Positions 1 to 36,218 of a DNA stretch of 36,218 bases are shown one piece after another. Numbering within the stretch: the first letter of the stretch is position 1; each line of letters starts with the position of its first letter. The translations under genes and the position numbers were made by a program. The notes below the pieces were generated by a model. That model had not been told where the DNA came from. It searched no databases and was given only the letters and a program-made list of their open reading frames with translations. This DNA is from Candidatus Equadaptatus faecalis (GTDB lineage Bacteria > Synergistota > Synergistia > Synergistales > Synergistaceae): contig JAGHTZ010000091.1 of the NCBI GenBank assembly GCA_018065065.1, positions 1-36,218 of the forward strand. Direction: 5' to 3'.

Positions 1-30
1 TATTATTCCAAGAAATTCACTTGTCGTCAT
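1..30 (-). CDS. 5' end of a leftward gene, truncated by the window edge
   Basis: Reading leftward, an ATG (complement of 28-30) follows a good ribosome binding site (AGGGGGTGG on the minus strand), and a TATAAT box lies about 75 bases upstream. Only ten codons are in the window (MTTSEFLGII). A short start of this kind resembles small hydrophobic holin-like or type I toxin peptides, but ten residues cannot establish a family. The same frame is also open upstream of the ATG, so the true start is uncertain. Confidence 0.35.
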   Translation of the reverse strand, partial: MTTSEFLGII

Positions 31-105
31 AAGCACCACCCCCTTGCTGTTGGGCTTGAGGGCATAACCGTCCGCCGTCTTTTGAACAAACCGGCAACTG
101 AAAAT

Positions 106-111
106 ATTATA
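106..111 (-). promoter_or_regulatory. Minus-strand -10 box for the truncated leftward gene
   Basis: The complement of 106-111 is TATAAT. It lies at a plausible distance upstream of the minus-strand ribosome binding site and ATG near position 30. No convincing -35 box is visible. Confidence 0.35.
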
Positions 112-145
112 GCACGTTGAAGAAGAAATTTTGTAAAAAAACTTC

Positions 146-174
146 TTGCGCAACAGGCAATACCGCTATATAAT
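146..174 (+). promoter_or_regulatory. Sigma-70-type promoter upstream of the autotransporter locus
   Basis: TTGCGC (146-151) and TATAAT (169-174) are separated by 17 bases, which is the ideal spacing. Transcription would start near 181 and give a leader of about 375 bases before the autotransporter ATG. That leader includes a palindrome, a short ORF and a GACA tract. Confidence 0.6.
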
Positions 175-185
175 ATCCAGAAATC

Positions 186-201
186 GCGGAATATATTCCG
201 C
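186..201. promoter_or_regulatory. 16-bp perfect palindrome just after the promoter
   Basis: GCGGAATATATTCCGC is a perfect inverted repeat. It covers roughly +5 to +20 relative to the predicted start of the 146-174 promoter. The position suits an operator for a dimeric repressor or a 5'-end RNA hairpin. No regulator can be assigned from the window. Confidence 0.45.
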
Positions 202-284
202 AGGGTTTGGGTACGGCGGAATGTTCTGTAAAAACTGAACTAACGTTTACAAAACAAAAAATCAAAGGTAAAGGAGGGGTAGAA

Positions 285-395
<111 letters not shown>

Positions 396-555
396 GGAAA
401 ATTTTTGCATTTCTTGCCTCTCTTTTAACAGCCAAATTCCCATTGCAAAAAATAAAATTACAAACCTAACGGCGCGTGAAACCGCGTCATAATGTTTGTT
501 GGCATAAATCAGTTTTCAGCGGCACAAATATATTTTGAAAGGAAGAGAAGAAAAA

Positions 556-3500
556 ATGAGAAGTTTCAAAAAAACAGCGGCAATCTTCATGCTTTTGACA
601 TTCATCTTCGCTACGGTCTCGCCTGCGATGGCGGCAAGCGGAATAGTCAGCGGAATAGTCAAAGGCAGCGGCTTTAGCAACATCGGCGACGAAAGAACCT
701 TTGCGGGCTACAACTGGAAGCTGTACGCTAAAGACGACACAGCAGACGCAAGCGGCAACAAATACGGTTACATAATCACGTCAGACGTAATGGAGAAAGC
801 GAAATCCGACGGCACGGGAAGCGTGACGTATCAGGTCTTCAGGACAGAGTTTACTGCGTCAGACGCCAAAAAATATTCAGCCTCGGAACTGCGCAAGAAA
901 GTCAGCGGCTACCAGGGCACAGACACTACGCAGGACACAAACAGTTATGAATATCAAATGAAGCATTACGGCGACGGTGTCAGTAGCCCGGCTGACATGA
1001 CATGGGAGGAAGCAAACGGCGGAACAGGCACGGGGGCTAAGAACTACATAGTGCAGCACGACATGACAAAAACAGGGACAGATGAAAGCCCGTACGGCGG
1101 CTGCGGAATGACGAAAACAGGGGATGTGTACAATTACCCTGATTATCTTTACATCCTTTCAACGGCGGAAGCGCAAGCGCTTGCAGGCGGAACTGATATA
1201 GAGAAGAACATCCTCAAAGCCTCTAATTACTGGTGGCTTCGTTCGCCCGGCGGCTACGACTATTATGCCGCTGACGTCAGCGACGACGGCATCGTCGGCG
1301 GCTACGGGGATGACGTGTCCTACGACTTCCGCGCCGCCCGTCCCGCTTTACAAATCAATCTAAAATCTCCAATCTTTCAATCTAATCTTTTCAAAACAGC
1401 CGCCGAAGGCGGCAAAAATTTGGTAACGGTAGGCGGAGGCTTCTCGCTTCCCGAAGTTACCGACCCAACAACTCTCACAAAACAGACAAAAGAAACGCTG
1501 ACGTTCACGACGCCCGGCTCTGTTTCCGCAACAAGCAGCACAACAGACGTTACCGAAACAGTTGACAGCCGCATAGCGGGCAGCGTTATAGACCTTACGT
1601 CTCCGCTTCTTACAAGCAAACAGCTTAAAGTTTCGTACAGCAACTTTGGAACAACAACTGCGCAAGACCACGTCGCGGCTGTCGTTTCAACGGGCAGCGG
1701 AAGCACGGAAACCTACGTCAACTACGCCAAACTTTCAACAGCCAATGAGGAAACAAACCTCGTTGTTGACACCTCAAAACTTGCCAACGGCACAGAGTAC
1801 AACCTCTACCTCTTTGCGGAAAAGATAGACGGCACGAACGAAACCCCCGGTGATACCACAACGCCTGTTGCCGACGCGGCGACGCGTTTGGTAAACGCGG
1901 GAACCTTCACGCTTGACAACACCTACACGAACAGCGGCATGCTTGGCAGTACGCACTCGTCAGAAGCCCTCACCGCCAGCCTCGGCGGAGACTTCAACCT
2001 CTCGTTTGAAGGCGGCGAATACAACACAGGCGTAACCGTCGGCGCAAATGACAACGGTACAATCACCGCCGACGCGGCAAGCGGCACAACGCTGACGGGA
2101 AAAATAACCGTTGAAGAAAACGCGACACTTGCCACGGCAAATAAATTTACGCTCAAAGGCGACAACACGGTTGACGGAACAGTAACAGGCGACGCCCTCA
2201 CAATAGCCGACGGCACAACAACCGTAGGCAGTACGGGAAGCATAGAAAACGTGCTTGAAATAACGGCAGGAAGCCTGACTGCAAACGCTGACAGCCTTAA
2301 AAACAACGTAAGCAACAGCGGTATCGTCAACTTCACAGGCGGCACGTTTGCAAAGAACTACACAAGCACAGGCACGACAAACTTCAAAGGCAAAACAATG
2401 TTCAGCGGTGCAGTCAGCTTGACAAACTCAACCCTTGGCTTCTACCTCGACAATTTCAGCAAAGGTGACACAATAATTGACTCAGCAAATACAATAAATG
2501 TAGCCGGTACTGAAATAAAACTCTATCAGGACATTGAAGGCAAAAAGGTAGAAGAAGAAGGCGACAAACTGACGCTCATAAACAACGCCGAAGGCTACGA
2601 AGGAACAAAAGAAAAACCGCTGAAAAAGAAAGTAATAAGCACAACGGGAATGCTCGACTACGAATACGACACGTGGCTTGAAAACAACGAACTCGTTATG
2701 GGAGTAAAAGGAGACACCCCTGGACCTGTTCCTGTAATCAAAGACAAAACAAAATCCTTCAGCGAAGCAAGACTCGGAGCGTCAGCAGCGCTCAACGCAG
2801 CCGGAGACTTTGTCGCGGGAGATGTGGCAGACAGTATGGACAACACGGAAGGCACTGCAAGTGCCGGAACGCAGAGCGCAGGCGGCTGGGGCAGCTTCGC
2901 TTCAATAGGCGGAAGCCGCGGACGCTACAACACAGGCAGCCACGTTGACCTTAACAGCTTCAACGTCGCGGCAGGGCTCTCAAAGAAAATCAAAGACAAC
3001 GTAACGCTTGGAATATTTGTAGAAGGCGGCAACGGACGCTACACGACGTACAACGAATTTGAAGACGGCGAAGTGAGAGCGGACGGCGACGTCAACTACT
3101 TCGGCGGCGGTGTTCTGGCGAAAATCAAAGGCAAAAAGACAGCCAAAGGACAGCTCCACGGAGAAGCGTCGTTCAGAGCGGGACGCATGAACAGCGACTA
3201 CAACAGCGAAACAGTTATCCCTGACGGAAACACCCGCTTTGACACAAGCAATTCGTACCTCGGAGCACACGCAGGACTTGGCTACAAATGGGCGCTCAAA
3301 AATGAGTCAAACATAGACACCTACGTCAAATACCTCTGGAGCAGACAGAACAGCGATACACCGACAATAGCCGGAAAACAGTTTGACCTTGACGCGATAA
3401 ACAGCCACAGACTTCGCGCGGGCTTCCGTTACAACGGCAAAGAAAACGAAAACGGCGTGAAATTCTTCGGCGGACTTGCCTACGAATACGAATTTGACGG

Positions 3501-3696
3501 AAAAGCCAAAGGACACATGGGCGAATACAGTCTGCTTGAACCTGACTTCAAAGGCGGAAGCGGAATGGCGGAACTCGGCATTAAGTATGACAAGGCAAAC
3601 AGCCCCTGGAAAGTGGAACTCGGACTGACAGGCTACACCGGCAAACGCGACAGCATAGGAGCGAACCTGAACGCTTGGTATGAGTTTGGAAAATAG
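556..3696 (+). CDS. Autotransporter with N-terminal WWLRSPG (DUF6273-type) domain
   Basis: This is a secreted outer-membrane protein of 1046 residues. ATG 556 is preferred over the upstream TTG at 535 because GAAAGGAAGAG just before 556 serves as ribosome binding site and residues 1-26 form a clear signal peptide (basic start, hydrophobic core, AMA cleavage). Residues about 28-270 form a domain with the motifs YWWLRSPGG (from about residue 225) and RAARPALQINL, typical of DUF6273, which has similarities to the C-type lectin/FGE-like fold. Residues about 290-770 are Thr/Asn/Gly-rich and repetitive (TITADAASGTTLTGKI), as expected of a beta-helix passenger. Residues about 780-1046 form an autotransporter-type beta-barrel (GWGSFASIGGSRGRY...LNAWYEFGK). 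The terminal GK after the aromatic residue is slightly atypical. The join between head and passenger carries a heptamer repeat. The ligand is unknown; adhesion or host interaction is likely. Confidence 0.85.
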   Translation: MRSFKKTAAIFMLLTFIFATVSPAMAASGIVSGIVKGSGFSNIGDERTFAGYNWKLYAKDDTADASGNKYGYIITSDVMEKAKSDGTGSVTYQVFRTEFTASDAKKYSASELRKKVSGYQGTDTTQDTNSYEYQMKHYGDGVSSPADMTWEEANGGTGTGAKNYIVQHDMTKTGTDESPYGGCGMTKTGDVYNYPDYLYILSTAEAQALAGGTDIEKNILKASNYWWLRSPGGYDYYAADVSDDGIVGGYGDDVSYDFRAARPALQINLKSPIFQSNLFKTAAEGGKNLVTVGGGFSLPEVTDPTTLTKQTKETLTFTTPGSVSATSSTTDVTETVDSRIAGSVIDLTSPLLTSKQLKVSYSNFGTTTAQDHVAAVVSTGSGSTETYVNYAKLSTANEETNLVVDTSKLANGTEYNLYLFAEKIDGTNETPGDTTTPVADAATRLVNAGTFTLDNTYTNSGMLGSTHSSEALTASLGGDFNLSFEGGEYNTGVTVGANDNGTITADAASGTTLTGKITVEENATLATANKFTLKGDNTVDGTVTGDALTIADGTTTVGSTGSIENVLEITAGSLTANADSLKNNVSNSGIVNFTGGTFAKNYTSTGTTNFKGKTMFSGAVSLTNSTLGFYLDNFSKGDTIIDSANTINVAGTEIKLYQDIEGKKVEEEGDKLTLINNAEGYEGTKEKPLKKKVISTTGMLDYEYDTWLENNELVMGVKGDTPGPVPVIKDKTKSFSEARLGASAALNAAGDFVAGDVADSMDNTEGTASAGTQSAGGWGSFASIGGSRGRYNTGSHVDLNSFNVAAGLSKKIKDNVTLGIFVEGGNGRYTTYNEFEDGEVRADGDVNYFGGGVLAKIKGKKTAKGQLHGEASFRAGRMNSDYNSETVIPDGNTRFDTSNSYLGAHAGLGYKWALKNESNIDTYVKYLWSRQNSDTPTIAGKQFDLDAINSHRLRAGFRYNGKENENGVKFFGGLAYEYEFDGKAKGHMGEYSLLEPDFKGGSGMAELGIKYDKANSPWKVELGLTGYTGKRDSIGANLNAWYEFGK
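1357..1389 (+). repeat. AATCT repeat array inside the autotransporter gene
   Basis: AATCT occurs five times at 1357, 1364, 1371, 1379 and 1384. The first three are exactly 7 bp apart (AATCTAA, AATCTCC, AATCTTT). The array encodes the linker KSPIFQSNLF just after the RAARPAL motif that closes the N-terminal domain, and it is far more AT-rich than the flanking codons. Confidence 0.6.
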
Positions 3697-3704
3697 GGCA
3701 GCGA

Positions 3705-3767
3705 TAAGCGGTAAGCATTAAGCTGGAAGCTAAAGGCTATAGGCTAAAAGCACTAAGCGAACAGTAT
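3705..3767 (+). repeat. Degenerate heptamer array, nine units
   Basis: The units follow in exact 7-bp register: TAAGCGG, TAAGCAT, TAAGCTG, GAAGCTA, AAGGCTA, TAGGCTA, AAAGCAC, TAAGCGA, ACAGTAT. Positions 2-5 (AAGC) are conserved and positions 1, 6 and 7 vary. It begins a few bases after the autotransporter stop codon and is followed by two ATGTAACGAA units and the terminator. Confidence 0.8.
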
Positions 3768-3789
3768 GTAACGAAATGTAACGAAAAAA

Positions 3790-3830
3790 CGGCTTGGGAT
3801 TATTAAAAATTCCCAAGCCGTTCTTTTTTA
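3790..3830. terminator. Strong bidirectional intrinsic terminator
   Basis: CGGCTTGGGA (3790-3799) pairs perfectly with TCCCAAGCCG (3811-3820). The stem is followed by TTCTTTTTT and preceded by AAAAAA. It ends the autotransporter transcript. Its loop resembles that of the terminator at 35731-35765. Confidence 0.9.
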
Positions 3831-3863
3831 GGTTATAATAGAGACGGAGGCGGGAAACAGCAG

Positions 3864-4517
3864 ATGATTTTGACCGGTTTTTCTGCCGCTGCGCTGCTTT
3901 GCGCCGCGGTGTTTCTCTCTGGCTTGGATTTTTCCGTGTTGCGCGTGCTTGCGAGTGAAAGCAGACGCGAATTTTGCGCCTGTCTGCTTCTGCTGCCCAT
4001 TTTTCTTTTCATTCCCATGGGGACTTTGCCCGCGTTTGTTTCTTTTAAGGGAAGCGCCGCTTTGGTATTTCTGTTTATGACTTTATCGCTTGCAGTATAT
4101 GACGGAAAATTTGGGCTTTCCTCAGCTCTGTCTGCCGCGGCTTCGCTGCTTCTGCTTTTTCTCATGTATTATGCCCGCAATGAGGGTTTTACGGGTACAG
4201 AATACACGTTTGACCTGATATCTTCCGTATCGGTATGGGACGGACTGCCGTTTGTCGGAAAACTGCCGGCGGTTTTGTCATGCCTTCTGCTTTTTCTTTC
4301 GGCTTTTGTGTTTGTCAGGAAAAACAAAACTGACGCCGCCGTCAGTCTTTTTGTGTCAGTATGCTGTGCTCTGGCAGTCTGTATTGTACTGCCGCTGAAC
4401 GCTGCGCTTTCGGAATTTCTTTCCGGCGTCAGCCTGTATGCTGCCGGTTTTGTCTGTTTCTGGGCTGCCGTGTCTGTCCTGCGGAAGCTTATTTTCTTTT
4501 TTGCCCGCCTGAAATAA
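3864..4517 (+). CDS. Hydrophobic integral membrane protein, unknown family
   Basis: A 217-residue protein with about six predicted membrane segments and few charged residues outside short loops. Hydrophobic runs include LLLLPIFLFIPMG, ASLLLLFLMYY, VLSCLLLFLSAFVFV and the C-terminal AAGFVCFWAAVSVL, ending in a basic tail. I do not recognise a family or a catalytic motif. A TATAAT box at 3834-3839, right after the preceding terminator, and GGAGG at 3846-3850 (rather far from the ATG) support expression, so the start is somewhat uncertain. Its 3' end overlaps the convergent DUF1850 gene by 29 bases. It could be a carrier-like or envelope-assembly protein, but nothing in the sequence decides this. 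Confidence 0.6.
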   Translation: MILTGFSAAALLCAAVFLSGLDFSVLRVLASESRREFCACLLLLPIFLFIPMGTLPAFVSFKGSAALVFLFMTLSLAVYDGKFGLSSALSAAASLLLLFLMYYARNEGFTGTEYTFDLISSVSVWDGLPFVGKLPAVLSCLLLFLSAFVFVRKNKTDAAVSLFVSVCCALAVCIVLPLNAALSEFLSGVSLYAAGFVCFWAAVSVLRKLIFFFARLK

Positions 4518-5055
4518 AAATTTCGGATATGTCAGCTCTGCCGTAAAGGTACGGCTTGCGAACGATACTGATTTCGAGCCTTTTGCCCGGCAGCGTTTTG
4601 TAAAGTTTCTCCGTTTCAAACGGCGGCATGCGCAGTTTGTTTCTGCCGAACGTTTCGTTTCCAATTCTTAAATTCAGCGTTTCATGCGCAAGTCTTCCGC
4701 CCCTGAAAATCATTTTTCCGTCTCTGTTTGAAAAGCGCATGTATTTCGGCAGTACGGAGGGCATTCCGGCATTTGAAGATTTTACCCTTTCTTCCCACGT
4801 CCAAATTTTCCCGTTAGTGATTCTGTATTCGTCTTCGACTGCTGTTTTTTCGACGGAATGAATATATTCGGTAATCAGTCTCTGTCCGTGCGCCGCCGGA
4901 AGCGAGCAGAGTGTTCTGTTGTCCGAAGAAACGCGGAGAAAATCAACGCGCCAGCCGGCAAGCGCGGCAGGGAAGAGCAGACACACCGCAAATATACGGA
5001 CTGTTTTTGAAAAGAGCCTGTTTGATTTTTTTGAAAGCCGCGGCGTGCCGTTCAT
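4489..5055 (-). CDS. DUF1850 domain protein, exported or membrane-anchored
   Basis: A 188-residue protein. The start is ATG (complement of 5053-5055), because residues 10-30 then form a signal anchor (VRIFAVCLLFPAALAGW) and the longer frame would overlap the divergent gene at 5167. The conserved core ITEYIHSVEKTAVEDEYRI, followed by WEERVKSSNAGMPS, is the DUF1850 signature. In many bacteria this family is encoded beside TRAP/TAXI solute transporters and may assist their binding protein. No TRAP gene is adjacent here. The neighbour at 5167 carries a different type of solute-binding domain and is divergently transcribed. Biochemical function is unknown. Confidence 0.75.
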   Translation of the reverse strand: MNGTPRLSKKSNRLFSKTVRIFAVCLLFPAALAGWRVDFLRVSSDNRTLCSLPAAHGQRLITEYIHSVEKTAVEDEYRITNGKIWTWEERVKSSNAGMPSVLPKYMRFSNRDGKMIFRGGRLAHETLNLRIGNETFGRNKLRMPPFETEKLYKTLPGKRLEISIVRKPYLYGRADISEIFISGGQKRK

Positions 5056-5103
5056 GCAATTTTCCCGTCTGCTCCGTCTGATTATGCTACTTTGCAAATT
5101 TGT

Positions 5104-5138
5104 ATTATAATTATGAACTGTTGGAACAATAAATTCAA
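5104..5138 (-). promoter_or_regulatory. Likely promoter for the DUF1850 gene
   Basis: On the minus strand TTGAAT (complement of 5133-5138) lies 17 bases from CATAAT (complement of 5110-5115), and a second TATAAT (complement of 5104-5109) follows at once. It lies between the two divergent genes. Confidence 0.45.
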
Positions 5139-5166
5139 GACTTAATCGCAAGGCGGAGGTGAGGCT

Positions 5167-6756
5167 TTGGAAGGGCTGATTTTTGACGTATTGAAAAATA
5201 TCGTGGCGGAGTACGGCGCCGAAATTCTTGAAGAGCCTGACAGACTGGCTCAGTTTCTTGAAGACAGACTTCCGGCAGACAGGGAAACTGACATTTTCCG
5301 CGTTACCTTTGCCCTGCATTCGCTGATACGTTCAGGCTGGACTGTGACGACTGAGCTTCACGACAGCAAACGCGGTTTGTTTGTCAAAAGATTAAATGAC
5401 GACCTTGCTTTTACGGGCGGAAGCACGGAAGATTTTCTTGACGCGCTGGAAAAACTGCTGAAGCAGGACAAAGCTTCGGACGGAACAGAAACCGTTGTCG
5501 CTCACGGAGGCAATCTTCGCAGTATAAGGGGAGGAATCGCCGACAGCCCGCGCACGATAAGCCTCCGCAGAAAGTATCTCTACAACGGAACGGTTCTGCT
5601 GGCTGCATTTGCAGTCATCGTTCTTCTGCTTTTTCAGATAAGCAGGCAAAGAAATCCGGTGAGCGACGAGTTCAGAATAGCTTTTTTTACTCCTGTTTCG
5701 GGAGAGGATGCGCAGAGCGGGCACAGGCAGCTTAAGGCGGCGCAGCTTGCCGTGGAGCGCGTCAACAAACAGGGCGGCGTGCGCGGTTACAAACTGAAGA
5801 TTATCGGCTTTGACGTTCCCGAAAACCCTGCAAAGGCGGCTGAAAAAGCTGAAGAAATTATGAGGGACAAAAGCCTTCTTGTAATGATTACAAGCCTTTC
5901 CGGAGAGAGCGCAAAGAAACTTGCCGAGCTTTCTGACAGGCTGGAGATACCTTTGCTGCTTTCCTCCGCTGAAGTTACGGGCAATGTCGCAAACGACAGT
6001 GACGGGAAGCCGTATCTTTACACGTTCAGAATTTCAAGCCTGCCCGCTGAAACAGCAAGGCTGATGGCGTATTATGCCGTTAAAGGCATGAAAGCAAGAA
6101 AAATCGCTCTTTTGTGGAACGCAAGCGACAAATATTCTTGTGAAGCGTGCGAAGCGCTCCGCCTGTGGCTCAGACGCTACGGCAGACGCGCTGCTATAGA
6201 CATAAGCTATACCGGCAAAGACAGCGATTATACCCTTGCGCTGAAAACTGTCAAGGCACGCGGCGCGGATACTCTGCTTCTGCCGGGCAATACAAAGAAA
6301 CCGGCGGAAATGCTGTCACAGCTTCAGTCTGTCGGTTTTGACGGGAAAATTCTCGGCATGAATTTTCCCGAAAGCGGTTTGGAAAATTCCGGTGAAACTT
6401 CCGTGCAGAGCTGCTGGCTGAACAGAATTTCACAGAGTGACCCTCAGATTATGTCTGTCATGAACGACTATAAAAAACTTTACAACGAAGTCTGCCCTCC
6501 GGATGAAACAGAAAATATCCTGCTGGTGTATGACAGCGTGAACTGGGCGGCAAACGCTTTGTACAAGGCTCCCGGCTACAGGGGCGAAGCGGTGCGCCAC
6601 GGGCTTCTTTCAACGAGAAACATTGCTCTTGCGCACGCAACGCTGACGACAGACCCGCGTTCGCACGGACCTTTGGACAAGGCATGTGCGCTTGTAAAGG
6701 CTTCGGGCGTTAAAGGAATTTTTCAGAGAAGAATTTCTTTGAAAACTGATTTATAA
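5167..6756 (+). CDS. Membrane-tethered LIV-binding-type protein with cytoplasmic N-terminal domain
   Basis: A 529-residue protein that starts at TTG 5167 behind GGCGGAGGTGAG. Residues 1-100 are a soluble domain (IVAEYGAEILEEPDRLAQFLEDRL) resembling a helical domain found at the N terminus of some bacterial kinase-like or regulatory proteins. Residues about 141-157 (GTVLLAAFAVIVLLLFQ) form a single membrane helix after a basic stretch, and there is no cleavable signal peptide. Residues about 169-515 are a Leu/Ile/Val-binding type I periplasmic-binding fold (FRIAFFTPVSGEDAQSGHRQ, AVERVNKQGGVRGYKLKI, ALLWNASDKYS). The topology puts the binding domain outside and the small domain inside, like a sensor. 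No ABC permease or ATPase is next to it. It ends 34 bases before the synthetase gene, so the two may be co-expressed. The ligand, probably a small amide or amino acid, is not shown. Confidence 0.7.
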   Translation: MEGLIFDVLKNIVAEYGAEILEEPDRLAQFLEDRLPADRETDIFRVTFALHSLIRSGWTVTTELHDSKRGLFVKRLNDDLAFTGGSTEDFLDALEKLLKQDKASDGTETVVAHGGNLRSIRGGIADSPRTISLRRKYLYNGTVLLAAFAVIVLLLFQISRQRNPVSDEFRIAFFTPVSGEDAQSGHRQLKAAQLAVERVNKQGGVRGYKLKIIGFDVPENPAKAAEKAEEIMRDKSLLVMITSLSGESAKKLAELSDRLEIPLLLSSAEVTGNVANDSDGKPYLYTFRISSLPAETARLMAYYAVKGMKARKIALLWNASDKYSCEACEALRLWLRRYGRRAAIDISYTGKDSDYTLALKTVKARGADTLLLPGNTKKPAEMLSQLQSVGFDGKILGMNFPESGLENSGETSVQSCWLNRISQSDPQIMSVMNDYKKLYNEVCPPDETENILLVYDSVNWAANALYKAPGYRGEAVRHGLLSTRNIALAHATLTTDPRSHGPLDKACALVKASGVKGIFQRRISLKTDL

Positions 6757-6790
6757 TTTTATTGTACATGATTTATGGAGTTGAGGTACG

Positions 6791-9700
6791 ATGACTGATT
6801 TGCTGAACCCTGATTTGCGTATTGAACAGGTTATAGAAGAAGTATGGACTGACGAAAATAAAGAAGCGGTATGGTGGCAGGGCGAATGGTGGAGTTACGG
6901 AAGACTGAACGCGCTTGCCGCCGACTGCGAAGAAAAGCTTAAAAAAAGCGGTTTTCGCAGAGGCGAAAGGGCTGCCCTTCTTCTGCCGAACTCGCCGATA
7001 GTTTTTGCGATTGCGTTTGCCGTCTGGCGGCTTGGGGGCACTATTGCGCCTCTTAACGGGAGAATGAATCCGCTGTATCTTCAGAACACGATAAAAATGC
7101 TTGACCTGAGCGCGGTTTTTGTTCTTGCTGACATTGCGGCGAAAAGGGAAGAAATGGAAAGCGTGATAGCGGTTCCAATTATACCTGTGCTGCCTGACGC
7201 AAAGCTTCCCGACAAAATAGAAACGCGCCGTGCTTCTGTTGCCGATGACGGCAGTACGGCAGTCATCTTCTCGACCTCAGGCACTTCGGGAATGCCTAAA
7301 GCTGTTCCGTGCAGCCATTCGAACATACTTGCCAACATAGAAGACATTCCGTACGCGCTGCCCGGAATTATATGCGATGATACGGTGCTGCTGAACGCCC
7401 TGCCGAATTTCCATACCTTCGGAAGCAACATAAGCGGATTTCTGCCGTTCGTAAAGGGAGTCAGACAGGCTCTTGTCCCGAACTTTATCCCTGTCGAAAA
7501 CACAATAGAAACAATCAGACAGTCAGGAGCAAACACCCTTGTCGTTGTCCCGACGCTGCTTAATTTCCTTATAGGAGAGCTTGCCCGGCGCGATGAAAGA
7601 CTTAACGTGCGATTTATTGTTTCCGGCGGTGACAAACTAAACCCGCAGCTTGAAGAGCGCAGCAAAAAATATCTCGGTACGGGGGTATGCGAAGGTTACG
7701 GGCTTACGGAATGTTCGCCGGTTGTCGCTGTGAATCCGCCGTCGGACGACAAAAAACTGGGCACAGTGGGTCCGGCATTGAAGCATTTTGAAACGAAACT
7801 CTGCGACATAAACGGAGAGGATACTGACAAAAACGAAGGCGTTCTGTGGGTCAAAGGACCTGCTGTGGTTAAAAGTTATTTCCGCGACGAAAAAAATACC
7901 GAGGAGCGTTTTAAGGACGGCTGGTTTAACACCGGTGACGTCGTGCGCGTTGACGAACACGGCTTTATCACGATTATTGACCGTGCCACCGATATTATTA
8001 TTGTCGGCGGTTTCAACGTATATCCGCAGGAGGTTGAAGCCGTGCTCTGCTCGCATCCTGCCGTGCATGCCGCTGTATGCGTCGGAGAAGCCAACCGTTT
8101 CACCGGCGAGCTTGTCAAAGCGTTTATTATTCCTGAACACAACGTGCCCGTAACGTCGAAGGAACTTCAGGATTACTGCAAGGGAAGGCTTGCGCATTAC
8201 AAGGTGCCGCGCAAAATAGGTTTTGTCACTGAATATCCTTTGTCGCAGACGGGAAAAATACTCAGAAGGGAACTGCGCAAGCAGAAAATAGACAGCAAAG
8301 CGGCGCCGGAAATTAAGCTTGACCCTGCTTTCCGTCTTGAAAACGCGTATGCAGAAGCATGGAAGGGCAGAGAAAACAACGACTGCGTATGGTGGAACGG
8401 CGAATGGTGGAGCTGGAAAAAGTTTAACGCGCTTGTGGATTCCTGTGAGGAAAAACTGAAAAATGCCGGCTTTGAACAGGGACAGCGTGTTGCAATGCTG
8501 CTTCCGAACTCGCCGTCGGCTGTTGCCCTTTCAATTGCCTGCTGGCGGCTGGGCGGAGCCGTTGCGCCTCTCAACGCCAGGGCGGGAATATCAAATCTGC
8601 TCAGCACGATTGAAATGCTTGACGTCCATACCCTCGTGCTTTCCGCTGACGCAATGAAACGCGCCGAAGACGCAGAATTTCAGACAGACGTGCCGATGGC
8701 AGTGCTTGACCCTGAAAAAGGTTTCCTGACAGACTGGAAAGGCAGAAAGGGACTTCCTGACAGCGTAGATACAGCGGTTATTTTCTCGACGTCGGGAACT
8801 TCAGGCATGCCTAAGGCGGTTCCCTGCACGCACGCAAACCTGCTGGACAACGCCAGGTGTATAAAACCGCATATTGCAGGGCTTCTTGACCCTGAAAAAA
8901 CGATATTCCTTAACGTTCTGCCTAATTTTCACACCTTCGGCTTCGGCTGCGCGCAGACTCTGCCGCTTGTCAGTTCTGTCAGGCAGGTTATAGTCCCCAG
9001 TTTTGTGCCCGTTCCGAACACCGTAAAGGCTATAAAAGACTCAGGGGCAAACGCGATAATCGCTGTTCCGACGATACTTGCATTTTTGCTCGGAGCACTT
9101 GAAAAATCTGGTATGAAACTGGACGTGGATTTTGTAATTTCGGGCGGCGACAAGCTTAACACAAAGCTTGACGAACGCTGCAAACAGTATCTTGGAGCCG
9201 GAATTATCGAAGGCTACGGGCTTACGGAATGCTCGCCGGTCGTTGCAGTCGGAAAATCTGAAGCGTCAAAGCGGCTTGGCAAGGTTGGGGAATTCCTTAA
9301 GAGTTATCAGATTGAAATTCGTGACAGAGATGGCAGAAAACTTGACCTTCACGACGAAGGAGTTCTGTGGCTTAAAGGCGGTTCTGTCGTCAGTTCGTAT
9401 TTCAGGGACGAGACGAATACAAAGGAACGTTTCAAAGACGGCTGGTTTAACACCGGAGACGTTGTCCGTATAGACGGGGACGGATTTGTTCAGATTGTTG
9501 ACCGCGCGACGGACATTATAATCGTAAGCGGCTTCAACGTTTATCCGCAGGAGGTGGAAAACGTGCTCTGTGAGCATCCTGCGGTTCATTCCGCGGTTTG
9601 CGTCGGCGAGAAAAACAACGTGGCGGGCGAGCTTGTCAAGGCGTTTGTAATTCTCAAACCAGGTGCTGAAGTGACTGAACGTCAGCTTATGACCTACTGC

Positions 9701-9823
9701 AAAGAAAAACTGTCGCATTACAAGGTTCCGCGCAAAATCGGTTTTGTGACAGAATATCCGGTATCTCCGACAGGCAAAGTCCTGCGCAGGGAGCTGCGCA
9801 GGATAAAAATAGGCAAGAACTGA
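6791..9823 (+). CDS. Tandem fusion of two AMP-forming acyl-CoA synthetase domains
   Basis: A 1010-residue ANL-superfamily protein that contains two complete synthetases head to tail. Such enzymes adenylate a carboxylic acid with ATP and transfer it to CoA. Both halves keep the ATP loop STSGTSGMPK (about residues 161-170 and again near 664), GYGLTECSPVVAV, the FKDGWFNTGDVVR and FNVYPQEVE motifs, and the catalytic C-terminal lysine in TGKILRREL or TGKVLRREL (near residues 489 and 996). A typical enzyme of the family is about 500 residues, so this is a duplication fused with a short linker near residues 500-525. The repeated element VWW(Q/N)GEWWS starts each half. Substrates are unknown; differing residues suggest the halves may not be identical in specificity. 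The ribosome binding site is GGAG at 6777-6780. The YfcC-amidohydrolase pair follows. Confidence 0.85.
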   Translation: MTDLLNPDLRIEQVIEEVWTDENKEAVWWQGEWWSYGRLNALAADCEEKLKKSGFRRGERAALLLPNSPIVFAIAFAVWRLGGTIAPLNGRMNPLYLQNTIKMLDLSAVFVLADIAAKREEMESVIAVPIIPVLPDAKLPDKIETRRASVADDGSTAVIFSTSGTSGMPKAVPCSHSNILANIEDIPYALPGIICDDTVLLNALPNFHTFGSNISGFLPFVKGVRQALVPNFIPVENTIETIRQSGANTLVVVPTLLNFLIGELARRDERLNVRFIVSGGDKLNPQLEERSKKYLGTGVCEGYGLTECSPVVAVNPPSDDKKLGTVGPALKHFETKLCDINGEDTDKNEGVLWVKGPAVVKSYFRDEKNTEERFKDGWFNTGDVVRVDEHGFITIIDRATDIIIVGGFNVYPQEVEAVLCSHPAVHAAVCVGEANRFTGELVKAFIIPEHNVPVTSKELQDYCKGRLAHYKVPRKIGFVTEYPLSQTGKILRRELRKQKIDSKAAPEIKLDPAFRLENAYAEAWKGRENNDCVWWNGEWWSWKKFNALVDSCEEKLKNAGFEQGQRVAMLLPNSPSAVALSIACWRLGGAVAPLNARAGISNLLSTIEMLDVHTLVLSADAMKRAEDAEFQTDVPMAVLDPEKGFLTDWKGRKGLPDSVDTAVIFSTSGTSGMPKAVPCTHANLLDNARCIKPHIAGLLDPEKTIFLNVLPNFHTFGFGCAQTLPLVSSVRQVIVPSFVPVPNTVKAIKDSGANAIIAVPTILAFLLGALEKSGMKLDVDFVISGGDKLNTKLDERCKQYLGAGIIEGYGLTECSPVVAVGKSEASKRLGKVGEFLKSYQIEIRDRDGRKLDLHDEGVLWLKGGSVVSSYFRDETNTKERFKDGWFNTGDVVRIDGDGFVQIVDRATDIIIVSGFNVYPQEVENVLCEHPAVHSAVCVGEKNNVAGELVKAFVILKPGAEVTERQLMTYCKEKLSHYKVPRKIGFVTEYPVSPTGKVLRRELRRIKIGKN

Positions 9824-9938
9824 TTTTTACAAGTTTTTACAGGGCTGAAAAACTGCTGGTGCAAATTCTGTTCGTATGGTAAAATATCGGAGCGGAAAAC
9901 AGCAGTTTTTTGCAAAATTAAAGGGGGAACAGAGTAGT

Positions 9939-11333
9939 ATGAGTGAAAAGAAAAAAGAAGGATTTAACTTTAACCCGTTTATAGTAATGGGCGTAATGGT
10001 TCTTCTCTGCACAATCGCGTCATGGCTTGTAACGCCGGGCGCGTATGACAGAGAGCTTGTCAACGGAATCAACAAGGTCATCGCTACGAGCTATCATTCT
10101 GTAGCACGCACGCCGGTCGGTTTCCTTGATATGTTCGCGGCTCTTCCTGCAGGTCTTAACGGCGCCGGACTTATGATGTTCGTCGTTATGCTTGTCGGCG
10201 GAACAGTTGAAATTTACAAACGCACCGGAATCATGGGCGCAGGCATCAACAGCCTTCTCCACCTTTCAAAACGCATCGGCGGAGCGGCAATCATCGCGAT
10301 TATCACCTGCGCGTTCTTCATCATCGGCGGCGTGGTCGGCTGGTCAGAACAGATAATTCCGTTTGTTCCTATCGTTGTATCTCTCGCCATTTCTCTCGGC
10401 TACGACTCACTTGTCGGTATCACGGCTTCAGGTCTCGCATGCCTTATCTCTTTCGCGGTTGCACCGTTTAACCTCTTCACGGTCGGAACGGCGCACACAA
10501 TTGCTGAACTTCCGATGTTCTCAGGCTGGGAACTTCGTACCATTACAGACCTCATAATCTGCGCACTCTGGCTGTTCTGGCTTATCCGTTACGCGAACAA
10601 AATTAAAAAAGACCCGTCGCAGAGCCTTATGAAAGACTATGACACGAGTTCGCTCGTCATTCCTGTTGACGAAGGCAACAAACTCGACGGCGTAAAAACG
10701 ATTTCGCTTCTCGTCCTTGCAGTTTCCTTCGGCATAGTTGTCTATGGCGCTCTTAACCTTAAATGGAGCTGGCCGCAGATCGGCGCTGTCTTTATGATTT
10801 GCGGAATTATTACCGCAGCTCTCAATAAACTTTCACCGACAGAAACAGTCAACTACATTCTTGACGGTATGCGCGGCGCAATGGAAGGCGCGCTCATTAT
10901 CGGCGCAGCCCGTGCTGTTCAGGTCGTCCTTACAAACGGCGGGCTTGTAGACCCTCTCGTTCACTGGATGTCAACGTTTATGCAGGGTTCATCGGCATAC
11001 ATTTCAACCTGCATCATGTTTATCGCAAACTTCTTTATCAACGCGCTTATTCCGTCAGGTTCAGGCCAGGCAATGGCAGTTATGCCGCTTATGGTTCCTC
11101 TTGCAGACCTTCTCCACATCACGCGCCAGACGGCAACGCTCGCTTTCCAGTTCGGCGACGGTATCTCCAACACGCTTTGGTTCACCAACGGAACGCTTCT
11201 TATCTACTGCGCGCTGGGCAAGGTTCCTCTTAAAGTATGGTACAAATTCATACTTCCGCTTCAGGGAATTTATTTCCTGCTCGAATTCGGCGTACTCTAC
11301 TTTGCAATAGCGTCAGGCTACGGCCCGTTCTAA
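9939..11333 (+). CDS. YfcC-family carrier (C4-dicarboxylate/amino-acid type)
   Basis: A 464-residue polytopic membrane protein. ATG 9939 is chosen because AAGGGGGA at 9920-9927 precedes it, and the frame extending back to 9876 lacks such a site. It has about 12 hydrophobic segments. The conserved stretches GGTVEIYKRTGIM, GWSEQIIPFVPI, FFINALIPSGSGQAMAVMPLM and FQFGDGISNTLWFTNG are typical of the YfcC family of the ion-transporter superfamily, annotated as dicarboxylate or arginine/ornithine-type carriers. A M20 amidohydrolase follows directly, a frequent pairing in which the carrier imports an N-acyl or peptide substrate that the hydrolase splits. The true substrate cannot be read from the sequence. 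Confidence 0.85.
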   Translation: MSEKKKEGFNFNPFIVMGVMVLLCTIASWLVTPGAYDRELVNGINKVIATSYHSVARTPVGFLDMFAALPAGLNGAGLMMFVVMLVGGTVEIYKRTGIMGAGINSLLHLSKRIGGAAIIAIITCAFFIIGGVVGWSEQIIPFVPIVVSLAISLGYDSLVGITASGLACLISFAVAPFNLFTVGTAHTIAELPMFSGWELRTITDLIICALWLFWLIRYANKIKKDPSQSLMKDYDTSSLVIPVDEGNKLDGVKTISLLVLAVSFGIVVYGALNLKWSWPQIGAVFMICGIITAALNKLSPTETVNYILDGMRGAMEGALIIGAARAVQVVLTNGGLVDPLVHWMSTFMQGSSAYISTCIMFIANFFINALIPSGSGQAMAVMPLMVPLADLLHITRQTATLAFQFGDGISNTLWFTNGTLLIYCALGKVPLKVWYKFILPLQGIYFLLEFGVLYFAIASGYGPF

Positions 11334-11355
11334 AAGAAAATCAGTTTAATATCTG

Positions 11356-11387
11356 CAAATGCCATGTGCTTCCGCGCATGGCATTTG
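11356..11387 (+). promoter_or_regulatory. Intercistronic hairpin between carrier and amidohydrolase
   Basis: CAAATGCCATG (11356-11366) and CATGGCATTTG (11377-11387) form an 11-bp perfect stem with a 10-base loop, followed only by TTTGAG. It could be a weak terminator that lowers expression of the downstream gene, or an mRNA-stability or processing element. Confidence 0.6.
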
Positions 11388-11411
11388 TTTGAGAAAAGGA
11401 GTGTCAATTCT

Positions 11412-12590
11412 ATGTTCAACGCAATGGCTGAAGTGCAGAAAAACAGGGATTACGCAGTAAGTATGCGGAGATATTTCCATCAGCATCCTGAACTAAGCTG
11501 GAAAGAATTTGAAACGGCGAAGAAAATACGCGAAGAACTGACGTCATTCGGAATCCCCTGGACGGAAGTTGCTGCAACAGGAACGATAGCGGTGCTTCAG
11601 GGATCTGAAAATGCCCCTGTAATCGGGCTTCGCTGCGATATAGACGCGCTTCCGATACAGGAAGTCAAGGATTTGCCGTACAAATCGCAGAATGACGGCG
11701 TAATGCACGCCTGCGGACACGATTCGCACATTACGATGCTTCTGACAGCGGCGAAAATTCTTGCCGAACACAGGGACGAACTGAAATGCACGGTAAAATT
11801 TATATTCCAGCCGGCGGAAGAAGCCATGACAAACGGTGCGCTGAAAATGCTTGAATCGGGACTTGTCGACGACTTGGATACGGTTGCCGGAATCCATATC
11901 TTCCCGTACATTGAAGCCGGAAAAATTTCCGTTGACGAAGGTTCGCGCTACACGGCGGCAGGCTTCATGCGGATAAAAATCAAAGGCGTCAGCGGACACG
12001 GCGCATGGCCGAATCTCGCCGTAGATCCGATATACGTCGCGGCAAAGGTCATAGACGCGCTGCAGAGCATAGCAAGCAGAGAAACAGACCCGAATGAAAC
12101 GGTAATAGTAAGCATCTGCACCTTCCACGCTGGCACGCTTCCCAACGTAATACCGGCGGAAGCCGAGCTTTCGGGAACAGTCCGCACCTTCAGTTCGGCG
12201 CTTGCAAAAAAACTGCCTGAAATGATAGAACGCGTCATCAAAAACACCGTTGCAGCCTACCGCGCGGATTACGAATTTGACTACTACACGAATATCCCTG
12301 CTACGGTCAACAATCCGCGCTGCAGCAAAATAGCGGCAAAATCAGTACGCACTATACTCGGTGAAGAAGGACTTACGGAATATTACAAATCGCCCGGCGG
12401 AGAAGATTTCTCACATTTCCTTGACCGTTTCCCCGGCGTCTACGCCTTTGTCGGCTGCAGAAACGAAGCCAAAGACTGCGTGTACGCGCTGCACCACGAC
12501 CATTTTAATCTTGACGAAGATGGAATGCTCAACGGAGCGGCTTTCTACGTGCAGTATCTGCTTGACGCGCAGGAAGAAAACTGGAAATAA
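11412..12590 (+). CDS. M20D-family amidohydrolase
   Basis: A 392-residue cytoplasmic metallohydrolase that cleaves N-acyl or aminoacyl amide bonds. ATG 11412 follows AAAAGGAG (11394-11401). The earlier frame start at 11364 lies within the upstream hairpin. The metal-site motifs are intact: HACGHDSH (Cys101, His103), QPAEEA (Glu136-Glu137), GIHIFP (His162) and ALHHDHFNLDED near the C terminus. GVSGHGAWPN marks the lid/dimerisation domain. Length and motifs match the HipO/IAL-ILR/AbgB-like group (hippurate, N-acetyl-amino-acid or aminobenzoyl-glutamate hydrolases). Exact substrate is not predictable. Position after the YfcC carrier suggests it acts on an imported compound. Confidence 0.88.
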   Translation: MFNAMAEVQKNRDYAVSMRRYFHQHPELSWKEFETAKKIREELTSFGIPWTEVAATGTIAVLQGSENAPVIGLRCDIDALPIQEVKDLPYKSQNDGVMHACGHDSHITMLLTAAKILAEHRDELKCTVKFIFQPAEEAMTNGALKMLESGLVDDLDTVAGIHIFPYIEAGKISVDEGSRYTAAGFMRIKIKGVSGHGAWPNLAVDPIYVAAKVIDALQSIASRETDPNETVIVSICTFHAGTLPNVIPAEAELSGTVRTFSSALAKKLPEMIERVIKNTVAAYRADYEFDYYTNIPATVNNPRCSKIAAKSVRTILGEEGLTEYYKSPGGEDFSHFLDRFPGVYAFVGCRNEAKDCVYALHHDHFNLDEDGMLNGAAFYVQYLLDAQEENWK

Positions 12591-12613
12591 ATTGAAATTC
12601 AGTCAGCAAACAT

Positions 12614-12647
12614 ATTCAAAAATCCGCCGAACGGCGGATTTTTGAAT
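12614..12647. terminator. Intrinsic terminator, 16-bp perfect inverted repeat
   Basis: ATTCAAAAATCCGCCG (12614-12629) pairs perfectly with CGGCGGATTTTTGAAT (12632-12647). The GC core is flanked by A5 and T5 tracts. It closes the synthetase-carrier-hydrolase unit and would work in both directions. Confidence 0.85.
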
Positions 12648-12724
12648 ACGTAATTTCCGCAATGAAAAATACGGACAAAATGTTATAATCATTGCATAAG
12701 GAAATTTTGTCAAGGAGCGGAAGT

Positions 12725-13471
12725 GTGACTATGGACGGAAAACTGAACGAAAAAACTGAAAAAGTAACGGCAGCGCTTTTAATAGCGGCAGGGCTTGCCC
12801 TGTGCGGATTTCTTGCCGGCTTCGGAATTAAGGAAAGCCGTGCGCCCGTGCGGACGGTAACTGTCAAGGGACTTTCCGAGCGCGACGTTAAGGCTGACCT
12901 TGCGCTTTGGTCGATAAACTTTGTCCGCGCCGGAAACGACCTGACGAAAACGCGCGGTGAAATAATGAAAGACGATGAGGTTGTAACCGCCTTTTTGGAA
13001 AAGCAGGGAATAGCCGGTGCCGTTATATCGCGCAAAATGAACGTCATTGACAAAAACGCGCAGCAGTACGGCGACGGAAACGAGGCGCAGATAAGATTTA
13101 TACTGACACGGACGGTTATGATACGCAGCGCTGACGTAAGCAGGATAGAAGAGGCGTACAAACAGACCGCGCAGCTTATCAACGAAGGAGTCGTACTCAG
13201 CAGCGACGGAGATTCAGGGGCTCCTGTGTACGTGTTCAACGGGCTTACGAAGCTGAAACCGTCAATGATTGCGGAAGCCAACAAAAACGCGCGCGAAACG
13301 GCGGAACAGTTTGCGCAAGACTCTCAGAGCAGCCTTGGCAAAATACTTGTTGCCGACCAGGGAATATTCCAGATTCTGCCGCGCGACAACGCGCCCATGC
13401 TTCAGGAATCTCAGCAGACAGACAAAACTGTCCGCGTTGTCGTCACGATAAAATACCAGCTGAAAAATTAG
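12725..13471 (+). CDS. SIMPL-domain (DUF541) protein, membrane-anchored
   Basis: A protein of about 248 residues. The start is probably GTG 12725, seven bases after AAGGAG (12712-12717). ATG 12731 is the alternative. A basic start and one hydrophobic segment (AALLIAAGLALCGFLAGFGI) form a signal anchor. The rest, from VRTVTVKGLSERDVKADLALW to VRVVVTIKYQLKN, matches the SIMPL/DUF541 fold, an oligomer-forming periplasmic family related to BP26/OMP28, with the characteristic VKG and ADLA(L/V)W elements. Molecular role is unclear; oxidative-stress protection and envelope roles have been proposed for relatives. A TATAAT at 12684-12689 gives it its own promoter. Confidence 0.8.
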   Translation: MTMDGKLNEKTEKVTAALLIAAGLALCGFLAGFGIKESRAPVRTVTVKGLSERDVKADLALWSINFVRAGNDLTKTRGEIMKDDEVVTAFLEKQGIAGAVISRKMNVIDKNAQQYGDGNEAQIRFILTRTVMIRSADVSRIEEAYKQTAQLINEGVVLSSDGDSGAPVYVFNGLTKLKPSMIAEANKNARETAEQFAQDSQSSLGKILVADQGIFQILPRDNAPMLQESQQTDKTVRVVVTIKYQLKN

Positions 13472-13514
13472 TATAACAGAGCTGAGGACAGATGTTTACA
13501 GGGCAAATTAAAAA

Positions 13515-13538
13515 CAGACCGGACATGTGTCCGGACTG
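13515..13538. terminator. Bidirectional terminator between convergent genes
   Basis: CCGGACA (13519-13525) and TGTCCGG (13528-13534) form a tight hairpin with a 2-base loop, extended by partly pairing CAGA and ACTG. A-rich sequence precedes it and TCTTTGATTTTG follows. It serves both the SIMPL gene and the minus-strand oxidase gene. Confidence 0.75.
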
Positions 13539-13552
13539 TCTTTGATTTTGTG

Positions 13553-14971
13553 CTACTCCCATTCAACGATTTTGCCCGGATTTAGTATATTCTGCGGGTC
13601 AAAGGCAAGCTTGACGCGTTTTATCAGCTCTATCTGAGCGTCGTCAAGGAAATATTTTATGTACTCCCTGCGCTTAAGCCCTATGCCGTGCTCGCCTGAA
13701 AGTGTTCCGCCAAGCTTTTTGGTGTCGGCGTAAATATCTTTCTGCGCCTTGTGGAGCAAATCCTTCCAATTTTCTTTGTCGCCCGCTATGAGCGTGCAGT
13801 GCATATTTCCGTCTCCCGCATGACCATAGACCGAAGATTCAAGCCCGTATTTTGCGCACGCTTTTTCGATTGAGAAAAGCAGTGCCGGAACCTTGTCAGC
13901 AGGCACGACAAGGTCTTCTTTAACGTAATTTTCGCACAGTTTCGCTATTGAGTCTGCGATTGATTTTCTTGCCGTCCAAAGATTTTCTTTTTCAGCGTCC
14001 GTTTTGGCAAGGCTGATTTTTTGCGCTCCGTATCTTGCGGCTGTTTCAGCCACTTTTTTGCAGTCTGTTTCAAGCGTTTCAATATCGCTGCTTTCAAGCT
14101 GGATAATCAGAGCTGCGCCGGAACTGCAAGCCGGAACTTCGCGTTTCAGACATCTTGACACGAAGGAAAGAGAATTTCTGTCCATGAACTCTATTGAAAC
14201 AGGAATAAGTCCTGCTTCGGCAATGATTTTTGGAACAAGAGCCATTGCGCTGTCAGCATCTGCAAATTCCGCAAGCAGATCCGCCGAATATTTTGGCAGG
14301 GGAAGCAGTTTAAGCACCGCTTTTGTAATAATTGCAAGCGTTCCTTCAGAACCTGCGAGAAGATGTACGAAATCAAAACCAGTTACGTCTTTTCTGCGTT
14401 TTCCGCCGAACCACGTGACAGTTCCGTCTGCAAGCACGGCTTCAAGAGCAAGCAGCTGAGCGCCTGTCGCGCCGTATTTCACGACCTTGTTCCCGCCTGC
14501 GTTTTCCGCTATGTTTCCGCCTATCTGCGATTTGTCCCCGCTGCACGGGTCTCCGGCGTAGAGAAGGTTGTGTTCTCTTGCAAGCTTGACAATATCATCG
14601 GTAATGACGCCGGTTTCGACCGTTATCGTGAAATTTGCTTCGTCAAGTTCGATTATCCTGTTCATTTTTTCAAAACATAGGACAATGCCGCCGAAAGCAG
14701 GCACTGCGCCTCCTGACAAGCCTGTACCCGCGCCGCGGCAGGTAACGGGAATGTTGTGCTGCGCCGCGAGTTTTACGACAGCCGAAACCTGATCGGTGCT
14801 TTCAGGAAATACAAGAGCTTCCGCGATATATTCTCTGTCATAGGAATTAGCGGGAACTTCATCATGCGAGTATTCGGCAAGCTTTGCCGTATCTGTAAAA
14901 ACGTTATTTTCCCCGGCAGCCGCTTTCAGTTCTTCGAGCAGTCTGCCGTCGATTTTACCGTATCTGTCCAT
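13553..14971 (-). CDS. FAD-linked oxidase, GlcD/D-lactate dehydrogenase type
   Basis: A 472-residue flavoprotein that oxidises a 2-hydroxy acid such as glycolate, D-lactate or a related compound to the 2-oxo acid. The N-terminal PCMH FAD domain shows CRGAGTGLSGGAVPAFGG and SQIGGNIAENAGGNKVVKYG. The C-terminal FAD-oxidase domain shows YGHAGDGNMHCTL, LSGEHGIGLKRREY and AFDPQNILNPGKI, with conserved histidines and glutamate. A strong ribosome binding site (GGAGGT on the minus strand) precedes ATG 14971. No iron-sulfur subunit (GlcF/LutA type) or electron-transfer flavoprotein is adjacent, so its electron acceptor is unknown. Substrate choice between lactate and glycolate cannot be made from motifs alone. 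Confidence 0.87.
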   Translation of the reverse strand: MDRYGKIDGRLLEELKAAAGENNVFTDTAKLAEYSHDEVPANSYDREYIAEALVFPESTDQVSAVVKLAAQHNIPVTCRGAGTGLSGGAVPAFGGIVLCFEKMNRIIELDEANFTITVETGVITDDIVKLAREHNLLYAGDPCSGDKSQIGGNIAENAGGNKVVKYGATGAQLLALEAVLADGTVTWFGGKRRKDVTGFDFVHLLAGSEGTLAIITKAVLKLLPLPKYSADLLAEFADADSAMALVPKIIAEAGLIPVSIEFMDRNSLSFVSRCLKREVPACSSGAALIIQLESSDIETLETDCKKVAETAARYGAQKISLAKTDAEKENLWTARKSIADSIAKLCENYVKEDLVVPADKVPALLFSIEKACAKYGLESSVYGHAGDGNMHCTLIAGDKENWKDLLHKAQKDIYADTKKLGGTLSGEHGIGLKRREYIKYFLDDAQIELIKRVKLAFDPQNILNPGKIVEWE

Positions 14972-15052
14972 AGTGATACCTCCACGTTATATTCCGTCAG
15001 TATTTTAACATATTTCGAAGACGCGGCGGAGGCAGCCTGACGCCGTCTGTGT

Positions 15053-15058
15053 TATAAT
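15053..15058 (+). promoter_or_regulatory. -10 box for the LtaS-like gene
   Basis: TATAAT lies 30 bases upstream of the ATG at 15088. No strong -35 box is evident at the ideal spacing. Confidence 0.4.
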
Positions 15059-15087
15059 AACGCGGTAATATTGCGGGGAGAAATGTG

Positions 15088-16959
15088 ATGAAGCGTGACG
15101 TTCTGAAATCGAGAATTAAGGCAGTCTGCGGCAGCGAATTTGTTTTTTACGCATTCGCGGTGCTGTCAGTGTTTGTCAAATTCTGGTTTGCGGAGCTCGA
15201 AATTTCTTCGTGCCTGACAAGAAAAGCCGCCTCCGTCGCGGCTTCGTTCGGATTTTTTGCCGCAAGCTTTGCGCTGCTTTCGCTTCTGCCGCAAAAAAGC
15301 AGAAAGTATTTCGTTATTGTCTGGGATTTCGCGCTGACGGCACTTGTTATTACCGATCTTCTTTTTATACGCTATTATTCCGACCTTTTTTCTTTTATAA
15401 ACTTAGGGCTTTCAACGCAGGTCGGAGAAGTTTCCGACAGCGTTTTCGCGCTTTTCGGCATTTCGGATCTGCTCTATTTTGCTGATTTTCCCCTGCTGCT
15501 TTGGCTTGCTTTTCATGCCGAATTCAAAAAAATATCAACCCGCAGGGCAGTGGTTGCGTTGCTGCTTGCTGCTGTGGGATTTTCTGCCGTATGGTACAGA
15601 TACGAAAGATATAATCACGACGTGCCCGGTGTTCTTAAAGCGACATGGGACAAACCGGCGGTCTGCAGCGGCGCGGGGCTTGTCGTTTATCATATTAACG
15701 ATGCTAAAAATACTCTGCGTGACTGCTGTTTCAAAGGAAAAATATCCGACGAAGAAGTAGAAAAGCTTGAAAAATGGTTTGAAAAGCGTGCTGCCGGAAA
15801 CGTCAGCGGGATATATTTCGGTCAGGCAAGGGGCGCAAATCTTATAATTGTTCAGGCGGAATCGCTGCAAAATTTTGTAATCAACAGGAAAATTAACGGT
15901 CAGGAAATTACCCCGAACCTTAACCGCTTTATAAAAGAAGCCTACTATTTCAACCGCATTTACAATCAGACTGCGGCGGGAAACAGCGCGGACGCGGAGT
16001 TTCTTGCGAACACGGGATTCTATCCGGCGCAGTCGGGCGTCGCGCATATCCGCTTTGCGAGAAACGATTTTGAAGCCATGCCGAAAACGCTTGCGGACAA
16101 CGGCTATGACACGCTTGCCCTGCACGGCGACAGACCTGGTTTCTGGAACAGACAGGCTGTTTATCCGCGTCTGGGCTTCAAACGCTTTGTAAGCAGAAAC
16201 GAGTTTGAGCAGGACGAAATAATAGGCTTGGGGTTGAGCGACAGAAGCTTTTTCAGACAGACTGCCGATATTCTTTCAAAGAACAGTCAGCCGTTCTACG
16301 CGTTTCTTGTAACGCTTACAAGCCACTATCCGTATGACTGGAAAGAGCTTCCTCAGCAGACGAAGCTGGACACCGGAAGCTTCAAGGATACGCTGCTCGG
16401 CAATTATCTGCTTTCAATACACTATTTTGACGCCTGTTTCGGCGAATTTATTGCCACTCTCAGGAAAAACGGTCTGCTGGAAAAATCAGTCATAGCCGTC
16501 TACGGCGATCACACGGCAATACCGCGCTGGGACAGGGCGGATCTTTCGCGTTTCCTTAACAGGGATTTCGCACAAGCTGCCGTATGGTGCAGCGAGCAGA
16601 CTGTTCCGCTAATTATCCGCACTCCGCGGAAAACACTGCGCGGCAAAGGGTATCAGGCAGGAGGGCTGCTTGACGTGCCCAAGACGCTCACCACGCTACT
16701 CGGCGTTGATTTCAAATACACGCTCGGCAGAAATCTTTTTGACGGCAGCGTTCAGGAGCCCGTAGTTTTCAAAAGCGAAGCCTACGTGTACGGAAACAGC
16801 TACGTAGAACCTTCAAAAAAAGAAGCTCACACCCTCGCCGGCGGCAAAAAGCTTGATTATTCGAAATTTGACGAAATAACCGCAAGGGCAAAACAGCAGC
16901 ACGAATACAGCAACACGATGCTTGAATACAATCTGCTGAAAAAAATTAAAAAGAAGTAA
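15088..16959 (+). CDS. LtaS/MdoB-like membrane phosphoglycerol transferase family
   Basis: A 623-residue protein. ATG 15088 is seven bases from GGGGAG; GTG 15085 is possible. Residues 1-180 hold about five membrane helices. Residues about 245-560 form the extracytoplasmic alkaline-phosphatase/sulfatase-fold domain. Matching LtaS, it has VQAESL (Glu258, metal), a nucleophile loop GNSADAEF, LHGDRPGFWNR, TLTSHYPYD and VYGDHT (Asp-His metal ligands). The LtaS nucleophile threonine in GKTSD aligns with Ser300 here, which could still be the nucleophile. In a diderm the likely product is a phosphoglycerol- or phosphoethanolamine-modified glycan or lipid and not classical lipoteichoic acid. It stands alone between the oxidase and the lysine operon. 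Confidence 0.8.
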   Translation: MKRDVLKSRIKAVCGSEFVFYAFAVLSVFVKFWFAELEISSCLTRKAASVAASFGFFAASFALLSLLPQKSRKYFVIVWDFALTALVITDLLFIRYYSDLFSFINLGLSTQVGEVSDSVFALFGISDLLYFADFPLLLWLAFHAEFKKISTRRAVVALLLAAVGFSAVWYRYERYNHDVPGVLKATWDKPAVCSGAGLVVYHINDAKNTLRDCCFKGKISDEEVEKLEKWFEKRAAGNVSGIYFGQARGANLIIVQAESLQNFVINRKINGQEITPNLNRFIKEAYYFNRIYNQTAAGNSADAEFLANTGFYPAQSGVAHIRFARNDFEAMPKTLADNGYDTLALHGDRPGFWNRQAVYPRLGFKRFVSRNEFEQDEIIGLGLSDRSFFRQTADILSKNSQPFYAFLVTLTSHYPYDWKELPQQTKLDTGSFKDTLLGNYLLSIHYFDACFGEFIATLRKNGLLEKSVIAVYGDHTAIPRWDRADLSRFLNRDFAQAAVWCSEQTVPLIIRTPRKTLRGKGYQAGGLLDVPKTLTTLLGVDFKYTLGRNLFDGSVQEPVVFKSEAYVYGNSYVEPSKKEAHTLAGGKKLDYSKFDEITARAKQQHEYSNTMLEYNLLKKIKKK

Positions 16960-16987
16960 TTTACAATCTGCGGACAAGTGCTATAAT
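16960..16987 (+). promoter_or_regulatory. Promoter of the lysine operon
   Basis: TTTACA (16960-16965) and TATAAT (16982-16987) are 16 bases apart, directly after the stop codon of the LtaS-like gene. The transcript would start near 16994, about 20 bases before the riboswitch. Confidence 0.7.
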
Positions 16988-17013
16988 TTGCTAAACTTAA
17001 TATTGCAATTAAA

Positions 17014-17171
17014 GGATAGAGGCGCAGTTGTCAAGAGTAGCACCGGCGGAACAGATGCCGCAAAATCGTTGCCGGTGCGAAAGGGGCTGCTGCCGAAGGC
17101 GGGAAGCTGCGAACCCTGCCCGGGCAATCGGACAATATCCGTTTGACTGTCGCTTATGCGGAGAGCTATGG
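17014..17171 (+). promoter_or_regulatory. Lysine riboswitch (L box)
   Basis: The conserved core elements appear in order: GATAGAGGCGC, AAGAGTAGC, a GCACCGGC stem with its partner GCCGGTGC, GAAAGGGGCTGC, GCCGAAGG, GGGCAATCGGAC, then GACTGTCGCTTATGCGGAGAGCTAT. The ends ATAG and CTAT close P1. This is the L-box aptamer, which binds lysine and switches off lysine genes. Downstream, GATTAA (17171-17176) can pair with TTAATC (17213-17218) as an antiterminator that competes with the terminator at 17219-17249. Confidence 0.93.
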
Positions 17172-17218
17172 ATTAATTGAACCCATGAATGCCTGACGGC
17201 GTTCGCTTTTGGTTAATC

Positions 17219-17249
17219 AAAGCTGATGCAGGGCATCGGCTTTTTCTTT
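17219..17249 (+). terminator. dapA: Riboswitch-controlled terminator before dapA
   Basis: AAAGCTGATGC (17219-17229) pairs with GCATCGGCTTT (17233-17243), with one G-U pair and a 3-base loop, followed by TTTTTCTTT. With lysine bound to the aptamer this hairpin should form and stop transcription before dapA. Confidence 0.88.
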
Positions 17250-17282
17250 ATAAAACATACAACAGAACGGGAGGCAGTTCAC

Positions 17283-18173
17283 ATGAAAAAAAATCCGATA
17301 TTCAGAGGAGTCGCAACGGCTCTTATCACTCCCTGCACAGACGCCGGGCTTGACCTTGACTCATTCGGAAAGCTTATCGACTGGCAGATTGAGCAGGGCG
17401 TCAACGCGCTTGTAATAGCCGGAACAACCGGAGAAGGTTCAACCCTGACTGACGAAGAACACCGCCTTGCGATAAAATTTTCGGTAGAACGCACGGCAGG
17501 CAGAGTGCCTGTAATCGCAGGAACAGGCTCCAATGACACAAGCTATGCAATCTCGCTTACAAAATACGCATGCGAGGTCGGCGCGGACGCTATGCTTGTT
17601 GTAACGCCGTATTACAACAAGGCCACGCAGAAAGGGCTTGTTACGATGTACAACGCAATCGCGGACGCATCTGCAAAACCGATTATTCTTTACAACGTTC
17701 CGTCGCGCACCGGCGTGAACATTGAACCTGCCACCTACGTGAAGCTTGCGGAGCATCCGAATATTGCGGCAATCAAAGAAGCGAACAGCAACATTTCAAA
17801 AATAGTGGAGGCGGCGGCTCTTGTCGGCGACAAACTCAACATATATTCAGGCAACGACGACCAGATAGTGCCGATTATGTCAATGGGCGGACTCGGCGTA
17901 ATATCGGTGCTTTCAAACGTCGCTCCCGTTCAGACGACGGAAATCTGCAAGCGTTTCTTCAAGGGTGACGTTGCCGGTGCGGCTAAGCTGCAGGGCGAAA
18001 TGCTTCCGCTTATCAAGGCTCTTTTCTGCGAAGTCAACCCGATACCGGTGAAAGCGGCAATGGCAGCTATGGGCTGGTGCAAAAACTACGTCAGGCTTCC
18101 GCTCACGCCGATGGAAGAAGAGCACTTTGACAGTATGCTTGACGTTATGCGCAGCATGGGACTGATAAAATAA
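17283..18173 (+). CDS. dapA: 4-hydroxy-tetrahydrodipicolinate synthase
   Basis: A 296-residue cytoplasmic enzyme that condenses pyruvate with aspartate semialdehyde, the first committed step of lysine and diaminopimelate synthesis. ATG 17283 follows GGGAGG (17270-17275). The active site is complete: GTTGEGSTL (Thr48-Thr49), LYNVPSRTGVN (Tyr137, Arg142) and the Schiff-base Lys165 in AIKEAN. GNDDQI follows. Length matches the family. It is under the L box and is followed by dapB one base after its stop codon. Confidence 0.96.
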   Translation: MKKNPIFRGVATALITPCTDAGLDLDSFGKLIDWQIEQGVNALVIAGTTGEGSTLTDEEHRLAIKFSVERTAGRVPVIAGTGSNDTSYAISLTKYACEVGADAMLVVTPYYNKATQKGLVTMYNAIADASAKPIILYNVPSRTGVNIEPATYVKLAEHPNIAAIKEANSNISKIVEAAALVGDKLNIYSGNDDQIVPIMSMGGLGVISVLSNVAPVQTTEICKRFFKGDVAGAAKLQGEMLPLIKALFCEVNPIPVKAAMAAMGWCKNYVRLPLTPMEEEHFDSMLDVMRSMGLIK

Positions 18174-18174
18174 A

Positions 18175-18912
18175 ATGAAAATTATTATTCACGGCTATAC
18201 GGGCAGAATGGGGCAGATGCTTGTTTCGCTTTCGGAGCGCGAAAACAGCGCTTTTGAAGTTGCGTCCAAAGTAAGCCCGGACTGCCCTTCTGAAACAGAA
18301 AACTGTTATACGGAGCTTGACCATTTCACCGGTGAGGCAGACTGCATAATAGACTTTTCAAACCACGCTGCGGCAAAAACTTTAACGGACTATGCTGTAA
18401 AGCGCGGTATTCCGCTGGTTGTGGCAACTACCGGACATAATGAAAGCGAGCTTGAAGCGATAAAACGCGCGGCGGAGCACGTCCCTGTTTTCTTCTCTGC
18501 GAACATGTCCGTCGGTGTAGCCCTTCTTGCAAATTTGGCAAAAGAGGCTGCGTCTGCTTTCCCTGACGCCGATATTGAAATAATTGAAACGCACCACAAC
18601 CAGAAGCTTGACGTTCCGAGCGGAACCGCTTTGCTACTGGCGCGAAAAATTAAAGAGGCGCGAAGCGGCGCGGAAATACTTGTCGGCCGCCATGAAAACG
18701 GAAAACGCGGCAAAGAGATTGGAATACATTCCGTCCGTCTCGGAAACGAAACCGGAAGGCACACAATAATTATCTCTGCTGGAAGCGAAACAATTACTCT
18801 GGAACACAAGGCGGAAAACAGAATGTTGTTTGCCGAAGGAGCGGTCGCGGCTGCTAAATTTATCTGCGGCAAAAAAGCAGGCTTCTATACGATGGAAGAT
18901 ATCATAGGGTAA
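18175..18912 (+). CDS. dapB: 4-hydroxy-tetrahydrodipicolinate reductase
   Basis: A 245-residue enzyme that reduces the DapA product with NAD(P)H. It has the Rossmann motif HGYTGRMGQ (residues 6-14), ATTGHN, FSANMSVGV, and the catalytic signature ETHHNQKLDVPSGTA with His140-His141 and Lys144. The ATG begins one base after the dapA stop, so the genes are translationally linked. Slightly shorter than the E. coli enzyme but complete. Confidence 0.96.
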   Translation: MKIIIHGYTGRMGQMLVSLSERENSAFEVASKVSPDCPSETENCYTELDHFTGEADCIIDFSNHAAAKTLTDYAVKRGIPLVVATTGHNESELEAIKRAAEHVPVFFSANMSVGVALLANLAKEAASAFPDADIEIIETHHNQKLDVPSGTALLLARKIKEARSGAEILVGRHENGKRGKEIGIHSVRLGNETGRHTIIISAGSETITLEHKAENRMLFAEGAVAAAKFICGKKAGFYTMEDIIG

Positions 18913-18919
18913 AAAATCG

Positions 18920-18974
18920 AATTACCAATGACCAAGTACCAATTACCGATTAAGGTGCCGGCATAAATGCCGGC
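18920..18974 (+). repeat. ACC-type heptamer array plus palindrome between dapB and lysC
   Basis: AATTACC, AATGACC, AAGTACC and AATTACC run in exact 7-bp register at 18920-18947, followed by GATTAAG. Then GCCGGCAT (18957-18964) and ATGCCGGC (18967-18974) form a perfect hairpin with a 2-base loop and no U-tract. The array resembles the other heptamer arrays in period but has ACC instead of AGC. Confidence 0.7.
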
Positions 18975-19043
18975 GTTGTAAAAGAAACACCGTCTTACTG
19001 CAGGACGTAAAGCATTCTCAGTTGTAAGGAGAAGGAAACAGAA

Positions 19044-20360
19044 ATGATAAAAGTAACAAAATTCGGCGGCAGTTCGCTTGCTTCCGCCGAACAGTTTAAA
19101 AAAGTTGCGGACATCGTAAAATCAGACAAAGACAGGCGCTTTGTCATAGCTTCCGCACCCGGCAAAAGAAATTCCGCAGATACAAAAGTGACTGACATGC
19201 TCTACGGTTGCTGCGAGCTTGCGCGGCAGGGCAAGCCGTTTGACGGGGCGCTTGAGCAGATACGCGGACGTTTTGAGGAAATCGCCTCAGGGCTTGGCAT
19301 TGAATTTGACCTGCAGAGCGAATTTGACGAAATAGCAAAGCAGCTTGAAAAACCGCAGAAAGACTATATGGCAAGCCGCGGTGAACATCTTAACTCAAAG
19401 ATACTCGCAAAATATCTTGGTTTTGAATTTGTCGAAGCCGCGGACTGCGTTCTGTTTGACGAAAACGGAAAATACATGCAGGAAGAAAGCAATCTGCTGC
19501 TTGCACAGAGGCTTGAAAGTGTCAAATACGCGGTTATTCCCGGATTTTACGGCGCAAAAGCCGACGGCACAATAAAAACCTTTTCGCGCGGAGGCTCTGA
19601 CGTAACAGGATCGATAGTTGCGAGAGCAGTGTCTGCGGACATATACGAAAACTGGACGGACGTGTCCGGCGTGTTTGCCGCTGACCCGAGAATTGTCAAA
19701 AATCCCAGAGTAATCAGCCGCGTGACCTACAGTGAACTCCGCGAACTGTCCTATATGGGCGCGTCGGTATTGCATGAAGACGCTGTATTTCCCGTGCGCA
19801 GAGCGGGAATACCAATCAACATACGCAACACGAACTGTCCGGAAGCTGAAGGGACGATGATAGTTTCCGAACTGCCGCAGGGCGCAAAACGGCACGTGAT
19901 AACCGGAATAGCAGGACGCAAAGGCTTCAGCACGGTTTTAGTCGAAAAAGCGATGATGAACGCCGAAACGGGTTTCGGAGCTGCGCTGTTGAAAATTTTT
20001 GCAGACAACGGCGTATCTTTTGAACACGTGCCGTCGGGCATAGACACAATGTCCGTTGTTGTAAGCACTGAGGGCTTTAACCCCGTGCGCGAAAAAGTCA
20101 TTGAAACGATACAAAATGAACTGAAACCGGACAATATCAGTACAGAAGACGGAATTGCACTGATAGCGGTTGTCGGACACAGAATGGCGTCGGCAAAAGG
20201 CGTTGCCGCGAAAATCTGCTCCGCAATATCCAAATCAGACATCAACATACGAATGATAGACCAGGGGCCAAGCGAATTGAACATGATCTTCGGCATTGAC
20301 GCGGAAAATTACGAAACGGCAATCAGGGGTATATACGAAGAAATTAAAGATTTGATATAG
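19044..20360 (+). CDS. lysC: Aspartate kinase
   Basis: A 438-residue enzyme that phosphorylates aspartate, the first step towards lysine, threonine and methionine. It has the N-terminal KFGGSSLAS, the substrate motif SRGGSDVTGS, the segment VSGVFAADPRIV, and two C-terminal ACT-like domains (ITGIAGRKGFSTVLVEK and IALIAVVGHRMASAKG ... INIRMIDQGPSELNMIFGI) for allosteric feedback. Its place after dapA-dapB makes a lysine-responsive isozyme likely. Sensitivity is not provable from the motifs seen. AAGGAGAAGG precedes the ATG by a good distance. No clear separate promoter is visible in the 131-base gap, so it may be read through from the L-box promoter. Confidence 0.93.
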   Translation: MIKVTKFGGSSLASAEQFKKVADIVKSDKDRRFVIASAPGKRNSADTKVTDMLYGCCELARQGKPFDGALEQIRGRFEEIASGLGIEFDLQSEFDEIAKQLEKPQKDYMASRGEHLNSKILAKYLGFEFVEAADCVLFDENGKYMQEESNLLLAQRLESVKYAVIPGFYGAKADGTIKTFSRGGSDVTGSIVARAVSADIYENWTDVSGVFAADPRIVKNPRVISRVTYSELRELSYMGASVLHEDAVFPVRRAGIPINIRNTNCPEAEGTMIVSELPQGAKRHVITGIAGRKGFSTVLVEKAMMNAETGFGAALLKIFADNGVSFEHVPSGIDTMSVVVSTEGFNPVREKVIETIQNELKPDNISTEDGIALIAVVGHRMASAKGVAAKICSAISKSDINIRMIDQGPSELNMIFGIDAENYETAIRGIYEEIKDLI

Positions 20361-20375
20361 GTATCGAGCAATTCG

Positions 20376-20407
20376 GCTGCGGGAATAACCTGCAGCTTTT
20401 TTTGTAA
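20376..20407 (+). terminator. Terminator of the lysine operon
   Basis: GCTGCGGG and CCTGCAGC flank an AATAA loop (20376-20397), followed by seven Ts. The -35 box of the next promoter starts within this T-run, so the two signals overlap. Confidence 0.75.
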
Positions 20408-20430
20408 AATTATGCAATAAGTTATATAAT
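20402..20430 (+). promoter_or_regulatory. Promoter of the GT2 operon
   Basis: TTGTAA (20402-20407) and TATAAT (20425-20430) are separated by exactly 17 bases, upstream of the ribosome binding site GGGGGAGG at 20471-20478. Confidence 0.75.
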
Positions 20431-20488
20431 AAGCAGTCAGTTTTCGGCGCCGGAGTGCGCTGGCCGGTCAGGGGGAGGCACGCCTGTT

Positions 20489-21802
20489 ATGGAACACAGC
20501 GAAATTTTTTATTACGTTATCTGGATTGCATGGTGGTTTGTCCAGTTTATACTTTATCTGCTCATCTTCCTTCTTACAGTTGACGGCATATATCAGATTA
20601 TTGTAAGTCTCAAAGGTTTCGGTCAGCAGGCAGCGATGCCTTCGGCAAAACGTTTCCGCCGTTTTGCGGTGCTTGTTCCTGCCCATAACGAAGAAAAAGT
20701 TATAGGGCCGCTTATGACAAGCCTTGCGGAGCAGAATTATCCGAAGAACTGTTACAAGGTCTTTGCTTCGTGCGACAACTGCTCTGACGGAACCGTTGAC
20801 GTTGTCCGCGCGAGTGGCGCGACTGCCCTTGAACGCCATGATCTGGAGCATAACGGCAAGACGTGGAACGTCCGCTGGGCTCTGACGCAGATTCCTCTGG
20901 CGGAGTACGACGCGCTTGTTATGTTTGACGCGGACAATCTCGCCGACGAAAATTTCCTTATGTATATGAACGACTATATGGAGCTGCATCCTGAAGCAGA
21001 GGCAATCCAGGGCGTGCTTGACGTCAAAAACCCTGACGACAACTGGCTTACGCGTTCCTACGCGCTTGCCTACTGGTTTTCAAACCGTTTCTGGCAGCTT
21101 GCGAGGGGACTTTGGGGACTTTCCTGCACGCTTGGCGGCACCGGTCTTGTAATCCGAGCCGCAACGCTTGAGAGAATCGGCTGGAATTTGGAAAGCCTTA
21201 CGGAAGACCTTGAGATGTCAACGAGGCTTATTCTTTCCGGCAGCCGCGTGCATTGGAACAACGCAGCCGTGATTTACGACGAGAAACCGCAGGATTTAAA
21301 AATTTCAGTCAAACAAAGAACGCGTTGGATGCAGGGGCATTACTGGGTTTTTTGGCATTACGGCAGGGATTCGCTCAGAGCGTTTTTCGCCACCGGCAGA
21401 CTGCAGTATCTTGACCTTTTCCTTTATCTGCTCGCTCCCGTCAAATCCTGCCTCGGCATAATTATCCTGTTTGCAGGTATGGCGTATACGCTCGTGAACA
21501 ATCTTATACTTTTCCCGACAATGTCGAAGGGCACGCCGCATGACACGGCGTCATGGCTTTGGTTCTTTGCCTTTCCGATAGTCAGCATGATTGTTTTCTG
21601 CGTTATCTGCGCGATTATAGGACCTTCGATGCGCGAGAAAAAGTTCACGCTGCGCTATGTTAAGGATACCTTTGCCTATTTCTGGTTCGGTCTTACGTGG
21701 ATACCGCTGCTTTTCCGCGCGGCGTTCCTTGCGAAGGATCAAAGCACGTGGGTTAAGACAGAACATACCCGCGGAATTTCCGTTTCAGACGTTTCAAAAT
21801 AA
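20489..21802 (+). CDS. Processive-type family 2 glycosyltransferase, membrane-bound
   Basis: A 437-residue inner-membrane enzyme. One N-terminal helix pair (residues about 7-38) is followed by a cytosolic GT-A domain (about 58-285) and three to four C-terminal helices (from about 305). The motifs of processive beta-glycosyltransferases are present: VPAHNEE, SCDNCSDGT, DAD at 147-149, TED at 238-240 and QRTRW at 276-280. Relatives make cellulose, poly-N-acetylglucosamine or glycolipid head groups. No partner such as PgaB or a c-di-GMP-binding domain is seen, so a glycolipid or short-glycan product is also possible. It heads an operon with a phospholipid-transporter-like MFS protein. Confidence 0.87.
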   Translation: MEHSEIFYYVIWIAWWFVQFILYLLIFLLTVDGIYQIIVSLKGFGQQAAMPSAKRFRRFAVLVPAHNEEKVIGPLMTSLAEQNYPKNCYKVFASCDNCSDGTVDVVRASGATALERHDLEHNGKTWNVRWALTQIPLAEYDALVMFDADNLADENFLMYMNDYMELHPEAEAIQGVLDVKNPDDNWLTRSYALAYWFSNRFWQLARGLWGLSCTLGGTGLVIRAATLERIGWNLESLTEDLEMSTRLILSGSRVHWNNAAVIYDEKPQDLKISVKQRTRWMQGHYWVFWHYGRDSLRAFFATGRLQYLDLFLYLLAPVKSCLGIIILFAGMAYTLVNNLILFPTMSKGTPHDTASWLWFFAFPIVSMIVFCVICAIIGPSMREKKFTLRYVKDTFAYFWFGLTWIPLLFRAAFLAKDQSTWVKTEHTRGISVSDVSK

Positions 21803-21812
21803 GGGGTTATAA

Positions 21813-23099
21813 ATGAATTATTCTTCACAGTTCAGCCTTTTGAAGAAACGCAGTTTTCTGCCTATGTTTATTACGCAGTTTCTTGCGGCCTTCAATGACA
21901 ACCTTTTCAAAAACGCGCTCGTTATTCTTATAACCTACCGGCTTGCCGACGAGTACGGCATAAACGGTCAGGTGCTTGTAACCGCGGTTGCGGGCGTGTT
22001 TGTCTTGCCTATGATTATCTTTTCGGCTTTTGCCGGTCAGCTCGCAGACAAATACGACAAGACTGTTTTGATAAAAGTTATAAAGATTGCCGAAATAGCA
22101 ATTATGATTTTTGCTTCGATCGCTTTCTGCTACAACAAGATGTGGTGGCTGATAATTCTGCTGTTCTGCATGGGCACTCATTCGGCATTTTTCGGTCCTA
22201 TCAAATACAGCATTCTCCCTCAGCACCTGAACGAAAACGAACTTGTCGCGGGCAACGGGCTTGTCAGCGCCGGAACTTTTATAGCAATTCTTTTAGGAAC
22301 AATTTCAGGCGGGCTGCTTGTGCTTCGCGAGTCGGGACACGTTTTTATTTCAGCCGCAATTCTTTCCACAGCTTTGCTTGGCTGGATTGCCTGCCTCTTC
22401 ATTCCGTCTGCGCCTTCTTCGCAGCCTGACCTTGAACTTAACTGGAACATTTTTTCGGCAACGTGGCAGATTGTCGGAAATACCAGAAAGAACAGAGCGG
22501 TTTTCCGCGCTATTCTCGGTATCTGCTGGTTTTGGTTTGTCGGCGCGGTATTTCTTGCCCAGTGCCCGAACTTCGCAAAAAATATAATCGGAGCCAACGA
22601 GCAGGTTTCAACGCTTTTCATAGTTATTTTTTCTGTCGGTGTCGGGCTTGGTTCAATGCTTTGCAACAGACTTCTTAAAGGCGAGGTCTCAACGCGTTTT
22701 GTTCCTCTTGCCTGCCTGGGTATGAGCCTTTCAATTTTCGTGCTCGCTTTTGTCTGCCGTTTTGTGCCGCATTATCCGTCGCTTGTCGGTGTCGGAGACT
22801 TTGTGAAAGCTCCCGCGGCGTGCGCGGTTATGGGTATGCTTCTTTTGATGACGATGTGCGGCGGTCTTTACAACGTCCCGATGTATGCTCTCATGCAAGA
22901 CAGAACGCCGAAAGAAGAGATGGCGAGAGCCGTCGCCTGCCTTAACGTAAGCGATTCATTCGGAATGGTGCTCTCGGCGGTGTTCAGCATGGGTCTTCTT
23001 GCCTGCCGTGCGACCGTCGTGCATATCTTTATCTGTCTCGGCATTGCCAATCTCGGCGTCGCCCTGTTTGTCAGGAAAATAGAGAAGGCTGAAAAATGA
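21813..23099 (+). CDS. MFS transporter, LplT-like (lysophospholipid flippase type)
   Basis: A 428-residue protein with about 12 membrane helices. The N terminus FLPMFITQFLAAFNDNLFKNAL and the stretch FSAFAGQLADKYDKTVLIK are hallmarks of the LplT group, which moves lysophospholipids across the inner membrane for re-acylation. In many bacteria LplT is fused or linked to the acyltransferase Aas. Here no acyltransferase is adjacent. The gene starts ten bases after the GT2 stop and overlaps the aldolase gene by four bases (ATGA). Confidence 0.82.
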   Translation: MNYSSQFSLLKKRSFLPMFITQFLAAFNDNLFKNALVILITYRLADEYGINGQVLVTAVAGVFVLPMIIFSAFAGQLADKYDKTVLIKVIKIAEIAIMIFASIAFCYNKMWWLIILLFCMGTHSAFFGPIKYSILPQHLNENELVAGNGLVSAGTFIAILLGTISGGLLVLRESGHVFISAAILSTALLGWIACLFIPSAPSSQPDLELNWNIFSATWQIVGNTRKNRAVFRAILGICWFWFVGAVFLAQCPNFAKNIIGANEQVSTLFIVIFSVGVGLGSMLCNRLLKGEVSTRFVPLACLGMSLSIFVLAFVCRFVPHYPSLVGVGDFVKAPAACAVMGMLLLMTMCGGLYNVPMYALMQDRTPKEEMARAVACLNVSDSFGMVLSAVFSMGLLACRATVVHIFICLGIANLGVALFVRKIEKAEK

Positions 23100-23734
23100 A
23101 CGGACTCAGGGAAAGAATAATTTCTACTGCGCTTGCAATGAGCCGCAGCGGTCTTGTCCGCGGAACCTCAGGCAATATTTCCGCGAGAACGGAGCGTGGT
23201 TTTTTGATTACTCCGAGCGGTATGGCGTATGAAAGTCTTGTGCCGGAAGATTTGCCGGAAATGGATTTCATGCTGCGGCAGATTTCCGGAAACAGAAAAC
23301 CGTCAATAGAAAAAGAGATGCACGGACTTATCCTGAAGAACAGAAATGATGTGGGTGCAGTTGTTCACGCTCATTCGGTATACGCGTCGGCGGTTGCCTC
23401 TGCAAGAAAAGATATTCCTGTCATTACGGACAATATCGCAGCGTTTTTCGGCTGTGCCGTGCCGTGTGCCGAATATGCGCCCGCAGGAAGCCCTGAGCTT
23501 GCGCGTAACGTGCTTTCAGCGCTCGGCAAAGGCTTCGGCGTTCTGCTCGCAAATCACGGTGCGCTTTGTGTTGGTGCAACTCCTGAGGAAGCTTTGCTGC
23601 GCTGCGAAATTCTTGAAGAAACTGCAAAAATTTACGTTTTGTCGCAGCTTTTGGGCGGGGCTGTTGCTTTGGATGACAAGGCTGCTGCCGAACAGTACAG
23701 CGCCATGCAGAAAAATTACGGTCAGACAAAATGA
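23096..23734 (+). CDS. Class II aldolase/adducin-family protein
   Basis: A 212-residue Zn-dependent aldolase-type enzyme resembling L-fuculose-1-phosphate or ribulose-5-phosphate 4-epimerase-family members. It has GTSGNIS and TPSGM (phosphate binding), EKEMHG with an acidic residue near 72-74, VVHAHS (His91, His93) and ANHGALCVG (His154) as metal ligands. Substrate is unknown. It overlaps the genes on both sides by four bases (ATGA), which indicates translational coupling with the MFS and thiD genes. A salvage-pathway aldolase for a methylthio- or deoxy-sugar phosphate is one alternative reading. Confidence 0.85.
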   Translation: MNGLRERIISTALAMSRSGLVRGTSGNISARTERGFLITPSGMAYESLVPEDLPEMDFMLRQISGNRKPSIEKEMHGLILKNRNDVGAVVHAHSVYASAVASARKDIPVITDNIAAFFGCAVPCAEYAPAGSPELARNVLSALGKGFGVLLANHGALCVGATPEEALLRCEILEETAKIYVLSQLLGGAVALDDKAAAEQYSAMQKNYGQTK

Positions 23735-24516
23735 AAAAAGTGCTTACCGTAGCCGGCTCGGATTGCAGCGGGGGAGCCGGTATTCAGGCTGATTTGAAAA
23801 CAATGACGGCGCTCGGAGTCTATGGAATGAGCGTTGTTACTTCTCTCACGGCGCAGAACACTGCCGGTGTGTATGCTGTCTGCGACACACCGCCTGAATT
23901 TGTAGCGCAGCAGTTTGACGCCGTTTTCAGCGACATACGTCCTGACGCGGTAAAAATAGGTATGCTGTCCAACGCGGAAATTATCCGCGTCGTTGCTCAA
24001 AAACTTGCGGAATACAAAGCCTGTAATATTGTAGCCGACCCTGTTATGGTTTCAACAAGCGGCTGCAGACTTCTTGCCCCGGACGCTGAACGCAGTCTTA
24101 CAGACTTAATTCTGCCGTCAGCGCTGCTGATTACCCCGAATATTCCGGAGGCAGAGGCACTCTGCGGCTTTAAAATAGCGTCCAGAGACGATATGCTGAA
24201 AGCGGCGGAAGTTCTTGCCCGTGCGAATAGAACTAACGTACTTCTTAAAGGCGGACATCTTGACGGAAATGCCGACGACCTGCTTTACTGCGTGAAGGAC
24301 GGGGCGTGCTGGTTTGAAGCGGAGAAAATAGACAATCCCAACACTCACGGCACGGGCTGTACGCTTTCCTCCGCTATTGCCTGCGGGCTTGCAAAGGGGC
24401 TTGAACTGCGTGAAAGCGTGCGAACGGCAAAAGAATACGTTTCAGGCGCCCTTTCGGCGCGTTTGAATTTGGGAAAGGGAAGCGGGCCGTTAAACCACTG
24501 CTGGAAAATAAATTAA
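23731..24516 (+). CDS. thiD: Hydroxymethylpyrimidine/phosphomethylpyrimidine kinase
   Basis: A 261-residue ribokinase-fold kinase that phosphorylates HMP and HMP-P in thiamine synthesis or salvage. The N terminus VAGSDCSGGAGIQADLKTM and the following GVYGMSVVTSLTAQNT are diagnostic. NTHGTGCTLSSAIACGLA carries the anion hole and catalytic aspartate-equivalent region, with Cys in the GTGC signature. It overlaps the aldolase gene by four bases. No other thiamine genes or TPP riboswitch are in the window, which suggests salvage use. Confidence 0.93.
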   Translation: MKKVLTVAGSDCSGGAGIQADLKTMTALGVYGMSVVTSLTAQNTAGVYAVCDTPPEFVAQQFDAVFSDIRPDAVKIGMLSNAEIIRVVAQKLAEYKACNIVADPVMVSTSGCRLLAPDAERSLTDLILPSALLITPNIPEAEALCGFKIASRDDMLKAAEVLARANRTNVLLKGGHLDGNADDLLYCVKDGACWFEAEKIDNPNTHGTGCTLSSAIACGLAKGLELRESVRTAKEYVSGALSARLNLGKGSGPLNHCWKIN

Positions 24517-24533
24517 CGCTGAAATTAAGACAT

Positions 24534-24562
24534 AAAAAAACAGAGCCTTGCGGCTCTGTTTT
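24534..24562. terminator. Bidirectional terminator between thiD and the ferredoxin gene
   Basis: AACAGAGCC (24539-24547) pairs with GGCTCTGTT (24552-24560) around a TTGC loop, with AAAAAAA before and TTTT after. It terminates the GT2-thiD operon and the convergent ferredoxin gene. Confidence 0.92.
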
Positions 24563-24572
24563 CTGCCGTTTA

Positions 24573-24752
24573 TTAGTCTTCCTGGGAGATTGCGCCAACC
24601 GGGCAGGTTGAAACACAGGCTCCGCATTCGACGCAGGTGTCAGTATCAACGCGTGATTTGCCGTCTTCGATACTGATTGCCGATACCGGGCAGACACCGG
24701 CGCAGGCTTCGCATCCCACGCAGGCATCCTGGTCAACATGTGCCTTTGCCAT
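24573..24752 (-). CDS. 2[4Fe-4S] ferredoxin, 59 residues
   Basis: A short gene read from ATG (complement of 24750-24752) to TAA (complement of 24573-24575). The peptide contains two cluster-binding motifs, CVGCEACAGVCP and CVECGACVSTCP, the classic CxxCxxCxxxCP pattern with the usual exchange of the fourth cysteine between clusters. Its size is that of clostridial-type low-potential electron carriers that serve hydrogenases, oxidoreductases and Rnf-type complexes. AAGGAGG precedes the start on the minus strand. It is monocistronic, between its own promoter and the shared terminator. Confidence 0.95.
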   Translation of the reverse strand: MAKAHVDQDACVGCEACAGVCPVSAISIEDGKSRVDTDTCVECGACVSTCPVGAISQED

Positions 24753-24800
24753 CCTGAAAAACCTCCTTGAGGAAGAATTTTGAACTGCGTTACAGAGGGT

Positions 24801-24828
24801 ATTGTACTCTAAATCCTGTATTTTGCAA
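24801..24828 (-). promoter_or_regulatory. Promoter of the ferredoxin gene
   Basis: On the minus strand TTGCAA (complement of 24823-24828) lies 16 bases from TACAAT (complement of 24801-24806), about 50 bases before the ATG. Confidence 0.65.
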
Positions 24829-24914
24829 GTACATGATATAAAATTAATTATAACGGAATAAAATCGGCGTTTTTGTAATATAATAATATAGGTTTTATGC
24901 GGGGGGATTGAGGT

Positions 24915-25361
24915 ATGCAGTATACGCCCATATTGGATACGGAGCAGGCAAAAACAAAAAATCTGAGCAGATCGGTAATATACGCTGTGTTCGGAATATA
25001 TCTCATCGGCTATTCGGCTTATGCCGCATACAGCCGTGAAAGTCTCAAAACGATACTTGCGGCGTTTGTAATCGGCGGCGTTGTCCTTTTCGCGTCAAAT
25101 TTCAGCAAGCGCTTCTTTATTGCGGATGAAGGAATAGTGCAGTCCGTGCGCAGCTGGTCAGGCAGGCAGGATACTCTGATGCCGTGGGAAGATTTGTTTC
25201 TCGTGTCGTTTGTCACAGAAAAAGACAATCTGACAGCATACTTTGACAACGGCGAAAAGGTGTGGAAGCTTGATTTCCCGAGCTGGCAGAGAAAAGAGCT
25301 GAAACAGCTTGTCATAAAATATCTTCCTGATATGGAAATAAACGAAATAACCAAGAAATGA
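24915..25361 (+). CDS. Small membrane protein with PH-like C-terminal domain
   Basis: A 148-residue protein. Residues about 19-37 and 46-63 are two membrane helices joined by a short loop. Residues 68-148 alternate beta-like strands (FFIADEGIVQSVRSW, TLMPWEDLFLVSF, LTAYFDNGEKVWKLDF) and end in an amphipathic helix. This layout resembles bacterial PH-domain (YcxB/bPH) membrane proteins. The family call is tentative and the function unknown. AT-rich DNA with a TATAAT-like box lies upstream, and GGGGGGATTGAGGT precedes the ATG. Confidence 0.6.
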   Translation: MQYTPILDTEQAKTKNLSRSVIYAVFGIYLIGYSAYAAYSRESLKTILAAFVIGGVVLFASNFSKRFFIADEGIVQSVRSWSGRQDTLMPWEDLFLVSFVTEKDNLTAYFDNGEKVWKLDFPSWQRKELKQLVIKYLPDMEINEITKK

Positions 25362-25367
25362 CAGCGT

Positions 25368-25399
25368 AACGCGGCGGCGTAAAATTTGTCTGCCGCGTT
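25368..25399 (+). terminator. Terminator-like hairpin before the mmd operon
   Basis: AACGCGGC (25368-25375) and GCCGCGTT (25392-25399) form an 8-bp stem with a 16-base loop. Only TGTGT follows, so termination may be weak. Confidence 0.5.
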
Positions 25400-25443
25400 T
25401 GTGTAAAAAATAACGAAGCATAATACATATAGGGGGTGCCTGT

Positions 25444-27003
25444 ATGGGTGAAAGAAGTATAAACGAACTGTGCGGCGAGCTTTTGGAAAAGCGCGCGCTC
25501 ATTGAGGCGGGAGGCGGACAGAAAGCCGTTGATTTCCAGCATTCCAAAGGCAAACTGACTGCACGGGAAAGAATAGCGCTTCTGCTTGACGAAGGCAGCT
25601 TTGTTGAAATTGACGAGTTTATCGTGCACCGCTGCTGCGATTTCGGACTGTCTGAAAAATATTTCCCTGGAGACGGCGTTGTAACAGGCTACGGTACGGT
25701 TGACGGCAGAACAGTGTACGTGTACGCGCAGGATTTCACTGTAATAGGCGGATCACTTGGCGAAATGCATTCTGCCAAAATCTGTAAAATTCAGGATTTG
25801 GCGCTCAAGAACGGAGCTCCCTGCATCGGCATCAATGATTCCGGCGGAGCCAGAATACAGGAAGGTATAGACTCTCTTTCCGGCTTCGGCAAAATATTTT
25901 TCAGAAACGTTAAAGCAAGTGGCATTATTCCGCAGCTGTCCGTCATAGCCGGAACCTGTGCCGGTGGGGCGGTCTACAGCCCTGCTCTTACTGATTTCGT
26001 GTTTATGGTGAACAAAACCGGCGTAATGCATATAACAGGCCCTGCGGTTATTAAAGCCGTAACCGGCGAAAGCGTAACCTCGGAAGAAATAGGCGGCGCA
26101 ACGGCGCACAATGCCGTTTCAGGCTGCGCACATTTTTATGCCGAAAATGAACAGGACTGCTTCTGTCAGGTAAGAAAACTGCTCAGCTACATTCCGTCGA
26201 ACAATATGGAGGAAGCTCCTTACGTTGAAACCGGCGATTCGACGGCACGTGCCGACATATCCCTGCGCGAAGCGGTTCCCGTAGATCCTAACACGCCTTA
26301 CGACGTGCGCAGGGTAATTGAAACGGTTTTTGACAACGGGGAATTTTTTGAAGTGCAGCCGATGTTTGCAAAGAATATGGTTACAGGCTTTGCAAGGCTC
26401 GGAGGACGTTCCGTCGGAGTAATTGCCAATCAGGCGTGCGAGCTTGCCGGCTGCATAGACATAGACGCGGCGGACAAAGCGGGGCGTTTCGTGCGTTTCT
26501 GCGACGCATTCAACATTCCTGTCGTTACCTTCGTTGACGTTCCCGGCTATCTTCCGGGACGCGATCAGGAAATGCGCGGCATAATCCGCCACGGAGCGAA
26601 ACTGATTTACGCTTACAGTGAAGCAACAATTCCGAAAGTTACCGTCATTCTCCGCAAGGCATACGGCGGTTCATACATAGCTATGTGCTGCAAGGAACTC
26701 GGAGCCGACGCCGTTATGGCTTGGCCGACAGCCCGCGTTGCGGTTATGGGTGCCGAGGGCGCCGCGAAGATTATTTTCAAGCATGAGATCGAAACGGCGG
26801 ACAACAAGGCTGCCGTACGCGACGAGAAAATCGCGGAGTACAGGCGTATGTTTGAAAATCCGTACAGGGCTCTTGAGCACGGACACATTGACAGCGTAAT
26901 CCTTCCGGAAGAAACGCGCGCGATGATTTATCAGGCGCTTGTCGCCAACGAAACTAAAGACGAGCAGCGTCCGGTGCGCAAGCACGGCGTAATGCCGAAT
27001 TAG
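25444..27003 (+). CDS. mmdA: Methylmalonyl-CoA decarboxylase alpha subunit (carboxyltransferase)
   Basis: A 519-residue cytoplasmic subunit that transfers the carboxyl group from an acyl-CoA, most likely (S)-methylmalonyl-CoA, to biotin on the carrier subunit. It has the two-domain crotonase-like carboxyltransferase fold: HSKGKLTARERIALLLDEGS near the N terminus, INDSGGARIQEG, GTCAGGAVYSPALTDF (N-terminal oxyanion region), and FVDVPGYLPGRDQE and KAYGGSYIAMCCKELGAD in the C-terminal domain. Length matches MmdA/PccB-type subunits. The following genes for OadG-like, biotin-carrier and Na+-pump subunits make a sodium-pumping decarboxylase the firm reading and exclude a stand-alone propionyl-CoA carboxylase. 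Glutaconyl-CoA decarboxylase is a less likely alternative. Confidence 0.93.
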   Translation: MGERSINELCGELLEKRALIEAGGGQKAVDFQHSKGKLTARERIALLLDEGSFVEIDEFIVHRCCDFGLSEKYFPGDGVVTGYGTVDGRTVYVYAQDFTVIGGSLGEMHSAKICKIQDLALKNGAPCIGINDSGGARIQEGIDSLSGFGKIFFRNVKASGIIPQLSVIAGTCAGGAVYSPALTDFVFMVNKTGVMHITGPAVIKAVTGESVTSEEIGGATAHNAVSGCAHFYAENEQDCFCQVRKLLSYIPSNNMEEAPYVETGDSTARADISLREAVPVDPNTPYDVRRVIETVFDNGEFFEVQPMFAKNMVTGFARLGGRSVGVIANQACELAGCIDIDAADKAGRFVRFCDAFNIPVVTFVDVPGYLPGRDQEMRGIIRHGAKLIYAYSEATIPKVTVILRKAYGGSYIAMCCKELGADAVMAWPTARVAVMGAEGAAKIIFKHEIETADNKAAVRDEKIAEYRRMFENPYRALEHGHIDSVILPEETRAMIYQALVANETKDEQRPVRKHGVMPN

Positions 27004-27010
27004 GCGCGAA

Positions 27011-27385
27011 ATGAGTACGGCGGAATATTTCACAGGGGTGCAGGGCGGCGTACTGATGTCGCTGATAGCGTTCAGCATAGTTTTTATTCTGATTGGCTTT
27101 ATTATGCTTTTGATGATGTCGCTTCACAAAGCCTGCTACAGGGCGGCGCAGAAAAAAGCGGCAGCGGAGAACGCTATGGCGCGTGAAACCGTGCCTGCCG
27201 CGGAGCCTGAAAAAGACGACGGTACAGAACTGGCGGCGGTTATTTCCGCTGCTGTTATGCAGTTTGTCTCGCAGGACGCGAAAGTTCTTTCTTTCAGACC
27301 TTCAGCGGCTGCCGCCCCGAAGAAAACGATGTGGGGCCGACTGAACAGACTGCGTAATTTCGAAAACGGCACAACAGCAAGATAA
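27011..27385 (+). CDS. mmdD: Decarboxylase delta subunit, OadG/MmdD family
   Basis: A 124-residue small membrane subunit that assembles the sodium-pumping decarboxylase. One N-terminal helix (GGVLMSLIAFSIVFILIGFIMLLMM) is followed by a basic, Ala-rich segment and the conserved AVISAAVMQFV helix, as in OadG proteins. It starts seven bases after mmdA. Confidence 0.88.
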   Translation: MSTAEYFTGVQGGVLMSLIAFSIVFILIGFIMLLMMSLHKACYRAAQKKAAAENAMARETVPAAEPEKDDGTELAAVISAAVMQFVSQDAKVLSFRPSAAAAPKKTMWGRLNRLRNFENGTTAR

Positions 27386-27405
27386 ATATTTGGGGAGGAA
27401 CGGAT

Positions 27406-27792
27406 ATGATAAAAAATTACAAAATTACGGTCAACGGCAAAAGCTACGATGTAACGGTTGAAGACGGAACTGCACAGCCTCAGGCACAGCCTGCGCCGGC
27501 GCAGGCGATAGGACAGCCTGAACCGCGGAAAGCACCTGAAACGCCGGTGTCAGCAGAGCCGAAAGCGGCAGAAAAAATCAGCGGCGCAGTAGAAGCCCCG
27601 ATGCCGGGTAAAATTCTTAAGGTTCTCGTCGCCGAAGGCGATACTGTTAAAGCCGGACAGCTTGTGGTAATTCTTGAAGCCATGAAAATGGAAAACGAGA
27701 TATTTGCAACGGCTGACGGAACGGTACAGAAAATTGTCTGCAAAACAGGCGCCAGCGTCAGTACTGGAGACGCGCTTCTTGTTATAGCGTAA
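27406..27792 (+). CDS. mmdC: Biotin carboxyl carrier protein, decarboxylase gamma subunit
   Basis: A 128-residue biotinylated carrier. Residues 1-20 (YKITVNGKSYDVTVED) begin a conserved N-terminal strand set, residues about 21-60 form a flexible Pro/Ala/Gln-rich linker, and residues 61-128 are the biotinyl domain (APMPGKILKVLVAEGDTVKAG). The biotin site is Lys94 in EAMKMEN. It shuttles CO2 between the alpha and beta subunits. Confidence 0.93.
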   Translation: MIKNYKITVNGKSYDVTVEDGTAQPQAQPAPAQAIGQPEPRKAPETPVSAEPKAAEKISGAVEAPMPGKILKVLVAEGDTVKAGQLVVILEAMKMENEIFATADGTVQKIVCKTGASVSTGDALLVIA

Positions 27793-27802
27793 GGACAGGC
27801 AG

Positions 27803-28927
27803 ATGGAAATATATCTTTCCGCGCTGCGCGGAATAATCGAACAGTCAGGCTTGGCGGGACTTACGCAGGGCAATGCGGTAATGCTTGCCGTTGCTTTTGT
27901 TCTGCTCTACCTTGCGATAGTAAAAGATTTTGAGCCGCTGCTTCTCATCCCGATTTCTTTCGGCTGTATTCTCGTCAACCTTCCGCTTTCCGGAATAATT
28001 GACGAAGGCGGTTTCCTTTACTACGTTAAAATAGGACTTGACCATGAAATATATCCTATTCTGATTTTCATGGGTATCGGCGCGCTTACGGATTTTGGTC
28101 CCCTGCTTGCCAACCCGATTACTTTCCTGCTCGGAGCGGCTGCACAGCTCGGCGTGTTTGTGGCGCTTGTCGGTGCCGTGTGCATGGGATTTTCGCTTCC
28201 GGCAGCGGCGAGTATAGGCATAATCGGAGGCGCCGATGGTCCTATCGCTTTCTATATATGCCAGCGTCTTTGCAGGGATATACTGCCGGCGGTCGCTGTT
28301 GCGGCTTACAGCTACATGTCGCTTGTTCCGCTTATTCAGCCGCCCGTGATAAAGCTTCTTACGACCAAAGAAGACCGCGGAATTAAAATGGAACAGCTCC
28401 AGCCTGTTTCAAAAACAGAAAGAATACTGTTCCCGATACTTTCAACCGTTGTCTGCGGACTGATACTTCCTGCGGCGGTTCCTCTTATCGGAATACTTAT
28501 GTTCGGAAATCTGCTGCGTGAAAGCGGGGCAACCGAACGTCTCAGCCAGGCGACACAGAACGAGATTTTGAACGCGACCACGATTTTCCTCGGAATTTCT
28601 GTCGGCGCGACAATGCAGGCGGAATCCTTCCTCAGAATGGATACGCTCAAAATTATTGCGCTCGGTCTTGTCGCGTTTGTTTTCAGCACTGCGGGCGGTG
28701 TTCTGTTCGGACAGCTGCTCAAGGTGCTGTCGGGAAGGAAAATCAACCCCGTTATCGGCGCCGCCGGCGTTTCAGCAGTTCCGATGGCTGCCCGAGTCTG
28801 TCAGAAGGTCGTTCAGCAGGAATACCCTGGTTCATACGTCCTCATGCACGCTATGGGACCCAACGTCGCCGGCGTTATAGGAACGACCATAGCCGGAGGG
28901 GCAATGATCACCCTCCTTATGCACTAA
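27803..28927 (+). CDS. mmdB: Na+-pumping decarboxylase beta subunit
   Basis: A 374-residue integral membrane protein that decarboxylates carboxybiotin and exports Na+. It has about nine or more helices. The essential aspartate is Asp145 in GGADGP (142-147), and the C-terminal half keeps NPVIGAAGVSAVPMAARV and LMHAMGPNVAGVIG, which line the ion pathway. It is the expected length for OadB/MmdB/GcdB. Specificity follows from the alpha subunit. Confidence 0.94.
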   Translation: MEIYLSALRGIIEQSGLAGLTQGNAVMLAVAFVLLYLAIVKDFEPLLLIPISFGCILVNLPLSGIIDEGGFLYYVKIGLDHEIYPILIFMGIGALTDFGPLLANPITFLLGAAAQLGVFVALVGAVCMGFSLPAAASIGIIGGADGPIAFYICQRLCRDILPAVAVAAYSYMSLVPLIQPPVIKLLTTKEDRGIKMEQLQPVSKTERILFPILSTVVCGLILPAAVPLIGILMFGNLLRESGATERLSQATQNEILNATTIFLGISVGATMQAESFLRMDTLKIIALGLVAFVFSTAGGVLFGQLLKVLSGRKINPVIGAAGVSAVPMAARVCQKVVQQEYPGSYVLMHAMGPNVAGVIGTTIAGGAMITLLMH

Positions 28928-28936
28928 GGTTTGTAC

Positions 28937-29824
28937 ATGAACAAAATTTATGAAGTAAAAGCCGAAGAAATAAAAAGCCTTGCCGTTTCGCTGCTGCTGA
29001 AAGCCAATATACAGCTGTCAGAAGGAATGAAACAGCTTGTTCGCAATGCGCGGGAAGCTGAAAAAATGCCGCTTGCCAGAGAAATTCTTGCGGATTTGGC
29101 GAAAAACGCAGAGCTTGCGGAAGAAAAGCAGCTTCCGATGTGTCAGGACTGCGGACTTGCCGTAATATTTGCCGAAATAGGGCAGGACGTGCATATCACC
29201 GGCGGCGATATTACGGAAACCTTAAACGAAGCCGTGAAAGAAGCTTACGAAAAAGGGTTCTTGCGCAAATCGGTTGACCTTGACCCGCTGTTTAACAGGG
29301 AGAACAGCGGAGACAACACGCCTGCCGTGATACATTGCAGCATTGTCCCGGGCAGTTCCGTAAAAATAACAGTCAGCCCCAAAGGTATGGGCAGCGAAAA
29401 TATGAGCCGTCTGTTTATGCTTAAACCGTCCGACGGCGTAGAGGGAGTATTGAACGCCGTCACCGAAACCGTTGAAAAAGCGGGCGCAAATCCCTGTCCT
29501 CCGATAGTTCTTGGCATAGGAATAGGCGGAAACTTTGAAACTGTTGCTCTTGCCGCAAAAAAAGCCTTGCTCAGCACCGAAGGAAAACGCAATACAGACG
29601 AACGTTACGCGGCGCTTGAAAAAGAAATAATCAGCCGCTGCAACAAACTCGGAATAGGCGCGGCAGGTTACGGCGGAACGGTTACGGTGCTTGACGCCCA
29701 CGTTATCGCCTTACCGACGCATATAGCGGGTCTGCCTGTTGCCGTCAACGTATGCTGCCATGCTCTCCGCCATGCGGAAGGAACAATAGAGGGCAGAGCG
29801 GTGGAGGTATCCTGCAATGCTTAA
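28937..29824 (+). CDS. Class I fumarase-type hydratase, alpha subunit
   Basis: A 295-residue subunit of a two-subunit, [4Fe-4S]-dependent hydratase that interconverts fumarate and malate. ATG 28937 is preferred over TTG 28931. Cluster-ligand cysteines appear in LPMCQDCG (Cys69), GANPCPP and VNVCCHALRH. GSENMSRLFMLKP and LGIGIGGNFE are conserved family motifs. CQDCG replaces the commoner CQDTG, a small variation. Tartrate dehydratase (TtdA) is a related alternative. The mmd neighbourhood favours fumarase in the succinate-propionate route. It overlaps the beta gene by eight bases. Confidence 0.88.
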   Translation: MNKIYEVKAEEIKSLAVSLLLKANIQLSEGMKQLVRNAREAEKMPLAREILADLAKNAELAEEKQLPMCQDCGLAVIFAEIGQDVHITGGDITETLNEAVKEAYEKGFLRKSVDLDPLFNRENSGDNTPAVIHCSIVPGSSVKITVSPKGMGSENMSRLFMLKPSDGVEGVLNAVTETVEKAGANPCPPIVLGIGIGGNFETVALAAKKALLSTEGKRNTDERYAALEKEIISRCNKLGIGAAGYGGTVTVLDAHVIALPTHIAGLPVAVNVCCHALRHAEGTIEGRAVEVSCNA

Positions 29825-30386
29825 AGAAATATTTCTGCCTCTTGACGATACTGCTGTTTTGGAACTGCACGCCGGAGACAAAATTCTGCTTACGGGAGAA
29901 ATTTACGTTGCAAGGGATGCCGCGCACGAACGCATTGTCTCGGCGATAAAAAACGGCGGAAAACCTCCCTTTGAGATAGCGGAAGCGGCAGTATATTACG
30001 CCGGTCCAGCGCCTGTAAAGCCCGGGGAAATAATCGGGGTAATAGGACCTACGACCGCCGGAAGAATGGACGCTTACACGCCGTTTCTTCTTGAACGCGG
30101 TCTGCGTGTTATGATAGGCAAAGGCAAACGTTCTGCCGAAGTTATTGAAGCCATGAAAAAACGCAAGGCAGTGTATCTTGGGGCAGCAGGCGGGGCAGCC
30201 GTTCTGCTTCAAAGTTCCGTGACGGAAGCCGAAACGATTGCGTGGCCTGAACTGGGGCCTGAAGCCGTATTGAGACTAAAAATTAAGCAGATGCCGCTTG
30301 TGGTGGTTATAGACTGTGAAGGAAACAGCCTGTACGAAACAGGACAGGCTGCGGCAAAAAAGTTAATCGCTGAAACCGAGAGGTAG
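29817..30386 (+). CDS. Class I fumarase-type hydratase, beta subunit
   Basis: A 189-residue partner of the preceding subunit (Fumerase_C domain). It has LHAGDKILLTGEIYVARDAAHERI, YYAGPAPVKPGE, IGPTTAGRMDAYTP and GKGKRS, which carry the substrate-binding arginines and the catalytic region. It starts inside the 3' end of the alpha gene, so both subunits should be made in balance. Confidence 0.9.
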   Translation: MLKEIFLPLDDTAVLELHAGDKILLTGEIYVARDAAHERIVSAIKNGGKPPFEIAEAAVYYAGPAPVKPGEIIGVIGPTTAGRMDAYTPFLLERGLRVMIGKGKRSAEVIEAMKKRKAVYLGAAGGAAVLLQSSVTEAETIAWPELGPEAVLRLKIKQMPLVVVIDCEGNSLYETGQAAAKKLIAETER

Positions 30387-30388
30387 AA

Positions 30389-31276
30389 ATGGCACGAAAA
30401 CAGCCCTTGATATGGGGCGCTATTCAAATCGTGAAAAAAATTATTTACGCCCTGCCGCACAAACAGGCATGCGCTCTTGGCGGTTGGATTGGTCTGCTTG
30501 TGGCGTTCTTTTCAAAAAAACGCGTCGCGGCAGCCGAAAAACGCTGCGCAAAAGCTCTGGGTGTCAGCGCGGAAGAAGCAGCGAGAATTGTCAGGGCATC
30601 CTACAGGCATTTTGGCACGGCAGCCGTTGAATTTATGCGGCAGCCGATAATGCTTGACAAACTTGACGGGCTTGTGCGCGTTCACGGCGAGAAAAACCTT
30701 GACGATGCCCTTGCCTGCGGCAAAGGCGTAATGTTTATAACCGCGCATTTGGGCAACTGGGAATATGCCGCGTCGCTGTTTGCAAAACACGGCTATCCTA
30801 TCAACGGACTCGTTGCGGAACAGCGTGACGAAAGAATTACGGCTCTCATTGAAGAAATACGCGTCGCCAGCAAAGTAAAAGTCCTTTACAAAAATTCCGA
30901 CCTGAAAAAAATGATGCAGCTCCTCCGCAGGGGCGAACTGATTGCTGTGCCTATAGACCAGGACGCAAGAGACAAAGGAATACTGTCGCCGTTTCTCGGC
31001 ATTCCGGCAAGCACCCCGACAGGGGTCGCCAAGCTGGCTGACAAATTTGACTGTAAAGTTGTTGCCGGTTTCTGCGTGAAAGCTGAAGACGGAATTTACG
31101 ATTTTTACCTGCTTCCCGCGTTGGAAAGCGAAGACGGAAAACGCTTCGGCGAGGATGTTCAGAAAAGCATAGACAGCTGCAACGAAGTTATCTCCGAATG
31201 GATAAGAAAATATCCTGAGCAGTGGATGTGGCTCTATCCGCGCTGGGAATCGGTCGAAGAAGGGCAGATAAAATGA
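30389..31276 (+). CDS. LpxL/HtrB-like acyltransferase
   Basis: A 295-residue inner-membrane-associated acyltransferase of the lipid A lauroyl/myristoyl transferase family, which adds secondary acyl chains to lipid A or a related envelope lipid. The catalytic HX4E is HLGNWE (His120, Glu125). IAVPIDQDARDKG and the C-terminal YPEQWMWLYPRWE are family motifs. A short N-terminal hydrophobic segment (residues 27-42) anchors it. It begins two bases after the fumarase beta stop. Its presence in a metabolic operon supports an outer membrane with lipid A-like lipid. Confidence 0.87.
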   Translation: MARKQPLIWGAIQIVKKIIYALPHKQACALGGWIGLLVAFFSKKRVAAAEKRCAKALGVSAEEAARIVRASYRHFGTAAVEFMRQPIMLDKLDGLVRVHGEKNLDDALACGKGVMFITAHLGNWEYAASLFAKHGYPINGLVAEQRDERITALIEEIRVASKVKVLYKNSDLKKMMQLLRRGELIAVPIDQDARDKGILSPFLGIPASTPTGVAKLADKFDCKVVAGFCVKAEDGIYDFYLLPALESEDGKRFGEDVQKSIDSCNEVISEWIRKYPEQWMWLYPRWESVEEGQIK

Positions 31277-31704
31277 AGTGTGCTGCTGACCCGGGAAAAT
31301 TCAAAACGGGCTTTGTACTGACGGAGAACGACGGAAATCTGATTTTTTCCGCCGTTATTCCCGCTGAAAAACATTCTGAATTTGTCAGTGCAGTTGAAAC
31401 GGGAAATTATGCGCTGCTTGAAAAATGGTGCCGTGAAGGCAGACTGCCCGAGAAAATTGAAGTGAACGAAATCCTGCTCGGAAGCGGAACAACGCATAAA
31501 GAACTTGAAAAAATGCTGAAAGACAAAATCCCCGTGCGGATTGTTGACGAATACGGCACCACGCTTGAAGGCAGAAAATTGTACTGGAAACTGCACCCGC
31601 CCAAGGGCTTGCTGAAACTGTTCCCGACCTCGCTGCGGACTCCGCCGCGCGATATTGATGACCTTGCCGCATGGGCAATTATACTGAAAAGTCTGGCAGA
31701 ATAA
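31273..31704 (+). CDS. YqgF/RuvX-like RNase H-fold protein
   Basis: A 143-residue protein that starts at ATG 31273, overlapping the upstream stop (ATGA). The first strand AADPGKFKTGFVL carries the RNase H-fold aspartate. ILLGSGTTHKELEKML, IVDEYGTTLEGRKLYW and TPPRDIDDLAAWAIIL match a divergent group of YqgF-like resolvase-fold proteins in Firmicutes and related lineages, with acidic residues in the expected places. Roles in pre-16S rRNA end processing or junction resolution are known for true YqgF/RuvX. This subgroup is uncharacterised. It is the last gene of the operon. Confidence 0.65.
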   Translation: MKCAADPGKFKTGFVLTENDGNLIFSAVIPAEKHSEFVSAVETGNYALLEKWCREGRLPEKIEVNEILLGSGTTHKELEKMLKDKIPVRIVDEYGTTLEGRKLYWKLHPPKGLLKLFPTSLRTPPRDIDDLAAWAIILKSLAE

Positions 31705-31707
31705 AAA

Positions 31708-31730
31708 AACGGCGCACAGCGCCGTTGATT
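31708..31730. terminator. Bidirectional terminator, end of the mmd operon
   Basis: AACGGCGC (31708-31715) pairs with GCGCCGTT (31719-31726) around ACA, with AAAAAAA before and GATTTTTTATTTTTT after. It serves the plus-strand operon and the convergent yerC-like gene, whose stop codon lies in the T-run. Confidence 0.92.
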
Positions 31731-31732
31731 TT

Positions 31733-32026
31733 TTATTTTTTGTCCGCGAGTTTTTTCAAAACGTCCTGATATCCGTCAGTGCCGTACTCTACAAATTTTT
31801 TCACGCGGCTGATTGTTGCGGTGCTTGCCCCTGTCTGCTGGACAATCTTCGGGTATGACATCTTTTTGAGAAGCAGACTTGCAACCTGCAGCCTCTGGGC
31901 AAAAGCCTCTATTTCGGCATAGGTTGCCACGTCTTCAAGGAACCTGTACGCTTCCTCGCGTGTTTCTATAGCCGCTATGCAGTCGCAAAGCTGATCGGTG
32001 AACTCATTTTTCCAGTTGGCTGCCAT
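31733..32026 (-). CDS. yerC: YerC-family TrpR-like DNA-binding protein
   Basis: A 97-residue cytoplasmic protein. ATG (complement of 32024-32026) is preceded on the minus strand by GGAGGTGTCC; longer frames run through repeat DNA and have no ribosome binding site. The sequence EEAYRFLEDVATYAEIEAFAQRLQVA, then YPKIVQQTGASTATISRVKKFVEYG, is the TrpR/YerC helix-turn-helix with the conserved GASTATISR recognition element. Target genes of this family are mostly unknown. It is not expected to bind tryptophan on this evidence. Confidence 0.9.
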   Translation of the reverse strand: MAANWKNEFTDQLCDCIAAIETREEAYRFLEDVATYAEIEAFAQRLQVASLLLKKMSYPKIVQQTGASTATISRVKKFVEYGTDGYQDVLKKLADKK

Positions 32027-32132
32027 AACAGGACACCTCCGATTTAATCCTGTATATATCATAAAATATTTTTTGCAAAAGTCAATCACGTGATAATACG
32101 TTAAAGTGTGACAATAAGTGCTGGGGGAAGAA

Positions 32133-32209
32133 TAAGCTGTAAGCTGCAAGCTGTAAGCCATAAGCAAAAAGCAATAAGCGGTAAGCTATAAGCTACAAGC
32201 TGCAAGCAA
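32133..32209 (+). repeat. Degenerate heptamer array, 11 perfect NAAGCNN units
   Basis: Eleven consecutive 7-bp units all fit NAAGCNN: TAAGCTG, TAAGCTG, CAAGCTG, TAAGCCA, TAAGCAA, AAAGCAA, TAAGCGG, TAAGCTA, TAAGCTA, CAAGCTG, CAAGCAA. Not one base is inserted or lost, while positions 1, 6 and 7 vary freely. The 7-bp period rules out a coding repeat. It lies between the yerC-like gene and proS, just before the hairpin element at 32221. Confidence 0.95.
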
Positions 32210-32220
32210 AAAATCTTTGT

Positions 32221-32341
32221 CTTGCTGCGCGAAGCGTAGCGAAGGCGCAGCACCCAGCGGCTTTACGGGCGAAGCCCGTTAGTTAAAAGAAAAAACAAAA
32301 AGCCACTAAATTCTGCGCTGCTCCTGCCGGAGCCCGCAGAA
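32221..32341 (+). repeat. Cluster of REP-like hairpins upstream of proS
   Basis: Three inverted repeats lie together. TGCTGCGC (32223-32230) pairs with GCGCAGCA (32245-32252) and is followed by CCCAGCGGCTTTA. ACGGGC-GAA-GCCCGT spans 32265-32279. TTCTGCG (32311-32317) pairs with CGCAGAA (32335-32341), with an inner GCTCC/GGAGC stem. The first and third share TGCG/CGCA arms with copies at 33957 and 35663. Confidence 0.7.
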
Positions 32342-32350
32342 AGACGAAGA

Positions 32351-32426
32351 GAAGCATTAAGCCAAAAGCCTTAAAGGTTTTAAAGCTTAAAGCTTAACGC
32401 TTACAGCTAACCAAGTGCTAAGTGCT
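32351..32426 (+). repeat. Heptamer array immediately upstream of proS
   Basis: GAAGCAT, TAAGCCA and AAAGCCT are in 7-bp register. After a short disrupted stretch the array continues with TAAAGCT, TAAAGCT, TAACGCT, TACAGCT (32381-32408) and AAGTGCT, AAGTGCT (32413-32426). It reaches to within about 50 bases of the proS start and probably abuts the promoter (TTAAAAT near 32440). Confidence 0.85.
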
Positions 32427-32473
32427 GAATTATGTGTTAAAATATCACGCGTACCTGATTGGAGGAGTTTCTG

Positions 32474-33916
32474 ATGGCGAAGAACATAACACCCAAGGAA
32501 AAGGATTTTTCTCAGTGGTATCTTGACGTAATAAAAGTGGCGGAGCTTGCTGACTATGCCCCGGTGCGTGGCTGCATGGTCGTGCGCCCCACCGGCTACT
32601 CAATATGGGAGAGTATACAGCAGCATTTTGACAAGGCGTTTAAGGAAACGGGGCACGTCAACGCGCAGTTCCCTATGTTTATTCCCCAGTCTTTCCTCAC
32701 AAAGGAAGCGGAGCACGTTGAAGGCTTCGCTCCTGAATGTGCGGTTGTAACTCACGCCGGCGGCGAAGAGCTTGAAGAGCCTCTTATCGTGCGTCCGACC
32801 TCCGAAACGGTCATCGGCTACATGTACAGCAAATGGATACAGTCCTGGCGCGATCTGCCGCTGCTTATAAACCAGTGGTGCAACGTTGTCCGCTGGGAAA
32901 AACGCCCGCGCCTTTTCCTCCGCACATCGGAATTTCTCTGGCAGGAAGGACACACAGCGCACGCAACGAAAGAAGAAGCAGTTGAAGAAACTGAGCGTAT
33001 GCTCGGCGTATATGAACGCACAATGCGCGAAGATTTGGCGCTGCCTGTTGTTGCCGGCGTTAAGACTGCCGGAGAACGCTTCCCGGGCGCGGACAACACC
33101 TATACCTGCGAAGCAATGATGAGCGACACAAAAGCCGTGCAGGCGGGAACAAGCCACTATCTCGGACAGAATTTCGCAAAAGCCTTTGACATACAGTTTC
33201 AAGATCAGAACGGTGAAATGACCTATGCCTACACAACGAGCTGGGGAGTTTCAACGCGTCTTATCGGCGCGCTTATAATGACACATTCGGACAACGACGG
33301 ACTTGTGCTTCCGCCGCACGTTGCCGGTGTTAAGGCTGTTATTGTACCGATCTGCACAGATGAAGAGAAAATCAAGAATACGATTATGCCGAAGGCTCAG
33401 GAAATTAAAGACGCGCTCAACAAAGCTCTCGGCGGTCTGTACGTTAAAATAGACGAGAATTTCCACATGCGTCCGGGCGACAGATTCTTTTATCACCTGC
33501 AGAAAGGCGTTCCTCTCAGACTGGAACTCGGCGAAAGGGAATTTGAATCGCAGACGCTCCGCGTTGTCAGACGCGACACAGGCGAAAAACTCAGCATTGC
33601 CTGGCAGGACGCCGCGGAAAAAATACCGCAGCTGCTCGAAACCATACAGAGCGATATGCTGAAAAAAGCGGAGCAGTTCAGGAAAGAACATACGTACAAA
33701 GCCGCAAGCTTTGAAGAATTTAAAGAAATTATAGACAAAAAAGGCGGTTTCGTTGAGGCATATTTTGACGGGACTCCTGAAGACGAAAAGGCGATTAAAG
33801 AAGCAACAGGCGCGACGCCGCGCTGTTATCCGCTTGACCGCGCAGGAGACACCGGAAAATGCTTCTATACCGGCAGGGAAGGCGCACGGCTCTGCATCTT
33901 CGCAAAAGCGTATTAG
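32474..33916 (+). CDS. proS: Prolyl-tRNA synthetase, archaeal/eukaryotic-like type
   Basis: A 480-residue class II enzyme that charges tRNA-Pro. ATG 32474 follows GGAGGAG. It has the motif 2 region RLFLRTSEFLWQEGHTAHAT, motif 3 GVSTRLIGALIMTHSD, the anticodon-binding domain (VKAVIVPICTDEEKI), and the C-terminal domain that ends with RCYPLDRAGDTGKCF and the invariant terminal Tyr in FAKAY. It lacks the inserted editing domain of the long bacterial ProS, so it is the short ProS type 3 found in archaea and several bacterial phyla. Confidence 0.96.
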   Translation: MAKNITPKEKDFSQWYLDVIKVAELADYAPVRGCMVVRPTGYSIWESIQQHFDKAFKETGHVNAQFPMFIPQSFLTKEAEHVEGFAPECAVVTHAGGEELEEPLIVRPTSETVIGYMYSKWIQSWRDLPLLINQWCNVVRWEKRPRLFLRTSEFLWQEGHTAHATKEEAVEETERMLGVYERTMREDLALPVVAGVKTAGERFPGADNTYTCEAMMSDTKAVQAGTSHYLGQNFAKAFDIQFQDQNGEMTYAYTTSWGVSTRLIGALIMTHSDNDGLVLPPHVAGVKAVIVPICTDEEKIKNTIMPKAQEIKDALNKALGGLYVKIDENFHMRPGDRFFYHLQKGVPLRLELGEREFESQTLRVVRRDTGEKLSIAWQDAAEKIPQLLETIQSDMLKKAEQFRKEHTYKAASFEEFKEIIDKKGGFVEAYFDGTPEDEKAIKEATGATPRCYPLDRAGDTGKCFYTGREGARLCIFAKAY

Positions 33917-33956
33917 ACAGACAGTATTCAGCTCTTAGCGCGGTTTTATTACCGTC

Positions 33957-34000
33957 TTGCTGCGAAAATCGCGATTTTACGCAGCAACCAGAGGCTTTTC
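33957..34000 (+). repeat. REP-like hairpin copy with AACCAGAGGCTTT tail
   Basis: TTGCTGCG (33957-33964) pairs with CGCAGCAA (33980-33987), and the loop contains AAAATCGCGATTTT, itself a palindrome. The tail CCAGAGGCTTTTCGG corresponds to CCAGCGGCTTTACGG after the copy at 32221 and CCAGCGGCTTTATCTCGG after the copy at 35663. It could also act as a weak terminator for proS. Confidence 0.75.
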
Positions 34001-34046
34001 GGTTCTAACCCAAATGAAGGCTTGCAGAGCAAGCCCACCACAATTG

Positions 34047-34161
34047 GTAGTCGGTAATTTGTACTTGGTAATTTGTTTTTTATAATTGTTTCTTATAGTA
34101 ATTGTTTCTTATAGTCATTGATTTTTTGGGTAATTGCTTTTTATAGTCATTGTTTTTTATA
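34047..34161 (+). repeat. GGTAATT heptamers followed by a 16-bp tandem repeat
   Basis: GGTAGTC, GGTAATT, TGTACTT and GGTAATT run at 7-bp intervals from 34047. After a T-rich step, four 16-bp units follow at 34089-34152: TTTCTTATAGTAATTG, TTTCTTATAGTCATTG, ATTTTTTGGGTAATTG, CTTTTTATAGTCATTG, with partial units on each side. The array ends just before the ribosome binding site of the NSS gene, so copy-number change would alter its promoter or leader. A small hairpin CTTGC-AGA-GCAAG lies at 34021-34033. Confidence 0.8.
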
Positions 34162-34181
34162 TTTACCGGAGGTAATACTGA

Positions 34182-35558
34182 ATGGAGAACAAAAGAGAAA
34201 AACTTGGCAGCCGGTTAGGCTTTATATTTCTGTCAGCAGGCTGTGCAATAGGGCTCGGTAACGTATGGCGTTTCCCGTTCATTACGGGGCAGTACGGCGG
34301 GGCAGCCTTTGTGCTTGTTTACATACTTTTCTTGATCGTTCTCGGACTTCAGATAATGACTATGGAATTTTCAGTCGGCAGAGCGTCGGGACAAAGCAGT
34401 ATAAACTCCTTCAAACGGCTTGAACCTGAAGGTACAAAATGGCATCTCAACGGAATTATGGGCTTTTTGGGAAACATTGTACTTATGATGTTCTACACGA
34501 CGGTAACAGGGTGGATGCTTGCCTATTTCTGGTACAGTCTCAGCGGAAAACTTTGCGTTCTGACACCTGACGAAATAGGACAGACCTTCGGAGCCCTGCT
34601 TTCAAATCCGGCGTCGCTTATTTTCTGGATGCTGCTCTCGGTTGCGGCAGGCACCCTGATATGCTTCTCGGGACTGCAAAAAGGTGTTGAAAACGTAACA
34701 AAAATTATGATGATTGCGCTTCTTGTTTTGGTTCTGTCGCTTGCCCTGCGTTCTGTCACGCTTGACGGGGCTTCAAAGGGACTTGAATTTTACATGAAAC
34801 CCGATTTCGGGAAGCTTGTTGAACACGGGCTTTGGACAAGTATATACGCGGCTCTCGGACAGGCATTCTTTACGTTGAGCCTCGGAATAGGCGCGCTTGC
34901 CATTTTCGGCAGTTACATCGGCAAAGAACGAACGCTTATGGGAGAAGCTGCCTGCGTCATCGCGCTTGACACCTTTGTTGCTCTTATGTCAGGTTTCATA
35001 ATCTTTCCCTCCTGCTTTGCCTACGGAGTAGATGCAGGGGCAGGTCCCGGCTTGATTTTTGTGTCGCTTCCCGTAATGTTCAACCACATGACAGGCGGAA
35101 GATTTTGGGGCACCCTGTTCTTTCTCCTTATGAGTTTCGCGGCAATGTCAACGGTGATAGCGGTATTTGAAACAATACTTGCAAACGCCATAGACACGCG
35201 CGGATGGAGCAGGCAGAGAGCTGCTTTTACCACCGGTTTGCTCATCGCGGTTCTTTCTGTTCCGTGCTGTCTCGGATTTAACCTTTGGGCAGACTTTCAG
35301 CCGCTCGGCAAAGGAACGTGCGTGCTTGATCTGGAAGATTTTATAGTCAGCAACAACCTGCTTCCGATTGGTTCTCTGTTCTATCTTTTCTTCTGCACGA
35401 GAAAAAACGGCTGGGGCTGGGATAACTTTATAAAAGAAGTCAACACCGGCAGAGGCATTAAATTCCCTGTCTGTGTCCGTTGGTACGTAACCTACATAAT
35501 ACCCGTCATAATGACGGTAGTTATTGTCTGGGGCTACATAGACAAATTTATGAAATAA
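34182..35558 (+). CDS. Sodium-dependent NSS-family amino-acid symporter
   Basis: A 458-residue transporter of the SNF/NSS family (LeuT fold). The first helix carries AGCAIGLGNVWRFPF, whose unwound centre binds Na+ and the substrate amino group. EFSVGRASGQS and TLSLGIGALAIFGSY (helix 6) are also typical, and the total of 11 to 12 helices with a short C terminus matches bacterial members such as MhsT and TnaT. It imports an amino acid with Na+, which could use the gradient made by the methylmalonyl-CoA decarboxylase. ATG 34182 follows CCGGAGGT (34167-34174). Confidence 0.92.
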   Translation: MENKREKLGSRLGFIFLSAGCAIGLGNVWRFPFITGQYGGAAFVLVYILFLIVLGLQIMTMEFSVGRASGQSSINSFKRLEPEGTKWHLNGIMGFLGNIVLMMFYTTVTGWMLAYFWYSLSGKLCVLTPDEIGQTFGALLSNPASLIFWMLLSVAAGTLICFSGLQKGVENVTKIMMIALLVLVLSLALRSVTLDGASKGLEFYMKPDFGKLVEHGLWTSIYAALGQAFFTLSLGIGALAIFGSYIGKERTLMGEAACVIALDTFVALMSGFIIFPSCFAYGVDAGAGPGLIFVSLPVMFNHMTGGRFWGTLFFLLMSFAAMSTVIAVFETILANAIDTRGWSRQRAAFTTGLLIAVLSVPCCLGFNLWADFQPLGKGTCVLDLEDFIVSNNLLPIGSLFYLFFCTRKNGWGWDNFIKEVNTGRGIKFPVCVRWYVTYIIPVIMTVVIVWGYIDKFMK

Positions 35559-35581
35559 CCTCTTACAGAAAGATAATGTAA

Positions 35582-35644
35582 AGTGCAAAATGCAAAATGC
35601 ATAATGCATAATGCAAAGTGCTAAATGAAAAATTCAAAATGAAA
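35582..35644 (+). repeat. Heptamer array of AATGCNN type, nine units
   Basis: AGTGCAA, AATGCAA, AATGCAT, AATGCAT, AATGCAA, AGTGCTA, AATGAAA, AATTCAA and AATGAAA follow in perfect 7-bp register, starting 24 bases after the NSS stop codon. Units of AGTGCTA type also occur inside the AAGC-type arrays at 32413 and 35849, which links the two classes. Confidence 0.9.
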
Positions 35645-35662
35645 AACAAAAAAAACACCGTC

Positions 35663-35706
35663 ATTCTGCGGAAATCTGAAGGATTTAGCGCAGAATCCAG
35701 CGGCTT
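35663..35706 (+). repeat. REP-like hairpin copy with ATCCAGCGGCTTT tail
   Basis: ATTCTGCG (35663-35670) pairs with CGCAGAAT (35689-35696), with an inner AAATC/GGATTT pairing. The tail CCAGCGGCTTTA follows directly, as in the copy at 32221. Confidence 0.75.
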
Positions 35707-35730
35707 TATCTCGGTATTTACAACAAAAAA

Positions 35731-35765
35731 CGGCGCGGGATTATAAAAAATTCCGCGCCGTTTTT
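35731..35765. terminator. Intrinsic terminator downstream of the NSS gene
   Basis: CGGCGCGG (35731-35738) pairs with CCGCGCCG (35753-35760), with AAAAAA before and TTTTT after. The loop region GGGATTATAAAAAATTCC is almost the same as GGGATTATTAAAAATTCC in the terminator at 3790-3820, although the stems differ. Confidence 0.9.
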
Positions 35766-35813
35766 AATTTTTAATTTGCCCAAAATTGCTCTTGGGTACG
35801 GTAAACATAGCCA

Positions 35814-35976
35814 TAAGCTAAAAGCTAAAAGCTGCAAGCAAAAAGCTAAGTGCTAAGTGCGCAGTTAAAGGAGCTACATGCTTCCAGCTTACCGCTTAAA
35901 GCTGTGCCTTTTGCCACATGCCTTTTGCTTTTTGCATATAGCATATAGCCTGTAGCGTATAGCGTTTGGCGCTTTC
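35814..35976. repeat. Two heptamer arrays in opposite orientation
   Basis: 35814-35869 reads TAAGCTA, AAAGCTA, AAAGCTG, CAAGCAA, AAAGCTA, AGTGCTA, AGTGCGC, AGTTAAA on the plus strand. 35885-35971 has the same period on the minus strand, with units such as TAAGCTG, TAAGCGG, AAAAGGC, TATATGC, TATATGC, TACAGGC, TATACGC. About 15 bases separate them, so the arrays converge. The GC-rich unidentified segment starts where the second array ends. Confidence 0.85.
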
Positions 35977-36218
35977 GCGCCACTCCGGATTACTTCCTAC
36001 TGGGCTGGATACCGATGTTGCATGGTACCGTCCGTTCGTTTTCTGTCCGAAGCTTGCAGGCTCCTTGCTCTGCCTGCCTCCTCCCGAAAGCATCGGCCTC
36101 GTGTCTCAGCCCTGAAACCCGACCGCTTCGCGTGCCGTTACCGAAGTGTTACAGAGCTTTAGCTGAAAAGCAACGGGCTTACCTCCGTTTGGAGCCGCAT
36201 CACGTAATGCGTGAGAGA
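35969..36218. other. Unidentified GC-rich, hairpin-rich segment, cut by the window edge
   Basis: No credible gene covers this stretch, and its composition differs sharply from the AT-rich repeats before it. A nested stem can form: GGGCTG (36002-36007) with CAGCCC (36107-36112), and CCGATG (36012-36017) with CATCGG (36091-36096), enclosing a GCAGGC/GCCTGC hairpin (36056-36077). Smaller hairpins are GGCGC-TTTC-GCGCC (35969-35982), CTCC-GTTT-GGAG (36183-36194) and CGCAT/ATGCG (36196-36211). This suggests a structured RNA or a repeat-associated element. I compared it by memory with RNase P, tmRNA, 6S, SRP and common riboswitches and saw no match. Strand and extent are unknown. Confidence 0.4.

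Follow-up and report, generated by a model that had tools for sequence, protein, structure and literature searches.

Introduction

Tandem heptanucleotides, known as STRR, occur at many loci in the genomes of heterocystous cyanobacteria. According to the summary given by later authors, several kinds coexist per genome, with three in Calothrix (cited in PMC4692102). Heptamer abundance has been reported since 2007, without a tested reason. As quoted in subsequent papers, Mrazek found that, among long simple repeats, heptamers are the most frequent in many bacteria (PMC4679880) and hypothesized that 7 nt is the polymerase contact length (PMC4679880, PMC4692102). The heterogeneous heptamers (GGGANTN)n described in Xanthomonas by Rehm and colleagues combine fixed and free positions and form about 185 arrays per genome, mostly intergenic and close to the upstream gene's 3' end, with 70-75 convergent pairs in each genome (PMC4692102). 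Long heptamer repeats were found at different genes in two relatives, a turnover between species, and the Nostoc heptamer, GGGGAYT, belongs to the G-rich heterogeneous type (PMC4692102). The TAACTGA repeats reported by MacGregor in Beggiatoaceae have an invariant unit, are 2-6 units long and in most cases immediately precede start codons, related heptamers being rare (PMC4679880). Finally, Omega/ParB of plasmid pSM19035 binds 7-10 unspaced 7-bp parS repeats in either orientation; these heptads (WATCACW) are partly degenerate, occupy a few plasmid sites and have one consensus and a known binder (PMC9499535).

Arrays of this kind lie at the ends of contigs and are able to insert loops into essential proteins, so that annotators and evolutionary geneticists often meet them without a name. 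Here, we analyze a window of 36,218 nucleotides, contig C91 of the genome (MAG) of a Synergistaceae gut bacterium, 1.6 Mb in 100 contigs, whose proS shares 97% identity with the proS of a Synergistaceae MAG (L001).

Heptad arrays of the window

The array upstream of proS, at 32133-32209, consists of exactly eleven 7-bp units, with AAGC in 11/11 of them and no indel, as the initial annotation had claimed. Its 55 matches at lag 7 (lags 5, 6, 8, and 9 give 9-15) were reached by none of 20,000 first-order Markov sequences. The six further arrays of the same period announced by the annotation are all present in their places as well, each with P <= 1e-4 (Table 1), and two of them had to be redrawn. 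The period of 32351-32426 was confirmed, but what had been taken for one array is composed of AAGC heptads (32351-32371), a 15-bp spacer, inverted AAGC heptads (about 32387-32408) and two TAAGTGC-type units. Similarly, 35885-35971 keeps the period, but only a short part is inverted AAGC, followed by other heptad types in the same phase; 35809-35971 is one head-to-head pair rather than single arrays. No Rfam family matched at the arrays.

Table 1. Heptad features of the window, with positions counted from its first letter.
Feature	Coordinates	Strand	Remarks
Main array, 11 heptads NAAGCNN	32133..32209	+	core AAGC invariant; upstream of proS
Head-to-head pair	32351..32408	+	AAGC array, 15-bp spacer CTTAAAGGTTTTAAA, inverted GCTTNNN array
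TAAGTGC-type heptads, n = 2, right edge	32415..32428	+	GTGC/GCGC heptads at the same site in the congener
NNNAAGC array	3700..3760	+	begins 4 bp past the stop codon of ORF 535-3696; ends of paralogous genes bear different arrays or lack one
AATTACC/AATGACC heptad array	18918..18952	+	6 bp past the stop codon at 18912
Short AATTGGT/AATTTGT-type heptads (reverse strand ACCAATT)	34042..34087	+	
AAAATGC/AAAGTGC/AAAATGA heptad array	35573..35657	+	15 bp past the stop codon at 35558
NNNAAGC heptads, then TAAGTGC heptads, in phase	35809..35865	+	left arm of head-to-head pair
Inverted AAGC heptads, then TGCCTTT/TGCATAT/AGCGTAT-type, same register	35885..35971	-	right arm of head-to-head pair

Extent in the genome

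Period-7 arrays are in clear excess outside the window. The scan covered 1.59 Mb of the 1.6-Mb genome and retained 42-bp windows with at least 24 lag-7 matches: 182 intergenic ones were found, compared to 3.0 in dinucleotide shuffles, and the same test at lags 8 to 13 gave 9 to 25. They merge into 143 arrays with at least eight cores, including NNNAAGC, TAAGTGC, AAARTGM, and ACNAATK, all at a 7-bp step. The pattern AAGC(N3AAGC)x3 occurs 81+88 times, vs. 1+1 for the reversed control. Autocorrelation at lag 7 reaches 0.289 in intergenic DNA, vs. about 0.265 at neighbouring lags, and peaks at lags 7 and 14 are present in intergenic DNA and absent in coding DNA. When the core switches inside an array, the register is kept, as from TGTAAGC to TAAGTGC at C32:718-791. 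Since arrays recur in independently assembled genomes and phage contigs, they are no artefact of this one assembly, a concern that the annotation had raised.

Other elements were noted besides these arrays. Lag 16 was also high in the scan (61 windows, about 2 expected) due to a separate 16-bp family, represented in the window by a degenerate tandem array (GTAATTGTTTTTTATA) at 34068-34161; its arrays often adjoin palindromic TCTGCGG...CGCAGA modules. Positions 35982-36218 hold the start of an element some 340 bp long (CTCCGGATTACTTCCTACTGGG...), which runs past the contig end and recurs in about 20 partial copies, at many contig ends; the copies searched gave no Rfam match, and it looks like a structured RNA or a mobile element. 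The window also encodes a lysine riboswitch aptamer (17009-17176, 77 bits).

Variation of the units

Triplet statistics were drawn from 463 units in 98 AAGC runs. The vocabulary of the variable triplets is limited: 13 of the 64 triplets make up about 80% of the units (the commonest being TAT, GGT, ATT, TGT, TTT, AAT, TGC, and a few others), 25/64 never occur, and C stands at position 2 in only 6/463 units. This rules out random untemplated triplets. Adjacent units share an identical triplet in 8.8% of cases, vs. a background of 5.8%, so that the near-identical neighbouring units typical of slippage-derived simple sequence repeats are missing. In a set of 55 longer arrays, units in phase match at 0.71 over a distance of one unit, a value inflated because these arrays were chosen on lag 7, and still at 0.43 over eight units, with 0.26-0.30 off phase. 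Phase thus outlasts sequence and, as the annotation had argued, recent slippage of identical copies fits poorly.

Rates per column were obtained from 17 non-redundant pairs of homologous array copies with flanks less than 15% diverged. Cores diverge by 2.6%, flanks by 7.0% and the variable triplets by 20.6%; the first two values are biased low, since the core served to detect the arrays and similarity to detect the flanks. Free positions hence diverge about three times faster than flanks, and cores more slowly. Triplets are also transversion-rich, with a transition to transversion ratio of 13:35 vs. 118:73 in flanks. Half of the differing units (14/28) differ at two or three bases, when by our estimate about one such unit would be expected from 7% point divergence, which indicates that whole units are replaced. 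Replacement from within the same array showed no excess (10 vs. 8.7).

These rates bear on the possibility that ordinary slippage occurred long ago and was followed by random decay. Some arrays do exhibit higher-order repeats of three units (C64:22145) or identical units in a row (C13), but decay would hit all seven columns, which is contradicted by the column-specific rates, and would hardly raise transversions to 35/48 at free positions compared to 73/191 in flanks. We therefore regard this scenario as very improbable.

Alternatively, a reverse transcriptase or a telomerase-like enzyme might write the units from a template, whose locked register would explain the fixed step, and the genome indeed encodes a DRT4-type defence reverse transcriptase (G000:C34:18845-20444). 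However, no RVT_1 match was found in the array-bearing genomes G101, G102, G103, and G107, DRT4 gave weak matches in other places, and many cores would need many templates. A reverse transcriptase is thus rejected as a required writer, and templated writing of any such kind appears extremely unlikely.

The annotation further proposed a 7-bp phase rule, due to selection or to copying with a 7-base step. Such a rule, whether mechanistic or selective, stays plausible because at least eight cores here and many elsewhere all keep 7 bp. The idea that TAAGCNN units serve to place stops in all three frames fared worse: 0.89 strands per array carry such stops, vs. 0.80 (sd 0.05) after column permutation, a weak signal for a selected property, and some cores elsewhere (e.g., TCCTG) carry no stop codon.

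Pairing, position at genes and dispersal

Among neighbouring AAGC arrays within 250 bp, 24 pairs are facing (+-) and a single one points outward (-+). In 28 cases an array starts no more than 15 bp from a stop codon, vs. 10.4 expected, and arrays at 5' gene ends number 7, vs. 9.3 expected; the median distances of an array to its two neighbouring genes do not differ. Arrays of this genome do not clearly favour any of the three kinds of gap (tandem, divergent or convergent), and the gene ends of one paralogous family carry NNNAAGC arrays, GTAGNNN arrays or no array.

The free bases of the two arms of a pair match at chance level (0.263 vs. 0.286). Since these variable bases are non-complementary, the arms are neither fold-back copies nor perfect hairpins; selected hairpins were also rejected, as the pair of the window folds no better than shuffles (z = -1.15 as DNA, -0.86 as RNA).

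Head-to-head arms resemble terminal inverted repeats, and many arrays lie within homologous dispersed modules, which suggests that arrays could be the ends or inner parts of non-autonomous mobile elements (MITE- or REP-like) and spread with them. Among all arrays, shared phrases of 4-5 units indeed exceed those of shuffles. On the contrary, arrays without homologous flanks share no long phrases: at such loci, 3- or 4-unit phrases show no excess, so that arrays are not simple copies of one element, and copying between distant arrays in tracts of at least 3 units was discarded on the same lack of excess. In addition, phage arrays have unique spacers, and a profile search of the genome for the RAYT transposase (Y1_Tnp, PF01797) gave no match while its controls matched, which eliminates RAYT-driven REP elements. 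A mobile origin of the arrays thus seems unlikely.

Turnover against the congener

Gain and loss of arrays at orthologous gaps, a comparison proposed by the annotation, could be followed in a congener with 91% nucleotide identity over the proS locus of the window. Its gaps are without the arrays or have different units. In the gap upstream of proS, the eleven-unit array is replaced by different heptads, which lie at the same two borders: AATAAGTGC AGAGTGC AGAGAGC at one and AGAAGTGC AAGGTGC GAAGCGC at the other, and the heptads at 34042..34087 are missing from a gap of 58 bp. Among 40 comparable gaps, two hold arrays in this genome (G000) and 0/2 are kept in the congener, whose sample amounts to 158 kb in short contigs that under-represent repeats. 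Both sides of the congener gaps at array sites are too diverged to define a target-site duplication. At three places (C41, C44, and the proS site), there are suggestive signs that the core may have been taken from the flank.

Other phyla, phages and purD

Period-7 arrays with other cores are found at the proS loci of Chloroflexota, Patescibacteria, Atribacteria, and a Thermovirgaceae genome, several of them as head-to-head pairs, and the degenerate heptad build with other cores extends to Chloroflexota, Acidobacteriota, and uncultivated phages. Heterogeneous TCANCNN x5 arrays occur in 26/201 genomes of one phylum (that of L064), with counts of up to 278 vs. 0 for the reversed control. TCAGCNN x5 was detected in 20/199 genomes of a different phylum (that of L049), where many matches are perfect repeats and therefore only part are of the degenerate kind. 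Some Chloroflexota arrays drift in register from TACTACC-like to TATCACC-like units. One Chloroflexota array is translated in frame inside PurD (L279:1381-2280), forming an extra loop after APGNAGT whose residues are absent from the best-matching solved PurD structure. Near 7-bp arrays of L289, one seems to run at 8 bp (TCAGGCAA, TCAGGCGA), so that the step may not always be 7.

In IMG/VR phage contigs, TCAGC arrays face each other 45 times and turn away 3 times, with a median spacer of 19 bp. They fill many gaps of contigs encoding terminase and portal; in L447, L446, and L455, many gene junctions hold facing arrays. The NNCAAGC arrays of phage contigs L292-L371 have one orientation per neighbourhood, hence facing pairs are not universal. 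When a synthetic TCAGC array was compared by BLAST with named phages and plasmids, no match was obtained, a result of little weight given how short and simple a query of this kind is.

In some phage contigs most gaps are occupied by arrays, as might be expected of binding platforms, the main rival explanation. A protein or an RNA would contact the core every 7 bp, the core being selected and the two or three uncontacted bases left free. This would account for the fixed core, the free positions, the exact pitch, the several units and both orientations, as well as for independent loci sharing a core and not phrases, and Omega/ParB of pSM19035 is a precedent of the same pitch. We nevertheless consider binding platforms rather unlikely, as this genome alone would require eight or more factors of one pitch, one for each core, the core drifts along some arrays, arrays occur inside coding sequence (PurD), and no gene-context preference is apparent; a search for an Omega homologue was without match, but its controls gave none either.

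Anchored realignment as a tentative explanation

The explanation that we favour, with somewhat less than even confidence, is that the arrays are a widespread class grown in place by mismatch-tolerant realignment with a 7-nt step, anchored on the core. Tandem DNA, mostly non-coding, would grow and turn over where it stands, for the most part at 3' gene borders, as the growing strand slips or realigns 7 nt at a time. Only the four or five core bases would have to pair for the growing end to realign, which would keep the core fixed and the register locked. Mismatches at the remaining two or three positions would be tolerated, units being gained, lost or replaced, and some arrays may later have spread as passengers of dispersed intergenic repeat modules. 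We infer this mechanism, the anchor role of the core and the absence of a dedicated function from the patterns described above.

At least eight unrelated cores here, and others in other phyla, share the 7-bp step, which a single binding factor would not give, and the in-frame PurD array implies that arrays can arise where no binding site is expected. The decay of the match with unit distance while phase holds, the in-register drift of Chloroflexota units, the contrast in rates between free positions, flanks and cores, the replacement of whole units, the lack of shared phrases at loci without common flanks, the turnover in congener gaps, the lack of gene-orientation preference, and the polymerase-contact hypothesis of Mrazek also point to realignment. 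On the contrary, plain slippage predicts alike neighbouring units and these are barely alike; mismatch tolerance does not explain the limited vocabulary; head-to-head arms with the same core and unrelated free bases are not predicted by slippage; and the slowness of the core is partly ascertained, since arrays were found by it. Neither realignment nor heptad-binding factors account for the restricted set of triplets or for arrays that face each other.

Recent slippage of identical units, uniform decay, fold-back copying and untemplated addition at random are all excluded by the data, as is any need for a reverse transcriptase; this leaves anchored realignment at a 7-nt step, which we favour, and heptad-binding factors. 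More broadly, we would cautiously suggest an as yet undescribed general process, acting at gene borders in bacterial phyla and phages, that could lay down or maintain 7-nt-step arrays with a genome-specific core and freely redraw the other bases, whether polymerases realign in a mode of their own or a family of factors reads heptads. Column-specific rates, independent cores at one pitch, and phages turn the matter into a testable question, that of DNA synthesis vs. repeat-reading factors.

Comparison with known systems

The annotation considered the class undescribed, which does not hold: the (GGGANTN)n arrays of Xanthomonas share the architecture (PMC4692102). The likeness extends to the 7-nt unit with fixed and free positions (here NNNAAGC, AAARTGM, and others), to convergent pairs (24 vs. 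1, and 45 vs. 3 in phage contigs) and to the location near the upstream 3' end, which is seen here in the stop-codon counts, though median distances do not differ. Xanthomonas has one core, a G-run with quadruplex potential, whereas AAGC, ATGC, and GTGC here have no G-run, and at least eight cores coexist in one genome, with the same build in other phyla and phages. Rates per column were moreover measured here.

The TAACTGA repeats similarly have a 7-nt unit and many intergenic sets per genome, but TAACTGA is not among the consensus units of the arrays reported here, which vary. STRR also are tandem heptanucleotides at many loci with several kinds per genome. The parS repeats are equally unspaced, partly degenerate and found in either orientation, but the WATCACW consensus is in no array of this genome. 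Simple sequence repeats of phase variation share tandem short units whose length is no multiple of three; their units are identical and lie in or before switch genes, whereas ours differ and adjoin genes of all kinds. A literature search, mostly outside subscription journals, retrieved no paper that treats the class across many cores, reports its column-specific rates or describes it in phages. What is new here is a much broader range of heterogeneous heptamer arrays than the Xanthomonas type.
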